DNA from: Flavobacterium crassostreae
Lineage (GTDB): Bacteria; Bacteroidota; Bacteroidia; Flavobacteriales; Flavobacteriaceae
Length of the DNA stretch: 64,000 nucleotides
Assembly (NCBI RefSeq): GCF_001831475.1
Contig: NZ_CP017688.1
Coordinates: 1,736,001-1,800,000 of the forward strand
Direction of reading: 5' to 3'
A model generated the notes under the pieces. The model worked only from the letters and a program-made list of their open reading frames with translations. It had not been told where the DNA came from and did no database searches. Shown here piece by piece: positions 1 through 64,000 of this stretch (its first letter is position 1; each line of letters begins with the position of its first letter). The position numbers were made by a program, and so were the translations under genes.

Positions 1-1
1 A

Positions 2-121
2 CTAGTACTAAAAGATATTGAAGGAATAGGCATTATATATTTGGATGACAAAGATATTGTAAGGCACCGATTGGTCAAAAAAGTAATTGACGCCTATAAG
101 TATACCGAAAACCAAGGCTAA
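2..121 (+). CDS. phoH: PhoH-like ATPase, C-terminal end (partial)
   Basis: A reading frame open from the left window edge ends at TAA 119-121 and gives 39 residues. It contains GIGIIYLDDKDIVRHRLV, which matches the usual C-terminal end of PhoH-family cytoplasmic ATPases (YLDEKDVVRH-type motif followed by a short helix). Only the tail is present, so the Walker motifs cannot be checked. In flavobacteria phoH commonly lies just upstream of purC (known from the family); here an SDR gene and a HAD gene lie between them. A hairpin at 150-170 probably ends its transcript. Confidence 0.7.
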   Translation, partial: LVLKDIEGIGIIYLDDKDIVRHRLVKKVIDAYKYTENQG

Positions 122-149
122 TCCATAATACACATACTATGTTACTTTT

Positions 150-170
150 ACGACCCCAGCTAGGGGTCGT
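150..170 (+). terminator. Hairpin after phoH
   Basis: Perfect 8-bp inverted repeat (ACGACCCC / GGGGTCGT) with a 5-nt loop, 28 nt after the phoH stop. It has no clean T-run, so it may be a weak terminator or an RNA-stabilising stem. Confidence 0.5.
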
Positions 171-249
171 ATCTATTCCATACATGCAGCAGGATCAAAC
201 CAAACCATAACCTACACGTAGAACCAATAAATTTAAAAAAAAAGACCTA

Positions 250-1065
250 TTGAAAAATGTTATCATAACAGGAGCATCAGGAGGCATAGGGAAAGAAATG
301 GCCTTATACTTTGCTCAAAACGGTTGGAATGTGCTAGCCACAATGTTGTGCCTGAGTGACGCAACAGAACTACAAAACCAAAAAAACATCCATTGCTATG
401 TATTGGATGTAACTTGTTCCAAGAGTATCGCTGCCGCAAAAGAACAAATACTACAAGACTTTAAAACCATAGACGTAGTTGTCAATAATGCAGGAGTTGG
501 CTACCGTAGTTTTGTAGAACTATCCGAAGATTCTAAAATAGAAAATATAGTTGCCGTAAATTATCTAGGCGTAGTAAAAATGTGCCGCTCCTTTATTCCG
601 GTATTTAGAGCCCAACAAAGCGGTTGTTTTATCAATATAACTTCCATAGCAGGATTAGTAAATTTGCCATTAGGTAGTTTTTATCACTCCACAAAACATG
701 CTGTAGAGAGTTTTTCAGAATGCATGGCTTATGAATTAGCAAGCTTTAATATTAGCGTTTCTACGGTCCAATTTGGTAATACTCCTTCGGATTTCCAAAA
801 AAATGTTACCAAATCAGAACGATCCTCTTTGGATTGCTATAACCATTTAATGGACAAAATTAGCGCAGTTGTGGAGAATAAAACCAAAAAAAATAAAGAT
901 TTAAAACCCCAAATAATTAAAAAAATAGGCGCTATTGCAACCCATCCTCCAAAAAATTTTAAAAGATATACCATTGGTTTTGATGCTAATTTTTTAAATA
1001 TTGTAAGGTCCAACATAGGATACCGTTTGTTTGGTAGGCTAATCAAACGATGTGTTTTTAAATAA
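250..1065 (+). CDS. SDR-family oxidoreductase
   Basis: Cytoplasmic NAD(P)-dependent short-chain dehydrogenase/reductase of 271 aa, a little longer than the classical 250. Visible motifs are the Rossmann glycine motif TGASGGIG (residues 7-14), NNAG (79-82) and the catalytic Ser132, Tyr145 and Lys149 (YHSTK). The predicted start is TTG at 250, directly before the conserved KNVIITGASGGIG strand; no in-frame ATG is available there. The C-terminal ~80 residues are lysine-rich and lack any recognisable domain. The substrate cannot be inferred. It stands alone between phoH and a HAD phosphatase gene on the same strand, 124 nt upstream of the latter. Confidence 0.85.
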   Translation: MKNVIITGASGGIGKEMALYFAQNGWNVLATMLCLSDATELQNQKNIHCYVLDVTCSKSIAAAKEQILQDFKTIDVVVNNAGVGYRSFVELSEDSKIENIVAVNYLGVVKMCRSFIPVFRAQQSGCFINITSIAGLVNLPLGSFYHSTKHAVESFSECMAYELASFNISVSTVQFGNTPSDFQKNVTKSERSSLDCYNHLMDKISAVVENKTKKNKDLKPQIIKKIGAIATHPPKNFKRYTIGFDANFLNIVRSNIGYRLFGRLIKRCVFK

Positions 1066-1189
1066 AAAATGGTTGTTCCAGCGGAAGTAAAATTTAAGTT
1101 AAATTGCGGTAATGCCTTCCAAAGAGGTGATTTTTGGTTTTGTATTTGCTATCTAGTATAATTATAAAAAATAAATTTAAAAGTTATCC

Positions 1190-2041
1190 ATGAGTCTATT
1201 GCACAACATCAAAGTTATTATTACTGATTTAGACGGTACCTTGCTCCATACCAACCACCAGATATCGACTTACACCCGAGCTGTTTTTCAAGAACTATAC
1301 CAACAAGGTTATTTGATAATTGTAGCTACGGGTAGGCACCATATTGATGCTATGTCTTTGGTTGCAACACTCGGATTTCCGGTGTATTTAGTTAGCTCCA
1401 ACGGTGCCAGAATCCACAGTCCCGAAAAAGAACTTTTATTTTCATTTGATATAGCAAGTGATGCCATAAAATCAGTATTGCAATTAGGTATAGAGCCTGA
1501 GTTTACCACCGTATTATTTAAAGAAAAAGTTTGGCTAACCAACAAATCCAACCAAAAACTCAATAATTTTCAAAAAGAACTTCATTATCCGCCTGAAATA
1601 GTAGATTTTGACACCATCGAAGATTTTAAAGCCATCAAATTGTTTTTTACCCATGAGTGCCATGATAAATTGGTAGCACTAAAAAACCGTATTTTAGACA
1701 CACACCACACGCTTTTTAATCCTGCATTTAGTCTGCCTCTTTGCCTTGAATTTATGGATAAATCTATTGACAAAAAGCGGGCAATTGCTCAAATTTTGCA
1801 AAAAGAAGCAGTAGGTTTTCATCAAGCCATTTCCTTTGGAGATGGTTATAATGACGAACAGATGTTAAACGCAACCGCCAAGGGTTTGTTAATGGCTAAT
1901 GCCCCGGATAGTTTAAAAAAAACATTGTCCCATTTAGAGGTTATTGCTTCCAATGATCAGAACGGGGTAGCCCAATATTTGTCCAAAATGCTTTTAAAAA
2001 CCAAGCCTTCTAATTACGCCCAAGACGGTTTCTGTAATTAG
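1190..2041 (+). CDS. Cof-type HAD-superfamily IIB phosphatase
   Basis: Cytoplasmic HAD phosphatase of 283 aa, the typical Cof/YbiV length. Motif I is DLDGTLL with nucleophile Asp13 and acid/base Asp15; motif IV is GDGYND near residue 217, the Mg-binding signature of the Cof family. The type IIB cap lies between them. Such enzymes usually hydrolyse sugar phosphates, pyridoxal phosphate or FMN; the sequence does not show which. The start ATG at 1190 directly precedes the first beta-strand. It is followed after 100 nt by purC, which has its own promoter. Confidence 0.85.
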   Translation: MSLLHNIKVIITDLDGTLLHTNHQISTYTRAVFQELYQQGYLIIVATGRHHIDAMSLVATLGFPVYLVSSNGARIHSPEKELLFSFDIASDAIKSVLQLGIEPEFTTVLFKEKVWLTNKSNQKLNNFQKELHYPPEIVDFDTIEDFKAIKLFFTHECHDKLVALKNRILDTHHTLFNPAFSLPLCLEFMDKSIDKKRAIAQILQKEAVGFHQAISFGDGYNDEQMLNATAKGLLMANAPDSLKKTLSHLEVIASNDQNGVAQYLSKMLLKTKPSNYAQDGFCN

Positions 2042-2074
2042 AGGCTCTAAAAAGTGTGTATCGGCTAGCAATTC

Positions 2075-2107
2075 TTTGTTTTTCTGTCTAAAATAATCCT
2101 AAATTTG
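2075..2107 (+). promoter_or_regulatory. purC promoter (Bacteroidota type)
   Basis: TTTG at 2075-2078 and TAAATTTG at 2100-2107 are separated by 21 nt, fitting the -33 TTTG / -7 TAnnTTTG form used by Bacteroidota sigma-A. The -7 box lies 34 nt before the purC ATG. Prediction from motif only. Confidence 0.6.
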
Positions 2108-2141
2108 CACCCAAATAAATAACAACACAAGACTTATACTG

Positions 2142-3095
2142 ATGAGTAATACAATAACAACTACAAATTTTAATTTTCCGGGTCAAAAATCCGTTTATCG
2201 TGGTAAGGTAAGAGAGGTTTACAACATCAACGACGCTCTTTTGGTGATGGTTGCTACAGATAGATTATCGGCTTTTGATGTCGTTTTGCCCGAAGGCATT
2301 CCGTACAAAGGTCAAATTTTGAACCAAATTGCCACTAAATTCATGGAGCTTACTCAAGATATTGTTCCTAACTGGTTAATTGCAACTCCAGATCCTAGCG
2401 TTGCAGTAGGTCATTTATGTACCCCTTTTAAGGTAGAAATGGTAATACGTGGCTATCTTTCGGGACATGCTGCACGCGAGTACGCACTAGGCAAAAGAGA
2501 AATTTGCGGTGTGGCAATGCCCGAAGGTCTAAAAGAAAACGACCAATTTCCGGAACCAATTATAACTCCAACAACCAAGGCAGATAATGGGGATCATGAT
2601 GCCGATATTTCTCGCGAAGCTATTTTATCACAAGGTATTGTTAGCCAAGAAGATTACGAAGTTCTCGAAAAATATACCAGAGCTTTGTTTGAAAGAGGAA
2701 CTACCATTGCAGCCAGCCGTGGTTTGATATTGGTAGATACTAAATACGAGTTTGGAAAAACCAAAGAAGGCGTAATTGTTCTAATTGACGAAATTCATAC
2801 ACCAGATTCTTCTCGCTATTTTTATTCTGAAGGCTATGCAGAGCGTCAAGAAAGAGCCGAGGAGCAAAAACAACTATCCAAAGAGTTTGTGCGTAGATGG
2901 TTGATAGAAAATGGTTTTCAGGGAAAAGAAGGCCAGCAGATACCCGAAATGACTCCAGCGTATATTGACTCGGTTTCGGAACGATATATTGAATTGTATG
3001 AGAATATTCTGGGAGAGAAATTTGTAAAAGCAGATATTTCTAATATTAACCAACGGATTGAGAAAAACGTATTGGATTATTTAGCCAAACAATAG
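2142..3095 (+). CDS. purC: Phosphoribosylaminoimidazole-succinocarboxamide synthase
   Basis: SAICAR synthetase of purine biosynthesis: joins CAIR and aspartate using ATP. The 317-aa length fits the longer Bacteroidota/eukaryote-like PurC. Visible signatures are the N-terminal YRGKVREVY nucleotide-binding strand, [20 protein letters not shown], the RGYLSGHA segment and LVDTKYEFG near residue 200, with [13 protein letters not shown] downstream. The start ATG at 2142 lies 34 nt after a good -7 box. The gene is monocistronic: a strong hairpin terminator follows 26 nt after the stop and the next gene is convergent. No other pur genes lie nearby. Confidence 0.97.
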
Positions 3096-3120
3096 CCAAA
3101 TAAATACGAGTCCATTAAAA

Positions 3121-3161
3121 AACCAAAAGCCGCAATTCGGACAGAATTGCGGCTTTTGGTT
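3121..3161. terminator. Bidirectional terminator between purC and the YjdF-like gene
   Basis: Perfect 18-bp inverted repeat (3121-3138 with 3144-3161) with a 5-nt loop; A-rich on the left and T-rich on the right, so it can act for purC and for the convergent gene at 3178-3783. Confidence 0.85.
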
Positions 3162-3177
3162 TAATATAACTAAAAAA

Positions 3178-3783
3178 TTAGACAACAGGAACCCTCAAGA
3201 GGTATTGGTCTTGAACTTTAGACAATAAAACCAATCCTGTTATGGCTCCAATGGCAGCAAAAAGCAGGTCCGATTGTGTGTCCCAGATATAGCCTTGTGT
3301 TCCTAAAAAAGCATCACTTTGGTCTCCTGTGATACTAGATACCAACCATTCTAGCAATTCGTAAGCCGCACTGATTGCCAACGCAATGGCAACAAGGATA
3401 AAGTTGAAAAAATGCTTGTTGCTAACCACTTTTTTGCGAATAAATAGCTCTCGAGTAATCATTGCAGGTACCAGACCTTGTGCAAAGTGGCCTAACTTGT
3501 CGTAATTGTTTCTACTTTGGTGGGCTATTTCTTGTATGTAATCAAAAAAAGGTACTTGTGCATAGGTATAATGACCTCCAATAAATAAGATTATGCAGTG
3601 TAGCAAAATCAAAAAGTAGGTAAAATTAGTAAACCTAAAGCTAGTAAAGGTGCATGCCAAAACAAGCAAACCAATAAGAGCTGGAATAATTTCTAAAAAA
3701 CAAGTAAATACTTCGTTGGGATTTATAATGGACCAGATAAAAAATCCAAAATACACAACAAGCATGAGATAAATAGTCTTCAT
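3178..3783 (-). CDS. YjdF-like DUF2238 inner-membrane protein
   Basis: Integral membrane protein of 201 aa with about six predicted helices: two near the N-terminus, then segments around residues 55-70, 125-145 and 165-185. It carries the conserved polar residues of the DUF2238/YjdF family: YDKLGHFAQG in the middle, AAYELLEW, and TQGYIWDTQSD near the C-terminus. Length matches the family. Function is unknown in the family; the buried Asp/Glu/His residues suggest a channel or enzyme, which is inference only. It shares a terminator with purC and is preceded by an interspersed repeat element. Confidence 0.85.
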   Translation of the reverse strand: MKTIYLMLVVYFGFFIWSIINPNEVFTCFLEIIPALIGLLVLACTFTSFRFTNFTYFLILLHCIILFIGGHYTYAQVPFFDYIQEIAHQSRNNYDKLGHFAQGLVPAMITRELFIRKKVVSNKHFFNFILVAIALAISAAYELLEWLVSSITGDQSDAFLGTQGYIWDTQSDLLFAAIGAITGLVLLSKVQDQYLLRVPVV

Positions 3784-3795
3784 TGGATTTTTTTT

Positions 3796-3880
3796 AGCCT
3801 TGATAGCAGCGATATCCTTTTTATGGTTTCTTTTTTTTAGAAACCATAAAAAGATAAAGCGGATAGCGAGAATAGCTCCT
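3796..3880 (-). repeat. Interspersed hairpin element, copy A
   Basis: Read on the minus strand it begins AGGAGCTATTCTCGCTATCC and ends AGGATATCGCTGCTATCAAG. Between these lies a perfect 15-bp stem (3817-3831 with 3839-3853). The end blocks match copies B (5740-5817), C (58993-59055), D (49102-49170) and E (15529-15596), while the central stem sequence is different in each. It sits between the M42 peptidase gene and the downstream YjdF-like gene. Confidence 0.75.
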
Positions 3881-3885
3881 AAAAT

Positions 3886-4974
3886 TTATTTAAAGTAAGA
3901 AAAACTTTCGTTGTTCTCTAGTTTTAAAAGGGTTTGGTAAATGAGCTGAATTACATTTTCAACATCCTCCCGATGCACCATCTCTACGGTGGTATGCATG
4001 TAGCGCAACGGCAAGGAGATCAACGCAGAGGCTACTCCGCCATTGCTGTAGGCAAAAGCATCGGTATCTGTGCCAGTAACGCGAGACGAAGCCAAACGCT
4101 GAAACGGAATGTTGTTTTGTTGGGCAGTGGTTAGGATCAACTCTCTTAAATTGTTTTGCACCGCAGGAGCATATGTAATTACGGGTCCATTGCCTATTTT
4201 AGTATCGCCTTCAATTTTCTTTTCAATCATGGGCGTGGTGGTGTCATGGCATACGTCGGTAACAATGGCCACGTTTGGTTTTATGGTTTGTGTGATCATT
4301 TCTGCACCACGTAGTCCTACTTCTTCTTGAACAGAATTGGTTATGTACAATCCAAAAGGCAATTTTATGTTGTTTTCGTGCAACAAACGCGCCACTTCGG
4401 CAATCATAAATCCGCCCATACGGTTGTCAATAGCACGGCATACAAATTTATTTTGGTTCAAAACCATAAATTCGTCTGGATACGTAACTACACAGCCTAC
4501 ATGCACCCCTAGTTTTTCTACCTCCTCTTTGCTTTGGCAGCCCAAATCAATAAAAATGTTACTGATAGAGGCATTTTCTTCCTTATCTCTATTGCGAGTA
4601 TGGATGGCAGGCCAACCAAAAACGCCTTTAACAATTCCTTTTTTAGTATGGATATCTACTCTTTTAGAAGGCGCTATTTGGTGGTCTGAGCCGCCGTTTC
4701 TGATAACATATATAAACCCCTCATCGGTAATGTAATTAACATACCACGAAATCTCATCGGCATGCCCTTCAATAACCACTTTATAAGGAGCATCCGGATT
4801 AATTACCCCTACAGCCGTACCATAAGTGTCCGTAATAAAGGTGTCCACGTAGGGTTTTAGGTACTCCATCCAAATTTTTTGCCCTGCAGCTTCAAAACCC
4901 GTAGGCGAAGCATTATTTAAGTATTTTTCTAAAAAGCTAATCGAAGATGGCTTTAATATAGATTGTGTGCTCAT
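3886..4974 (-). CDS. M42-family metallopeptidase (aminopeptidase)
   Basis: Cytoplasmic dinuclear-metal aminopeptidase of 362 aa, the usual size for M42 (FrvX/YsdC/PepA-type glutamyl aminopeptidases). All expected metal and catalytic residues are visible: His in GHADEI, bridging Asp in RAIDNR, the catalytic Glu and metal Glu in VQEEVGLRGA, Asp in VTDVCH, and the C-terminal His in RYMHTTVE. These enzymes trim peptides from the N-terminus as tetrahedral oligomers. It is divergent from the DUF4294 gene with about 80 nt between the start codons, which holds an inverted repeat. Substrate preference is not visible. Confidence 0.93.
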   Translation of the reverse strand: MSTQSILKPSSISFLEKYLNNASPTGFEAAGQKIWMEYLKPYVDTFITDTYGTAVGVINPDAPYKVVIEGHADEISWYVNYITDEGFIYVIRNGGSDHQIAPSKRVDIHTKKGIVKGVFGWPAIHTRNRDKEENASISNIFIDLGCQSKEEVEKLGVHVGCVVTYPDEFMVLNQNKFVCRAIDNRMGGFMIAEVARLLHENNIKLPFGLYITNSVQEEVGLRGAEMITQTIKPNVAIVTDVCHDTTTPMIEKKIEGDTKIGNGPVITYAPAVQNNLRELILTTAQQNNIPFQRLASSRVTGTDTDAFAYSNGGVASALISLPLRYMHTTVEMVHREDVENVIQLIYQTLLKLENNESFSYFK

Positions 4975-5027
4975 AAAAATATTTTTTGCTAAATTATAAA
5001 ATTGCTATTACAGTTGTACAATTAATA

Positions 5028-5050
5028 CCTAATTTTACATTAAAATTAGG
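5028..5050. promoter_or_regulatory. Inverted repeat in the M42/DUF4294 divergent region
   Basis: CCTAATTTT (5028-5036), 5-nt spacer, AAAATTAGG (5042-5050): a perfect 9-bp inverted repeat ending 4 nt before the DUF4294 ATG. It overlaps TAATTTTA, a near -7 box. It could be an operator or an RNA hairpin over the ribosome-binding site. Confidence 0.4.
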
Positions 5051-5054
5051 TCGG

Positions 5055-5732
5055 ATGAAATTTGTTGCCCCATTACTATTTTTGATTTTATCTCTTACTT
5101 GTTCCGCACAAGTACTAGCTGTAGATACCACCAGAACCTCCGTGATCATTGATGCAGACTACGATATAAAAAACGATACCATTGCATTAGACGAAATTGT
5201 GATATCCAAAGAAAAACTAGATCCCGAAGCCCAGAAACAATTTAGAGTTTTACAAAACAGAGTCTATAGAGTCTACCCATACGCCCAACTAGCAGCAGAA
5301 CGCCTAGTGTTGCTCCATAAAGGAATGGCAAGCTTAAACACCCAAAAAGAAAAGAAAAGATACTTTAAAATAGTCGAAAACTATCTCACCCAAGAATTCG
5401 AGGCCAAGCTCAAAAAATTGTCCCGTAGCCAAGGCAGAATACTCGTCAAATTAATACACCGCCAAACCGGTAGCACCACCTTCGAACTCATAAAAAACCT
5501 AAAAAGCGGATGGAAAGCCTTTTGGTCCAACACCACAGCAAGTATATTTGACATCGATTTAAAATCAAAATACGCCCCCTACCAAGTAAACGAAGATTAT
5601 TTGATCGAAACCATTCTGCAAGAAGCCTTCGAAAACGGAAGACTACAAAACCACCCATCCACAAACCCAATAGACATAGACCGCTTAAATACACTCTGGC
5701 GCACCAAATCCGAGAATCCATCCTTACCATAA
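5055..5732 (+). CDS. DUF4294 domain protein, exported
   Basis: A 225-aa flavobacterial protein of unknown function. I place the start at ATG 5055 rather than the longer in-frame ATG at 4986, because residues 1-19 then form a clean signal peptide (MKFVAPLLFLILSLTCSAQ). The mature part carries the DUF4294 core: RVYRVYPYAQLAAERL, a charged helix with KKRYFKIVENYLTQEF, then RQTGSTTFELI and a tail ending in YLIETILQEAF. It is divergent from the M42 gene, a pairing I recall from other flavobacteria. An interspersed repeat begins 8 nt after its stop. Confidence 0.85.
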   Translation: MKFVAPLLFLILSLTCSAQVLAVDTTRTSVIIDADYDIKNDTIALDEIVISKEKLDPEAQKQFRVLQNRVYRVYPYAQLAAERLVLLHKGMASLNTQKEKKRYFKIVENYLTQEFEAKLKKLSRSQGRILVKLIHRQTGSTTFELIKNLKSGWKAFWSNTTASIFDIDLKSKYAPYQVNEDYLIETILQEAFENGRLQNHPSTNPIDIDRLNTLWRTKSENPSLP

Positions 5733-5739
5733 AAAAACA

Positions 5740-5817
5740 AGGAGCTATTTCCTGCTATCCGCTACAATCTACCTCGCCGAACCCCGTCTCGGCAGGATTT
5801 CCACTACTATCAGGGCT
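5740..5817 (+). repeat. Interspersed hairpin element, copy B
   Basis: Begins AGGAGCTATTTCCTGCTATC and ends AGGATTTCCACTACTATCAG. The central part (about 5771-5795) forms an imperfect CCTCGCCGA/TCTCGGCAGG stem unrelated in sequence to the stem of copy A. It lies between the DUF4294 stop and the rRNA leader. Confidence 0.75.
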
Positions 5818-6047
5818 AGGAGAGCGGCGTCCCAAAGCTAATCTCATTCCAAAGTTAAGCCTACCTATATATAAAGAAAACAGATACACCTGCAAAAAAC
5901 AACCACCAAACCCCTAAAACCGGCAGAATAACCGCAAAGAAGATAGCAAAGACCTATAAAAGCAACAAAGAAGCATTTGTATAGAATTAAAAACAAAGCA
6001 GTTAGCGATTCTTATTAAGAAAAGGTAAATAAAAGGTAAAAAAAGTA
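5818..6047. other. Intergenic stretch before the rRNA promoters
   Basis: A-rich on the plus strand, with no convincing ORF, no tRNA-like fold and no -7 box. It separates repeat copy B from the first rRNA promoter. Confidence 0.5.
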
Positions 6048-6077
6048 TTGATTAACCGAAAAAAGGCGGTAGTTTTG
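6048..6077 (+). promoter_or_regulatory. rRNA operon promoter P1
   Basis: TTG (6048-6050), 19 nt, TAGTTTTG (6070-6077), then CACCCGC at the presumed start of transcription. Full fit to the Bacteroidota -33/-7 form. Confidence 0.65.
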
Positions 6078-6166
6078 CACCCGCAACAAGAAACAAGTTC
6101 TTTCAAATACTGGCAAGCACACGAAATCAAGACGAAAATTTATTTTTCAAAAAAGAGTTCAAAAGC

Positions 6167-6197
6167 TTGTGAGAATTAAAGCAAAAGTTTACATTTG
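6167..6197 (+). promoter_or_regulatory. rRNA operon promoter P2
   Basis: TTG (6167-6169), 20 nt, TACATTTG (6190-6197), then CACCCCGC. About 120 nt after P1 and with the same start-site context. Confidence 0.65.
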
Positions 6198-6337
6198 CAC
6201 CCCGCAAACAAAGTTCATCGAACACTTTTTTAGATAAGAGTTAAGTGAGATAAAACAAGCGACGTTATTTGACATACTGCTAAGAGAAATAGAGAAAAAA
6301 TTAAAAAATTATTTTTTAAAAAAACCTCAAAATTTTC

Positions 6338-6368
6338 TTGCCAGTTACCAAAACAAGTTGTAGTTTTG
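6338..6368 (+). promoter_or_regulatory. rRNA operon promoter P3
   Basis: TTG (6338-6340), 20 nt, TAGTTTTG (6361-6368), then CACCCGC. Identical in its -7 and start region to P1; about 200 nt before the 16S 5' end. Confidence 0.65.
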
Positions 6369-6481
6369 CACCCGCTTCGAGAGTCACGAAAATTGACCGA
6401 CGAAACGAGAAACAAGATAAGACACGTTCCTAGACATATTGAATTGACAGCCGTTTTAAGAGAGATCTTAAGACAAAGAAT

Positions 6482-6506
6482 AAGAGTAATAGAAATGCAA
6501 GCATAA
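6482..6506 (+). other. 16S processing stem, 5' arm
   Basis: AAGAGTAATA (6482-6491) and AAGCATAA (6499-6506) are complementary to TATTACTCTT (8154-8163) and TTATGCTT (8139-8146) after the 16S gene. This would form the long precursor stem cut by RNase III. Pairing was read by eye. Confidence 0.6.
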
Positions 6507-6564
6507 AAAAGAACCAATAGATCTTCAGTCAAAAATAAATAGCTTAGAGATAAGCAAACAATAT

Positions 6565-8078
<1,514 letters not shown>

Positions 8079-8138
8079 CTAGAGCCTTAGTGTTAGCGCA
8101 AGCACGCTAGGGAAAGAGACGAAAAGAGAAGTTGGTCA

Positions 8139-8163
8139 TTATGCTTAAAGTTTTATTACTCTT
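8139..8163 (+). other. 16S processing stem, 3' arm
   Basis: TTATGCTT and TATTACTCTT pair with the leader at 6482-6506, enclosing the 16S gene. Confidence 0.6.
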
Positions 8164-8207
8164 GCTGTTAATTTAAAAAAAAGAACAAATAATTTAAGAA
8201 TGAAGAG

Positions 8208-8281
8208 TGTCTCGTAGCTCAGCTGGTTAGAGTACTACACTGATAATGTAGGGGTCGACAGTTCGAGTCTGTCCGAGACAA
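8208..8281 (+). tRNA. tRNA-Ile (GAU)
   Basis: Cloverleaf of 74 nt. Acceptor TGTCTCG pairs perfectly with CGAGACA; the anticodon arm CTACA-CTGATAA-TGTAG gives anticodon GAU; the T-loop is GTTCGAG. Discriminator A at 8281. CCA is not encoded. Standard position in the 16S-23S spacer. Confidence 0.97.
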
Positions 8282-8375
8282 CAATTTAGGATTAGTTATA
8301 TATAAGGAAATTTTAGAAGTATGAGTATGAATACCTTAATTCAAAATTCAACATTCATAATTTAAGATTAGAAAT

Positions 8376-8449
8376 GGGGGATTAGCTCAGCTGGCTAGAG
8401 CGCCTGCCTTGCACGCAGGAGGTCAACGGTTCGACTCCGTTATTCTCCA
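8376..8449 (+). tRNA. tRNA-Ala (UGC)
   Basis: Cloverleaf of 74 nt. Acceptor GGGGGAT pairs with ATTCTCC using two G-U pairs; the anticodon arm CCTGC-CTTGCAC-GCAGG gives UGC; the T-loop is GTTCGAC. Discriminator A at 8449, CCA not encoded. Second tRNA of the 16S-23S spacer. Confidence 0.97.
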
Positions 8450-8476
8450 CAATTCCGAAAGGAAAAAAGTTCATTG

Positions 8477-8490
8477 ACATATTGAGATAA
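8477..8490 (+). other. 23S processing stem, 5' arm
   Basis: ACATATTGAGATAA is complementary, with one mismatch, to TTATCTCAGTATGT at 11511-11524 downstream of 23S, forming the precursor stem of 23S. The related words TTGACATACTG (6269-6279) and GACATATTGA (6433-6442) also occur in the 16S leader. Confidence 0.6.
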
Positions 8491-8574
8491 GAAAATATTA
8501 CAAGTAGAAAGCGTTTTTTACTATTAGTAGTAAAAGACAAAAAAAACGGTCTTAATTAATTTTAAGATTGGTAC

Positions 8575-11455
<2,881 letters not shown>

Positions 11456-11510
11456 CACCCTTTCCAGCCTCGTAAGAGGCTGGGGAAACTTTCTAATTAT
11501 ATTTTTTTCT

Positions 11511-11524
11511 TTATCTCAGTATGT
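11511..11524 (+). other. 23S processing stem, 3' arm
   Basis: TTATCTCAGTATGT pairs with 8477-8490. A shorter stem-loop (TTTCCAGCCTC / GAGGCTGGGGAAA, 11461-11488) follows the mature 23S end directly. Confidence 0.55.
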
Positions 11525-11583
11525 TACGATATTCTGTAATGTTTATTAGCACCATGCTAATTTACCCATTGCAAAGCGACCTT

Positions 11584-11690
11584 AAGGTGGTTATTGCGGC
11601 GGGGCTCACCTCTTCCCATCCCGAACAGAGAAGTTAAGCCCGCCTGCGCAGATGGTACTGCAGTTATGTGGGAGAGTATGTCGTCGCCTT
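11584..11690 (+). rRNA. 5S ribosomal RNA
   Basis: About 107 nt. Helix I pairs AAGGTGG (11584-11590) with TCGCCTT (11684-11690). The conserved CCCGAACAGAGAAGTTAAGC block lies at 11620-11639. It ends 8 nt before the operon terminator. Confidence 0.95.
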
Positions 11691-11698
11691 TCTTTATG

Positions 11699-11735
11699 GA
11701 ACCCCAACTTGTAAAAGTTGGGGTTCTTTTTTTTT
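11699..11735 (+). terminator. rRNA operon terminator
   Basis: Perfect 12-bp stem (11699-11710 with 11715-11726), GTAA tetraloop, followed by an uninterrupted T-run to 11735. Textbook intrinsic terminator. Confidence 0.95.
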
Positions 11736-11785
11736 ATAGGCACCAGGTGTCGGCTAAAAAGCCTCGATCTGTCGCCTTTCTTTTT

Positions 11786-11820
11786 AAAAAACCCTTATCC
11801 TAATCGGATAAGGGTTTTTT
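11786..11820 (+). terminator. Second terminator hairpin after the rRNA operon
   Basis: Perfect 15-bp stem (11786-11800 with 11806-11820), 5-nt loop and T-rich right arm. It is preceded at 11771-11783 by a 13-nt copy of the 5S 3' end and its downstream flank (also at 11683-11695), so it may be the tail of a lost second 5S-terminator unit. Confidence 0.75.
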
Positions 11821-11914
11821 GTTTTATATCTAAAACCCATTGGATCCAATTTAGTTGGTCTTAAAAAGAACAAGGATCAATGGATCAAGTCTAAAACCTG
11901 TGGAGCAGCAAAAA

Positions 11915-12850
11915 TTAGGCATAAATATTAGTTAGCCTAAAAAGAAAGAATTCTACATTTCGAACACCTCTAAACTGAGATCTAAATGCTTTTATTTTAG
12001 CGTTGAATGATTCTGCAGAAGCATTAGTACTTCTGTTATCAAAATAGTTTAATATGGTTTGATAATGATTTATAATTGTGCGAGAGATTGTATTGAAAGA
12101 CTTAAATCCAGATTGATTTACTTTTTCATGCCATTTAGCCAACCTTGAAAGTCCAATAATTTTATCGGTTGTTTTCTCAAAGATATTTCTCAAATTCTGA
12201 TCTAGATTGTAAGCTTTTTTGATGTCGGGATATAATTCAAATAAGAACAGTACTCGTTGTAATTGATTCTGTGACCATTTTGATCTATTCTTATACAAAA
12301 AATAATGACTTCTAGCTAAATTGTTTGAGTGTATCCCCATTAATCAATATTTCAGATTCGAAGCGCTTCTTGTTTTTCTTGGCAATGAAACCATATTCGC
12401 TGCCATATCAAGGGTTATTTCTGTAACGGTATTTCGTAGTTTAAGTGGTGTTTTCGATAATAGCAGTAACAGTCTAGGCTTTAGTACCAGCGATTATTGC
12501 TACTATGGTTGTTTTTTTTGCCTTTTCTGGCTTTGTTGTTTAAAATTGGATACTTCGCCATTCGATAGGGAGGTTTGGTCTATTGATAATCTTTTTTCCA
12601 ATGTTTTTAGGAAAAATAATTCATTTTTTTGCATGTAATTTTTGATTCTAGATTCTGAAATCACTTAAAAAATATTTGTATTGATGCGTAAGGTTTTGCC
12701 ACTAACATCATAGAAAGAAGCAATAGCATTGCAATCATTAGGCTCGGAATCGAGTTAATCTCTTTCAAATAAAGATGAAGAATATCTTCTGCTTTTTTAT
12801 AAGAAGTCAGTTCAAAGTATTCAACTATAATTTGATGTAAAAATAACTTG
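11915..12850 (-). pseudogene. ISL3-family transposase, decayed
   Basis: Remnant of a DDE transposase of the ISL3 group. The C-terminal 141 codons (11915-12340) are intact and carry the family block STNASAESFNAKIKAFRSQF and FFLFRLTNIYA. Upstream, recognisable fragments occur in shifting frames on the same strand: LRNTVTEITLDMAANM, TIVAIIAGTKA followed by an in-frame TAG, LSIDQTSLSNGE, AIASFYDVSGKTLR, and EYFELTSYKKAEDILHLYLK near the N-terminal end. At least three frameshifts, one stop and a deletion between the DMAANM and FESEI parts are visible. No terminal inverted repeats were found. It cannot encode an active enzyme. Confidence 0.85.
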
Positions 12851-12900
12851 AGAAGTCACTAAAAGAATCTGGCATCTGTGTTTAATTTTATTTATAAAAA

Positions 12901-12937
12901 AAAACCTCAATTCTGAAATTTTTAGAATTGAGGTTTT
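12901..12937 (-). terminator. pheT terminator
   Basis: Perfect 14-bp stem (12901-12914 with 12924-12937), 9-nt loop; on the minus strand it is followed by a T-run. It starts 20 nt beyond the pheT stop. Confidence 0.85.
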
Positions 12938-12956
12938 TAATTGTTGTATTAAAAAT

Positions 12957-15377
12957 TTATCTTAAAACAGCATCTAATTCTGTTTCAAATGTTTTCTGTA
13001 ATTTATTCATTATTTTATCAATTTGCGTATCTGTAAGGGTTTTGGTAGTATCTTGTAGGATAAAACTCAATGCGTACGATTTTTTACCTTCGGGTAAATT
13101 ATCTCCTTGATAGACATCAAACAAATTAATTTCTTTTAATATATTTTTTTCGGTTTGCTTGGCTAATGCATAAATAGCATCATAATTTACATTTTGATTT
13201 ATTAATAAGGCTAAATCTCTTCGTACTTCAGGGTATTTAGGTATGTCTGTAAATTTAATTTTGCTTGCTGCTGCTTTTATTAGCGTTTCCCAATTAAAGT
13301 CTGCATAATAGACTTCTTGTTTGATATTAAAGTGTTTTAGAATGGATTTTTTGACTAAACCAAATTCTACTAAAGCATTGTGACCAGCACCGATGGCAAT
13401 TCCTTCAGAGAAAATGTCGGATGTTACAGGGCTGTTTTGTGTTTTTTGAATACCAAATCGGGCTAGTATGGCATCTACATGTCCTTTTAGTAAGAAAAAA
13501 TCAGTTGGTTTGGCGGGAGTTGTCCAGCTTTCTTGATTTCTATTTCCTGTCAAAAAGATAGATAGGTGTTTGTGTTCTTCGTAACCGGATAGAAATTTGT
13601 GGTACGTTTTACCAAATTCAAATAATTTTAAATCGTTGTTTTTACGATTTATATTGTAGGATACTGCTTCGAGACCCGAAAATAACAACGACTGGCGTAA
13701 GGTAGCTAAATCATTGCTTAAAGGGTTTAGCATGGTTACGTTATACTCTTCTTTTAAGGTTTCAGAAAGGGCGATATAACTGGCTGTGGTTAAAGAATTG
13801 GCCATTATTTCGTGAAATCCTTGAGAGTTTAGTTGGTTTCCAATGATGTTTTGTAGTTTGTAATCTTCGTTGCGTGGAGATATAGCTACGGTGGCATGGA
13901 ATTTTTTTGAAAAATGAATGTTGTTGTAGCCGTAAACTCTTAGTATTTCTTCGATTACGTCAATTTCTCTTTGTACGTCTACTCGGTAAGAAGGTATGGT
14001 TAGCCCTAGTCCTGTTTCTGAAATGCTGTTTACTTTTATTTCTAGAGAGACTAAAATTTGTTTGATTATGTCTTTAGGAATTTCTTGACCTATTATTTTT
14101 TTTACATTTTGAAAATTTAAAAATACGGTAAAATCTTCAATTTTCTTTTGGTAAATATCACTTACATCTGAGGTGATTTCGCCTCCGGCTACTTCTTGGA
14201 TTAATAGGGCAGCACGTTTTAAGGCATAGGCGGTTATGTTGGAGTCTACTCCTCTTTCAAATCGGAAGGATGCATCTGTGTTTAGTTGGTGTCTTTTGGC
14301 CGTTTTTCGGATGCTTACGGGGTTGAAATAGGCGCTTTCTAAAAATAGGGTATTGGTTTGTTCTGTAACGCCAGAGTTTTTGCCACCAAACACTCCTGCA
14401 ATGCATAATGGGCCTTTTTCGTCGCAGATCATTAAGTCTTCTTCGTGCAAACTGCGTTCTACATCATCTAAGGTGGTGAATTTGGTGCCTGATGGTAGGG
14501 TTTTTACGATTATTTTGCCGTTTATTTTGGAAGCATCAAATGCATGTAAGGGTTGTCCTAGATCGTGTAGTACGTAGTTGGTAACGTCTACAATGTTGTT
14601 TTTGGGGGTAAGTCCAATTGCTTTTAGTCTGTCTTGCAACCATTTTGGGGAGGGTTTTACGGTAATCCCTGATATGGTTAGGCCGCAATATCTTGGTGCT
14701 AATTGGGTATCTTCTATAACGGTATCAATTTTGAGTGTACGCATGTCTACTCTAAAGTTGCTTACAGAGGGTGTCATTAATTCGGCATTTACACCACTTT
14801 GTAATAAACCGGCTCTTAGATCCCGAGCGGTTCCTAGGTGGCTCATGGCATCTGCACGATTGGGGGTGAGTCCGATTTCGAATACTTCGTCGTTTTCTAT
14901 CTTAAAAAGGCTAGCAGCTTTTGTTCCTGCGGTAACGCTTGGGTCTAGAATTAGTATTCCGTCATTTGCTTTGCCTAGGCCTAATTCTTCTTCGGCGCAG
15001 AGCATTCCGTAACTTTCTTGGCCACGTATTTTTCCTTTTTTGATGGTAAAGGCATTGCCTTCTTTGTCATATAAAATGGTTCCAATGGTGGCTACTGCTA
15101 CTTTTTGTCCTGTGGCTACATTGGGTGCTCCACATACTATTTGTAGGGGAGTTTCGGTGCCGATATCTACGGTGGTTAGTTTGAGGCGGTCTGCATCTGG
15201 GTGTGCGGTACAACTAAGTACGTGGCCTACTACAACTCCTTCTAATGCGCCTTTTATGGATTGGTACTTTTCTACGCCTTCTACTTCTAGGCCTAAATCG
15301 GTTAGTAACGCTGCTGTTTCTTCGGAATTCCAGTCTATTTTAATAAATTGCTTTAACCAATTGTAAGATATTTTCAT
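12957..15377 (-). CDS. pheT: Phenylalanine--tRNA ligase beta subunit
   Basis: Cytoplasmic PheT, 806 aa, full length. Domain order: N-terminal MKISYNWLKQFI strand, tRNA-binding OB domain (about 40-150, with AHPDADRLKLTTVD and VCGAPNVATGQKVAVA), B3/B4 editing domain (about 215-390), B5 domain (about 410-475), catalytic-like core (480-690) and the FDX-ACB anticodon-binding domain (about 710-806). It pairs with PheS to charge tRNA-Phe. pheS is not adjacent, so pheT is a single gene here, as in many Bacteroidota. A CAAATATA (minus-strand TATATTTG) -7 box lies just upstream and a strong terminator follows. Confidence 0.97.
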   Translation of the reverse strand: MKISYNWLKQFIKIDWNSEETAALLTDLGLEVEGVEKYQSIKGALEGVVVGHVLSCTAHPDADRLKLTTVDIGTETPLQIVCGAPNVATGQKVAVATIGTILYDKEGNAFTIKKGKIRGQESYGMLCAEEELGLGKANDGILILDPSVTAGTKAASLFKIENDEVFEIGLTPNRADAMSHLGTARDLRAGLLQSGVNAELMTPSVSNFRVDMRTLKIDTVIEDTQLAPRYCGLTISGITVKPSPKWLQDRLKAIGLTPKNNIVDVTNYVLHDLGQPLHAFDASKINGKIIVKTLPSGTKFTTLDDVERSLHEEDLMICDEKGPLCIAGVFGGKNSGVTEQTNTLFLESAYFNPVSIRKTAKRHQLNTDASFRFERGVDSNITAYALKRAALLIQEVAGGEITSDVSDIYQKKIEDFTVFLNFQNVKKIIGQEIPKDIIKQILVSLEIKVNSISETGLGLTIPSYRVDVQREIDVIEEILRVYGYNNIHFSKKFHATVAISPRNEDYKLQNIIGNQLNSQGFHEIMANSLTTASYIALSETLKEEYNVTMLNPLSNDLATLRQSLLFSGLEAVSYNINRKNNDLKLFEFGKTYHKFLSGYEEHKHLSIFLTGNRNQESWTTPAKPTDFFLLKGHVDAILARFGIQKTQNSPVTSDIFSEGIAIGAGHNALVEFGLVKKSILKHFNIKQEVYYADFNWETLIKAAASKIKFTDIPKYPEVRRDLALLINQNVNYDAIYALAKQTEKNILKEINLFDVYQGDNLPEGKKSYALSFILQDTTKTLTDTQIDKIMNKLQKTFETELDAVLR

Positions 15378-15398
15378 CTGTCATTTTTAATATGATTG

Positions 15399-15406
15399 CA
15401 AATATA
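15399..15406 (-). promoter_or_regulatory. pheT -7 box
   Basis: Minus-strand TATATTTG fits TAnnTTTG, 22 nt before the ATG. No well-spaced -33 TTG was found (nearest at 24 nt). Confidence 0.45.
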
Positions 15407-15528
15407 AGGATTGCAGTTTGTAGTAAAAAACAATTTTTTTTGTTTTTTGTTCTATTGGTTGGTCTTTCTGCTTTGGTTGGTGTTGTGGTTTGATGGCGCG
15501 GTTTGATGGTCTAAAACGGGGCTGCAAG

Positions 15529-15596
15529 AGGGATGGTAGTGGAAATCCTTTTATGGAGCTTGGCGCAATAAAAGATTGTAGCGTACAGCCCGACCC
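15529..15596 (-). repeat. Interspersed hairpin element, copy E
   Basis: On the minus strand it begins GGGTCGGGCTGTACGCTACA and ends AGGATTTCCACTACCATCCC. The centre holds an ATCTTTTAT/ATAAAAGGAT stem. Its first 17 bases are identical to those of copy D. It lies between sdaA and pheT. Confidence 0.75.
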
Positions 15597-15622
15597 TGCT
15601 GTAATGGAATGGAAGCAGGGTC
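15592..15622 (-). terminator. Hairpin after sdaA
   Basis: Perfect 9-bp stem GACCCTGCT (15592-15600) / AGCAGGGTC (15614-15622), beginning 15 nt after the sdaA stop and overlapping the outer end of repeat copy E. Copy D has a similarly placed 9-bp hairpin. No clean T-run. Confidence 0.5.
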
Positions 15623-15637
15623 TTGCCATAGTTTTAT

Positions 15638-17065
15638 TTAGCAATCGGATATGTTCACGGCTACTGCTAGTCCTCCTTCGGAGGTTTCTTTGTATTTGTT
15701 GTTCATGTCTTTGGCGGTTTCCCACATGGTGCTTACTACTTTGTCTAAGGGCACTTTGACGTTTTTGGCGTCTGTGGATAGGGCTAGTTCGGCGGCATTT
15801 ATGGCTTTTATGGCTCCCATGGTGTTGCGTTCTATGCACGGGATTTGGACGAGTCCGCCTATGGGGTCACAGGTGAGTCCGAGGTGGTGTTCCATGGCTA
15901 TTTCGGCGGCAATTAGTACTTGTTCTGGTGTGCCTCCCATTAATTCGCATAGTGCGCCGGCGGCCATGGACGAGGATACGCCTATTTCTGCCTGGCAGCC
16001 TCCCATTGCGGCCGATATGGTGGCTCCTTTTTTGAAGATGCTTCCTATTACTCCGGCAACGGATAGAAATTGTTTGATTTCTTTTTCTGAGGCTTGGTGG
16101 TTTTCTATAACTAGGTAGTACATTAAGACCGATGGTATTACTCCGGCGCTTCCGTTGGTTGGGGCGGTTACAATTCTGCCTAATGCGGCATTCACTTCGT
16201 TTACGGCAAGTGCAAAACAGCTAACCCATTTTAAAATTTGACGAAATTTGACTTCGGTACTGCGTATTTGTTCTAACCAGCTATGTTGGTCTGTGTAGTT
16301 GGAGAGGCCTATTAAGCCTTGGTGCATATCAAAGGCTCTACGGCGTACGTTTAGGCCTCCGGGTAGGATCCCTTCGGAGTGACAGCCAATGTACATGCAT
16401 TCGAGCATGGTGTTCCATATGCGTAGGAGTTCTTTGTCTATTTCGGACTCGGTACGCATGGATTTTTCGTTCTCAAAAACAATTTCGGAAATGCTTTTGT
16501 TTTCGCTTTTGCAATAGGCGAGCAACTCGGATGCTTTGTTGATCGGGTAGGGAAAGTGGCATTTTACTTTCTCTTTTTCTTTGGCATTGGCTCGTTCTTC
16601 TTTGACTACAAATCCGCCGCCTATGGAATAAAAGGTTGCGCTATAGCTGTCTCCGGAGCCATTGTATGCAGTAAAGGTCATTCCGTTGGAATGAAAAGGC
16701 AGGAAGTTTTTGTTAAACAAAATATCCTGTGGTATGTTAAATGCTATGGGGTATTTATTGGCTAGAAGTAGTTGTTGTGTGGTTGCAATTTTTTGGATAA
16801 TACCGTCTATGTTTTCTACGGGTATGTATTCTGGGTCTTGCCCGCTTAGACCTAGCATTACGGCTAAATCTGTGGCGTGCCCTTTGCCGGTTAGGGATAA
16901 AGAACCATACAAATCTACTTTGATTCTGGTGGTGGTTTCTAGTAGGTTTTCTTGTGTGAGTTCTTCTAAGAAACGTTCTCCTGCTCTCCAAGGTCCTAGT
17001 GTGTGCGAACTGGATGGCCCAACACCTATTTTGAGCATGTCAAAAATCGAAATGCATTCTTCCAT
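15638..17065 (-). CDS. sdaA: L-serine ammonia-lyase, single-chain Fe-S type
   Basis: Deaminates L-serine to pyruvate and ammonia with an oxygen-labile [4Fe-4S] cluster; cytoplasmic. At 475 aa it is the fused single-chain form: N-terminal beta domain with GPSSSHT (residues 16-22), then the alpha domain with MGGCQAEIG and [14 protein letters not shown], which supply the conserved cysteines. The protein ends exactly in a Cys (NISDC), matching the 'tail-in-mouth' C-terminal Cys that occupies the active site in studied type 2 enzymes (family knowledge). A CAAATATA -7 box (17088-17095) lies 23 nt upstream. A hairpin and a repeat follow it. Confidence 0.93.
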
Positions 17066-17087
17066 ATTAAAATTGTTTTTTTGGTTA

Positions 17088-17095
17088 CAAATATA
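17088..17095 (-). promoter_or_regulatory. sdaA -7 box
   Basis: Minus-strand TATATTTG fits TAnnTTTG, 22 nt before the ATG. No clear -33 partner was found. Confidence 0.4.
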
Positions 17096-17237
17096 ATTGA
17101 ATTTATGAACTCATGGTATCTTATAAGAATTATTATGCTTTTTATGATTAAGGCTTAAAGATTCAAGATTTGTAGTTGTTTTATTGTTTTTGGGTTGTTT
17201 TTTATATCAAAAAAATATTTTTTGGCTTTTGTACTAT

Positions 17238-19523
17238 TTAAAACGGATAGCCAATGGCTAGATTAAATACTAGGTTTTCTTTGCGCCAATTTTTGTCTCC
17301 AAAACTAATTTGGTCTAGTTGCCAACGTGCTCCTTCGGGAAGGTACGGTTTTCGTATTGGAAAAGCTAGGTCTGTTCTTAAGATTAAAAATGAAAAATCA
17401 AATCGAAGGCCTGCACCAACGCCTACGGCTAGTTCTTTTAAAAAACCTTTTGAAAATTTGGCTCCAGGTTTTTCGGGAGTTTCTCGTAGCAACCAAATGT
17501 TTCCAGCATCCAAGAAGAGTGCACCATGAACTAATTTGTATATTTTGGCGCGATATTCTGTACTGAATTCTAATTTTAGATCTCCAGATTGGTCCGGCAA
17601 AAAATTTCCAGAAGTAGCATTGCCATTAAAGGATCCTGGGCCTATGGAGCGTGCTCTAAAGGCACGAATGCTGTTGGATCCGCCATTAAAGAATTGTTTT
17701 ATAAAGGGCATCTGATCTGAATTTCCGTAGGCATATCCTGCTCCTACTAAAATTTTGCTTGCTATTTGTGTTTTGGAACTAAGCTTTAAATAGTGTCTAA
17801 ATTCGTTTTCTATTTTTATAAATTGACTAAAAGGTACTTTGAATATCTCTACGGTGTCTCCTTTTTGCATATTTGCCCAGGATAGCCAGCCCGTTAGGTT
17901 GGCAGATAGATCCAAACTAGCTTTATAATAATAGGTGTGTTTTTTGTTTTGGAGCATGGTATTGGTATAGGTGTAGGAGTAGGTTGGTCCAAAAATCAAT
18001 TGTTTTTCAGTGACTTTGGCCAAAGACGGATCTATGGCTATTTGTTGCCGGTATAGGTTGGTTACATTTTGAGGGCTTGCATAGGTGATTTCGGTTACAT
18101 TGAGTAGGTGTTCTTTGCGTTGGTTTTCTTTCCACAAATAGCCAAAGGAGCCTTTTAGGGTTTGTAGGGAGTATAATTGGGTTCTGTTTTGGTATTCATA
18201 GCCTAGGGTTGCTTTTGTTTTTGGAACAAACCCGCTTGCAGATTTAAAAGGAAAGGGAGCAATAATTCGTGGCCAAATTAGATTTGCTTCGGTACCCAAA
18301 CGGTATACATTAAAACCTTTATTTTGACCAGAAACCTGCACTTCAAGCCCGCCAAAAGCAGATAGGTTGAGTAACTCGGCTCCTTTAAATAAATTGCGGT
18401 TGCTCCAATTGATATTTAGTTCGGTCCCGGTATAATTTGCGGAGTTGGTTTTGGCCGAGATAACTGCTTGTATGGATTTTTTGGGCAGTGGTGTAAGGTA
18501 GTAGTAGACGTCTAAAAAGTTTGCAGTAGTATCTGCAACTTTAAATTGGTTTTTTACAAACTTAAAAGTGCCTAAGTTAACCAAACGATTTAAGGATAAA
18601 TTATGATTGGTGCGGTTGTATAAATCCCCTTTATGGAAATAGAGTGCCCGATCAAAAATTCTGGGTTTGAATTGATTTTTGGAACCAATTATGGTAAAAT
18701 CCTTATATTGTAGTGCGGATTCTGGATCCGGTATGGTGTCTTTGTTTAATCGATAATTTGGGTACACCATAATTTGGTTTATTTGGTATTGTTTTTGGGC
18801 AATGTCGGTAATTTCGGGCTTTATTTTGATGGTCAAATTTACGCGGTGCTCTGCAACGGTACTGTCTACTTCCATTTTTAGATACTCGGCATTAAAATAA
18901 TAAAACCCTTTTTCTTTAAGATGGCTGTCTATGCGTTCTCGTTCTTGTTTAAAAGCATCTAGGCTATAGCCTTGGCCTATTTTTAATAAAGACGTTGGTA
19001 TGGTATGGCGTATGGCATTTGCAACTGCCGAAGAATCTTCGGGATATTTAATTTGTTGGATGACATATTGTTTGCCCGGATTTAAGCTATAGGTGGCTGT
19101 TGCTTTTTTGCCACTACGGCTAGAATCTGCTACAACTTTGGCGTTAAAGTAGCCGTTGTTTTGTACGTAATTTAGAATTATTTTTTGATTATAATTGAGG
19201 TCAACTCTCGAATACAGTATCGGAGGTTCTCCTACTTTATTACGGAGCCAGTATCTAAGTCCTTTTTGTTTTGTGGGCTCTCCGGCCAAATTATAGAAAA
19301 AAAGTTTGGGTCTCCATCCCAAAAAAGTAGTATTGGGCTTGGGTCTCAGTAAAGGGGTTAGTGCTGTTTTTAAAGCTTTTTTTTGTTTTCTTGGGGTAGT
19401 ATTTTCTATTTTGATGGTGGCTCCGGTATACAATAAGCTGCCCTCTGGTAGTTTTTTGGTGCCAGTACAGCCGGTTATTACGATAAGCAATAAGAGTAGA
19501 CTATTTAAGATGCGTGTATTCAT
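17238..19523 (-). CDS. tamL: TamL: lipoprotein-type BamA/TamA-family outer-membrane protein
   Basis: Outer-membrane assembly factor of the Omp85 superfamily, 761 aa. The N-terminus is a lipoprotein signal with lipobox ITGC (Cys19), which distinguishes TamL of Bacteroidota from proteobacterial TamA (family knowledge). POTRA-like repeats follow (about 35-330), then a 16-strand-barrel region (about 340-761) with FFNGGSNSIRAFRARSIGPG and a C-terminal strand ending in Phe (AIGYPF), the usual barrel assembly signal. It starts 30 nt after the tamB stop, on the same strand, so the two are very likely cotranscribed and form one translocation/assembly module spanning both membranes. Confidence 0.9.
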   Translation of the reverse strand: MNTRILNSLLLLLIVITGCTGTKKLPEGSLLYTGATIKIENTTPRKQKKALKTALTPLLRPKPNTTFLGWRPKLFFYNLAGEPTKQKGLRYWLRNKVGEPPILYSRVDLNYNQKIILNYVQNNGYFNAKVVADSSRSGKKATATYSLNPGKQYVIQQIKYPEDSSAVANAIRHTIPTSLLKIGQGYSLDAFKQERERIDSHLKEKGFYYFNAEYLKMEVDSTVAEHRVNLTIKIKPEITDIAQKQYQINQIMVYPNYRLNKDTIPDPESALQYKDFTIIGSKNQFKPRIFDRALYFHKGDLYNRTNHNLSLNRLVNLGTFKFVKNQFKVADTTANFLDVYYYLTPLPKKSIQAVISAKTNSANYTGTELNINWSNRNLFKGAELLNLSAFGGLEVQVSGQNKGFNVYRLGTEANLIWPRIIAPFPFKSASGFVPKTKATLGYEYQNRTQLYSLQTLKGSFGYLWKENQRKEHLLNVTEITYASPQNVTNLYRQQIAIDPSLAKVTEKQLIFGPTYSYTYTNTMLQNKKHTYYYKASLDLSANLTGWLSWANMQKGDTVEIFKVPFSQFIKIENEFRHYLKLSSKTQIASKILVGAGYAYGNSDQMPFIKQFFNGGSNSIRAFRARSIGPGSFNGNATSGNFLPDQSGDLKLEFSTEYRAKIYKLVHGALFLDAGNIWLLRETPEKPGAKFSKGFLKELAVGVGAGLRFDFSFLILRTDLAFPIRKPYLPEGARWQLDQISFGDKNWRKENLVFNLAIGYPF

Positions 19524-19553
19524 TGTAAGAGATTGTTTAAAAAAACAGAATCG

Positions 19554-22500
19554 TTATTCGGCTGTTTTTTTAGAATGAAATAATTCTTTGAATTGGTTGT
19601 AATCAAGGGTTAAAACAAAAGAAACTCCTGTTTCTACTACTTGTCCTTGCAGAGCCACTTGGTATTTATTTAGACGATAGGCTCTGAGTTTGTAACGGCC
19701 ATCTTTGGATATTTGGTATTCCACAGACACATCGCCAGCAATGCTATTGGCTGCTTGGTTTTGTTGCTGTGGTCCCTCTAATCCAAAACGGCTACCAACA
19801 GTTACTTTTAATCGATCGTCTAATAGTTTTTTAGAAATACCTACATTCAAATCGGTACGGTTTTCTAGATTTCCGGTAGTATAGTCTTCGGTGGCATCTA
19901 AATCAAATTCAATGGCTACGCCATCCACTAATTCTGCTGCAAAATTATTTAATTGTTGCGACAAAATTTTGCTAACACTCTCTCTGGCTAATGAAGATAC
20001 CGAGCTCCCTCCAGCTTGACTTGCAAAAGGATTTTCGCCAATAAAACGATTTAGCAATAACAAAGCAAATACTTGTTTGTTTAATTCTTCTGGTTGTTGG
20101 CGCAATTGAGATAATTTGGCTTGGGTAGTACTAATAATTTCAGTGGCTACGTTATTGTTTCCTTCTGGAAGTACAATATCAAAATGGATGGACGGCTGGA
20201 GTAATTCGCCCTTCATTAGTAGCTCGGTTTCAAAGGGTATTTTTTGTTTGTAGGTATTTCTAACTGCAGATGTGGTACCTGCTAATTGGCTATCTACTAA
20301 ATCAATTGGAGCAACCTCGTTTTTGTAAACGGCTGTTATGGCAACTTCTGCCGAGGTAGGCTCTCCAGTCCATAGAAGATAGCTGCCTTTTTTTATCTCA
20401 AATTTACGATTAATTAGATTAAAATTCATTTCGTAGGTACCTTCTTGTATTTCGTATCTTCCGGTAAGGTTGGTTTTTCCAGAAGGATCTATTCCGCCAG
20501 AGAGCTGTGCTTGGCCTTTTAATTTCAAGAAATCTCCATTGGCCTTGTCTAATACCATAGTCAGAGCTGCTTTTTTATCAATTTCAATGTTTACCGCAGC
20601 GTTAATGCCTTTTATGGCAGTTTCACGTAATTTTTCTTGGGTGGTGATTTTGGTAATTAATGGCGGATTGTCTGCATCTACAAAAGAAACAATGCCCTCT
20701 CTATCTGCAATAGATGGGTCAGATTGCGGCAATACGAGTACAAAATCCGTATTGGCATTTATTTTAAGATTTCCATCAACCATTGGGTTATTCCAATCTC
20801 CTTTTATGCGTAAATGGTTGTCTAAATATAAAGCACCGTAATACAAATCATTGTCTTTCTCTTCAGAATTTATAGCCTTAAAATTGGTGGCATCTACCGT
20901 AAGGTTAAATGCGGGGTTGCTGGCATCTGTAGTAGAAATAGTTCCATTAAGTACCAGGGTATTGTTGTTTTCGTCTTTAAGGGTAAAAGCATCAAAACCA
21001 ATGGTCTCTCCGCTAAATTTGAGCGTGTTGTTAGTGTCTTTAAAAACAGAATTTAGAGGAGTTACTCTAAAACCTATTTGGTTAAAGTTTAAACTTCCTA
21101 CCAGCTGTGGTTGGTTTATTGTGCCTGTTAGAGCTAGCGATCCGTTTATAAAACCCGTACTTTCTTTAAGGTTGCCCATAGTAAAGCCTTGAATGCTTTT
21201 TAAATGTAATTTTTCGATTGCTAATTTTAGGTCTAGATTAGCCGTATTGGTGTGGTAGGTTCCGTCTAGGTTTAGTTGGTTATCTTGTCCGGAGAGGGCT
21301 ATTTTTGTGGTATAGGTATTGGCTCTAGAATTTTCTATTTCAAGATCTATACTACCTAGAGTATCATTCCGGAAGCTAAAGTCTTCCACTTTTAGGGCAG
21401 CCTTAAAAACAGGGTTTTTAGTTGCATTTTGGATTGTGGCACTACCGTTTAGGGTTCCGTTAAACTGCAAACTATCTTTTTGAATCCAATTACGGATAGT
21501 CTTTATCTCGAAATCGGCAAATGTTACAGATAGGGGCGCATTTTTTTTGGTAGATAAAGAAGCAATCTCTAGGCTACTTTTGGAGTTATTTAATTTAAAA
21601 TCCCGTGCCTGAATGCCGGTTTTACCAAACTGAATTAGATTGGTAGCAGCAATTGTCCACGGCTTGTAATTTAAAATCAAAGTACTTGGGTCCAAATGCA
21701 CTTCGGTATTTCTAGGAGTAGTTTTTAGGGTTCCTGCTACAGAATAACGCAGAGTATCATTGCTGTCTTTAAGTTCTAACTGATAGGTTGCGGTTTGGTC
21801 TTTTAATTGGCCCTTGATTGCAGTGGCGGGTAGTTGCAATTGGTTGTTCTGAAGGCTATCTATGGCAAAGTCATAAAAAAGGGTTTTGTCTTTAGTGCTA
21901 ACATTCAAAATAGCGTTAGTAATGGTGTTTTGACCGTATAGTAATTTTGGGATTTTTCCGTTAACAATAATACTATCTTTTTTACTGTGGTAGCTTCCGG
22001 AAATAAAAAATGGTTCTAAAACCTGAACTTGAGGCATTATTTTATGCAGCAAAGGGCTGTCTTTTACCTCTATTTGAAAATCCAAATTCTGTTCTGTTTT
22101 GTTTTTGGCAGCTAAAATTGGTTTTGGGGCATAATAAACCGATAACGAGTTTTTTAAAGCAGCAGTTATTGTAGTTAAAGTATAGTTACCTCTAACAGAT
22201 GCGTTCAAAAACGGCGATTTTAGTACCACGGCACTAGTATCTGGCAGTACTCTAGCAGACAAACTAATGGTGTCTGTAACAAATTGCTGTTCTGCATCTG
22301 CAACGGTAAGTTGGATGATGTCTACTTTTCCTTTTAAATTATCCAAACTCGCCGAGGCTATGGCAGCATTCATGGTGCCTCTTATTTTGAGAGGGCCCGC
22401 ATGTAGGTTTAGTTTTTCTAGATCTGCGATATCTACATTTAAATGGGCTTTTACTGCCGGATATTTGTCTTTAAAGCTGCCACTGCTTACTAAATCAAAC

Positions 22501-24524
22501 CTCAAATCAGGATTCTGGATGCCAGCTGTAGCAGTAAACAAGCCGTGATCAATACTCCCATTTACTACTAAATTGGAGTAGGCATAGTTGTTGTAATCCA
22601 GCTTTAAAATCCTGGCTTTTAATTGGGCTTGGGCAGTTTTAGGGTTTAGCCCGATGCCACTGGTTTGTGCTTTTAGACTAATTTTCCCAAGGGTTTTGGT
22701 TTTGAAAAGTTTTCCTAAATCAAAATTTTTAAGATATAATTGAGCAGTATAGTTCTCGCTATTTTTTGTTTTTTGATCCAACAAAGCCTTAATTGTAGCT
22801 TCACCATAACTGCTTTTTAGAACTAGATTGGTATTGAAATGGGTGGTAGTTCCTTGAAAGGTTCCGTTTACATTTAAATAGGCCGGTAACTCAAGGGCGC
22901 TCGGGATACTTCCTTTTGGAATAAAATACGGCAAATCAGTGGCACCAGATTGCAATTGTTTTATAACCAAGTCAAAATAGGCTTTGTTGATATCCTGTAG
23001 CCCAGTTATGGTTCCGCTTGCGGCAATTTTGGTATCTCGGATTCCGCTTATTTCTAAATTAGGAATACTAAGACGATTTAGTTTTCCGGTTAGCGCACCA
23101 TTTATAGACAAAACAGCATTTTTATTGCCTTTAAAAGGAGCAGATTGTGCCAATGCCGGTGCAAAAAGAAGCACATCTTTAAGGCTAAGTCGACTCTCTT
23201 TTAAATGGGCATTAACGCTTATTTGGGCGCTATTTTGGCTAAGAGCCGCCACGGAAGGATATCCGATCTCTAGGTGGTCTTTTATCAGAGATTGCGGTGT
23301 TTTTAGAACAAGATTTTTTAGATAAGCATTTTTGGTTCCGTAATAAAATGCGGTAGATAATTGGGTAATCTCTACGCCACTTTTTTCTTTCAATCGCAGC
23401 TGGTTTAAATTTCCTTGTATAGCCAATGGGCTATAATTTAAGTCCGTAAGATCGAGGTGTGCGTCCTGAATGTTTAGATGTTGGTAATCTATTGCAGATG
23501 CAGCAGGGATGGAATTGGTATTGTCAAATACCAAATCTACGTTATTAAAAGTAGTTTGCTTTATCTTAAATTCTAGTTTGTTTTTTGGACTAGTAGTGCT
23601 GGCGGTATTCGCAGTATTGGTTGGAGGGGTTACTTGGTCTATAGTCACTTTTGCTTTAGCATCCGAAAAATAAATACGGTCTACCAAAAAAAATTGATTG
23701 CCTAAGTCCGTTTTGCGGAATGTTGCTTTTAATTTTTTGAATTTTAAGGCGGCAGCTATCTTGCTTTTTAAATCGGTATACTGTAGGTCAAATTTTGAAA
23801 AGTCTATTTCTCCAAGATCTAAATTAAATTGGGGATCGGTGGGCTTTGTTTTTGGAGTTCTTGGGGTTTGTTTTTGGGTAGATGTAGTTGCTTGCAAAAC
23901 GGCCAATTGTAGTGCTTGGATTTTAATTTTAGGTACTTCAAAATCCAAGGTGTTCCAATTTTGTTTTCTTATTTTGGTATCCAGAATACCTAATTTAAGC
24001 TTTACGTTTTGCCCAGTATAGGCATCCGAATATTGGATTTTGATGTTTTTAAAACGGATATTTTCTATCAAAAAAGCGGTTGGTTTGGCCTCTTTGGGTG
24101 TCTGCAAGCTATCTTTGGACGCAAAGGCTTTGAGGATATAGTCAAAATTAAAAACCGCATGAGTATCTCGGTTTACACTTGCTGTTATGCCTTCTAGATC
24201 AATTTGGTTGAGGGTTATTTTTTGGTTTATTAAATCTAAAAAATTGAGGTCAATGGCTAGTTTTTGTCCTGCTAATAGGGTGTCTTTTTGTTGGTCTTCA
24301 AAATAAAAATTATTTAAAATTATTTTTTTCGGAAAACCGATCTCCAAACTACCTACCACAACTTTAGTTTTAACTTTTTGTTGCACAAAAGCCACCAGCT
24401 TTTCTTTGGCCAGGTTTTGAACTGCAGGAATTTGAAGGGTTACCAAAACCAAAAACAGTATTGCAAAAACAATCCCTAAAATCCAAAGGAGTAGGTTGGA
24501 ACTTATTTTTAAATATTTTTTCAA
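19554..24524 (-). CDS. tamB: Translocation and assembly module protein TamB
   Basis: Very large (1656 aa) periplasm-spanning AsmA-like protein. One N-terminal transmembrane helix (about residues 10-31) anchors it in the inner membrane. The body is beta-rich with repeated degenerate strands, and the C-terminal ~400 residues form the TamB/DUF490 domain (GKTNLTGRYEIQEGTYEMNF, then LFALLLLNRFIGENPF). The family makes a hydrophobic groove bridging the membranes, and in other bacteria supports outer-membrane protein insertion or lipid transfer. It lies directly upstream of tamL. Upstream, 24525-24726 must hold the promoter, but no good TAnnTTTG box was seen. Confidence 0.92.
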   Translation of the reverse strand: MKKYLKISSNLLLWILGIVFAILFLVLVTLQIPAVQNLAKEKLVAFVQQKVKTKVVVGSLEIGFPKKIILNNFYFEDQQKDTLLAGQKLAIDLNFLDLINQKITLNQIDLEGITASVNRDTHAVFNFDYILKAFASKDSLQTPKEAKPTAFLIENIRFKNIKIQYSDAYTGQNVKLKLGILDTKIRKQNWNTLDFEVPKIKIQALQLAVLQATTSTQKQTPRTPKTKPTDPQFNLDLGEIDFSKFDLQYTDLKSKIAAALKFKKLKATFRKTDLGNQFFLVDRIYFSDAKAKVTIDQVTPPTNTANTASTTSPKNKLEFKIKQTTFNNVDLVFDNTNSIPAASAIDYQHLNIQDAHLDLTDLNYSPLAIQGNLNQLRLKEKSGVEITQLSTAFYYGTKNAYLKNLVLKTPQSLIKDHLEIGYPSVAALSQNSAQISVNAHLKESRLSLKDVLLFAPALAQSAPFKGNKNAVLSINGALTGKLNRLSIPNLEISGIRDTKIAASGTITGLQDINKAYFDLVIKQLQSGATDLPYFIPKGSIPSALELPAYLNVNGTFQGTTTHFNTNLVLKSSYGEATIKALLDQKTKNSENYTAQLYLKNFDLGKLFKTKTLGKISLKAQTSGIGLNPKTAQAQLKARILKLDYNNYAYSNLVVNGSIDHGLFTATAGIQNPDLRFDLVSSGSFKDKYPAVKAHLNVDIADLEKLNLHAGPLKIRGTMNAAIASASLDNLKGKVDIIQLTVADAEQQFVTDTISLSARVLPDTSAVVLKSPFLNASVRGNYTLTTITAALKNSLSVYYAPKPILAAKNKTEQNLDFQIEVKDSPLLHKIMPQVQVLEPFFISGSYHSKKDSIIVNGKIPKLLYGQNTITNAILNVSTKDKTLFYDFAIDSLQNNQLQLPATAIKGQLKDQTATYQLELKDSNDTLRYSVAGTLKTTPRNTEVHLDPSTLILNYKPWTIAATNLIQFGKTGIQARDFKLNNSKSSLEIASLSTKKNAPLSVTFADFEIKTIRNWIQKDSLQFNGTLNGSATIQNATKNPVFKAALKVEDFSFRNDTLGSIDLEIENSRANTYTTKIALSGQDNQLNLDGTYHTNTANLDLKLAIEKLHLKSIQGFTMGNLKESTGFINGSLALTGTINQPQLVGSLNFNQIGFRVTPLNSVFKDTNNTLKFSGETIGFDAFTLKDENNNTLVLNGTISTTDASNPAFNLTVDATNFKAINSEEKDNDLYYGALYLDNHLRIKGDWNNPMVDGNLKINANTDFVLVLPQSDPSIADREGIVSFVDADNPPLITKITTQEKLRETAIKGINAAVNIEIDKKAALTMVLDKANGDFLKLKGQAQLSGGIDPSGKTNLTGRYEIQEGTYEMNFNLINRKFEIKKGSYLLWTGEPTSAEVAITAVYKNEVAPIDLVDSQLAGTTSAVRNTYKQKIPFETELLMKGELLQPSIHFDIVLPEGNNNVATEIISTTQAKLSQLRQQPEELNKQVFALLLLNRFIGENPFASQAGGSSVSSLARESVSKILSQQLNNFAAELVDGVAIEFDLDATEDYTTGNLENRTDLNVGISKKLLDDRLKVTVGSRFGLEGPQQQNQAANSIAGDVSVEYQISKDGRYKLRAYRLNKYQVALQGQVVETGVSFVLTLDYNQFKELFHSKKTAE

Positions 24525-24726
24525 GCGTTATCGATTTTAATTTCAGTTAAGACAATCCACAGGAATTGGTAGGCAAAAACGACTACTTCCTTAAAGGAAG
24601 CAAAGGTCAAAATTTAAATTTGATTTGCCTTGTAGTTTTGTGGTATTATATTATAAAATTAGAATATGCGCTGTATGGAACCACTCGAGGCTAGTTCACG
24701 TCTTGAAATAGTTAATTTAAAAAAGG

Positions 24727-25485
24727 TTATCCTAAATCTAGGGCTTTAATTTGAGGCTCCAAAGTACGAGCATATTGGTAGCCATATTCAAAAATTTCGT
24801 CTGCTTTTTTGAGGCTCAAAAGACTAAATTGGCTCATGTTTGGTGGTTCTATATAAAGAGTACAAAGGTTGGTTTTGTCTTGCACAGAACTTTTCATGGC
24901 TAAGTGAAAAGAACGATCAACAATATTATTCATGTGTACTTGATCGACCTCTTTTTTGATCGAATTTACATAGCTTCCAATTAGTATATCGCATTGACCA
25001 AGTAAGGGTTCAATAGGAAAATTATTAAGTATTCCGCCATCTACATACAAAGAATTATTAATGCTTACGGGCTGGAACACCACCGGAATGCATGAAGAAG
25101 CCAATAAGGCTTGAGATAAATTTCCGGAAGAAAAATAGGTAAGTTCTCCTTTTAAAATATCTGTAGCTGCAACATATAAAGGAATTTTAAGATCTTCAAA
25201 AGTATTTAAATGTTCTTGATACAAGCCTTCAAATCCCTTCATGGTAAATAACCCTTGTTTTTTGATTAAAAAATTAGAAAAATTAAAAATTTGACTTTTT
25301 TTAAGTATGGTCACAATCTCCTCTACAGAATATCCTGCAGCATAAAATGCGCCTGCAATTGCTCCTGCACTAGTCCCGGATATATGTGTAAAAGAGATAC
25401 CAAATTCTTCTAAGGCTTTTAATATTCCGAGATGCGCCATGCCTCTTACGCCACCACCAGATAACACCAACCCAATTTTTTTCAT
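24727..25485 (-). CDS. Patatin-like phospholipase (RssA-type)
   Basis: 252-aa patatin-fold serine hydrolase of the short bacterial RssA/YchK type. Visible are the oxyanion motif GGGVRG (residues 10-15), nucleophile Ser in GTSAG (about 42-46), and the catalytic Asp in DGG (YVDGGILNNFP, about 150). No signal peptide, so it is probably cytosolic or peripheral to the inner membrane, acting on lipid acyl esters. It lies downstream of the thioesterase gene on the same strand, 114 nt away, and upstream of tamB; a shared lipid context is possible but not demonstrated. Confidence 0.9.
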   Translation of the reverse strand: MKKIGLVLSGGGVRGMAHLGILKALEEFGISFTHISGTSAGAIAGAFYAAGYSVEEIVTILKKSQIFNFSNFLIKKQGLFTMKGFEGLYQEHLNTFEDLKIPLYVAATDILKGELTYFSSGNLSQALLASSCIPVVFQPVSINNSLYVDGGILNNFPIEPLLGQCDILIGSYVNSIKKEVDQVHMNNIVDRSFHLAMKSSVQDKTNLCTLYIEPPNMSQFSLLSLKKADEIFEYGYQYARTLEPQIKALDLG

Positions 25486-25599
25486 TTTTATGAAAGTTTT
25501 TTTAAAAAACCAATAACTCTATGCTCTTGTTGCATTTAAAAACAAGATAGCCAATTTAAATACGCCGTCTGCTTAGTCAAAAGACCATATTTAGGACCA

Positions 25600-26037
25600 T
25601 TATAGTAGTGCAAAATCATCGCTTTTAGGGAAATCCCGTAATGCTTGCAGGGCTATTTCTGGAGTTGGATTGGCAATTTTTCGGAGTTTGGTATCCATCC
25701 AAGCACCATCTACGGTTATTGTGGCGTATAGTTGGTCTTCTGCTGTTTTAAATTGGTGTACAATAGACCATCTAGAGGCATCGGTTTTCATTTTAGACAC
25801 GGTGGTATGTATAAAAATGGTATCAGATAGCTTGATTTCTTTTCTAAAAACACATTCTTCTCTAAAGAGTATTGGTCCAAAGTGGTTGGTCTGCAATACG
25901 TTCATGGTTAGGCCAAGTTTTTCTAAAATTTCAATACGGTGTTGGGCACCAAAATCATAATACGCACTATGGCGCACATGAAAATTCGGGTCTAAATCAG
26001 ACCATCTAAAAGATAATTGTTTTTGGAAAGCAAGCAT
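25600..26037 (-). CDS. Acyl-CoA thioesterase, hotdog fold (4HBT-like)
   Basis: 145-aa cytoplasmic hotdog-fold thioesterase. The diagnostic region FRWSDLDPNFHVRHSAYYDF holds the active-site Asp of this superfamily near residue 15. A second conserved strand is SRWSIVHQF. I prefer the ATG at 26037 over the longer TTG-started frame from 26100, because homologues begin a few residues before FQKQLSFRWSDLDPN. The substrate is unknown. It lies on the same strand as the patatin gene. Confidence 0.8.
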   Translation of the reverse strand: MLAFQKQLSFRWSDLDPNFHVRHSAYYDFGAQHRIEILEKLGLTMNVLQTNHFGPILFREECVFRKEIKLSDTIFIHTTVSKMKTDASRWSIVHQFKTAEDQLYATITVDGAWMDTKLRKIANPTPEIALQALRDFPKSDDFALL

Positions 26038-26280
26038 TGGATATCGTTTTAAGGGTAGAAGTTCGGTTTCAATATACTGGTGTAAATTTACTAAAAGCAA
26101 TACAACTTTGTGTTAAGATGCCATAATTTATTCTAAAAGAAATGGTGTTTTTAAATTCTTGCTGCATGCATAAAAAAAACTAGGTTTTGTGTGTGCTTAC
26201 TTGTATTTTAGACAGGCATTTATCTGGTTTTTAGTTTTTAAAAGTTAAATTTGTTAGCTGGATCCAATAGGCAAACAATT

Positions 26281-26314
26281 TTTGTTTTAGAATTGTATTT
26301 GGATTCTAAATTTA
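26281..26314 (+). promoter_or_regulatory. sbcDC promoter
   Basis: TTTG (26281-26284), 22 nt, TAAATTTA (26307-26314; seven of eight fit TAnnTTTG), 20 nt before the sbcD ATG. Confidence 0.45.
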
Positions 26315-26334
26315 CAACCACAAACTCCCAAATC

Positions 26335-27552
26335 ATGAACATAAAGATTTTGCATACTGCAGATTGGCATATTGGCAAACAATTATTAAAAACGGATTTT
26401 GCAAAAGATATGGATCTTTTTTTGGATTGGTTGTTGGATTGCATCCAGCAAAACAACATAACGATACTACTGATGTCTGGAGATTTGTTTGATCAAGCAA
26501 ATCCATCGCAGGCAGCCATGGCACAATATTATGGTTTTTTGAAACGGTTATTGCCCTTAAATTGCAAAATAGTCCTAACGGGAGGCAATCATGATTCTCC
26601 ACAAGTTCTGAATGCACCCAAAGAGTTGTTAGAAATTCTAGACATAAAGGTAGTAGGAGGAGTTCCAGAAAATCTAGCAGATTTGTTTTTAGAAGTTAGC
26701 CTCGGAAATCAAAAAGTAGTTCTTGCAGCAGTGCCTTTTTTGCGAGACAAAGACATCCGAAATGCAGCGCCAGGAGAATCTTATGAAGATAAAGTAGCAT
26801 TAACTAAAGATGGTATAGCCAACTATTTTGCCAAGGTCACTACGCATTATAACACATATTACAATAAAATTCCCTTTGTGGTTATGGCACATTTGTATGC
26901 ACAAGGGGCGTCCGTATCGGATAGTGAACGCGAAATACAAATAGGAAATCAAGCTGGTGTTGCCGCTAGTGTTTTTGGCGAAGAACCGCATTATGTAGCA
27001 TTAGGCCATATACACCGACCACAAATGGTTGGCAAACCGAATATTAGGTACAGTGGCTCCCCAATTGCACTTAGTTTTAGTGAAAAAAAGGATATAAAAG
27101 AAGTAGTTATTTTAGAACTAATTGAAGATAATTTTACAATCAATACCCTAGCGGTACCCAAATTCAGAAAATTAGTTAGTCTCAAGGGTACTATAGAGGA
27201 GGTCACCCAAAAAATAGCCAGCTACAGCACCGACTCCGTACTTACGGATCTTGCAGAGCTAATTATTGAAGAAGAAACCGAAAATATTGCACACATAAAA
27301 GCCCTAGAGGATTTATTGACCTCAGAGCCCAATGATGAATTACAAATTCTAAAAGGCAGTATTACATTTAAGAATACCGTTTTGGGCACCTCTAAACTGC
27401 TTTCTAAAGGAGAAGCCATTAACGATTTTTTGCCAGTACAATTATTCGAAAAAAGAATACAACAAGACCAATCCATAGAAGATGCCACAGAGTTGGTAGC
27501 CGCCTTTAAAGAAATTTTAGAAACACTGCACACCACAGATACCTCAGAATAA
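26335..27552 (+). CDS. sbcD: Nuclease SbcCD subunit D (Mre11-type)
   Basis: Metallophosphoesterase subunit of the SbcCD DNA end- and hairpin-processing complex, 405 aa. Phosphoesterase motifs appear in order: DWHIG (residues 10-14), GDLFD (about 50), GGNHDS (about 83), GHIHRPQ (about 226). The start at 26335 gives the canonical MNIKILHTADWHIGK; the longer frame from 26251 adds 28 unrelated residues. sbcC follows 22 nt later on the same strand, so they form an operon. A Bacteroidota promoter is visible upstream. Confidence 0.96.
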   Translation: MNIKILHTADWHIGKQLLKTDFAKDMDLFLDWLLDCIQQNNITILLMSGDLFDQANPSQAAMAQYYGFLKRLLPLNCKIVLTGGNHDSPQVLNAPKELLEILDIKVVGGVPENLADLFLEVSLGNQKVVLAAVPFLRDKDIRNAAPGESYEDKVALTKDGIANYFAKVTTHYNTYYNKIPFVVMAHLYAQGASVSDSEREIQIGNQAGVAASVFGEEPHYVALGHIHRPQMVGKPNIRYSGSPIALSFSEKKDIKEVVILELIEDNFTINTLAVPKFRKLVSLKGTIEEVTQKIASYSTDSVLTDLAELIIEEETENIAHIKALEDLLTSEPNDELQILKGSITFKNTVLGTSKLLSKGEAINDFLPVQLFEKRIQQDQSIEDATELVAAFKEILETLHTTDTSE

Positions 27553-27574
27553 CCAGTCTTACTCTTACTTAGAT

Positions 27575-30500
27575 ATGAAAATTTGTAAAATAAAATTCAA
27601 AAACATTCACGCGCTTAAAGGCGAACATTCTATTGATTTTGAAAACGGAATCTTGGCACAAGCAGGACTTTTTGTAATAACGGGAGCTACCGGAACAGGT
27701 AAATCTACCTTGTTAGACATCATTACTTTGGCCCTATATAACCGAATTCCGAGAATTGACAAACCCATCACAGAGAACGTTATAGAACAAGAAGGTGTGG
27801 TGTTGACCAAAAATGCAGCAGATTGTTATGCAGAGGTAGAATACCAAGTGAAAGGCACTCGGTATATTTCCTCATGGTCTATCCGTAGGACCAGAACTGG
27901 CTCTTTGGACAAAAGAAAACAAGAGTTGGTGGATGGCGCTACAGGTGCTATTTTGGTTTCTGGAGTGCAAGAAGTGGTGGTTGCAAATGAACGTATTATA
28001 GGTCTAAATTACAACCAATTTGTACAATCGATGATCTTAGCACAAGGGCAATTTTCAAAATTGTTATTGGCCAAAAAAGACGAACGGAACACGCTTTTGG
28101 AGGAAATTACAGGTTCTTCTATTTACAGAAAAATAGGAAAGCTGGTATTTCAAAAGTTTAGAGCCATCGAAGAGGCAGTTAAAATACAAACCATCAAAAT
28201 GGGGGAGACCGTTTTGTTAACACCCCAAAACGTAAACGAAATTCAGCACGATATTTTGCTTCAAAAACCCCTGCTTTTGGCTAAAGAAACCCAAAAAGAA
28301 CACTACGAAGCCAAAAAAATAATCAAAGAGAACCATATTAAAAACAAACGCTTACAAGCCGAAAACGCAATGGCATGGGCTTTGTTTTTAAAAGAAAAAG
28401 AGCTTTTTTTGCCCCAGCAAGAACAACTACAAGCCCATGAGGGTGTAGTGGAATACAAGGATCAAATGCTCGCCATTGAAACAGCAGAAAAAACCTGCCA
28501 GGCCATTTCTGAAAAAATTGCTTCCACAAAAGAGAAATTAGTTGCCAACCAAAAAGACAAATCCGACTTACTTTTGAGGGCTACTGCATTGGTTAAAACA
28601 GAAGTTTCTGAACAAAATTTAGAACAAGTGGTTACGGCTTTTAGAGCCAAAGTTACAGCCTTAAAGGCAGACGAAACAGATACATTAAACCAAACCAAAC
28701 AACAACTCGGACGCATTGAAGACAAGCTATCTGAGGCAAATAAACTAGGTCTATCTCTTGTAAAAAACGAAACCCTAGAGGCACAAATACAAGACAATTT
28801 AGAGCGAGTAGAGGCGCAAATTAAAGCCAAAGCAATAGATACCATTATTGCCGTAAAAGATAAAAAAGAACAACTAAACAAACAGCTCTTGCCCGCTAGC
28901 CAGTTGCTAGGAGACCGAAGGTTGTTTGACGAAAAAAAGAAAGCAATACACGAGTTGCAGCTCAAAATCCTACAGCAAAAAACACAAATAGACCACCTAT
29001 CGGTAAGCTTAAAAAAACAACAAGAAGAACGTAACGACTTGTTGCCTGCCGTAGAACAAGGCCAAAAAGAGTTAGAGCATTGGCAACAACGAAAAAGTTT
29101 AGACCAGCACCGTTTGGAACTAAAAGACGGAGAAGCTTGCCCGCTTTGTGGCTCAGAAACACATCCTTTGGTAACCGAAATTGCAGAAAAGGTAGTTTCT
29201 ACTTTATACCAAAAACAACAGGCTTTGGTCCACCAGTTAGAGGCTCTAAACAAAAGCCTTTTGGAAAACGAAATACAATGCCAAGCATTACAAAAGACCC
29301 ATGCAACCAATATCCAAGAGTTACAAAACAGCCTTGCCGAGTTTCAGGTTTTAGAAACCAAAATTGCTCATTTGTGCCAACAACTACAGTGGACTACTGC
29401 AGATACTCTTGAAATTTGGGAAACCAAAGCATTTGCTTTACAACACGAGTTGGCTGCTTTGGATCAATTAGAAAACCACATTCAGTCCCGAAACCTTCTC
29501 AAGGACATGCAACTACTCTTTTTAGAATATACCCGTCTAAAAACAAAGTACACCCAAGCAAAAGAGGCCTTAAAAAGTGTTTATGACAAAAATGACAGCG
29601 ATCAAGAGACCAATAGCTTACTTAATGCCTTTATATGGTGTCGTTCTACTTTAAAAAACTTAGCAGAACAAGTGGCAGACTACCAAAAGTCTATGGCAGA
29701 AATACAGCATCAAAAAGAACAAATTGTAGCCACTTTGATGCCCGAGTTACAACAAAAAGGCATGGCTAGTTTGTCGGAATTAAAAGCCAAAATTCTAGAA
29801 GAAAAAACAGCCAATCACTTGCGTACCCAATGGCAAGCTTTACACCAAAATCAAATTAGACTGCAAACCAACAAAGAAAAAATTGAGCAAGATCTTGCCG
29901 CAGATGCAAAATTAGAAGATCCTACTATAACCCTAGAAGAAATCGGGTTAGAATTGCCTAAAATAAGCCAAGAAATTTTGCTTTTGCAAAAGCAAATCTG
30001 GAACCAAGAACAGCGCCTTTTGATTGACCACCAGAACAAAGAAAAACTACAAGAAAGTCAGTTAGTACTGGATGCTTTAGAGAAAGATTTGTTGCTTTGG
30101 TCCAAAATGAATTTACTTATTGGGGATGCAACGGGCAAAAAGTTTTCTAATTTTGTACAAGATTTGACCCTAAAACAGTTGTTAGAATACGGAAACCAAA
30201 GACTTATAGGTTTCTCAGACCGATATTTATTGGATACCACAAATGACACCGATGGATTAAAAGTAATTGACACCTATATGGGCAACACAAAACGATCCGT
30301 AAGCTCTTTATCTGGGGGCGAAACCTTCAAATTAAGTCTCGCATTGGCTTTTGGGTTATCGGATTTAGCAGCCCAAAATGTAGCCATAGAGTCTTTGTTT
30401 ATTGACGAAGGTTTTGGCTCTCTAGACCCAGAATCTTTAGATCAAGCCATTAGTATTCTTGAAAACATGCAAAATGAGAGTAATAAATCGATAGGAATTA

Positions 30501-30592
30501 TTTCGCACGTTGGAGAATTAAAAGAACGTATTGGTGCCAAAATAAAACTAGTACGTACCGGAGCGGGTTACAGCACCATTGAAATCGAGTAG
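27575..30592 (+). CDS. sbcC: Nuclease SbcCD subunit C (Rad50-type ATPase)
   Basis: SMC-like ATPase partner of SbcD, 1005 aa, typical length. Walker A is GATGTGKST (residues 37-45). Two long coiled coils flank a zinc hook CPLC near residue 522. The ABC signature LSGGE (about 911) and Walker B SLFIDEGFGSLD (about 943) are intact. It holds DNA ends and drives SbcD nuclease, acting on hairpins, cruciforms and blocked ends. In a genome rich in perfect hairpins such as those seen here, this complex would act on such cruciforms (inference). Confidence 0.96.
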   Translation: MKICKIKFKNIHALKGEHSIDFENGILAQAGLFVITGATGTGKSTLLDIITLALYNRIPRIDKPITENVIEQEGVVLTKNAADCYAEVEYQVKGTRYISSWSIRRTRTGSLDKRKQELVDGATGAILVSGVQEVVVANERIIGLNYNQFVQSMILAQGQFSKLLLAKKDERNTLLEEITGSSIYRKIGKLVFQKFRAIEEAVKIQTIKMGETVLLTPQNVNEIQHDILLQKPLLLAKETQKEHYEAKKIIKENHIKNKRLQAENAMAWALFLKEKELFLPQQEQLQAHEGVVEYKDQMLAIETAEKTCQAISEKIASTKEKLVANQKDKSDLLLRATALVKTEVSEQNLEQVVTAFRAKVTALKADETDTLNQTKQQLGRIEDKLSEANKLGLSLVKNETLEAQIQDNLERVEAQIKAKAIDTIIAVKDKKEQLNKQLLPASQLLGDRRLFDEKKKAIHELQLKILQQKTQIDHLSVSLKKQQEERNDLLPAVEQGQKELEHWQQRKSLDQHRLELKDGEACPLCGSETHPLVTEIAEKVVSTLYQKQQALVHQLEALNKSLLENEIQCQALQKTHATNIQELQNSLAEFQVLETKIAHLCQQLQWTTADTLEIWETKAFALQHELAALDQLENHIQSRNLLKDMQLLFLEYTRLKTKYTQAKEALKSVYDKNDSDQETNSLLNAFIWCRSTLKNLAEQVADYQKSMAEIQHQKEQIVATLMPELQQKGMASLSELKAKILEEKTANHLRTQWQALHQNQIRLQTNKEKIEQDLAADAKLEDPTITLEEIGLELPKISQEILLLQKQIWNQEQRLLIDHQNKEKLQESQLVLDALEKDLLLWSKMNLLIGDATGKKFSNFVQDLTLKQLLEYGNQRLIGFSDRYLLDTTNDTDGLKVIDTYMGNTKRSVSSLSGGETFKLSLALAFGLSDLAAQNVAIESLFIDEGFGSLDPESLDQAISILENMQNESNKSIGIISHVGELKERIGAKIKLVRTGAGYSTIEIE

Positions 30593-30642
30593 CTAAATGA
30601 CCTTAGGGTTCTTGGTAGGATTGGTATATTTATAAGTGGGGT

Positions 30643-31068
30643 CTAATCAACAATACCTAAAAATTTTAAATGTTTTACTTGATGATACAATAAGGCAGCT
30701 TGGATGCATTTTTTTACTTCGTTTACGGGTATTTTTTGATCTACAGAAAACAGTATGGCTCGTTCTCCTTGGTACTTAAATTGTTGGCCAAAAACCATTC
30801 TAAAAGTTGTAACTAAACTGCTATTGCATTGAAAATAAAGAGCATATTGGTCCGGACTATGTTTTTTCCAGTCCATTCTTAAGGTGCTGCCTTGTTTGGT
30901 AATAAAACTAGGTTCTCCCCATTTTAAGGTTTCTTCTAGAGTAGTGATTTTGGGGGTTTCTGTAGCGGTTTCTATAATTAAATCTCTCAAAAAACACATT
31001 TTTTCTCGTATAGTATCTGGATAACTTGCAAATACAGCGGCTACTTTTGGATGGGTATTTAGAGTCAT
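30643..31068 (-). CDS. DUF1801 domain protein (YdhG-like)
   Basis: 141-aa cytoplasmic protein of the DUF1801/YdhG alpha-beta fold. The typical features are a leading helix (VAAVFASYPDTIREKMCFLR), ETLKWGEPSF in the middle, LYFQCN and ERAILFS, followed by C-terminal helices. Related to the iron chaperone frataxin fold, but the biochemical role of most members is unknown. A minus-strand TATATTTG box (31088-31095) lies 20 nt before the ATG. Convergent with sbcC. Confidence 0.85.
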   Translation of the reverse strand: MTLNTHPKVAAVFASYPDTIREKMCFLRDLIIETATETPKITTLEETLKWGEPSFITKQGSTLRMDWKKHSPDQYALYFQCNSSLVTTFRMVFGQQFKYQGERAILFSVDQKIPVNEVKKCIQAALLYHQVKHLKFLGIVD

Positions 31069-31087
31069 TGTTTTATTTTTAGACGAT

Positions 31088-31095
31088 CAAATATA
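31088..31095 (-). promoter_or_regulatory. -7 box of the DUF1801 gene
   Basis: Minus-strand TATATTTG, 19 nt before the ATG at 31068. No matching -33 TTG was seen at 19-21 nt. Confidence 0.4.
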
Positions 31096-31220
31096 TTGTT
31101 TATTTAGATAAAAAACTTATTTATAGCCAAATACAGTTCCGAAAAATGGTGTTATCAGCGTGTTTGAGGATGTTTATAAATGGTTAATTAGCGGTATGAT
31201 TTTAAATAAACGCGCTTATT

Positions 31221-32483
31221 TTAGATCCAAAAAGCGGCAACCAATGTGGTTATAATAAGTAATAACACCCCTGGTAATACTATTTTTTTTAGTGCTTTGT
31301 GTGCCGTAAACAGAACCACAGTAGCTTTTACAACCGTATTAGAAACCGCTGCCAGTGTAATGGCTCGGACGGCAACACTAGGTTCTAGACTACCGGATTG
31401 CTGACTCATTTCGGCCATAGAAAGCGTAATTGCATCTACATCCGTAAATCCTGCAGCTATAGCAGATAGATAAATACCTTGGTCTCCAAAATTAATCTGA
31501 GCTATATTTGCAATCACAATTACTGCGGCATAAAGCCCTCCAAAAATAAGGGATCTTTTTAAAGAAAAAGGGGCTTGTATCTCTGCATCCTCGTTCTGGG
31601 TTTGGTTCTGGGCTTGTTTTGGTCTAATAAACCAACAATAAGCCGCTCCTGTGCTAGCTGCTACAGTCATGGGGATCCATAGACTGCTAACCAAGGCATA
31701 ATTAATAATAGCCACTTCTATAATTATCCGAAGAAACATCGTAATCCAAGCAACAAGTATTGCTATTGCAAAAGATCTAGAGAGAGCTGCTTGATTTTTA
31801 CTTCGAGAAGAATACGATAGGGTTACTGCCGTGCTCGAAATTAAACCGCCCAAAAAACCCGTTAAAACAATCGCTTTATTTTTTTTAATGTTTTTGTTTA
31901 AAAAGTAGCCCACAATACCTATGGCACTTACCAGTAATACCATTAACCAGATATTTCGTAAAATTAAAACATCAAATGGAGCAGCTAAACTAGGTTGGTC
32001 AGGGAGTATTGGTAAAATAATAGCCGTCATTAATCCAAATTTAGCCAAACTTACAATTTCTAGTTGGGTGAACATTTTACTAAATTGGTGTAGTTCTGTT
32101 TTTAAAGACAATAAAAACAAAACTACAATGCCTAATGCCGCAGCTAATTCTAATTGGCTATAATAGCACAAAGCACCAATGAGTACCGTAAGCAGTGCAG
32201 AAACTTCTGTTGTTAACCCAAGATCTCCATTTTTGACGGTTCCTAAATAGGCAACAACCAAAAAAGCTCCTACAATGGCAATGGGTAGTACAAAACCCCA
32301 TGGCGAATCCATCAAATCTCCTAACATGGCAGCCGTACAACCAGTTAGTGCAAGAAGAGGAAAAGTACGGATGCCTCCAAAAAGAGCATGTTCTAAATCT
32401 CCAGACATTTTAAATTGTCGTTCTAAACCAATTAACAAGCCAATGGCGAGTGCAAATCCAAAATGAAAAAATAGTTCAGTCAT
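31221..32483 (-). CDS. MgtC/SapB-family membrane protein with DUF4010
   Basis: 420-aa inner-membrane protein with about twelve hydrophobic segments. The N-terminal third is the MgtC/SapB domain (GLLIGLERQ at residues 16-24, GGIRTFPLLALTG, LTTEVSALLT), a family linked to Mg2+ or membrane-potential homeostasis. The remainder is DUF4010, with GFLGGLISSTAVTLSYSSRS, GFTDVDAITLSMA and AAVSNTVVKA. This two-domain arrangement is common in environmental bacteria; the transported substrate, if any, is unknown. It is a single gene with about 100-150 nt on either side. Confidence 0.88.
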   Translation of the reverse strand: MTELFFHFGFALAIGLLIGLERQFKMSGDLEHALFGGIRTFPLLALTGCTAAMLGDLMDSPWGFVLPIAIVGAFLVVAYLGTVKNGDLGLTTEVSALLTVLIGALCYYSQLELAAALGIVVLFLLSLKTELHQFSKMFTQLEIVSLAKFGLMTAIILPILPDQPSLAAPFDVLILRNIWLMVLLVSAIGIVGYFLNKNIKKNKAIVLTGFLGGLISSTAVTLSYSSRSKNQAALSRSFAIAILVAWITMFLRIIIEVAIINYALVSSLWIPMTVAASTGAAYCWFIRPKQAQNQTQNEDAEIQAPFSLKRSLIFGGLYAAVIVIANIAQINFGDQGIYLSAIAAGFTDVDAITLSMAEMSQQSGSLEPSVAVRAITLAAVSNTVVKATVVLFTAHKALKKIVLPGVLLLIITTLVAAFWI

Positions 32484-32583
32484 AGGTAATTTAGATTGAT
32501 AAGTTTAAAAAAGGATTCAGCATAAAACAATAGCTATATTGCTTATTTATGTAAAAAAAATAAAAGGTTATAATAGTAATTAT

Positions 32584-33345
32584 TTAATCAAAAATAGCAA
32601 CAACTCTTGCTGGTGCAGCCGAAGCACCAACTATTTTTAACGGGAAAACAGCAATTTTAAAACCTTCATACGGAAGCTTGTCTAGATTAACCAGTTGCTC
32701 CATGTGGCAGTATTCTTTGTTTTTGCCTATTAAATGGGCTTCCCAAAATAATTCTGGATTAGCAGTTTCTTTCGCCTTTTTAAGCATATATGGTAGCGGT
32801 AAGTCCCAACCCCAAGAATCAATTCCCATTACTTTTATTCCTTTATCAATGATCCACTCGGTTGCTGCAGCGCTCATACCGGTACCTATTTTATGAAAAT
32901 TTTTTGTTCCATTATATTTGTCTCGACCTGTTTTAATAAGTACAATCATCCCTGGTTTAATATCGAGTTGTTTTTCTTCTAAGAATATCTCGATATCTGT
33001 AATTGTTATAGGATCAAAATCTGCTTTATGTTTCATGTCAATAACTAGTCCTTCGCCAAAGCACCATTCTAAAGGAATTTCATCAATTGTTTTAGATTTT
33101 TGGCCATTTGTTGTTGGTGAATAATGCCAAGGAGCATCAATATGTGTAGTAGAATGTACTCCCATTTTTTGAATGGTATCATCAGCCCAGCCCACAAAAT
33201 CTTTAGGGAATAGATGGAATGGCAATCCTAATAACCGAATAAGCCATTTTGATTTTTGATGTGGTTTGTGTTTTATTTTAACTTTCATAAACCAAGGGTC
33301 TGATTTATTGTATTGAATAGGCTTAGATAAATCTATAATTTTCAT
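32584..33345 (-). CDS. Cyclase-family protein (kynurenine formamidase-like)
   Basis: 253-aa metal-dependent hydrolase of the cyclase/KynB family. The metal-binding motif HSTTHIDAPWH matches HxxxHxD. Further family features are SWGWDLP and a C-terminal PLKIVGASAAPARVVA. Members include kynurenine formamidase and enzymes of unknown substrate. I choose ATG 33345 over the upstream ATG at 33384: it gives MKIIDLSKPI, the normal start, and a -7 box at 33374-33381 lies just ahead and would overlap the longer version. No kynurenine genes are adjacent. Confidence 0.82.
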   Translation of the reverse strand: MKIIDLSKPIQYNKSDPWFMKVKIKHKPHQKSKWLIRLLGLPFHLFPKDFVGWADDTIQKMGVHSTTHIDAPWHYSPTTNGQKSKTIDEIPLEWCFGEGLVIDMKHKADFDPITITDIEIFLEEKQLDIKPGMIVLIKTGRDKYNGTKNFHKIGTGMSAAATEWIIDKGIKVMGIDSWGWDLPLPYMLKKAKETANPELFWEAHLIGKNKEYCHMEQLVNLDKLPYEGFKIAVFPLKIVGASAAPARVVAIFD

Positions 33346-33373
33346 GGATTCTTTAGAATTACTTGTATGATGG

Positions 33374-33381
33374 CAAAAATA
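33374..33381 (-). promoter_or_regulatory. -7 box of the cyclase gene
   Basis: Minus-strand TATTTTTG fits TAnnTTTG, 28 nt before the chosen ATG; it supports the shorter start. A TTG lies 25 nt further upstream, which is longer than usual. Confidence 0.4.
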
Positions 33382-33513
33382 CAATAAAATGCCGAAATCG
33401 CTATAGCAATTCTTGGAAGGCTAATGTTGTAGTCTTTATGGAATACCCAAGAATACTTAAGATTTTTTTTTGAAACACGAGCGTTCTATTCTTAAAGAAT
33501 TTAAAACATAAAA

Positions 33514-33548
33514 AAAGAACACCAGCCTTTTTTAGACTGGTGTTCTTT
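33514..33548 (-). terminator. clpB terminator
   Basis: Perfect 12-bp stem AAAGAACACCAG (33514-33525) / CTGGTGTTCTTT (33537-33548); on the minus strand it is followed by a T-run. 18 nt after the clpB stop. Confidence 0.9.
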
Positions 33549-33566
33549 ACTTTCCAAAATAAAGGA

Positions 33567-36173
33567 TTATTGGACTAACTCGGATTGGTTTCTAAAAACT
33601 AGTTTGCCATCAAAGGCATCTAATAGAATAATGCTATCGGTGGTTATTTTGCCAGCCAAAATTTCTTTGGACAATTGGTTTAATACCTCGCGTTGTATTA
33701 CTCGTTTTACTGGTCGCGCTCCAAATTGTGGATCATATCCTTTTTCGGACAAATGGGCAATGGCATCTGGAGTAGCATCCATAGTAATGCCTTGTAATGC
33801 CAGCATTTTAGTCACAGATTTGAGTTGTAGCCCCACAATTTTAGTGATATTTGCTGTGGTCAATGGAGTAAACATCACAATTTCATCAATACGGTTTATA
33901 AATTCAGGACGTACCGTTTGTTTCAAAAGACCCAATACTTCTGCCTTAGCAGCTTCTGTGGTGTCTTCCATACTTGCTTTTAGATTTTCAAATTTGTCTT
34001 GTATAATCTGGCTTCCTATATTGGAAGTCATGATGATGATGGTGTTTTTAAAATCTGCCAAACGCCCTTTATTATCCGTTAGGCGGCCTTCATCCAGTAC
34101 TTGTAGCAAAATATTAAAGGTGTCTGGATGGGCTTTTTCAATCTCGTCTAACAAAATTACCGAATAGGGTTTTCTGCGTACGGCTTCGGTTAATTGTCCG
34201 CCTTCATCATAGCCAACATATCCTGGAGGCGCACCTACTAATCTGCTCACACTATGACGTTCTTGATATTCACTCATATCAATGCGGGTCATGGCATTTT
34301 CATCGTCAAAAAGATATTCTGCTAAGGCTTTGGCAAGTTCGGTTTTACCCACACCAGTGGTTCCTAAAAACAAGAATGTTCCAACTGGTTTGCGCATGTC
34401 TTGTAGACCGGCTCGGCTACGGCGTACGGCATCACTTACGGCTTCGATAGCTTCTTCTTGCCCCACTACGCGTTGGTGTAGCTCTTGTTCTAGATGCAAT
34501 AGTTTTTCACGTTCGCCTTGCAGCATTTTCATCACCGGAATTCCGGTCCATTTTGCTACTACCTCTGCGATATCTTCTCGCGTAACTTCTTCTTTGATTA
34601 AAGCGCTTCCGTCTGCTTGATTTTCAATTAATTCTTGGTGCAAAATAGCCAAACGTTCTTGAGCTTCTTTGATTTTTCCGTATCGGATTTCTGCAACTTT
34701 TCCGTAGTCGCCCTCACGTTCGGCGCGTTCGGCTTCGTATTTATAATCTTCAATCTCGGTTTTGATGGCCTGTACACGATCCACTACCTCTTTCTCGGAT
34801 TTCCACTTGGTGTAAATAGTATTGCGGTCCTCTTTTAAATTGGCCAGTTCCATTCCAAGCACTTTGAGTTTGCTTTCGTCTTTTTCGCGCTTGATGGCTT
34901 CAATCTCAATTTCGAGTTGCATTACTTTCCGATCCAAAACATCCAATTCTTCTGGTTTAGAATTGATCTCCATTCGGATTTTTGAAGCCGCTTCGTCCAT
35001 CAAATCAATAGCTTTGTCCGGAAGAAAACGATTGGTTATATAGCGTTGCGATAACTCTACGGCAGCAATAATTGCTTCGTCTTTTATTTGTACTTGATGG
35101 TGTGTTTCGTATTTTTCTTTGATACCTCTTAGGATAGAAATGGCACTTTCGGTATCTGGTTCTTCAATGATTATTTTCTGAAAACGGCGTTCTAAGGCTT
35201 TGTCTTTTTCAAAATATTTTTGGTATTCATCCAAGGTGGTGGCACCAATGGCTCTTAATTCTCCACGAGCTAAGGCTGGCTTTAAAATATTAGCGGCATC
35301 CATTGCTCCTTCGCCACCACCAGCTCCTACAAGGGTATGGATTTCATCTATAAAAAGCACAATATCTCCCTGTGCTGCAGTTACCTCTTTTACTACTGCT
35401 TTTAAACGTTCTTCAAACTCCCCTTTGTATTTAGCACCTGCAATTAGCGCTCCCATATCTAGGGAGAATACTATTTTGTTTTTTAAATTATCAGGCACAT
35501 CCCCATCTACAATTCGGTGTGCTAAACCTTCCGCAATGGCCGTTTTACCTACCCCTGGTTCTCCTACAAGCATGGGGTTGTTTTTGGTTCTACGGGTTAG
35601 TATTTGCAATACCCTACGGATTTCTTCGTCTCTACCAATTACGGGATCTAATTTTCCGGATTGGGCTAATTCGTTGAGGTTTTTGGCATATTTATTTAAA
35701 GAGTTGTAGGTTTCTTCTGCAGAGGCAGAGGTTACTCTTTCTCCTTTTCGTAGTTCATCAATGGCTGCATTTAAATCTTTTTCTGTTACGCCTTGGTCTT
35801 TTAAAATTTGTGCCACTTTACTCTTGGATGCAAAAATTGCCAAGATCAAGTGTTCTATAGACACGTATTCGTCGTTTCTTTTTTTGGCCAGAATTTCGGC
35901 TTCGTTTAAGGTAGAGTTGGTTGTCCGAGAGAGCATAATTTCGGCACCCGAAACTTTCGGGAAACTCGCAATAGTGCTATCTAATACTTGGATAAATAAG
36001 GGCACGTTTACGTTTAATTTTTTTAAAACAAATGGCGTGACATTTTCATCTACTTCAAATAAGGCTTTAAAAAGGTGTTCGTTCTCAATTTGCTGCTGAC
36101 CATATCCTTGGGCTAATTGCTGTGCTTGTTGGATGGCTTCCTGAGATTTAGTGGTAAATTTATTTATGTTCAT
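33567..36173 (-). CDS. clpB: ATP-dependent chaperone ClpB
   Basis: Hsp100 disaggregase of 868 aa, full length. N-terminal Clp-N repeats (1-145, FTTKSQEAIQQAQQLA and HLILAIF) are followed by NBD1 with Walker A GEPGVGKT (about 205) and LFIDEIHTLVGAG, the M-domain coiled coil (about 410-530), and NBD2 with Walker A GTTGVGKT (about 607) and ILLDEIEKAH. It lacks the IGF/L loop that would couple it to ClpP. It rescues aggregated proteins together with DnaK. A single gene with its own terminator. No heat-shock-specific promoter was recognised in 36174-36331. Confidence 0.97.
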   Translation of the reverse strand: MNINKFTTKSQEAIQQAQQLAQGYGQQQIENEHLFKALFEVDENVTPFVLKKLNVNVPLFIQVLDSTIASFPKVSGAEIMLSRTTNSTLNEAEILAKKRNDEYVSIEHLILAIFASKSKVAQILKDQGVTEKDLNAAIDELRKGERVTSASAEETYNSLNKYAKNLNELAQSGKLDPVIGRDEEIRRVLQILTRRTKNNPMLVGEPGVGKTAIAEGLAHRIVDGDVPDNLKNKIVFSLDMGALIAGAKYKGEFEERLKAVVKEVTAAQGDIVLFIDEIHTLVGAGGGEGAMDAANILKPALARGELRAIGATTLDEYQKYFEKDKALERRFQKIIIEEPDTESAISILRGIKEKYETHHQVQIKDEAIIAAVELSQRYITNRFLPDKAIDLMDEAASKIRMEINSKPEELDVLDRKVMQLEIEIEAIKREKDESKLKVLGMELANLKEDRNTIYTKWKSEKEVVDRVQAIKTEIEDYKYEAERAEREGDYGKVAEIRYGKIKEAQERLAILHQELIENQADGSALIKEEVTREDIAEVVAKWTGIPVMKMLQGEREKLLHLEQELHQRVVGQEEAIEAVSDAVRRSRAGLQDMRKPVGTFLFLGTTGVGKTELAKALAEYLFDDENAMTRIDMSEYQERHSVSRLVGAPPGYVGYDEGGQLTEAVRRKPYSVILLDEIEKAHPDTFNILLQVLDEGRLTDNKGRLADFKNTIIIMTSNIGSQIIQDKFENLKASMEDTTEAAKAEVLGLLKQTVRPEFINRIDEIVMFTPLTTANITKIVGLQLKSVTKMLALQGITMDATPDAIAHLSEKGYDPQFGARPVKRVIQREVLNQLSKEILAGKITTDSIILLDAFDGKLVFRNQSELVQ

Positions 36174-36331
36174 GTTTTTTACTTTTTTTATAGTTAAATA
36201 ATTAGTGTAATTGATAACTTTGTAAACAGATCAGCAATTTATATTCCATAGTAAAAGTAAAGACAAAATGGCTTGTAAAAGATGATTTTTATCATATAAA
36301 CCAGTCAAAATGACTGAAATACAGACAAATT

Positions 36332-36721
36332 ATGCAATTTTTAAAAAATATTTTTGGAAGTTCTGAAGACCCAAATGCTTCTGAGCTTAAAATGGATTGG
36401 GAGCCATTAAATCACATGGACCAATTAAATGCCATTAAAACAGTGTCTATGGAAAAACCGGTGCTTATATTCAAACACAGTACCCGATGCAGTGTGAGCC
36501 GTATGGCTTTAAAGCAATTTGAAAGAGAATTTGATTTTCCGCAGAGAGTAACGCCTTATTTTTTAGACTTACTTGCTTTTCGCGAAATTTCGGATGCTAT
36601 TGTTACTGGTTTTGGAGTACAACACCAATCCCCACAACTCATTTTAATTAAAGAGGGCAAGGCAATTTATGATGCTTCACATAGTGCTATTGTTGCTGCC
36701 GATTTAAAAACGAAACTGTAA
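36332..36721 (+). CDS. ytxJ: Bacillithiol system redox-active protein YtxJ
   Basis: 129-aa monothiol thioredoxin-fold protein. The signature is LIFKHSTRCSVSRMAL, with a single redox Cys (in TRCSVS) in place of CxxC, and the cis-Pro loop HQSPQLILI. YtxJ (DUF2847) is assigned to the bacillithiol system, proposed to remove bacillithiol from proteins; this implies that the organism makes bacillithiol, although no bsh genes lie in the window. It is a single gene, divergent from clpB, followed by a terminator. Confidence 0.88.
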   Translation: MQFLKNIFGSSEDPNASELKMDWEPLNHMDQLNAIKTVSMEKPVLIFKHSTRCSVSRMALKQFEREFDFPQRVTPYFLDLLAFREISDAIVTGFGVQHQSPQLILIKEGKAIYDASHSAIVAADLKTKL

Positions 36722-36750
36722 AGTAAATAAGTAAATTAGGTTTTAAAACC

Positions 36751-36785
36751 AAAAAACGAGTGCCTTTTAGAAGCACTCGTTTTTT
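36751..36785 (+). terminator. ytxJ terminator
   Basis: Perfect 13-bp stem (36751-36763 with 36773-36785), 9-nt loop, T-rich right arm. It can serve the convergent DUF389 gene as well. Confidence 0.85.
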
Positions 36786-36809
36786 ATGGGTATGATTTAC
36801 CAATACAGA

Positions 36810-38162
36810 CTATTTTTTTTGTTTTTTGGTTGTCTTCTTTTGTGCAACCACTTTATTTGGTTGTTGGTACAGTTCTATTTCTTTTTTGGCGAGTCGTTGT
36901 TGTAGCCATTGGTTCAGTTTGTCTCTATTTTCGTCTTTTAAGGCAACTTTACTTTTGTACACAACTATCGGAAGGATACGGATGCTATCGGTATTTTCAT
37001 TGAAAGTGTGGTTAGATACTGCAAGGTTTTCTATCTCTGGAAACAAAATTTGAATCTCCGCTAGTAAGCCAGCATTGTCATACCGATCTGCTGCAATTTG
37101 TTTTTTTAGATTTAAGATAGTAACATCTTTTTCACTCAATACCGATTTGTTGTATTTTATTTCATTCAAAATAGAGCTTTTAAGATCTGTAGTGTCTTGA
37201 ATTACAACTAGTTTTGTGTTTGTAACCGCGTATTGTTTTAATTTTGAGTTATAGTTTTTTATTTGTGCTTCCGAAAACTTGGTGCTCAAAAAACCTAATT
37301 CCAATTTTTTTGGATTTTCATTAAATTTTGTCTTTTTGTATAAGATTGCAATCCCTTTATCCGAAAATTCTTTTTCAATAAATACGTCTATTTGGTGTTG
37401 GTAATTTTTTTGTTCAAATAATTGATAGGCAAAATAAATACTCGGTAGAATCAAAATAGTTATTAAGCTGGTGATGATATACCGTACTTTTTTTTCACTA
37501 CGTTCGTCTAATTGTTTTTTCTTAGGATATTTTAAATAGGTTACTATAAAAAAAGTAGAAATACAAATAAATACACAGTTGATAGAGTAGAGGTATATTG
37601 CGCCAAAGAAAAATTTCATGCTCCCTATGGCCAATCCGTAGCCTGCTGTACAAAGTGGAGGCATAAGAGCTGTAGCAATAGCTACTCCTGGAATTGGATT
37701 GCCTTTTTCTACTCTAGTTATGGCTATTGCGCCTACTACTCCTCCCGAAAAGGCAATTAGAATATCATAAATATTGGGAGCCGTTCTGGATAGTAATTCG
37801 GGTTGGGTTTCTTTAAAAGGGCTAATAAAAAAATAGATAGCCGACACAAGTAACCCAACCAAGGTAGCAACCAAAAGATTTTTTAAGGATCTTTTGAGTA
37901 AGTCAAAATCAAAAATACCCAATCCAAAACCAGCACCAATAATTGGACCCATTAAGGGAGATATTAGCATGGCACCAATAATCACAGCTGCTGAATTTAC
38001 ATTCAGACCTATAGACGCAATTACTATCGCACAAGCCAAAATCCAGAGATTGGAACCTCTAAAAGAGATGTTTGCTTTTACATTTTCTAATACTTTGTAT
38101 TTATCATCTTCTCCTTTGTTTAAGTTGATGTAATCCAGTAGTTTATCAATTAATATTTTCAT
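36810..38162 (-). CDS. DUF389 membrane protein
   Basis: 450 aa. The N-terminal half carries the DUF389 core: about five or six transmembrane helices with SAAVIIGAMLISPLMGPIIG and VAIATALMPPLCTAGYGLA. The C-terminal half (about 240-440) is a soluble domain containing a proline-poor helix and a region resembling BON/OmpA-type repeats of this family, ending in a lysine-rich tail. Function is unknown. Its start overlaps the end of nhaA by 17 nt, so it is translated from the same message, which suggests a role in ion or membrane homeostasis (inference). Confidence 0.85.
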   Translation of the reverse strand: MKILIDKLLDYINLNKGEDDKYKVLENVKANISFRGSNLWILACAIVIASIGLNVNSAAVIIGAMLISPLMGPIIGAGFGLGIFDFDLLKRSLKNLLVATLVGLLVSAIYFFISPFKETQPELLSRTAPNIYDILIAFSGGVVGAIAITRVEKGNPIPGVAIATALMPPLCTAGYGLAIGSMKFFFGAIYLYSINCVFICISTFFIVTYLKYPKKKQLDERSEKKVRYIITSLITILILPSIYFAYQLFEQKNYQHQIDVFIEKEFSDKGIAILYKKTKFNENPKKLELGFLSTKFSEAQIKNYNSKLKQYAVTNTKLVVIQDTTDLKSSILNEIKYNKSVLSEKDVTILNLKKQIAADRYDNAGLLAEIQILFPEIENLAVSNHTFNENTDSIRILPIVVYKSKVALKDENRDKLNQWLQQRLAKKEIELYQQPNKVVAQKKTTKKQKK

Positions 38163-39324
38163 TTTTTAAAGTGCTTTTCAAGAACATAAAACCTAGTAAA
38201 CCTGCGATTAGCGATGAGGCTAAAATTGCAAATTTAGCATTATTTATGATAGTTTGATCCTCAAAAGCAAGTAAGGTAATAAATATAGACATCGTGAAGC
38301 CTATTCCTCCTAAAAATCCTACACTGGCAATTGTTTTCCAGGTTAGATCAGCGGGTAATTTGCATATTCCGGCTTTAACTGCCAAGAAACTACAGAAAAA
38401 GATTCCTAAGGGTTTTCCTACTATCAATCCTAAGGCTATACCAATATTGTAGTGTTGGGATAGGGTTTCGCCAATGTTAGAGTTGATAACTATGGCGGTA
38501 TTTGCTAGTGCAAAAAGCGGTAAGATAAAAAAACCAACGGGCTTGTGTAAGGCTCTTTCTAATGCCGAGAATATAGAATCTCTTTCGCCATTGCAAAAAG
38601 GGATAGTGAATGCTAATAAAACCCCCGTAATGGTAGCGTGTATACCAGAGTGTAGCATAAACCACCACATAATTACTCCACCGAGTAAGTAAAGAGTCAA
38701 ACTCCTAACTTTCATTCTATTTAGGATTAATAAACCAACAAATACAGCTAGGGCTAGAATTAGATTGAGCCATACAATGGTTTTGGTATAAAAAATGGCA
38801 ATTACAAGTATGGCACCCAAATCATCAATAACGGCCAAGGCAGTTAAAAATATTTTTAGCGATAGTGGCACCCGGTTTCCTAACAAAGATAGTATCCCTA
38901 AGGCAAAAGCAATATCTGTAGCCATAGGAACTCCTGCTCCTGCTTGTGCAGCGGTACCATAATTTAAGAGTAAGTACAATCCTGCCGGAATAAACATTCC
39001 TCCTAAGGCAGCAAATATGGGTAGTAGCGCATCTTTAAAATTAGATAGCTCGCCATTGTTTATTTCTCGTTTTAATTCTAATCCAATCAGCAAGAAAAAC
39101 ACCGTCATGAAGCCGTCATTAATCCAATATTCTAAACTTTGGCCGCCAATTTTAATGTGCCAAGTATGTAAATATTGTGTAGCAAATAACGAATTTGCCA
39201 TAATTAAGGAGATCAAAGTACACGCAATTAAGATTAGTCCAGTGGCTTTTTCGTTGTCAAAAAATTCTTTGAATAAGTCTCCGTTGTAAATTTTTTTAAT
39301 GGTCTTCTTTACTTTTCTTTTCAT
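38146..39324 (-). CDS. nhaA: Na+/H+ antiporter NhaA
   Basis: Inner-membrane antiporter of 392 aa. About twelve helices; ion-binding pair Asp-Asp in LTALAVIDDLGAILVIA; other NhaA blocks are VFFLLIGLELKREI, PMATDIAFALGILSLLG and GIGFTMSIFI. It exports Na+ in exchange for protons. The ATG at 39324 is preferred; the frame could extend to a GTG at 39381, but that would add 19 residues not found in the family. A -7 box lies upstream at 39402-39409. Overlaps the downstream DUF389 gene. Confidence 0.95.
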   Translation of the reverse strand: MKRKVKKTIKKIYNGDLFKEFFDNEKATGLILIACTLISLIMANSLFATQYLHTWHIKIGGQSLEYWINDGFMTVFFLLIGLELKREINNGELSNFKDALLPIFAALGGMFIPAGLYLLLNYGTAAQAGAGVPMATDIAFALGILSLLGNRVPLSLKIFLTALAVIDDLGAILVIAIFYTKTIVWLNLILALAVFVGLLILNRMKVRSLTLYLLGGVIMWWFMLHSGIHATITGVLLAFTIPFCNGERDSIFSALERALHKPVGFFILPLFALANTAIVINSNIGETLSQHYNIGIALGLIVGKPLGIFFCSFLAVKAGICKLPADLTWKTIASVGFLGGIGFTMSIFITLLAFEDQTIINNAKFAILASSLIAGLLGFMFLKSTLKNENIN

Positions 39325-39401
39325 GTAATTATCTTTTGTCCCTTTTTGGTATAAATACGATCCTCTTATGGGATCTCTCACGGGCTTTATTAGTCAATTT
39401 A

Positions 39402-39409
39402 CAAAAATA
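39402..39409 (-). promoter_or_regulatory. nhaA -7 box
   Basis: Minus-strand TATTTTTG, 77 nt before the ATG at 39324. The nearest TTG upstream is at only 13 nt, so the -33 element is unclear. Confidence 0.35.
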
Positions 39410-39827
39410 AGTAAATAGTTGTCAAATAGACGTTGCCCTAGTGTAAATATTAACCAAAAATTAGCTTTTGAATAAATAAATCGCAGTGGTTCTTGGGTTT
39501 TATTGCACAAACGTCACTATTTTTTAAACACAAATTTCACTATATTTTTCGGGTACGGATTGTAGGTACCGATAGATTATTTTTTGGAGTGGTTCTGGAT
39601 ACAAATTAGTCTTAAGTACGGTCTTATTTTAGAAAAAGAGCAACATGCAACCCGCTTTGTTTGCCATTGTAAAAAGGAGTAATTTTGCCATACTTGGGCA
39701 CGAATTAAGTAGTGACGTGTTGCAAATGTGACACGGCTGGTAAACAATTTGATCAGAAGAGCTGTTTTTATAATTTTCAATGTGTATTTTTGAGTACTTA
39801 AAAACAACAACCCGAAAGAGATTGTCT
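39410..39827. other. Intergenic region between nhaA and yaaA
   Basis: About 420 nt with no convincing gene. TATTTTTG at 39785-39792 is a possible yaaA -7 box, 35 nt before its ATG. A 28-codon ATG frame at 39645-39731 is not recognisable. No terminator, tRNA or riboswitch was seen. Confidence 0.5.
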
Positions 39828-40586
39828 ATGAAAATTGTAATATCGCCTGCTAAATCTTTGAATTTAGATAGAGACTTGCCTACCGAGGTATTCACTAAAC
39901 CATTATTTTTGGATGAAGCTACACGTATCCAGAAAGAGTTAAAACAAAAAACGCCCAAAGAACTAGCTAATTTGATGCATATTTCGGATAAATTGGCAGA
40001 TTTAAACTGGCAGCGCAACCAAGAGTGGAAAACACCCTTTACCATTGAAAATGCACGCCCAGCAATATTTACCTTTGATGGAGATGTGTACACTGGATTG
40101 GATCCTTATAGCTTGGTTACAGACAAAATAGAGTTGCTCCAAGGGCAATTGCGCATCCTGTCGGGATTGTACGGAATTTTGAAACCACTAGATTTAATGC
40201 AAGCCTATCGTTTAGAAATGGGAACAAAACTAGCGGTTAATGGCGCAACTAATTTGTATGAATTCTGGAAAAAATCCATTACGGAAAGCTTAAATTCAGA
40301 ATTAGAAGCAGGAGAGCTTTTTGTAAACCTGGCCAGTAAAGAATATTTTTCGGCGGTAGATACTAAAACATTAAAAGTGCCTGTAATTACTCCAGATTTT
40401 AAAGAATATAAAGATGGTAAACTAAAAATTATAAGTTTTTATGCCAAAAAAGCCCGTGGCAGCATGGTGCGTTATATTATAGACACAAATGCCAAAACAA
40501 TTGCAGATCTACAAGGGTTTAATTATGATGGATACCAATTTGATGCTACAATATCTAAAGGAAATCAGTTGGTTTTTACAAGATAA
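39828..40586 (+). CDS. yaaA: Peroxide stress protein YaaA
   Basis: 252-aa member of the YaaA/DUF328 family, linked in E. coli to lowering free iron during peroxide stress and to DNA binding. Family marks: MKIVISPAKSL at the start, FDGDVYTGLD, LRILSGLYGILKPLDLMQAYRLEMG, FVNLASKEYFSAVD and FYAKKARGSMVRY. Full length. The ATG at 39828 is chosen since the 16 upstream codons (from 39780) precede the universal MKIVISPAK start. A single gene, convergent with the TetR gene at 40775. Confidence 0.94.
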   Translation: MKIVISPAKSLNLDRDLPTEVFTKPLFLDEATRIQKELKQKTPKELANLMHISDKLADLNWQRNQEWKTPFTIENARPAIFTFDGDVYTGLDPYSLVTDKIELLQGQLRILSGLYGILKPLDLMQAYRLEMGTKLAVNGATNLYEFWKKSITESLNSELEAGELFVNLASKEYFSAVDTKTLKVPVITPDFKEYKDGKLKIISFYAKKARGSMVRYIIDTNAKTIADLQGFNYDGYQFDATISKGNQLVFTR

Positions 40587-40774
40587 ACAGTACGATTGTT
40601 AGTTTTTTTACTGTGGCATTATTTTTAGCAATACTACCAATACAATGCTTAGAGGAAATTTACATTTAGGCTTTTTTTAACCTAGAAGTAATCAGATTTT
40701 GTAAGTTTATAATTGTGCTTGAACCCAAAAAACACCCCCAAATAAAATTCCTAAAAGCGTTAAGGGATTACTTT

Positions 40775-41401
40775 TTAAATCATTAAGAGTGCTTTTATGG
40801 TTTGTTGTATGTGTTGGGTGAGATCCTGTACGATGTATTGGTCATAGGCTTCTTCGGAGTCTAAATGCAACAGCGTTTTAAAATACTCTTTGTTCATATG
40901 AAAATGAAAAAAAGTTCCTAAAATGGTAGGCGTAAGCAGTGGTATGGCAATGTCTTTTTTAAAAATACCTTCTTCTTGGCCTATTAGCACGATAGCCTCT
41001 AGGGCATTAAAATTGCTTTTTCGGAGGGCTGTAAAAGCGTCAATATCCAGATCCCTTTTTTTGGTGGCCACCTCAAAGTGCAAGATTCTATAAATACCTT
41101 TGTTGGCATTAATCTGGTGGATATAAATTTCAATTAGTTTGTTTATTTTTTCTTTAGAAGAAATATTTTGGAGCAATAAAGCATCAATCATGGCTTTTAA
41201 ATCTTTAGTTCTAAATAAAACCAAAGATTCTAACAAGCCTTCTTTAGACCCAAAATAATACGATACCATAGCCACATTAATCTTTGCTTCTTTGGCAATG
41301 GTTCTAATTGGCGTGCCATCAAATCCTTTTTCGGCAAACAGGCTTTCGGCTACTTCTAAAATTTGAATCTGTTTGCTATTAAATTCGGTAGTAAATGGCA
41401 T
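40775..41401 (-). CDS. TetR/AcrR-family transcriptional regulator
   Basis: 208-aa regulator. The N-terminal HTH (about residues 10-55) contains LFAEKGFDGTPIRTIAKEA and INVAMVSYYFGSKEGLLESL; the C-terminal ligand domain is not assignable. ATG 41401 is preferred to the extended frame from 41449 because the -7 box TAACTTTG lies at 41420-41427. Two perfect tandem 11-bp repeats (41460-41481) lie just upstream of the -33 box and are candidate regulator-binding sites. No target gene is adjacent in the same operon; divergent from the doxX operon. Confidence 0.88.
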   Translation of the reverse strand: MPFTTEFNSKQIQILEVAESLFAEKGFDGTPIRTIAKEAKINVAMVSYYFGSKEGLLESLVLFRTKDLKAMIDALLLQNISSKEKINKLIEIYIHQINANKGIYRILHFEVATKKRDLDIDAFTALRKSNFNALEAIVLIGQEEGIFKKDIAIPLLTPTILGTFFHFHMNKEYFKTLLHLDSEEAYDQYIVQDLTQHIQQTIKALLMI

Positions 41402-41419
41402 AATAATATTTTTTTGAAA

Positions 41420-41449
41420 CAAAGTTAAAACAACGGTTAATTTAAACAA
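41420..41449 (-). promoter_or_regulatory. Promoter of the TetR gene
   Basis: Minus strand: TTG (41449-41447), 19 nt, TAACTTTG (41427-41420). The -7 box lies 18 nt before the ATG. Confidence 0.6.
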
Positions 41450-41459
41450 TTATTTTAAT

Positions 41460-41481
41460 TTCTTTAACATTTCTTTAACAT
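41460..41481. repeat. Two tandem 11-bp repeats upstream of the TetR promoter
   Basis: TTCTTTAACAT occurs twice without a gap (41460-41470 and 41471-41481), beginning 11 nt upstream of the -33 box. One repeat per helical turn is typical of an activator or autoregulator site. Confidence 0.5.
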
Positions 41482-41594
41482 TTATTTAATAATGTATTTC
41501 TGAAACCTAATTGGAGGTCTGTGACCCACAAAAGTTGCTTTGTATCTTATTTGTAAAAAAAGAAATTGGAATGCTGTTTTAATTTTTATAAAAT

Positions 41595-41608
41595 AATGAA
41601 CGTTCATT
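41595..41608. promoter_or_regulatory. Palindromic operator before doxX
   Basis: AATGAACGTTCATT is a perfect 14-bp palindrome, 13 nt upstream of the -7 box at 41622-41629, thus covering the -33 region. Form and place suit a TetR-family operator; the operon's own TetR (42041-42646) is the likely ligand. Confidence 0.6.
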
Positions 41609-41621
41609 CTTTTTTTTGTAG

Positions 41622-41629
41622 TATCTTTG
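41622..41629 (+). promoter_or_regulatory. doxX-operon -7 box
   Basis: TATCTTTG fits TAnnTTTG, 18 nt before the doxX ATG. Confidence 0.5.
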
Positions 41630-41647
41630 TATCCTAAAAAATACAAC

Positions 41648-42031
41648 ATGACTAAAAACAAAATTTTATTTTGGACTATAATAAAAGCAATTATGGCAAT
41701 TTTTATGCTATATGGCGGCATACAGCACTTTGTTGCTACGGCATTTTATTGGCCTTTTGTTCCTGGATTTTTGCCTTTTAAAATGGCTATAATTTATATT
41801 TCAGGATTCCTAGAAATAGCAGTAGGGATCTTGTTGTTATTTAAAAAATCACAAGGCGTAGCAGCAATGGCATTGTTGGTTTTGATGCTTGTTTTTTTGC
41901 CCATACATATTTGGGATGTCTTCTCAGAGACTCCAGCCATAGGCAGCACACAGGCAGCTTTGGTACGCTTGCCAGTACAACTACTTTTTATAGCAATAAG
42001 CTGGAAATTAAAGAAAATTTATTTTACCTAA
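41648..42031 (+). CDS. DoxX-family membrane protein
   Basis: 127-aa four-helix inner-membrane protein of the DoxX/DoxD-like family. Hydrophobic segments at about 8-28, 45-65, 70-90 and 100-122; MLYGGIQHFV and KMAIIYISGFLEIAVGILLL are typical. I choose ATG 41648 over a TTG at 41627 since the latter overlaps the -7 box. It is first in a three-gene operon with a TetR regulator (10-nt gap) and a nitroreductase. DoxX-like proteins often accompany redox or detoxification genes; exact role unknown. Confidence 0.8.
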   Translation: MTKNKILFWTIIKAIMAIFMLYGGIQHFVATAFYWPFVPGFLPFKMAIIYISGFLEIAVGILLLFKKSQGVAAMALLVLMLVFLPIHIWDVFSETPAIGSTQAALVRLPVQLLFIAISWKLKKIYFT

Positions 42032-42040
42032 ACCCCAATT

Positions 42041-42646
42041 ATGGCATTGCTCCAAAAAAGTAAAGACAAACGCAGCGCACTCCTAAAGGCAACCTTAGCA
42101 TTAGTTAATAATGGCGGTATCCAGAGCGCCTCTATGGCAAAGGTAGCCAAAATGGCTTGTGTCTCGCCGGCTACAATCTATCTGTATTTTGATAGCAAAC
42201 AAGATTTGGTAAACCAATTGTATTTGAGTGTAAAAAGTGCATTTGCAGAAGCAGCTTTTGCAGCATATAATAAAGACGAAAGAGTCAAACAAAATTTTGA
42301 AAAAATATGGCATGCCATGGCTTGCTATAAATCCAGTTATACAGAAGAAGCCTCGTTTTTATCCCAATGTGACAACACTCCAATGATTGATGAGTCCACC
42401 AGACAAGAGGGCTTAGTACACTTTAAACCTCTCTTTGATTTGTGGGAGCAAGGCAAGAAAGAGGGCATAATAAAGGATGTTTCGCCGTATTTGTTATACG
42501 CTTACAGTATTTATCCTATTGCTTTTTTGGTCAACATGCAAGTTAGAGGCAACTGCTCCCTAAATAGTGCAGTAATAAAACAAGCTTTTGAGGCTGCTTG
42601 GGATAGTATTGGAGTTGTTGGTGGTGGCGTAAGGGATTTTAAATAA
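42041..42646 (+). CDS. TetR-family regulator of the doxX operon
   Basis: 201-aa regulator. The HTH is in residues 10-55: SALLKATLALVNNGGIQSAS, then MAKVAKMACVSPATIYLYF and SKQDLVNQLY. The ligand domain contains ASFLSQCDNTPMI, seen in several Bacteroidota TetR proteins. The start lies 10 nt after doxX and 48 nt before the nitroreductase. It probably represses the operon through the palindrome at 41595-41608 and responds to an electrophile or quinone-like compound (inference from its neighbours). Confidence 0.88.
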   Translation: MALLQKSKDKRSALLKATLALVNNGGIQSASMAKVAKMACVSPATIYLYFDSKQDLVNQLYLSVKSAFAEAAFAAYNKDERVKQNFEKIWHAMACYKSSYTEEASFLSQCDNTPMIDESTRQEGLVHFKPLFDLWEQGKKEGIIKDVSPYLLYAYSIYPIAFLVNMQVRGNCSLNSAVIKQAFEAAWDSIGVVGGGVRDFK

Positions 42647-42694
42647 AGAAATTAAGTATCAAAATAAATTAAAATTAACCCGTAAATATAAAAC

Positions 42695-43327
42695 ATGGAA
42701 TTATTAGATAAATTAAAATGGCGCTATGCTGCCAAAGCAATGAATGGACAACAAGTAGCCCAAGAAGATCTAGATAAAATTCTGGAAGCAGCCATTTTGG
42801 CCCCAACCTCTAGTGGTTTACAGCCATTTGAGATCCTGGTGGTTACCAATCCAGAACTTAAAGAAAAAATTAGAGCCATTGGCTGGAACCAATCTGTGAT
42901 TACCGATTGTTCTCATTTACTGGTGTTTGCCGCCTGGGATACCTATACAGCAGAACGCATCAATACCATGTTTGACCTTACCAATACCGTGCGTGGTTTT
43001 AAAAACGAAGGTTGGGAAAACTACCGTCAAATGCTCTTGAATATGTACCCACAAAGAGATCCAGAGGTTAACTTTCAGCACGCAGCAAGACAAGCCTATA
43101 TTGCCTTTTCGCAAGCCATCACAGCAGCGGCATTTTTGGGTGTAGATAGCACACCAATAGAAGGATTTGATCCAGAGGCTTTAGACGAAATTTTAAATTT
43201 AAAGCAAAAAGGACTCCGTAGCTGTGTTATATTGCCACTTGGATACCGAGATGCAGAGAAAGACTGGCTAGTAAATTTAGTAAAAGTTAGAAAAAGCAAG
43301 GAAGATCTAGTAACCTTTATCCAATAA
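42695..43327 (+). CDS. NAD(P)H-dependent oxidoreductase, nitroreductase family
   Basis: 210-aa FMN-dependent nitroreductase of NfsB type. FMN-contact motifs: RYAAKAMNG near the N-terminus (residues 10-18), APTSSGLQPFEILVV (36-50), and GLRSCVILPLGYRD near the C-terminus. Works as a dimer, reducing nitroaromatics, quinones or flavins with NAD(P)H. Third gene of the doxX-tetR operon, supporting a xenobiotic or electrophile detoxification role. A terminator follows 28 nt after the stop. Confidence 0.92.
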   Translation: MELLDKLKWRYAAKAMNGQQVAQEDLDKILEAAILAPTSSGLQPFEILVVTNPELKEKIRAIGWNQSVITDCSHLLVFAAWDTYTAERINTMFDLTNTVRGFKNEGWENYRQMLLNMYPQRDPEVNFQHAARQAYIAFSQAITAAAFLGVDSTPIEGFDPEALDEILNLKQKGLRSCVILPLGYRDAEKDWLVNLVKVRKSKEDLVTFIQ

Positions 43328-43355
43328 AGAGAACAGTACTCTCCAGCAAGTAACC

Positions 43356-43392
43356 ACGAAAGCCTTTCATTTTTATATTGAAGGGCTTTCGT
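43356..43392 (+). terminator. Terminator of the doxX operon
   Basis: 14-bp stem with one G-U pair (43356-43369 with 43379-43392), 9-nt loop, T-rich end. Confidence 0.8.
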
Positions 43393-43518
43393 TATTTTTA
43401 GAAATAAATAGCTAAAAACACACATCTGTAACTAGTTGTAATATAGTGATTTATGTTTTTACTATTCAAATTGTGAATATCTATTGGATCCATAAGGTAT
43501 TTTAGTTGCTTTAAAATC

Positions 43519-43526
43519 TATCTTTG
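43519..43526 (+). promoter_or_regulatory. -7 box of the DUF4494 gene
   Basis: TATCTTTG fits TAnnTTTG, 25 nt before the ATG at 43552. Confidence 0.45.
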
Positions 43527-43551
43527 CGCTCCTTAAAAAAAAGAAATAGAT

Positions 43552-44094
43552 ATGAGCACAACTTGGTACGAATGCAAAGTAAAATATAGAAAAACAGACG
43601 ATAGTGGCGTACAAAAGGTTACCACAGAACCCTATTTAATAGATGCCTTATCGTATACCGAAGCCGAGAGCAGAATTAACGAAGAAATGGCAGCCTATAT
43701 CAGTGAAGAATTTAAGATAACCAACATAAAGGTGGCTAATTTTGCCGAAATTCATCCTTTTGAAAATGCCGATAGATGGTTTAAATCTAAGGTTTCCTTG
43801 ATTGCTTATGATGAAGAAAGTGGAAAAGAACGCAAAACCAACCTGTATTTATTAATTCAGGCTAACGATGTGAAAGAAGCGTATGATAACACCGTTCATG
43901 TCATGAAAAACACCATGGGAGATTACAGCATTCCGGCAATTACAGAGTCGCCTATTTTGGATGTATTTCCTTATTTTTCTGGCGAAGAAGGAGAGTTAGA
44001 ACAACTAGAAAAATTCAATGCCCTAAAAGCATCTAAGCCAGATATACTTGCCACTACTCAAGACCCAATAGAACCAGAAACTAATCCGGAATAA
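43552..44094 (+). CDS. DUF4494 domain protein
   Basis: 180-aa cytoplasmic protein of the Bacteroidota-specific DUF4494 family. Typical marks are TTWYECKVKYRKTDDSG at the N-terminus, EPYLIDALSYTEAESRI, FKITNIKVANFAEIHPF and DRWFKSKVSLIAYDEESGKE. The fold looks like two similar beta-alpha halves (TEAESRI and VKEAYDN segments). The last ~35 residues are acidic and low-complexity. Function is unknown. A single gene with its own -7 box and terminator. Confidence 0.88.
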   Translation: MSTTWYECKVKYRKTDDSGVQKVTTEPYLIDALSYTEAESRINEEMAAYISEEFKITNIKVANFAEIHPFENADRWFKSKVSLIAYDEESGKERKTNLYLLIQANDVKEAYDNTVHVMKNTMGDYSIPAITESPILDVFPYFSGEEGELEQLEKFNALKASKPDILATTQDPIEPETNPE

Positions 44095-44137
44095 GGAGTA
44101 TAAAGATTCCAACAATATAAAATAAGTTACCTAAAAT

Positions 44138-44180
44138 AAAAGGTTGTAAAGTCCGTCATTTTCGGATTTTACAACCTTTT
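44138..44180. terminator. Bidirectional terminator
   Basis: 18-bp stem with one G-U pair (44138-44155 with 44163-44180), 7-nt loop, A-rich left and T-rich right, serving the DUF4494 gene and the convergent PLP-enzyme gene. Confidence 0.85.
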
Positions 44181-44199
44181 TAGATAAAATCAGTTTTTT

Positions 44200-46044
44200 T
44201 TAAATGGTTGCAACAAAATTTGAAAACACCTTTTTATGACGTTCTAAATCCATATTAGCAGACAAAGATACGCGTACAATATAGTCTTTGTCATCTTCTT
44301 TTGTGGTTCCTTGCGTAGAAGTGGCAGGGATGGTCCAGTAACATCCTTTTAGTTGGCCATAGCTTACGCAAAATTTACTCTCGTTAGGGATTTCTTGGAT
44401 CATTAGATTAATTAATTGCAAGTTCAAGTCCCTTTTATAGTTTTCTTTTTCTTGGGCAGTAGCTCCTTTTGTCGGAAGATCTAAAGAGAAAACCGAAGGC
44501 GTAAACCCTTGTTGGGCTAATTCTTCCGAAACAAAATTAATCTTTGCTTCTGGCAACGCAGTTTGAATAAAAGTCACAAAATCTCGAGTATTCGCGTATG
44601 CAGCCGCAATCCTTTGATTCATTGAAGGCAATTGTTTGGCTAGTATTTGGTACTGAAGTTCCGTAGCTTCATTATCACAAAGTGCCAAATGAAGTGCAAT
44701 TTTTTGCATGAATCCATCGGTTTGTTCGTTACCCACACAATAGCCAGCAGTACATTGTCCGCCACTAGGAAACTTGGACCCGCTAGCAAAAGATATCGTT
44801 TGTACTGAGGTCAGCAACCCATCTGGTGCCAAAAATGGTACATTAGGGCAAAACGTTTGATCCAATATAAACACTGGAGCAACAGCAATACTACCCGATT
44901 CAGTATGGCGTTCTTGGCTCAAAACGGTTTTTAGTTCTATCAGATCCGGAACTTCGACTCTTGGATTTGTTGGAATTTCGGCAATTATATACGGGATAGC
45001 ATCTTCTAGGGCTATTTGTGTTAAAACCCTAGCAATACTCTGCACCATGTTATTGGCACCATCTACTAGTAGGTCTACTATTTCTACATTGGGCAAGGTT
45101 GCAGCAACACGCCTTGCTTGGTCATTGGTCCCGCCATAGCAATTGGGAGGAACAATGATTTTTATTTTTTTGTGGTTGTGGTTTTGCACGGCATCATGTA
45201 TCAAACCCATTAAAATGGCATATTGTATAGACAATCCACTAGAGGCTACTAATGGTTTTGTAGTGGTATGGGTAATCTCTTGGATGCAATTTAAAACTAT
45301 TTCTTGGTCTTGTTGTAAGGTACTTTTGGGTATAGAAATACGTTGTCCCACAAGAGATTGTAAAGCAATCAGACAGTTTTGGGGTGTCATTGCAATACTC
45401 TCTCGCCTTCTAACATGTTGTATTGCAGCAATGTAATCTTGGTTTTGTGCGCCATTAACAATTAAAACACTACCTAACGGGGCTTGCAGGCTGATAAAAA
45501 AATCTACTCCAGCAGCAATGGCGTTAGGTTCAAAAGGGGCTTGCTCTGAAATAAAAATAGTACTACCATCAAATGCAGGAATTGGGTCTTGTGGTGCTAT
45601 TTTTTTTATGTCAAAGCAATAACCATAGATGTTTTTAATTAGCTCTTGGTCCAAAAAATCTGGCAGTTTGTTGGTGTAGACCAGCTGTGTTTTTTTGTGA
45701 TCGAATACATTTTTTCTTAAAACAGCCAAAATAGGAATGGTTAAGGAAGAAAAACTGATAACGTTTTCGGCTGGTATATGGTGTATTTTGGCAATCGCCC
45801 ATTCTAAAACGCAAGACAAAGGATGCCCCAACCGGATGTAGTCATAGGCGGTTGGAAGTTGTTGAAGTGCTGTGGTTAGATCCTTTGGTGGGTTATTGAA
45901 TAGGGTTGTAAACTGGGTCAAAAATTGCGTTTTGGCTTGGTTTTCATTGTAAATATCCAGTCTATGGGTAGTTAAGTCTAGCCATGGAGTGGGCATGTTG
46001 TTTATTACTTCGGTTATATACTGTAGCATTTTGGTGTCTTTCAT
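44200..46044 (-). CDS. PLP-dependent enzyme, divergent Cys/Met-metabolism type
   Basis: 614 aa. The C-terminal ~350 residues resemble the gamma family of PLP enzymes (cystathionine gamma-synthase-like): NCYGGTNDQARRV, IAEIPTNPRVEVPDL, a D-Q-T-F segment after VFILD, and the probable PLP-lysine block SFASGSKFPSGGQCTAGYC. The N-terminal ~230 residues are an extra domain I do not recognise, making it about 200 residues longer than ordinary family members. It may act on sulfur amino acids, but the reaction cannot be named. A second start is possible at Met6. The minus-strand motif at 46160-46139 upstream is shared with the T9SS gene. Confidence 0.75.
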   Translation of the reverse strand: MKDTKMLQYITEVINNMPTPWLDLTTHRLDIYNENQAKTQFLTQFTTLFNNPPKDLTTALQQLPTAYDYIRLGHPLSCVLEWAIAKIHHIPAENVISFSSLTIPILAVLRKNVFDHKKTQLVYTNKLPDFLDQELIKNIYGYCFDIKKIAPQDPIPAFDGSTIFISEQAPFEPNAIAAGVDFFISLQAPLGSVLIVNGAQNQDYIAAIQHVRRRESIAMTPQNCLIALQSLVGQRISIPKSTLQQDQEIVLNCIQEITHTTTKPLVASSGLSIQYAILMGLIHDAVQNHNHKKIKIIVPPNCYGGTNDQARRVAATLPNVEIVDLLVDGANNMVQSIARVLTQIALEDAIPYIIAEIPTNPRVEVPDLIELKTVLSQERHTESGSIAVAPVFILDQTFCPNVPFLAPDGLLTSVQTISFASGSKFPSGGQCTAGYCVGNEQTDGFMQKIALHLALCDNEATELQYQILAKQLPSMNQRIAAAYANTRDFVTFIQTALPEAKINFVSEELAQQGFTPSVFSLDLPTKGATAQEKENYKRDLNLQLINLMIQEIPNESKFCVSYGQLKGCYWTIPATSTQGTTKEDDKDYIVRVSLSANMDLERHKKVFSNFVATI

Positions 46045-46355
46045 AATCGTACCTTTAGATAAGTTTGCAATTTACGTAATTAGATTTATTTAGAAAGACA
46101 GTAAGGGCTTTTATCTCCTAATTAGATTGCTTTTTTGGCGAACTAAAAAAGACATCAAAAGAGCGGATAGAAAACCGAAATTTAAAACCAATAGGAGTGG
46201 TTATCAGAGAGCTTGCTTTAACTAAACAATGCCCAAAGTAGTGCTTTGGGCATTGTTGAATAACTTAAAAAAATGCGTTGTAAAATAGAAATTTAAAAAC
46301 GCGTTATACGGATATATACGAACCTAGCTTAAACTTAGGAAATAATAAAAAAAGC
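46045..46355. other. Intergenic region with shared upstream motif and terminator
   Basis: 311 nt without a gene. Contains a terminator-like hairpin at 46225-46257 and, at 46139-46160, a 22-nt motif that recurs with one change at 47811-47832. No -7 box of the standard form was found for the PLP-enzyme gene. Confidence 0.5.
46225..46257 (-). terminator. Hairpin upstream of the PLP-enzyme region
   Basis: Perfect 14-bp stem AACAATGCCCAAAG (46225-46238) / CTTTGGGCATTGTT (46244-46257), 5-nt loop. It lies upstream of both neighbouring minus-strand genes' ends: 5' of 46044 and 3'-proximal to none, so it may end transcription arriving from the secreted pair (stop at 46356). Confidence 0.55.
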
Positions 46356-47222
46356 TTAAAAAGCCTTTATTCCACGTACTATGTTGGTATTTGATTTGTA
46401 GGTTTTAAATGCATGTGCATCATTAAAATAAAAAAAGTAAGCATTACTATCGCTAGCCTCTGTACTACTCCAATAATAAGCTGTATTTGATAATAAAGTG
46501 TTCCCTCCATTAAATAACGCTCTATTCACATACAAACGATTGTAGTATAGCTTACCTAACTCATCAATACTAGGCAGGTACCACCCTTTTCCTAATGAAG
46601 CAATGTAGGTTGCAGCGGGACTATTTGTCATTAAATTAGTGTTATAAACACCATCCCAGCTTCTAGTTGCATTAGTCACAGTTTCGATAGTCTGCCAAGT
46701 AGCAGTACTCTCTGTTAGAGAAACTATAAGACCATGTTCTAGGCCATCACTACCGCGGTGTAAATCATAAATAATACCACCATTAAATGCTTCTCCAAGA
46801 TAATGTGTAAAGCCTCCTACATTGCTATTTGCACTAAATAAGGCATAAGGGACACTTAATAATTGGCTAGTACCGGATATATTGTAACTAGTTCCGCCAA
46901 CGGGGTCTGTTTCTGTTTTAATAAAATAAGGACCTGCTGCCCAATTTATGCCTGCAAAAGTTCCTGTTACTGGTGTTCCAGCCCCAATTTCTAAACTAAC
47001 TAAACCGTTTATATTGGTGTTGGTTGTTTGGGTTTCGGTATATATTGCTGTGCCTGTCGCCGAGCCTTGTAGTACGCTTATTCGCATTCCTACTGAAGTG
47101 GATGTAATCAACTCGTTACTGCTATTGCGTAAAACGGCTTGGTAACTCATTTTTTTAGGAGCTTGCGCAAACATGCTTGCCGTTACTAGTATTCCTGCCA
47201 ATAGTGTGTAAAATTTCTTCAT
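46356..47222 (-). CDS. Secreted DUF1566/FISUMP-like protein
   Basis: 288 aa with a signal peptide (residues 1-19, MKKFYTLLAGILVTASMFA). The first half (20-130) is a beta-sandwich-like region typical of Bacteroidota surface proteins: KMSYQAVLRNSSNELI, QLLSVPYALFS. The second half resembles Lcl C-terminal/DUF1566 domains: GGIIYDL, GKGWYLPSIDELGKLY, YYWSSTEASDS and a terminal VRGIKAF. No sorting domain of its own. It starts 4 nt after the preceding gene (47227-47709), so the two are coupled. Probably exported to the surface or periplasm; ligand unknown. Confidence 0.82.
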   Translation of the reverse strand: MKKFYTLLAGILVTASMFAQAPKKMSYQAVLRNSSNELITSTSVGMRISVLQGSATGTAIYTETQTTNTNINGLVSLEIGAGTPVTGTFAGINWAAGPYFIKTETDPVGGTSYNISGTSQLLSVPYALFSANSNVGGFTHYLGEAFNGGIIYDLHRGSDGLEHGLIVSLTESTATWQTIETVTNATRSWDGVYNTNLMTNSPAATYIASLGKGWYLPSIDELGKLYYNRLYVNRALFNGGNTLLSNTAYYWSSTEASDSNAYFFYFNDAHAFKTYKSNTNIVRGIKAF

Positions 47223-47226
47223 GTTT

Positions 47227-47709
47227 TTATTTTTTAATAATTTTAAAGGTTTTTGTTTCTTGGTTATTGTTGTTTACTTTTAAAAAGTAGATACCCTTAG
47301 GCAAGTGTTCTAAATTTATTTTCTCGGAGTTGCTAGCTATTTTTCTGTTTTCGATTAGTTTTCCTACGGAGCTGTAAAGTTGTAACTGTAAGGTTGTAAG
47401 TTCTAATTTTCCAGTATTGAGAATTAAATAATCTGCCGTTGGGTTAGGATAAGCTGCTAGCTCTAAATCAATAAAATGATGATTATCTAAACCCAATACA
47501 ACAGCTATTTCATAAGGTTGTTGTACTCCTTGTGCTATTGAGCCTGCTGTGTCGGTATTGGTAGTATATACAATTTGCCCTACGGAATAAGAAGCTGTAC
47601 CTCCGCTACCCAAGGCATTGTTACCGGTTGCATTTGTGGTCTGTTGTGCTTGCATTGTTAACCCAATACCTAACAGCAAAACACTCCATCGTACTTTTTT
47701 TTGTTTCAT
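47227..47709 (-). CDS. Short secreted protein with T9SS type A sorting domain
   Basis: 160 aa in three parts: signal peptide (about 1-21, ending MQAQ), a short Gly/Ser/Thr-rich segment with GSGGTASYSVGQIVYTT and AQGVQQPYEI (22-70), and a C-terminal type IX secretion sorting domain (about 85-160) with AYPNPTADYL, LQLYSSVGKLIENRKI and GIYFLKVN. The T9SS exports and anchors it to the cell surface. It is the first gene of a pair with the DUF1566-like protein. This small two-part form, almost all tail, suggests a partner or anchor for the next gene product (inference). Confidence 0.88.
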   Translation of the reverse strand: MKQKKVRWSVLLLGIGLTMQAQQTTNATGNNALGSGGTASYSVGQIVYTTNTDTAGSIAQGVQQPYEIAVVLGLDNHHFIDLELAAYPNPTADYLILNTGKLELTTLQLQLYSSVGKLIENRKIASNSEKINLEHLPKGIYFLKVNNNNQETKTFKIIKK

Positions 47710-47832
47710 TTTTTTGTAGTCTAAATTAATTTTAATAAATTTTTATAACACGAAAATACAAATTAAAAAGATAATTTAACAAATTAGATAAAGGCTTTAG
47801 TGTTTTTTACCGAACTAAAAAAGACATTAAAA

Positions 47833-47893
47833 TACCGCAAATGTACAGGATAGCTGCTCTATTATGGCGGCTTTAGTTTGTACGTTTGCGGTA
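47833..47893 (-). terminator. Long hairpin after trpA
   Basis: 14-nt arms (47833-47846 and 47880-47893) complementary with one mismatch, enclosing 33 nt with a further imperfect AGCTGC/GCGGCT stem. It begins 26 nt beyond the trpA stop and is the likely end of the trp operon. The big structured loop is unusual for a simple terminator. Confidence 0.55.
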
Positions 47894-47919
47894 AAATGTG
47901 TTTTTATAAAAAAATCTAA

Positions 47920-48681
47920 TTAGCGGATTTCTTTTATAAAATCTGCTATTTTATGGGTGCCGTTCTGGGTTAAATGTTGGATAAAGGCACTCCCAATAAT
48001 GGCGCCTTGGGCGTATTGTGTAGCCTGCTGAAAGGTTTCTTTATTATTAATACCAAAACCAACTATTTGAGGGTTTTTTAACTCCATGTTGGCAATTTTT
48101 TTGAAATAAGTTTCTTGGGTTGTACCAAATCCAGATTCAGATCCTGTAACGCTGGCAGAACTCACCATGTAGATAAATCCGTCGGATACGCTATCAATAA
48201 AACCAATACGCTCGGCGCTGGTTTGTGGGGTTATCAAAAACACATTGATTAGGCCGTGTTTTTCAAAAATGGTTTTGTAGTGTTCTGCATATACATCCAC
48301 TGGAAGATCTGGGATGATCAATCCATCAATACCTATTTCTTGGCATTTTTTGCAAAAAGCATCTACTCCGTATTGTAGCACGGGATTGAAATAGCCCATG
48401 ATAATTAGCGGAATTTGTACGCTTTCGCGAATGGTACGCAGTTGATCAAAAAGCACTTGTGTGGTCATGCCGTTGTGTAGGGCTTGGGTAGAGCTGGCTT
48501 GAATGGTTGGACCATCTGCTAGAGGATCACTAAATGGCAATCCGATTTCGATTAGGTCTACGCCGCTTTTTTCTAAATCCTGAATGATTTGTACGGTATC
48601 GTTTAAATTGGGGTATCCTGCCGAAAAATAGATGGATAGTATTTTTTTTCCTTCTTGTAATTTTTTAGTTATTCTGTTCAT
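47920..48681 (-). CDS. trpA: Tryptophan synthase alpha subunit
   Basis: 253-aa TIM barrel that cleaves indole-3-glycerol phosphate to indole and G3P. Catalytic Glu45 (DLIEIGLPFSDPLADG) and Asp56 are present, as are the phosphate-binding GFGINN segment and IIGSAFIQ near the C-terminus. Works with TrpB as an alpha2-beta2 complex passing indole through a tunnel. Last gene of the trp operon, but separated from trpB by a GGCT-fold gene and a repeat element. Confidence 0.97.
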   Translation of the reverse strand: MNRITKKLQEGKKILSIYFSAGYPNLNDTVQIIQDLEKSGVDLIEIGLPFSDPLADGPTIQASSTQALHNGMTTQVLFDQLRTIRESVQIPLIIMGYFNPVLQYGVDAFCKKCQEIGIDGLIIPDLPVDVYAEHYKTIFEKHGLINVFLITPQTSAERIGFIDSVSDGFIYMVSSASVTGSESGFGTTQETYFKKIANMELKNPQIVGFGINNKETFQQATQYAQGAIIGSAFIQHLTQNGTHKIADFIKEIR

Positions 48682-48720
48682 GAGTACGGGTATTTTGGTT
48701 GCTGTAATTTTGGGGTCTAT

Positions 48721-49041
48721 TTATAGTTTTGCTATATATACCCAAATAGTTTGGTTGGGCGCTAGGGCTACTTGGGTGCGTTTATAAAATTTTCCTTCGT
48801 AGGTGTCTGCCAATTGTAATTCGGATAGGCTCAGGCTATAGATCATACCACTAACGCTGTCTTGGGGGTTTTGGCTTGGCTCAATAATGGGGTAGGGTTC
48901 CATTCCAAATTCTTCTTCAATTTTGATTTCTTTAAGGATATAGCCTTGTAGGGTTTCGGGGGTTCCGGTTAGGGTTCTGCCAAAAATTTTTTCTTGGACG
49001 TCTATGTCTTTTAAAGTTCCGTAAGCGAATAATTTTTCCAT
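48721..49041 (-). CDS. Gamma-glutamylcyclotransferase-fold protein (AIG2-like)
   Basis: 106 aa, a short single-domain member of the GGCT/AIG2 (YtfP-like) fold. The phosphate-like binding loop FAYGTLKD is at residues 5-12, and the conserved acidic residue that serves as catalytic acid in the family is visible in LADTYEGKFYKR (about 77-88). Predicted to act on gamma-glutamyl compounds, though most short members are uncharacterised. It lies inside the trp operon between trpB and trpA (39 nt before trpA), where it has no obvious tryptophan role; probably an insertion event. Confidence 0.82.
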   Translation of the reverse strand: MEKLFAYGTLKDIDVQEKIFGRTLTGTPETLQGYILKEIKIEEEFGMEPYPIIEPSQNPQDSVSGMIYSLSLSELQLADTYEGKFYKRTQVALAPNQTIWVYIAKL

Positions 49042-49101
49042 GCTTTTTGTTTTTTTTTGAATTTAAATGGAATACCTCATCTGTAGTGTTTGCTTTGCGT
49101 T

Positions 49102-49170
49102 AGGGATGGTAGCGGCATCCTTTTTGTCCCTTTTTGGAGGGACAAAAAGATATAGCGTACAGCCCGACCC
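49102..49170 (-). repeat. Interspersed hairpin element, copy D
   Basis: On the minus strand it begins GGGTCGGGCTGTACGCTATA and ends AAGGATGCCGCTACCATCCC. The centre is a TTTTTGTCCCTCC/GGGACAAAAA stem. Lies between trpB and the GGCT gene. A 9-bp hairpin (49173-49196) precedes it. Confidence 0.75.
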
Positions 49171-49172
49171 TT

Positions 49173-49196
49173 TTGTCCTGATTTTTTTCAGGACAA
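49173..49196. repeat. 9-bp hairpin adjoining repeat copy D
   Basis: TTGTCCTGA (49173-49181) / TCAGGACAA (49188-49196) with a T6 loop. Its TTGTCC word also occurs inside the central stem of copy D. Repeat copy E carries a 9-bp hairpin in the same relative place. Confidence 0.5.
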
Positions 49197-49236
49197 TGGG
49201 TAACGCGCTACTCTAAATGCTGCGCCAAGGGATGTG

Positions 49237-50418
49237 TTATAGTTTGAAATAATCAATGTAGGTGTTTAGGTCTTTGTCGCCGCGGCCCGAGAGGTTGATC
49301 ACTACAATGTCGTCTTTTTTGAATTTCATTTTGTCTAGTACGGCAAAGGCATGGGCGCTTTCTATGGCTGGAATTAGGCCTTCGAGTTTGGATAATTTTA
49401 AGCCCCAATCCATGGCTTCTGCGTCTGTGATGGATATAAACTGGGCTCTTCCGGTGGCGTACAAATTGGCGTGCATCGGGCCTACTCCGGGGTAGTCTAG
49501 GCCTGCGGATATGGAGTAGGGTTCTGTAATTTGTCCGTCTGTGGTTTGCATTAGTAGGGTTTTGCTTCCGTGGATTACGCCTACTTTTCCTAGGGCGGAG
49601 GTGGCGGCACTCTCTCCGGAGTCTACGCCTAAACCAGCGGCTTCGACGGCAATGATGTTCACGTCTGTTTGGTCCAGAAAATGGTAATAGGCTCCTGCGG
49701 CATTGCTTCCGCCTCCTACGCATGCAATTACGTAATCGGGGTTTTTTTGGCCTTCTTTTTCGAGTAATTGTTCTTGGATTTCTTTGGATATTACGGATTG
49801 AAAACGCGCTACCATATCTGGGTACGGATGTGGCCCGACTACGGATCCGATGATGTAGTAGGTGTCTACGGGGTTGTTGATCCAATCTCTAATGGCCTCG
49901 TTGGTGGCGTCTTTTAGGGTTTTGGAGCCCGAAAGTGCCGGACGTACTTCTGCTCCTAACATTTTCATGCGTGCTACATTGGGTGCTTGACGTTGGATGT
50001 CTACCTCGCCCATGTAGACGATGCATTCTAGACCCATTAGGGCACAAACGGTTGCGGTTGCTACGCCGTGTTGTCCGGCTCCGGTTTCGGCAATGATGCG
50101 TTTTTTGCCCAAACGTTTGGCTAGTAAAATTTGCCCTATGGTGTTGTTGACTTTGTGTGCACCGGTGTGGCACAAATCTTCTCTTTTGAGATATATTTTG
50201 GTTTGGTATTGTGCGGATAGACGTTCTGCAAAATACAAGGGAGTAGGCCGTCCTACGTAGTCTTTTAGGAGGGCATCAAATTCTGCTTGAAATTCAGGTT
50301 CGGCGGTTATTTTTAGATAATTATGACGCAATTCTTCTACATTTGGATATAACATTTCTGGAATGTAGGCTCCTCCAAATTCGCCGTAATAGCCTTTTTC
50401 GTTTACGTTGTATGACAT
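49237..50418 (-). CDS. trpB: Tryptophan synthase beta subunit
   Basis: 393-aa PLP enzyme condensing indole with serine. PLP-lysine Lys89 ([10 protein letters not shown]), catalytic Glu in AETGAGQHG, phosphate loop GGGSNA and Na+/K+ site region are all present. Of the TrpB1 type that pairs with TrpA. It starts 6 nt after the trpF stop, so is tightly coupled upstream; downstream, 195 nt with repeat copy D separate it from the GGCT gene. Confidence 0.98.
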
Positions 50419-50424
50419 CTTGTT

Positions 50425-51162
50425 TTATTTTTTGTGGTTGGTATGTTGGTAGGTGTTTAGGGTGTTTATTGCCTCTAAGCACCTGGATTTGTTTTTTAAT
50501 GCGGGTTCTGTTTCAAATTTGCTGTTAACGTCTATGGCGTAAACGGGCAATTTGGTTTTTAAAATTTTAGAAACAGCATCCATTTGGTCAAGACCGATGC
50601 CGCCACTTAGAAAGAAGGGTTTGGTGGAGGGATAGTTCTCTAGCATTTTCCAGTCAAAGCTGGTTCCGTTGCCCCCGGGCAATTTGCCTTTGGTATCAAA
50701 AAGGAAATAGTCACAGAGGGGTTCAAAGGGTTTGAGTGCGTTAAAATCAAAGGTTTCTAATACAGAAAATACTTTGATTATTTGGATATTTTTTGGTAGG
50801 GTTTTTTGTAATTCAGTACAATAAGCCACGGATTCGTTGCCATGTAATTGCACGGCTTGCAAATGGTATTGGTTTACTTTTTGGAGAATGTTTGGTATGG
50901 TTTCTTGAACAAAAACGCCTGTTTTTTGGATGCTTTTGGGCAATTCAGGCAGCACTCCATCAAAATACCGTGCTGATTTTTCCCAAAATATAAATCCCAT
51001 ATAATCGGGTTGGAGTGCCGCTATTTCAAGAATGTTTTCCGGGTATTTCATGCCACAGATTTTTATCTTCACGGTAGTGGGTTTTTTTGCTGGGGTGCAG
51101 TGGGTATCTTGGGTTGGGTTTGTCATGGCGTTTTGGTTTGCTGTGCGTTGTTTTTTATCCAA
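50425..51162 (-). CDS. trpF: Phosphoribosylanthranilate isomerase
   Basis: Amadori isomerase of tryptophan synthesis. Signature blocks: KIKICGMK with the catalytic Cys, QLHGNE, the phosphate loop DTKGKLPGGNGTSFDW, FLSGGIG, and the catalytic Asp in AIDVNSKFE. The 245-aa frame has a polar, low-complexity extension of about 30 residues before KIKICGMK; the true start may be Met13 (51126). It begins 16 nt after the trpC stop and ends 6 nt before trpB. Confidence 0.95.
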   Translation of the reverse strand: MDKKQRTANQNAMTNPTQDTHCTPAKKPTTVKIKICGMKYPENILEIAALQPDYMGFIFWEKSARYFDGVLPELPKSIQKTGVFVQETIPNILQKVNQYHLQAVQLHGNESVAYCTELQKTLPKNIQIIKVFSVLETFDFNALKPFEPLCDYFLFDTKGKLPGGNGTSFDWKMLENYPSTKPFFLSGGIGLDQMDAVSKILKTKLPVYAIDVNSKFETEPALKNKSRCLEAINTLNTYQHTNHKK

Positions 51163-51178
51163 AAAAAAGATTTATGGG

Positions 51179-51964
51179 TTAAAGTGCTAGTTGCTCGATA
51201 AACTGAGTTGCTGCTTTGCCAGGGTTATCGGTTTTCATGAAATTTTCGCCTATCAAAAACCCTTTGTAACCATAGGGTTTTAATTCTTGGATGGCTTTTA
51301 TAGAACTGATGCCGCTTTCGGATACTTTGACAAATTCATCCGGAATTTGGGCTGCTAGTTGTTTGCTGAAATCCAAACTTACTTCAAAGGTTTTTAAATT
51401 TCGGTTGTTTACTCCAATCAGGTCTAAGCTGGGCATGATGGATTTTTCTAGTTCTTCTAGATTGTGTATCTCTAGTAAGACTTCGAGACCTAAATTTTTG
51501 GCAAATTCAGATAATGCTTTGATTTCTGGGCGTGTTAAAACGGCAGCGATTAACAAAATCAAATCGGCTCCATGTGCTTTGGCCTCTAAGATTTGGTACT
51601 CGTCTACAATAAATTCTTTGCGTAATAACGGCATGTTTACCGAGGCTCTTGCTAGGAGCAAATCGTCCAAGGAACCACCAAAGTATTTGCCATCTGTTAA
51701 AACAGAAATGCCGCAGGCACCCGCATTTTGATAGCCTTTGACTACTTCTTCTACGGTAAAACCGTGGTTGATTACGGATTTGGAAGGCGAACGACGTTTG
51801 TGTTCTGCAATGATTCCGGTAGTGCTGTTTTTTAAATTTTGGCGTAACGAAATGGTCTTTTTCTCAAAAAAAACGGAGGCTTCTAATTGCGAAACCGGAA
51901 TGATGGATTTTTTGAGAAGGACTTCTTGTTTTTTATCCACGATTATTTTATCGAGTATGTTCAT
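51179..51964 (-). CDS. trpC: Indole-3-glycerol phosphate synthase
   Basis: 261-aa TIM barrel closing the indole ring from CdRP. The family start MNILDKIIVDKKQEV, IIAEHKRRSPSKS (catalytic Lys region), LTDGKYFGGSLDDL, LRKEFIVDEYQI, IGVNNRNLKTF and SESGIS are all visible. Monofunctional, not fused to TrpF. It starts 91 nt after the trpD stop. Confidence 0.97.
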   Translation of the reverse strand: MNILDKIIVDKKQEVLLKKSIIPVSQLEASVFFEKKTISLRQNLKNSTTGIIAEHKRRSPSKSVINHGFTVEEVVKGYQNAGACGISVLTDGKYFGGSLDDLLLARASVNMPLLRKEFIVDEYQILEAKAHGADLILLIAAVLTRPEIKALSEFAKNLGLEVLLEIHNLEELEKSIMPSLDLIGVNNRNLKTFEVSLDFSKQLAAQIPDEFVKVSESGISSIKAIQELKPYGYKGFLIGENFMKTDNPGKAATQFIEQLAL

Positions 51965-52055
51965 TGTTTTAGTATTTAAAGATTAAAAAACTTGCCATTT
52001 TGAAATCGATTTACAATTGTTCAGAAAACGGTGTCTTAATCTTTTAATTTTGTGT

Positions 52056-53048
52056 TTATTTACTTAACTCCTGTAATTTTTTCAATGCTTGCAATGCTTT
52101 TCCAGAAAGTAAACTTTCTTGGGCTTGGGCAAAACCTTCTAAAGGAGTGCACTTAGTAACGGTAACCAAGGCCATTGCGGCATTGGCACAAACAACATTG
52201 TTTTGGGCTTGGGTTCCGTTGCCAGATAGAATATCTGTAAAGATTTGTGCAGATTCTGTAATTGTTTTTCCGCCTTTTATGGCGCTTTGTGTTACACGAT
52301 CTACTCCAAAGGTTTCGTGGGTTAACATGCCTTCCATGTTGGGGGTAATTATTTTGGTTGGGCTAGTTAATGCTATTTCGTCATAGCCGTCTAAGGAGTG
52401 TAAAATAGTAAAATTTACATCCGTATTTTGGTATAAATAGGCGTACATACGGGCTAGTTCTAGGTTAAAAACGCCTACTAATTGGTTTTTAGGAAAAGAG
52501 GGGTTTACCATTGGACCTAACATATTAAAGAAGGTTTTTACGGCAAGTTCTTTGCGTATGGCTCCAACGTTTTTCATGGCTGGATGAAATAGGGGAGCGT
52601 GCAGTATGGTAATTCCGGCTTGATCGATACAACGTTCAATAAAATCTGGATTATTGCTGAATTTTACGCCTAGGTTTTCCATCACGTTGCTGGATCCCGA
52701 GATGGATGAAAGACCATAATTGCCGTGTTTGGCTACCTTTATTCCGGTTCCTGCTGTTACAAAGGATGCTAGTGTAGAAATATTAAAGGTGTCTTTTCCG
52801 TCTCCGCCAGTTCCGCATAAATCAATGGTATTGTAGGCAGATAAATCCACACGAACACATAGTTCTAAAAGGGCTTCTCGAAAACCTGCAAGCTCCGCAA
52901 TACTAATGCTACGCATCATGTAAACGGTTACAAATGCTGAAATTTGACTTGGGTTATAACTTCCGTTTGAAATATTTATTAATACATCTTTAGCTTCTTC
53001 TTTTGAAAGCGTTTCGTGACTAATTAATCGGTTTAATATATTTTTCAT
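52056..53048 (-). CDS. trpD: Anthranilate phosphoribosyltransferase
   Basis: 330 aa. Transfers phosphoribosyl from PRPP to anthranilate. PRPP-binding DLCGTGGDGKDTFNIST, KHGNYGLSSISGSSNVME and the anthranilate-site HPAMKNVGAIRKEL are intact. I place the start at ATG 53048: it is preceded by a strong Shine-Dalgarno-like GGGGGAGG, rare in this window; the frame could extend 4 codons to a TTG. Monofunctional, not fused to TrpG. An 80-nt gap with a small hairpin separates it from trpG. Confidence 0.97.
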   Translation of the reverse strand: MKNILNRLISHETLSKEEAKDVLINISNGSYNPSQISAFVTVYMMRSISIAELAGFREALLELCVRVDLSAYNTIDLCGTGGDGKDTFNISTLASFVTAGTGIKVAKHGNYGLSSISGSSNVMENLGVKFSNNPDFIERCIDQAGITILHAPLFHPAMKNVGAIRKELAVKTFFNMLGPMVNPSFPKNQLVGVFNLELARMYAYLYQNTDVNFTILHSLDGYDEIALTSPTKIITPNMEGMLTHETFGVDRVTQSAIKGGKTITESAQIFTDILSGNGTQAQNNVVCANAAMALVTVTKCTPLEGFAQAQESLLSGKALQALKKLQELSK

Positions 53049-53128
53049 AGCCTCCCCCAACCCTTCCGAAAGAAGGGAGCAACCTACTGGAGAAATAGGG
53101 TTTTAAATTTATATCGTCTTTTGGTCGT

Positions 53129-53758
53129 TTATTCCCCTCTGGGGTTTGGGCTATTGACCCAATTTTCTAACATTTTTTTGCCATTGGGTGTCAATACGCT
53201 TTCTGGATGAAATTGTACTCCTCGGACATCATAGGTCTTGTGGCGTAGGGACATGACTTGTCCGTTTTCGTCATACGACGTGGCTTCTAAGACCTCTGGA
53301 AGCTTAGGATCTACCACCCAAGAATGGTAGCGACCTACTTCAAATTGGGAGCCTAAACCTTCAAATAAAAGTTCGTCATTTACTACTGTTTTTACGTTGG
53401 TAGCAATTCCGTGGTATACCTTATCTAGGTTAGAAAGTGTGCCGCCGTATACCTCGCCAATGGCTTGTTGTCCGAGGCATACACCAAAAATGCTTTTGGT
53501 TGGACCGTACTTTTGGATCACAGCTTTTAGTAAGCCTGCTTCTTCGGGTATTCCGGGGCCTGGAGAGAGTAATATTTTGTCAAAATGAGCAATTTCTTCG
53601 AGGGTAAAGGCGTCGTTTCGGTACACAGTAACCTCGCAGTTTAAATCCTCTAAATAATGTACTAAATTGTAGGTAAAGCTATCGTAATTGTCTATGACTA
53701 AAACGGATTTCCTAATCTCAGATTGAGGAACTGTTGGAGTAGGTATATGGTTGTTCAT
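53129..53758 (-). CDS. trpG: Anthranilate synthase component II (glutamine amidotransferase)
   Basis: 209-aa class I glutamine amidotransferase supplying ammonia to TrpE. Catalytic Cys94 (GVCLGQQ), His and Glu in VQFHPES, and the oxyanion SPGPGIP are present. About 17 polar N-terminal residues precede the usual VLVIDNYDSFTYN start, so Met1 is possible but not certain. Second gene of the operon, 64 nt after trpE. Confidence 0.96.
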   Translation of the reverse strand: MNNHIPTPTVPQSEIRKSVLVIDNYDSFTYNLVHYLEDLNCEVTVYRNDAFTLEEIAHFDKILLSPGPGIPEEAGLLKAVIQKYGPTKSIFGVCLGQQAIGEVYGGTLSNLDKVYHGIATNVKTVVNDELLFEGLGSQFEVGRYHSWVVDPKLPEVLEATSYDENGQVMSLRHKTYDVRGVQFHPESVLTPNGKKMLENWVNSPNPRGE

Positions 53759-53822
53759 TGTTTTTTATTTTATCTTTTGTACTAATTGTTGCGCCATTAG
53801 CTGCGCTTTGTAACGCTAGAAG

Positions 53823-55223
53823 CTAGATGGTTTCGGCTAGATCTAATGCTGCGTTCAGGGCTCTTAGTTTGTTGTATACTTCTTGCATTTCGCTTTCTTC
53901 GTCTGAGCTGGCTACAATTCCGGCTCCTGCTTGCGAATGTAATTGGTGGTTTTTGCTCAAAAAGGTTCTAATCATTATGGCATGGTTAAAGTTACCTTCA
54001 AAATCCATAAAACCAATGGCACCACCATAAAAGTTTCGGTTTGTTTTTTCGTACTGTTCAATTAATTGCATGGCCCGGTGTTTGGGTGCTCCGCTGAGAG
54101 TTCCTGCCGGAAAAGTATCTGCAACTACTTGCATGGTGTTGGCTTTTTCATGCAAATGGCCGGTTACTTTAGATACTAAATGAATGACATGCGAAAAAAA
54201 TTGTACTTCTCTATAACGCTCCACTTGCACGTGATGCCCGTTGCGGCTCAAATCATTTCGAGCCAAGTCTACAAGCATTACGTGTTCGCTGTTTTCTTTT
54301 TTATCTACAGACAATTGTTTTGCAAGTACAGCATCTTTTTCGTCATCGCCAGTGCGTTTAAAGGTTCCTGCAATAGGATGGATTTCGGCCTTACGATCTT
54401 TGACAATTATTTGTGCTTCGGGCGAAGACCCAAAAATTTTGAAGTCTCCGTAGTCAAAAAAGAAGAGGTAAGGAGAGGGGTTGATACTTCTTAAGGCTCT
54501 GTAGACGTTAAATTCGTCTCCTTTGAAGCCTTGAGTAAATCTTCTGGACAAAACCAACTGAAATACATCCCCTCTAAAACAGTGTTTTTTGGCTAGAGTT
54601 ACGTTGTGTTTAAACTCTTGGTCTGTTAGGTTCGAAAAGCCTTCGCCGTCTTTATTAAATTTATATGTAGCAATGTTGCGAGATTGTAAGAGTTGCTCTA
54701 TCTCTGCAATATTATTGGTATCCTTTAGGCTATGGCAAAAGATATAGGCTTGATTTTTAAAATGATTAATAGCAATAATGTTTTGATAAACGGCATAATA
54801 GACATCTGGGATGGTATTGCTATTTTCTTTTTTGGCAATGTTGACTTTTTCAAAATAGCGCACGGCATCATAAGAAATGTACCCAAAAAGACCATTATTT
54901 ATAAATTTAAAATCATTTTTCTCGGATTTAAATTGACCAGAAAACGCTTGTATTATTTCCGGAATGTTGGTCTGTGGTGTGATTGTTTCTTTGGAGGTAC
55001 TTCCGTCTGGATAGCTTTTGTAAATAGTTTCGTTTTCTATTTTTATGGAAGCAATTGGATTGCAACAGATGTAAGAAAAACTATTGTCACTCCCATGATA
55101 ATCACTGCTCTCTAGCAACAAGCTGTTAGGGAATTTATCTCTTATTTTTAAATACACACTTACAGGAGTAATGGTGTCTGCGAGTATTTGTTTGTACTTT
55201 GTATTTAATGTAAATGATTTCAA
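53823..55223 (-). CDS. trpE: Anthranilate synthase component I
   Basis: 466-aa chorismate-utilising enzyme making anthranilate with TrpG. The N-terminal LLESS (residues 36-40) is the tryptophan feedback-binding motif, so end-product inhibition is expected. The C-terminal catalytic domain has FQLVLSRRF, YLFFFDYGDFKIFGSSPE, HPIAGTFKRTG, VDLARNDL, PAGTLSGAPKHRAM and QAGAGIVASSD. First structural gene of the operon; its expression is predicted to be controlled by the leader/attenuator at 55276-55398. Confidence 0.97.
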   Translation of the reverse strand: MKSFTLNTKYKQILADTITPVSVYLKIRDKFPNSLLLESSDYHGSDNSFSYICCNPIASIKIENETIYKSYPDGSTSKETITPQTNIPEIIQAFSGQFKSEKNDFKFINNGLFGYISYDAVRYFEKVNIAKKENSNTIPDVYYAVYQNIIAINHFKNQAYIFCHSLKDTNNIAEIEQLLQSRNIATYKFNKDGEGFSNLTDQEFKHNVTLAKKHCFRGDVFQLVLSRRFTQGFKGDEFNVYRALRSINPSPYLFFFDYGDFKIFGSSPEAQIIVKDRKAEIHPIAGTFKRTGDDEKDAVLAKQLSVDKKENSEHVMLVDLARNDLSRNGHHVQVERYREVQFFSHVIHLVSKVTGHLHEKANTMQVVADTFPAGTLSGAPKHRAMQLIEQYEKTNRNFYGGAIGFMDFEGNFNHAIMIRTFLSKNHQLHSQAGAGIVASSDEESEMQEVYNKLRALNAALDLAETI

Positions 55224-55275
55224 TTGGAATAAATTTTATGATTTGTAATTTATTGATGTAAAATTTTAAAAACAG

Positions 55276-55304
55276 AAAAGGCCTGTCGTGATGACAAGCC
55301 TTTT
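55276..55304 (-). terminator. trp attenuator terminator
   Basis: On the minus strand AAAAGGCTTGTC, loop ATCAC, GACAGGCCTTTT: a 12-bp stem with one G-U pair, then CTGTTTTT. It lies between the leader peptide and trpE. Its 5' arm is also part of the antiterminator (55285-55299 with 55335-55348). Confidence 0.85.
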
Positions 55305-55348
55305 TATATTTATATTAAAAATAATACTATAGGAGCTTAGTTCACGAC
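55285..55348 (-). promoter_or_regulatory. trp antiterminator
   Basis: RNA segment GUCGUGAACUAAGC (complement of 55335-55348) pairs with GCUUGUCAUCACGAC (complement of 55285-55299): 7 bp plus 4 bp around a small internal loop. This is exclusive with the terminator. The first segment begins at the last base of the leader stop codon, so a ribosome finishing the leader would mask it. Confidence 0.75.
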
Positions 55349-55398
55349 TATTGACGTAAAATGTTCCACCACCAAGTATTGTTTATTGTTGTTTTCAT
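55348..55398 (-). CDS. trpL: trp operon leader peptide
   Basis: A 16-residue peptide, MKTTINNTWWWNILRQ, with three consecutive TGG codons (complement of 55366-55374) and a TAG stop at 55350-55348. Ribosome stalling at the Trp codons when charged tRNA-Trp is scarce would leave the antiterminator free to form and let transcription reach trpE. The start is 5 nt downstream of the -7 box, so the mRNA is nearly leaderless. The peptide itself needs no function. Assigned from the sequence and its surroundings, by analogy with attenuators known in other bacteria. Confidence 0.88.
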   Translation of the reverse strand: MKTTINNTWWWNILRQ

Positions 55399-55402
55399 AA
55401 GA

Positions 55403-55434
55403 CAAATATATAAAAATAATTTTGTTTAGTACAA
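55403..55434 (-). promoter_or_regulatory. trp operon promoter
   Basis: Minus strand: TTG (55434-55432), 21 nt, TATATTTG (55410-55403), just upstream of the leader peptide ATG at 55398. Confidence 0.7.
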
Positions 55435-55503
55435 GGGTTTGTTTTAAAATTATATTTATTTTTTTAATTTGTTGTAACCAATGTTTTTGTACGTATTTTT
55501 TTT

Positions 55504-56781
55504 CTAATTACGACCAATCAAATTGTTCACTTTTACTCTAAAATCTGGAGTGGATCTAAGGCTTACATCTGTAAATAAATCTTTTTTCGGGATATCGGTA
55601 TATTCAATGGCAAAGGCATCGTTGCTGTACCAATTGTTGATTTCGGTATTGAACTCTTCTGCTTGGCTTACAATTTTACCCTTGCATCGGTTTACTGTTA
55701 TGTTGTTTAGGCTTATTCTGGCTAAGTTTGCAGAGAGATATTCTATTTTTTCGTCTAATAATATAAAAGGACTAAACCCAGAGATTACACAGTTGTTTAA
55801 ACTTAAATTACTTTTTTCTTTGATGTAGATAGATTCGCGCACCAAGCCTTGGTCATTTTCTTCCATGTTTATTAAAGTAATGTTGTTGGCATTTACTTTA
55901 GTCATTTTTTTGGTAAAATCTACATTATTGGGTTTGTCATACGAGTCAATTTCAAAACATCTAGAACCAGATATATCCGAAGAGTAAGGATGACGAATGG
56001 CTATACTGTTGTTTAGGTTAGCTTGTGCGCCTTGAGTAAAATCAAAATCATCATCGGTGGTTCGGTAAGAGATAAGGTTGTTTAAATTAACATCTCCACC
56101 ATAGCACTCAAAAGAATCGTCATTTGAAAAACTAATCTGAATATAGTCTAAAATGGTTTTTCTGCCCACACCTGCCATAGACAAACCATTTAGTTCTTTA
56201 TGAGCATTTAATTTTCGGCCAGAGTATTCTATGCGCACATATTTTAAGATTCCGGAGCTATCCCCTACATCCTCGCCGCCATAGTAGCTCATGGCTGGAT
56301 TTAAATTAAAATCTAAATAACCCATACCGCCAATTTTATTGATTGGTGCTTGTCCTAACAGTATAATTCCGCCCCAATCTCCAGGTCTTCTGGCTAGGGT
56401 GTTTTTGTTGGAAGTAAAAACAATAGGGTCAGTTTCATTACCCTCAGCTATAATTTTAGCACCCTTTGTAACCACTAAGGTACCACAGCTTTCTTGATCT
56501 CCTCGGATTACGGTTCCTGGTTCAATGGTTAAAACCGCATTGTTGGTAACGTATACAATGCCATTTAGGAGGTACGTATTTCTTTTGTATAGTTTCGTGT
56601 CTTTGGATATTACTCCGGTGATTATATCCGTGGCTTCGTTATAATCCGTGGTAGCAGGTTTAAAATTAGTCCAATTGTACATCCAGTTAGAAACACCAAA
56701 AATTCCTTTTGGTTGTTGTGCTGTTCCAATAAAATTAAAAAGTAAAATAATAACTACAGTAAATAGTGTTCTTTTCATCAT
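55504..56781 (-). CDS. Secreted parallel beta-helix protein
   Basis: 425 aa. Signal peptide (about 1-21, LFTVVIILLFNFIGTAQ). The remainder has a right-handed beta-helix-like pattern: AVLTIEPGTVIRGDQESCGT, GDWGGIILLGQAPIN, ILKYVRIEYSG, NDDSFECYGGDVNLNNLISY and SIYIKEKSNLSLNNCVISG. Such proteins are common on Bacteroidota surfaces, often as carbohydrate-binding or unknown exported proteins. There is no T9SS tail and no catalytic triad is evident. Single gene; a good promoter is at 56886-56917. It lies just upstream of the trp promoter on the same strand. Confidence 0.8.
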   Translation of the reverse strand: MMKRTLFTVVIILLFNFIGTAQQPKGIFGVSNWMYNWTNFKPATTDYNEATDIITGVISKDTKLYKRNTYLLNGIVYVTNNAVLTIEPGTVIRGDQESCGTLVVTKGAKIIAEGNETDPIVFTSNKNTLARRPGDWGGIILLGQAPINKIGGMGYLDFNLNPAMSYYGGEDVGDSSGILKYVRIEYSGRKLNAHKELNGLSMAGVGRKTILDYIQISFSNDDSFECYGGDVNLNNLISYRTTDDDFDFTQGAQANLNNSIAIRHPYSSDISGSRCFEIDSYDKPNNVDFTKKMTKVNANNITLINMEENDQGLVRESIYIKEKSNLSLNNCVISGFSPFILLDEKIEYLSANLARISLNNITVNRCKGKIVSQAEEFNTEINNWYSNDAFAIEYTDIPKKDLFTDVSLRSTPDFRVKVNNLIGRN

Positions 56782-56885
56782 AATTGTTTTTTTAATATTC
56801 CGGATTATTTAAAGGAATATTTGGGTTACGTTTTGTTAAGAAAATAACTATTAAGTAAATGTTTAATAGACTTGTTTTCTGGTCA

Positions 56886-56917
56886 CAAAATTAACGCTAT
56901 AGTGCGTATACCCTCAA
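56886..56917 (-). promoter_or_regulatory. Promoter of the beta-helix gene
   Basis: Minus strand: TTG (56917-56915), 21 nt, TAATTTTG (56893-56886), leaving a 5' untranslated region of about 100 nt. Confidence 0.6.
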
Positions 56918-56991
56918 TTTTTGGCATTATCAATAAGTTACTGTAATGTTAATTTTGTTTAGTAAGAATTAACATACATTATAAATAAAAA

Positions 56992-57032
56992 AAAACCACC
57001 CTAACAAATCTAAAATTTGTCAGGGTGGTTTT
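56992..57032 (-). terminator. marR-yceI terminator
   Basis: 11-bp outer stem AAAACCACCCT (56992-57002) / AGGGTGGTTTT (57022-57032) plus a 6-bp inner stem ACAAAT/ATTTGT; T-rich on the minus strand. 28 nt after the yceI stop. Confidence 0.85.
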
Positions 57033-57060
57033 AATCCAGAATAGTTGGTATAAGTACGTA

Positions 57061-57627
57061 CTAATACTGCATACTAACGGTTAACTGAAACGCATCTGCA
57101 ATGGCTTTGTCTCCAATGGTGCTAAAAATACTTGCGGAGTTGTATTTGATATCGTATTTAGTTCTGTCTACAACAAGAGTTGTGCTAGCAGTTGTAGGTT
57201 GCACTAAAAGATCAAAAGTAACTGGATTGGTGATTCCTTTAATGGTCAAATCTGCTGCAATGGTATATAGATTTTTTGCTTTGGTTTTGATTCTTTTAAA
57301 TACCAAAACGGCAGTTGGAAACGTATCGGTTCCAAAAAAATCTTTAGACTTTAAATGGGTATTTAGTTTTTGTTGGTATTCGCCAGAAAGATCCGTAGCA
57401 GTTAGTGTCTGCATGGCTACCGTAAAGGTTCCACCAACTAATTTGTTTTGTCTAAACAAAAGCGTACCATCCTTAAAAGCAACCGTACCAGAATGCTCTC
57501 CAGTTACTTTTTTGCCCACCCATGAAATGGTGCTTTTTTGGATGTCAATTTTTTTAGTTTGTGCCGTTACAGATACTGCCGTTAGAGCTACAATTAGAGC
57601 CAGTGCAATTGTTTTTAATTTTTTCAT
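57061..57627 (-). CDS. YceI-family lipid-binding protein, exported
   Basis: 188 aa with a signal peptide (about 1-22, ending VSVTAQ). The YceI lipocalin-like barrel follows: STISWVGKKVTGEHSGTVAF, GGTFTVAMQTLTATDL, LKSKDFFGTDTFPTAVLVF and IKGITNPVTFDL. The family binds isoprenoid chains in the periplasm. It is the second gene of an operon with a MarR regulator (47-nt gap), a pairing common in Bacteroidota. Confidence 0.9.
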   Translation of the reverse strand: MKKLKTIALALIVALTAVSVTAQTKKIDIQKSTISWVGKKVTGEHSGTVAFKDGTLLFRQNKLVGGTFTVAMQTLTATDLSGEYQQKLNTHLKSKDFFGTDTFPTAVLVFKRIKTKAKNLYTIAADLTIKGITNPVTFDLLVQPTTASTTLVVDRTKYDIKYNSASIFSTIGDKAIADAFQLTVSMQY

Positions 57628-57674
57628 TGTGTTTTAGTTTTTAGAGATAGTAATTGGTTTGTTATTAATTTGTT

Positions 57675-58130
57675 TTATGCGTTTCGGTATTTTTCTAACA
57701 AAAAGTTCAATGTTTGGCGTTCTTCTGGGTTCAAATTAGAAGCAAAATACTGCTCATGCGCAACTACTTTGGGTTCTAATTCGGTCAAAATATCCAATCC
57801 CTTTTGAGTAATGGTAACCTCTATTTTGCGTTTGTTATCGGGGCAAACCTTACGCAAAACCAGGTTTTTTAATAATAATTTATCTACCAATCTGGTAGTA
57901 TTGCTTGTTTTGGCAACCATTCTTTCTTGAATGGTAAACATATTTACAGGATTGCCTTTTTGTCCTCTCAAAATTCTCAAAACATTGTACTGCTCACTCG
58001 ATAACTCAAATGGTTTTAAAATTTCGTGAAACTTCTCTGCAACTATATTTTGAGTGTACAATACATTAAGAATAATTTTTTTGGCATCCGTAAGCGCCGT
58101 ATTGGTTTTTATAACATCTTCAATTTTCAT
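57675..58130 (-). CDS. MarR-family transcriptional regulator
   Basis: 151-aa winged-helix regulator. The DNA-binding region spans about 45-105: LSSEQYNVLRILRGQKGN, MFTIQERMVAKTSNTTRLVD and the wing with KVCPDNKRKIEVTITQKG. Dimerisation helices lie at both ends. A perfect 16-bp palindrome (58165-58180) overlaps its own -33 box, so autorepression is predicted. Cotranscribed with yceI, which it probably controls, in response to an unknown ligand. Confidence 0.92.
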   Translation of the reverse strand: MKIEDVIKTNTALTDAKKIILNVLYTQNIVAEKFHEILKPFELSSEQYNVLRILRGQKGNPVNMFTIQERMVAKTSNTTRLVDKLLLKNLVLRKVCPDNKRKIEVTITQKGLDILTELEPKVVAHEQYFASNLNPEERQTLNFLLEKYRNA

Positions 58131-58148
58131 AATCTCAATTTGGGATTA

Positions 58149-58178
58149 CAAAGATATTCTTTTTATTTGTATATACAA
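58149..58178 (-). promoter_or_regulatory. marR-yceI promoter
   Basis: Minus strand: TTG (58178-58176), 19 nt, TATCTTTG (58156-58149), 19 nt before the marR ATG. Confidence 0.65.
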
Positions 58179-58180
58179 AT
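58165..58180. promoter_or_regulatory. MarR operator palindrome
   Basis: ATTTGTATATACAAAT, a perfect 16-bp palindrome covering the -33 TTG of the marR promoter. Length and AT-rich form suit a MarR dimer site. Confidence 0.65.
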
Positions 58181-58261
58181 GTTGAGATAGTTTTTTTAAA
58201 TTCTAAAATAAAAGTAACCACAAATAACCATTCAAGTTCATGGTTTTACGGTTATTTAACC

Positions 58262-58849
58262 TTAAAATAATTTAGAAGCTAAGTTTATAAAATCGGGACC
58301 AATCTGCAAATGTTCCATAGGTTTGCCTGCCAAAACAGTAGGTCTAATAATCCTAAAACCTAATTTTAGATACAATTTTTTGGCCTCTGGATTTGCCTTG
58401 TCAACCAATAAACCTAAAGTTTGTTGTTGGTCCACAACGTGTTTTTGAATCAAAAAACGCAGCAATTGAGAACCCAAACCATTTCCTTGCGCCTCAACCC
58501 GAACCCCAAGACTATCCACATACCATTCGCCTGGTTGCGTTTCGGCCTCCATAACGCCACTGTAGTGATAATGCCTTTTTAAATAGGCAATTATAGGCGC
58601 TCTCAAAGCCACTAATTGCGCGCCATCATACACATTTGCCGCAGCAACAACCCCAGATTCAGTTTGTATCACCCAGCAATTTTGGTATGAATATTGGTTG
58701 TTTTTTTGGGTAATAAATTGCAACAAAAAAGCCTCCGCCTGCGCATAATTTTCTTGACCAATAAAACGATACAGTATTGTATCCATGGCCAGTAACAAAC
58801 AAGTAGCAAGAGCAGGAGCATCAGATAAAACGGCTTTTCGGATTAGCAT
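58262..58849 (-). CDS. GNAT-family N-acetyltransferase
   Basis: 195 aa. Acetyl-CoA-binding motif A is VDSLGVRVEAQGNGLGSQLL (Q/RxxGxG/A form) near residue 135, and motif B is LLVDKANPEAKKLYLKLGFR. The N-terminus MLIRKAVLSDAPALA is the typical RimI-like strand. ATG 58849 is chosen; the frame from 58900 adds 17 hydrophobic residues outside the domain. Substrate unknown. Single gene between marR and repeat copy C. Confidence 0.88.
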   Translation of the reverse strand: MLIRKAVLSDAPALATCLLLAMDTILYRFIGQENYAQAEAFLLQFITQKNNQYSYQNCWVIQTESGVVAAANVYDGAQLVALRAPIIAYLKRHYHYSGVMEAETQPGEWYVDSLGVRVEAQGNGLGSQLLRFLIQKHVVDQQQTLGLLVDKANPEAKKLYLKLGFRIIRPTVLAGKPMEHLQIGPDFINLASKLF

Positions 58850-58992
58850 TACAAATATTTTTGAGTGTTGTTTTAAAAAAAGAAACAGTTTAAGATCCAA
58901 ACCAGAGTCCGTATGTAAAAGTACTCCATCAAACCCAAAAAAACTTTTTTAAGGAGCAGAAACAATGCGTTTTGTAATAATACACCCACCTA

Positions 58993-59055
58993 CTATCCGC
59001 TGTATCTCTTGTTTTTGCTATCGCAACACAAGAGGATGCCGCTTCTATTAGGGCT
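58993..59055 (+). repeat. Interspersed hairpin element, copy C
   Basis: Begins CTATCCGCTGTATCTCTTGT and ends AGAGGATGCCGCTTCTATTAG (last 20 bases from GAGGATG). The central stem is TCTCTTGT/ACAAGAGGA, different from the other copies. A 277-nt gene-free gap between the GNAT and bestrophin genes holds it; the left outer block seen in A and B is truncated. Confidence 0.65.
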
Positions 59056-59177
59056 AAATTAGGGTATTTTGTTTTTTCAAATACCGTCACATAGATATTC
59101 TGGACAATATACCTAATTTGACCAACAGAAAATACTATTTAGACCCAAAACAAGCTTTTGTATTGGTGGAGATTGCT

Positions 59178-60035
59178 TTATAACAATTCTTCGACATGTC
59201 TTTTGATATTTTCGGCAATTTTTTTGGTTGGCAAATCATTAGCATCGTGTCCAAAAGGATCTTCAATCTCTTCGGCAATTAACTCCAAACTAGCCAAAAC
59301 ATAAAAAGTAAAAATAACCACCGGAATTACATAATACCCAAGATTGAATACATACCCAAAGGGCAATGTCATAACATAAAAAAAGATAAATTTTTTGATA
59401 AAAGCACTATACGAATACGGAATAGGAGTGTTCTTTATACGCTCACAGGCTCCACAAATATCCGTAAACGATTGTATTTCGTGGTTTAATATAATGAGTT
59501 GGTCTCCAGTGATTTTTTTAGACATATACAGCTCATTTATTTTATAAAACAATATCTTGGCAACCTGATTAGGGCGGTGGTTGTGGTGTTCTAGAACTAC
59601 ACCATCAAAAAGTTGCTTGCTAGTTTGTTCGTTCTTTAGATGTTTATTAAGTATCGAAGCATAACTAGGAATTATTTTTCTAAAAAAAGCTCGATCCGAT
59701 TCTTCGGTCAAAATAGCCGATAATTTTAAGGCCAAATTACGAGAATTATTAACCAAACTACCCCATATTTTTCGACCTTCCCACCATCGGTCATAAGCCG
59801 TATTGGTTCTAAAAACTAGCAACAAAGAAATAACAAAGCCCAGCATACCATGCATGATAGAAATGTTTTTTACATGGCTATTTTCGGGCAGAACCCAATA
59901 TTCAATTTCTAAATACGCTATTGCTGCGGCATACAAACCAATAAAAAGCATCATAGGTATTAATTGTCTAAAGGTGTCGGCTTTATGAAATCGAAAGATA
60001 AAGGTAATCCAGTCTTTTGGGTTGTAAGAGATCAT
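59178..60035 (-). CDS. Bestrophin-family (YneE-like) ion channel
   Basis: 285-aa inner-membrane protein of the bacterial bestrophin family, homologous to anion/cation channels of pentameric form. Typical marks: MISYNPKDWITFIF, RTNTAYDRWWEGRKIWG, NHRPNQVA, FVFNL-like segment FGYVFNLGYYVIPVVIF, and the C-terminal EEIEDPFGHDANDLP. About four transmembrane helices. It ends 15 nt after the start region of the recG gene is reached on the same strand (recG stop at 60051), so they may share a transcript, recG first. Confidence 0.92.
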   Translation of the reverse strand: MISYNPKDWITFIFRFHKADTFRQLIPMMLFIGLYAAAIAYLEIEYWVLPENSHVKNISIMHGMLGFVISLLLVFRTNTAYDRWWEGRKIWGSLVNNSRNLALKLSAILTEESDRAFFRKIIPSYASILNKHLKNEQTSKQLFDGVVLEHHNHRPNQVAKILFYKINELYMSKKITGDQLIILNHEIQSFTDICGACERIKNTPIPYSYSAFIKKFIFFYVMTLPFGYVFNLGYYVIPVVIFTFYVLASLELIAEEIEDPFGHDANDLPTKKIAENIKRHVEELL

Positions 60036-60050
60036 GTTTTTGGGTGGTTT

Positions 60051-62159
60051 TTAACTAATATAATTCCAGATGTTTTTCTTTTTGGTTAACTCCAAATATA
60101 CCGCTCTCATGCCTGCATGCTCTGGTTTCTGTAGTGGCGCATCTTCTTTTAGTATTTTCATGGCGTGATTTCTAGCAAGAGCCAGAATATCTTTGTCTTT
60201 GACAATATCTGCAATTTGTAGGTGGAGCACTCCACTTTGTTGGGTTCCCATCAGGTTACCAGGTCCTCGGAGTTTGAGGTCTACTTCGGCAATTTCAAAA
60301 CCATCATTAGTACCTACCATAGTTTCCATTCTGGTTTTACTATCGTTGCTGAGTTTAAAACTAGTCATCAAAATGCAATAACTTTGATCTGCACCACGCC
60401 CCACACGCCCCCGCAATTGGTGTAGCTGCGAGAGTCCAAAACGTTCGGCACTCTCAATAACCATCACCGAGGCATTAGGGACATTCACACCAACTTCAAT
60501 CACCGTGGTTGCAACCATAATATTGGTTTTGCCTTCAGCAAAGCGTTTCATCTCGGCATCTTTGTCTGCGGGTTTCATTTTTCCGTGCAAGATAGATATA
60601 GCGTATTGCGGCAACGGAAAATCTCTAGAAATACTTTCGTAGCCATCCATTAAATCCTTGTAATCCATTTTTTCGGATTCCTGGATCAAGGGATAAACAA
60701 TATAGATCTGACGTCCAATAGCTATTTGATCCCGTATAAATTTCCAAACCTTTAGGCGGTTGCTGTCAAAGCGGTGTACGGTTTGGATGGGTTTTCTGCC
60801 AGGAGGCAATTCATCAATTACCGAAATATCCAAATCACCATACAGACTCATGGCCAATGTTCTGGGTATTGGCGTAGCGGTCATGACCAAAACATGGGGC
60901 GGAATACTGTTTTTTTTCCATAATTTAGAGCGTTGTTCTACCCCAAAACGATGCTGCTCATCAATAACGGCTAGCCCTAAATTTTGGAATTTTACTTTGT
61001 CTTCTAACAGTGCATGGGTGCCAATGAGTATTTGTAAACTTCCGTTTTCTAGTTCTTCTTGTATGGTTCTTCTGGCAGCTATTTTGCTAGATCCGGTGAG
61101 TAGTTTTATATTTAAATCCAGCTTTTGAGCCAATTCTGAAAGACCTATAAAGTGTTGGTTGGCCAGTATCTCCGTGGGTGCCATTAGGCAAGCCTGAAAA
61201 CCATTATCTAATGCCAGTAGCATAGTCATAAAAGCTACTATGGTTTTTCCGGAACCTACATCTCCTTGTAATAAACGATTCATTTGGGCATTACTACCCA
61301 TATCGGTTCGTATTTCTTTGATTACTCTTTTTTGAGCACCCGTGAGTTCAAAAGGCAGATGGTGTTGGTAAAAACCATTAAAAAAAGTACCTACAACTGC
61401 AAAGGGATGCCCTTTTATTTTGTGTTTCTGGATTAGGTTTTTGGTAATTAATTGCAATTGAATGAAAAACAACTCTTCAAACTTGAGTCTATACTGGGCT
61501 TGTGCCAAAGCGGTACTGCTTTTAGGAAAATGAATTTGTAATAAGGCGTCTTTTTTAGAAATTAGTTTTAATTCTTGCAGTAAATAATCTGGAAGCGTTT
61601 CTGTAAATAAGGCTTGGGTTTCCTGAAATAATTGCTGCATTATTTTGTTAATAACCCGGTTGCTAACCCCTCTATTGGCCAAGGTTTCTGTAGATGGGTA
61701 GACAGCCTGCATGGCCGAACGCAAGCTGGTTTGGTGCTCCGTGAGTAGTTCTATCTCGGGATGTGCGATGCTGTAAATTCCGTTGAAAGAACTGCATTTT
61801 CCAAAAACCACACTTATTTCATTTATTTTTAAGGATTCTCTAACCCATTTCTGTCCTTGAAACCAGACCAATTCCATTTGGCCTGTAGCATCTACAAAGG
61901 TAGCCACAAGACGTTTTTTGCCTTTACCAAATTCTACCGTTTTGATATGGGTAATTTTGCCAACAATCTGCACCTCAGCAGCACTGTCTTGTAACTCGTT
62001 AATTTTATAATAGCGGGTGCGGTCAATGTAGCGGTTGGGGTAGAGCTGGATTAAATCTCCATACTTGTGGATTCCTAACTCTTTGCGTAGCAATCCGCCA
62101 CGAGTGGGACCCACGCCTTTTAGGTATTCTATAGGGGTAAGTAAGAGGTTGTTAGACAT
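60051..62159 (-). CDS. recG: ATP-dependent DNA helicase RecG
   Basis: 702-aa branch-migrating helicase that reverses stalled forks. Wedge/OB domain (about 50-190), DEAD-like domain with Walker A GDVGSGKT (about 300) and DEQH box VIDEQHRFG, helicase C domain with VEVGVNVPNASVMVIE and QLHQLRGRVGRG, and the C-terminal RecG tail. ATG 62159 gives MSNNLLLTPIEYLKGVGP, the normal start; the longer frame to 62303 adds 48 residues not seen in the family. Upstream lies the AT-rich right-end block. Confidence 0.96.
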   Translation of the reverse strand: MSNNLLLTPIEYLKGVGPTRGGLLRKELGIHKYGDLIQLYPNRYIDRTRYYKINELQDSAAEVQIVGKITHIKTVEFGKGKKRLVATFVDATGQMELVWFQGQKWVRESLKINEISVVFGKCSSFNGIYSIAHPEIELLTEHQTSLRSAMQAVYPSTETLANRGVSNRVINKIMQQLFQETQALFTETLPDYLLQELKLISKKDALLQIHFPKSSTALAQAQYRLKFEELFFIQLQLITKNLIQKHKIKGHPFAVVGTFFNGFYQHHLPFELTGAQKRVIKEIRTDMGSNAQMNRLLQGDVGSGKTIVAFMTMLLALDNGFQACLMAPTEILANQHFIGLSELAQKLDLNIKLLTGSSKIAARRTIQEELENGSLQILIGTHALLEDKVKFQNLGLAVIDEQHRFGVEQRSKLWKKNSIPPHVLVMTATPIPRTLAMSLYGDLDISVIDELPPGRKPIQTVHRFDSNRLKVWKFIRDQIAIGRQIYIVYPLIQESEKMDYKDLMDGYESISRDFPLPQYAISILHGKMKPADKDAEMKRFAEGKTNIMVATTVIEVGVNVPNASVMVIESAERFGLSQLHQLRGRVGRGADQSYCILMTSFKLSNDSKTRMETMVGTNDGFEIAEVDLKLRGPGNLMGTQQSGVLHLQIADIVKDKDILALARNHAMKILKEDAPLQKPEHAGMRAVYLELTKKKNIWNYIS

Positions 62160-62365
62160 GTATTTTATTTTTAATAAAAAGCCAAAAAGCAATAGTTTGC
62201 CGCATTGCTTTGCAATGGAATGGTATCCAAAGCGAAGATAGTTTTTTGTTTGGAAATTAAAAACAACATGCTTTGAAAATAAAATACCAAGAAAGTCGGA
62301 CAAGTCTCGGCTAATAGGTGATTTTACATAAAAAAAATAGTTATAAAGAAATTTATTGAATTTAA
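62160..62365. other. Junction between recG and the AT-rich block
   Basis: 206 nt without a gene. It must hold the recG promoter; only a weak minus-strand TATCTTCG was seen. Base composition becomes clearly more AT-rich from about 62330. Confidence 0.5.
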
Positions 62366-62938
62366 CAATTGTTAAGTTTTGCTTTTAAGATTAGCAATAC
62401 ATTCGTTCCTGTTTTATTTGTAAATGTTTCAAATGCTTGGAATTTATCAAAAAATAAAAGATTGATTGTCAATGCTGGCGGTCTCTATTTTGAATTACTA
62501 TTTGTTAGTTTTTTATTTTTAATTTACTTTTTTAACAATAGATTTGAATTGTTATTTATTAGCTTCGTAATTTTAGTACAAATGTTATTTCAGTTTAATC
62601 CTTTTATCAGAACCGATGGCTATTGGATTTTGTCTGACTTTTTAGATATTCCAAATCGTAAACAAAAATCACTAATGGAACTAAAAAAAACATTCTTAAT
62701 TTATAAAAATCCAAAAATTCAGATTAATAAACCCTTATTTATTTATGGATTAATCGGTTTTCTTTTAAGTTATTTAGTCATATTTGGGGCATTTATAAAA
62801 GATAATTCTGTAATCTATATTTTTGGAAATGCTTCAAAATTATTTTTTGACTACAAAAATAACTCTTTTAATTTCTTGCATGTTTTAGTTTTTTTAGCGT
62901 CTATTTTATTCTATATTTTGCTAATCAAGGAAGGTTTA
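62366..62938 (+). pseudogene. M50-like peptide-maturation membrane protein, C-terminal part
   Basis: Open in one frame from just after a TAA at 62363, with no good ATG near its beginning. Two blocks resemble the C-terminal half of M50-type 'peptide zinc metalloprotease' proteins of peptide/bacteriocin export systems: FVPVLFVNVSNAWNLSKNKR (62402-62461) and NPFIRTDGYWILSDFLDIPN (62597-62656), followed by hydrophobic helices. The HExxH-bearing N-terminal half is absent. The frame continues without a stop into the next domain. I infer a 5'-truncated gene; a natural short fusion protein cannot be excluded. Confidence 0.55.
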
Positions 62939-64000
62939 ATGTTATTAAAAAGTATTAAAAATTTTAAAAAAACAGTTTTTTTAGCAACACTATTATTGAT
63001 AAGTTTTGAGGGATTTTCTCAATGCCAATTAATTGGTAAAGTGGTAGATATAAATAAACACCCTATCGCATATGCAACTATTTGGTCAAAATCAAATCCG
63101 ACTGGTGTGGTTTCTAATGAAAATGGTGCGTTTTCAATCAATATAAACCAACAATCTACAAATGACACTATTTACTTGTCACACATAGGTTTCAAAAAGG
63201 CACTATTAAAAATCAGCAATTGCAATAAGACAGAATTTACATTGGAAGATGATGTGATTCAATTGTCTGAAGTTGCAATTTTATCAATAAAAGGAATAGA
63301 TATAATAAATAAAGTTAAAGAAAAAATACCATCAAATTATCCTGTTAACGCAACTGTAAATTCTATTTATTTTAACTACGAGGTTAAAAATGATAACGCT
63401 TTTCTAGCTTATTTTGACGGAGAATTAAATTTAAATATTCCGAATTACAATAAAAATAATAGCCTAGATGCTAGACTAATAAGCTTAAAATTGAATGTAA
63501 ATAATTTGGATAAAATCAAAAACTTTTATTCTCCTTCTCCCAAAAGTATAATTGCATCTTTTTTTCCTTTAAACCTACCATTTATCAAAAACGAAAAGGA
63601 TTATACATTTGAAGTCAATAAATTTACATCGGATAAAGAGACTTATTATAATGTTACTTTTATCCCCAAAAATTCACAAAAAAAATGGCAGTACCAAGGG
63701 AATTTTATTGTAGATTCAAAAACTTTTGCTATTACGGAGAGTAATTTTAATCTTGTAAAAAACGTCCAAAACAAAGATACTTCTATAAGTATTGGTCTTT
63801 CAAATAGTAAAACAGTTACTTCATCCAATTCAGAAGAGTATGTTGTTAAATATAAATTAGTTGGTAATTTATATTATAATAATTTTTTAAAATACGCGAC
63901 TGATGTTAGTTTTTATGACTCAAAAATAGACAAGACACAAAATATTTTTATCCAATCGGTACTTTTGACTAACGGGTTTAATAGCAACCCTAAATCAGAA
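62939..64000 (+). CDS. Carboxypeptidase-regulatory-like domain protein, exported (partial)
   Basis: Runs off the right edge; 354 codons are visible without a stop. From the internal ATG 62939 it has a signal-like N-terminus (KTVFLATLLLISFEGFSQC), then a CarbopepD_reg-2 domain: QLIGKVVDINKHPIAYATI, GVVSNENGAFSI, LSHIGFKKALL and IQLSEVAI (about residues 30-115), and then an unrecognised beta-rich region. Such proteins are outer-membrane or periplasmic in Bacteroidota. It is in the same frame as the M50-like fragment, so either both are one polypeptide or translation starts afresh at 62939. Markedly AT-rich codon use compared with its neighbours. Confidence 0.7.
   Translation, partial: MLLKSIKNFKKTVFLATLLLISFEGFSQCQLIGKVVDINKHPIAYATIWSKSNPTGVVSNENGAFSININQQSTNDTIYLSHIGFKKALLKISNCNKTEFTLEDDVIQLSEVAILSIKGIDIINKVKEKIPSNYPVNATVNSIYFNYEVKNDNAFLAYFDGELNLNIPNYNKNNSLDARLISLKLNVNNLDKIKNFYSPSPKSIIASFFPLNLPFIKNEKDYTFEVNKFTSDKETYYNVTFIPKNSQKKWQYQGNFIVDSKTFAITESNFNLVKNVQNKDTSISIGLSNSKTVTSSNSEEYVVKYKLVGNLYYNNFLKYATDVSFYDSKIDKTQNIFIQSVLLTNGFNSNPKSE

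Follow-up and report, generated by a model that had tools for sequence, protein, structure and literature searches.

The trp operon and its leader region

The window, by which we mean the whole 64-kb stretch of DNA analysed, is part of the 3.03 Mb genome of F. crassostreae, which consists of one contig and whose TrpE shares 92-93% identity with that of the best-matching named Flavobacterium species among the genomes compared. On its minus strand it harbours a trp operon with trpE (53823..55223, TTG start) as the first structural gene, followed by trpG (53129-53758), trpD (52056-53060), trpC (51179-51964), trpF (50425-51162) and trpB (49237-50418), and continuing through trpA (47920-48681). A gene of the GGACT family (gamma-glutamylcyclotransferase-like, PF06094; 48721-49041), also on the minus strand, is located between trpB and trpA. 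The best NCBIfam match of TrpE is TIGR00564 with 440 bits (cut-off 518), and the best match of TrpF, with 131 bits, is likewise below the cut-off. The window also contains five matches to the Flavo-1 RNA (RF01705), at 3792-3877, 5744-5821, 15522-15599, 49087-49173 and 58982-59059, of which the one at 49087-49173 (plus strand) falls within the trp operon in antisense orientation, in the stretch separating trpB from the GGACT-family gene. An rRNA operon with 16S, two tRNAs, 23S and 5S is found at 6565-11692 on the plus strand.

Ahead of trpE, the minus strand from 55434 to 55276 reads as a promoter, a leader ORF, an antiterminator and a terminator. The promoter comprises a -7 box (TATATTTG, 55403..55410) and, 21 nt 5' of it, the TTG of a -33-like element (55432..55434, predicted -36 to -34). 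The leader ORF (55348..55398) encodes MKTTINNTWWWNILRQ in 16 codons and ends with the stop codon TAG at 55350-55348, 124 nt 5' of the trpE start; its ATG at 55398 is predicted to be +1. Eight codons after the start follow three UGG codons (TGGTGGTGG, 55366..55374), the putative stall site. Because five copies of TGGTGGTGG are present in the window, where shuffles predict 0.35, a run of WWW codons is by itself no proof of a leader. If the peptide is taken as the criterion, short ORFs of 8-35 codons with WWW are found at three loci in 464 kb of the genome, the leader included.

Arm 2 of the antiterminator (GUCGUGAACUAAGC, 55335..55348), which was delimited by sequence, comparison and folding, begins on the last base of the leader stop codon, while arm 3 (GCUUGUCAUCACGAC, 55285..55299) spans the terminator 5' arm, the loop and the start of the 3' arm. 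Together GTCGTGAACTAAGC (55348-55335) and GCTTGTCATCACGAC (55299-55285) form 7 bp, a 3x3 internal loop and 4 bp, using standard pairs only. The intrinsic terminator (55276..55304) has 12 pairs, five of them G-C, a loop of five and a T-rich tail; one was found by the terminator scan, compared to a mean of 0.0 in 50 shuffles. Since the bases 55299-55285 are common to both structures, antiterminator and terminator are mutually exclusive. The first-pass annotation had described the promoter, the 16-codon WWW peptide, the antiterminator pair starting at the stop codon (55348) and the exclusive terminator before trpE, and every coordinate holds when sequence and folding are inspected. It had, however, taken these elements for the complete set and overlooked a further hairpin, P2 (55341..55360), formed by UUUACG (55360-55355) and CGUGAA (55346-55341). 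When the leader is folded as a whole, the minimum-energy structure includes P2, which is predicted to sequester arm 2. The same fold contains an outer protector stem, P1 (55323..55380; AAUACU at 55380-55375 with AGUAUU at 55328-55323), and a similar stem appears in the Rfam drawing of the family to which this leader belongs.

A known attenuator family and its antiterminator helix

That family is RF01692 (Bacteroid-trp). The leader matches it at 55293..55418 on the minus strand with 67.3 bits (gathering cut-off 49; E 3.6e-6 in 64 kb) over model positions 1-131 of 131, the model ending half-way through the terminator. Table 1 of Weinberg et al. 2010 (PMC2864571) gives RF01692 as a candidate structured cis-regulatory RNA of Bacteroidetes, a 2019 paper places it upstream of the F. 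psychrophilum trp operon and draws a comparison to the leader of E. coli (PMC6414381), and a 2021 transcriptome of F. psychrophilum speaks, where it deals with amino-acid operons, of strong clues for leader-peptide attenuation before them (PMC9723704). The attenuator family is therefore already known, having been published in 2010, and the core idea is not new; the novelty implied by the first-pass annotation was overstated. The F. crassostreae leader resembles RF01692 in scoring over the curated cut-off, in being a cis-regulatory leader of Bacteroidetes and in having Trp codons and a long protector-type hairpin. In contrast, the Rfam consensus is a single long hairpin round the Trp codons which stops inside the terminator, and the antiterminator helix is absent from it. 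In the open-licence literature searched we found no description of leaderless starts or of an antiterminator for RF01692. Our additions are a covarying antiterminator helix, a spread that is under-counted by Rfam, and a predicted leaderless start with repeated switching.

RF01692 matches were obtained in 109 of 149 family genomes (95 of these over the cut-off), in 78 of 121 genus genomes and, with few candidates scored per genome, in 42 of 395 phylum genomes. TrpE is encoded directly downstream of the leader in 107 of the 109 family loci (98 by pattern, 9 by eye). The two exceptions are L033, which ends with its contig, and L056, which has an intervening ORF before trpE. By eye, the ORF between the trp leader and trpE of L056 (genome G044) looks like a GIY-YIG endonuclease, and it may be a mobile insertion into the leader region. 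WWW is present in 106 of the 109 family leaders and WW in the remaining three; the reading frame of the leader and the UGG run are kept in the family, whereas the neighbouring codons vary.

An alignment from the Trp codons to the T-run was made for 161 distinct relatives, based on 162 of 163 loci (L033 was dropped as its contig ends early). In the antiterminator core 92.0% of the cells are paired (shuffle mean 91.1), and two-sided changes are seen in four of seven pairs and in 10 cells, where the shuffle means are 0.8 and 1.0. On each of four measures the observed value was reached by none of 300 shuffles. When the partner was slid by one to three columns, pairing fell to 7-56%; the register -2 also gives 10 two-sided cells, but only 30% of its cells are paired. 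For the terminator the values are 98.1% paired cells and two-sided changes in eight of 12 pairs, with 0/300 shuffles as high. Judged from this alignment, the antiterminator core and the terminator covary. In six divergent leaders (L083, L142, L146, L165, L296, L297) the pairing is kept by compensation, as far as can be seen by eye. The outer parts are less well kept: the distal AAGC:GCUU pairs of the antiterminator are present in 76% of the cells and those of P1 in 75%, and for both the number of pairs with two-sided changes is no better than in shuffles. P2 shows 61 two-sided cells versus 22.6 in shuffles and surpasses all 300 shuffles in paired as well as in two-sided cells, but one slid register scores higher on the latter (79). 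The 61 cells of P2 come largely from a single T-A to C-G exchange, whose 5' base is, by eye, the third base of an Asn codon (AAT/AAC) in leaders like that of F. crassostreae, and the subgroup WWW..FRN is without P2 in that form. Considering alignment and fold together, P2 is likely a protector hairpin over arm 2.

The distance between sensor codons and antiterminator is nearly constant. In 154 of 160 loci (out of 163; L033, L071 and L165 were left out because no terminator was parsed) arm 2 begins 16-19 nt past the last Trp codon. The stop codon, on the other hand, is variable in position and lies between 11 nt before and 10 nt after the start of arm 2 in 159 of 160 loci; the outlier is L107, which has no clear arm 2. 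Arm 2 pairs with the terminator loop together with the first part of the 3' arm: counted from the loop start, its partner covers positions 1-7 in 86 of the 160 loci, and loop bases belong to all of the 15 commonest partner spans (155/160 loci).

In E. coli trpL a short peptide with adjacent Trp codons precedes segments that form a protector (1:2), an antiterminator (2:3) or a terminator (3:4), and a stalled ribosome frees segment 2. The F. crassostreae leader shares the Trp-codon peptide, the antiterminator and terminator with a likely protector, and presumably the freeing of segment 2 by a stalled ribosome. It differs from trpL in that its antiterminator pairs chiefly with the terminator loop and the start of the 3' arm, in that the genome is without a TrpR match, and in the predicted initiation without a leader.

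Distribution beyond the Rfam model

Forty family genomes gave no Rfam match, of which 25 encode a full or nearly full TrpE, three pieces of it and 12 no TrpE. In 23 of the 24 Rfam-missed family loci with a readable upstream region a WW or WWW leader was found; L270, with no leader seen upstream of TrpE, is the sole exception. This brings the family total to 132 leaders among the 133 readable loci of the sample. The relatives missed by the Rfam search are compact and often leaderless as predicted from their box spacing (12 of 22 loci at the spacing of 4-5 nt discussed below, from a set of 24).

We extended the scan to two other orders, in which full-length TrpE is encoded by 20 of the 41 and 9 of the 40 genomes, respectively. 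A WW leader together with a terminator lies within 1.5 kb upstream in 26 of these 29 TrpE loci; L285, L294 and L315 have no readable leader. A looser terminator rule gives 27/29, including one false call (L285). As controls, 31 PabB-like upstream regions and 25 TrpE downstream regions were scanned, and none contained a leader plus terminator; a single chance match in the PabB-like set was on the reverse strand. A third order has TrpE in 41 of 41 genomes, 30 of which gave a locus while the other 11 did not, and here the same scan was positive in 17 of 30 TrpE loci (L379 being doubtful), with five more WW leaders recognised by eye (L360, L361, L362, L374, L377). The Rfam search had no match in the third-order genomes G274, G328, G419, G363, G474 and G519 (all but G274 were identified by handle number), and the weak matches below the cut-off in G621 and G636 are on contigs other than those of TrpE and were not counted as leaders. 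The Rfam search under-counts the spread of this attenuator.

Seven third-order loci (L367, L376, L378, L381-L383, L387) keep a terminator before trpE while the Trp run is interrupted or absent from the part of the sequence displayed; L367, for example, has by eye a W-Q-W peptide. Decay or change of the sensor codons is a possible explanation. Another peculiarity is a second, weaker RF01692 match (46.2 bits, below the cut-off) on another contig of a Flavobacterium genome (G219:C26:24106-24236), which is possibly a duplicated leader.

The pairing of arm 2 with its own terminator was examined outside the alignment by a swap test, performed without L285, L294 and L315 (no leader) and without L262 and L269 (no terminator parsed). 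In 26 leaders of the two other orders the own arm 2-terminator duplex is stronger than swapped ones by a mean of -4.2 kcal/mol (Wilcoxon p 8e-7), and in 21 family leaders by 2.0 kcal/mol (p 5e-4), although among the swaps the own pair ranks in the best tenth in only 9/26 and 4/21 cases, respectively. In the third order arm 2 appears, from the sequences, to match the terminator 5' arm in the classical way.

Start of the leader and proposed mechanism

The first-pass annotation called the start nearly leaderless. Box spacing predicts the AUG not just near the 5' end but exactly at +1. We define d as the number of nucleotides between the -7 box and the first in-frame ATG; at the F. crassostreae leader d is 4. 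In the part of the F. psychrophilum transcriptome that describes promoters, the TAnnTTTG box is at -12 to -5 (PMC9723704), so that with d = 4 the A of AUG 55398 would be the first transcribed base. Among named Flavobacterium loci (the best 80 of 567; the box was not found in one, hence n = 79) d is 4 in 26, 5 in 1, 8 in 1, 12 in 2 and 16-19 in 49; F. frigidarium (L173) and F. flevense (L193) are among the relatives at d = 4. Accordingly, the start would be at or 1 nt from +1 in 27/79 and after about 12-15 nt in 49/79 of them. This set and other Flavobacterium genomes may share species, and the sets are therefore not independent. The Rfam hits of the family (109 loci minus two without box and four without an ATG start) have d of 4-5 in 20 of 103, 6-15 in 33, 16-22 in 47 and above 30 in 3, and the extra set from genus and phylum has d = 4-5 in 3/50 (from 54 loci). 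The number of codons before the first W is eight in 96/103 family Rfam hits, 78/79 named Flavobacterium loci, 48/50 loci of the genus/phylum extra set and 11/22 family Rfam misses.

A gap between the two classes is visible in Flavobacterium, where 3/79 loci fall between d 6 and 15. The idea of a general forbidden zone between leaderless starts and 12-nt leaders is weakened by the other genera, with 33/103 loci at d 6-15, and by the scan-positive loci of the third order, which are mostly at d 5-10 where a box was found, so that it does not hold for the class as a whole. The genome's own genes resemble the Flavobacterium leaders: of 75 genes with a box, counted crudely from first-ATG starts, 10 are at d 3-5 (six of these at d = 4), three at 6-8 and none at 9-12, the others following at 13 and more, a hint of two initiation modes across the genome. 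In a trpE tree (81 rows, 80 of them with a label) the two start states need nine changes, at least seven of which are forced by well-supported branches; because the tree rule calls L197 leaderless while the d count puts it in the other class, the nine may be eight. None of 500 shuffles was as low (mean 24). The start state is thus inherited, yet it switches often.

The rival reading of a ribosome-dependent attenuator with an ordinary short 5' UTR, transcribed from another box 5' of 55398, could draw on a GTTACA/TATAAT pair at 55478-55449 from the sigma-70 scan (three sites versus 2.4 expected), and a d of 16-20, equivalent to a UTR of about 12-16 nt, is the state of 49/79 named Flavobacterium loci and 43/103 family hits. 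Against it, TATATTTG with a TTG 21 nt upstream is like the phylum consensus, d = 4 is found in 26/79 named Flavobacterium loci with a single one at 5 and none at 3 or 6, and a peak at d = 4 exists also among the genes of this genome. We consider the short UTR unlikely for this locus and favour the predicted start at 55398. With respect to the consensus it should be said that a TTG 15-19 nt 5' of the -7 box was found in 59/109 family Rfam-hit loci and 56/80 named Flavobacterium loci, and that the spacer of 21 nt at 55432-55434 is beyond this search range.

Two further explanations would do without the peptide as a sensor. In one, both RNA structures serve a TRAP-like Trp-binding protein or a tRNA-sensing T-box, which they would do equally well. 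Family searches of the genome gave no match for TrpR (controls positive in B. subtilis and E. coli) and none for TRAP (PF02081; control positive in B. subtilis), so that control by either was rejected, and no T-box is among the Rfam matches of the 64-kb window. As moreover the peptide frame and the UGG run are kept while the codons around them vary, a sensor other than the ribosome is highly improbable. In the other, a constitutive terminator stands next to a spurious short ORF with chance Trp codons and the operon is driven from elsewhere. The terminator by itself would be strong, and TGGTGGTGG is present five times in the window, but WW(W) plus terminator precedes trpE in many genera and in three further orders, the control regions were empty (0/31 and 0/25), which led us to reject a chance WWW ORF, and codon spacing and arm 2 are conserved. 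This explanation is scarcely credible.

We consider it very likely that the trp operon of F. crassostreae is controlled by a ribosome-mediated transcription attenuator, a member of RF01692 in a predicted leaderless version. The classical ribosome stalling proposed by the first-pass annotation is supported by the conserved WWW (106/109), the covariation, the fixed spacing of arm 2 (154/160), the adjoining TrpE (107/109) and the lack of a TrpR or TRAP match. The comparison upstream of trpE which it had suggested shows conserved Trp codons and, at the level of the alignment, a covarying antiterminator core and a covarying terminator. The family gave no homologues that lack the Trp codons or the alternative stems, and loci with no readable leader are few (L270 in the family, L285, L294 and L315 in the two other orders, several in the third).

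In the proposed mechanism RNA polymerase would begin on the A of the leader AUG, and a ribosome would load at the RNA 5' end and translate eight codons up to WWW. When Trp-tRNA is scarce, it would stall on UGG, its 3' edge reaching some 4-10 nt beyond the Trp codons and masking the protector 5' arm in part or entirely, while arm 2, 17 nt from these codons, stays free. Arm 2 could then pair with the terminator 5' arm, the loop and the start of the 3' arm, the terminator would be blocked and trpE transcribed. With ample Trp the ribosome should reach the stop codon and cover arm 2, allowing the terminator to form, and after release of the ribosome or in the case of no translation the protector hairpin would hold arm 2, again leading to termination.

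For folding, the ribosome edge was placed 12 nt beyond the first A-site nucleotide. With the ribosome modelled on any W, arm 2 stays accessible; with the ribosome on the stop codon it is covered. RNA up to 55285 folds as the antiterminator with the ribosome on any W (-15.9 kcal/mol) and without antiterminator with the ribosome on the stop codon (-4.1 kcal/mol). When no ribosome is present, P1, P2 and the terminator all form in the full leader (-28.3 kcal/mol). For the full-length RNA the drawn antiterminator (-10.6 kcal/mol) is less stable than the terminator (-16.9 kcal/mol), and the fold contains the terminator even with the ribosome on any W. The antiterminator would therefore have to form first, that is, the decision would be one of timing. 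Two further points count against the model: arm 3 extends into the terminator 3' arm, hence the antiterminator forms late, and stalling at the first W may keep most of the protector 5' arm exposed.

A more tentative reading, which as a whole falls somewhat short of probable, combines five statements. Most trp operons of Bacteroidia would be run by a single attenuator design, far wider than RF01692; the leader AUG would coincide with the RNA 5' end or lie no more than some 15 nt from it; arm 2 would grip the terminator loop outside one order; initiation in Flavobacterium would follow one of two modes, either directly at the 5' end or some 12-15 nt into the RNA, because Shine-Dalgarno sequences are absent in these bacteria; and the trp leader would have flipped modes repeatedly, while codon spacing and helices stayed fixed. 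If true, this would be a natural experiment on the timing of ribosome loading relative to RNA polymerase. The analysis turns a computational motif of 2010, under-counted by the catalogue search, into a mechanistic model with covariation for the key helix, and it provides predicted leaderless and short-UTR counterparts of the same attenuator from close relatives. Leaderless mRNAs are few in the family (5.5% of mapped mRNAs in F. psychrophilum according to the figures given in PMC9723704). The counterparts make it directly testable how ribosome loading is quick enough for control of RNA polymerase when Shine-Dalgarno sequences are missing. For Bacteroides thetaiotaomicron a share of about 3.7% is stated for 5' UTRs below 10 nt (PMC7366714).

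Attenuators starting at the AUG are also described from other phyla. In the account of Streptomyces lividans trpL1 (PMC8079986) an 18-residue peptide, MFAHSTRNWWWTAHPAAH, has WWW after eight residues, the transcript is leaderless and a terminator lies before trpE. The F. crassostreae leader is alike in its eight residues before WWW, its predicted leaderless start and its terminator before trpE, but the two belong to different phyla, and the same account puts leaderless transcripts at 17% in that strain (PMC8079986). The trp attenuator RNA rnTrpL of Sinorhizobium meliloti has its 5' end at the ATG of the 14-residue peTrpL (PMC7298713), like the start predicted here; S. meliloti is, however, an alphaproteobacterium, in which the released RNA and peptide are described as having roles in trans (PMC7298713).
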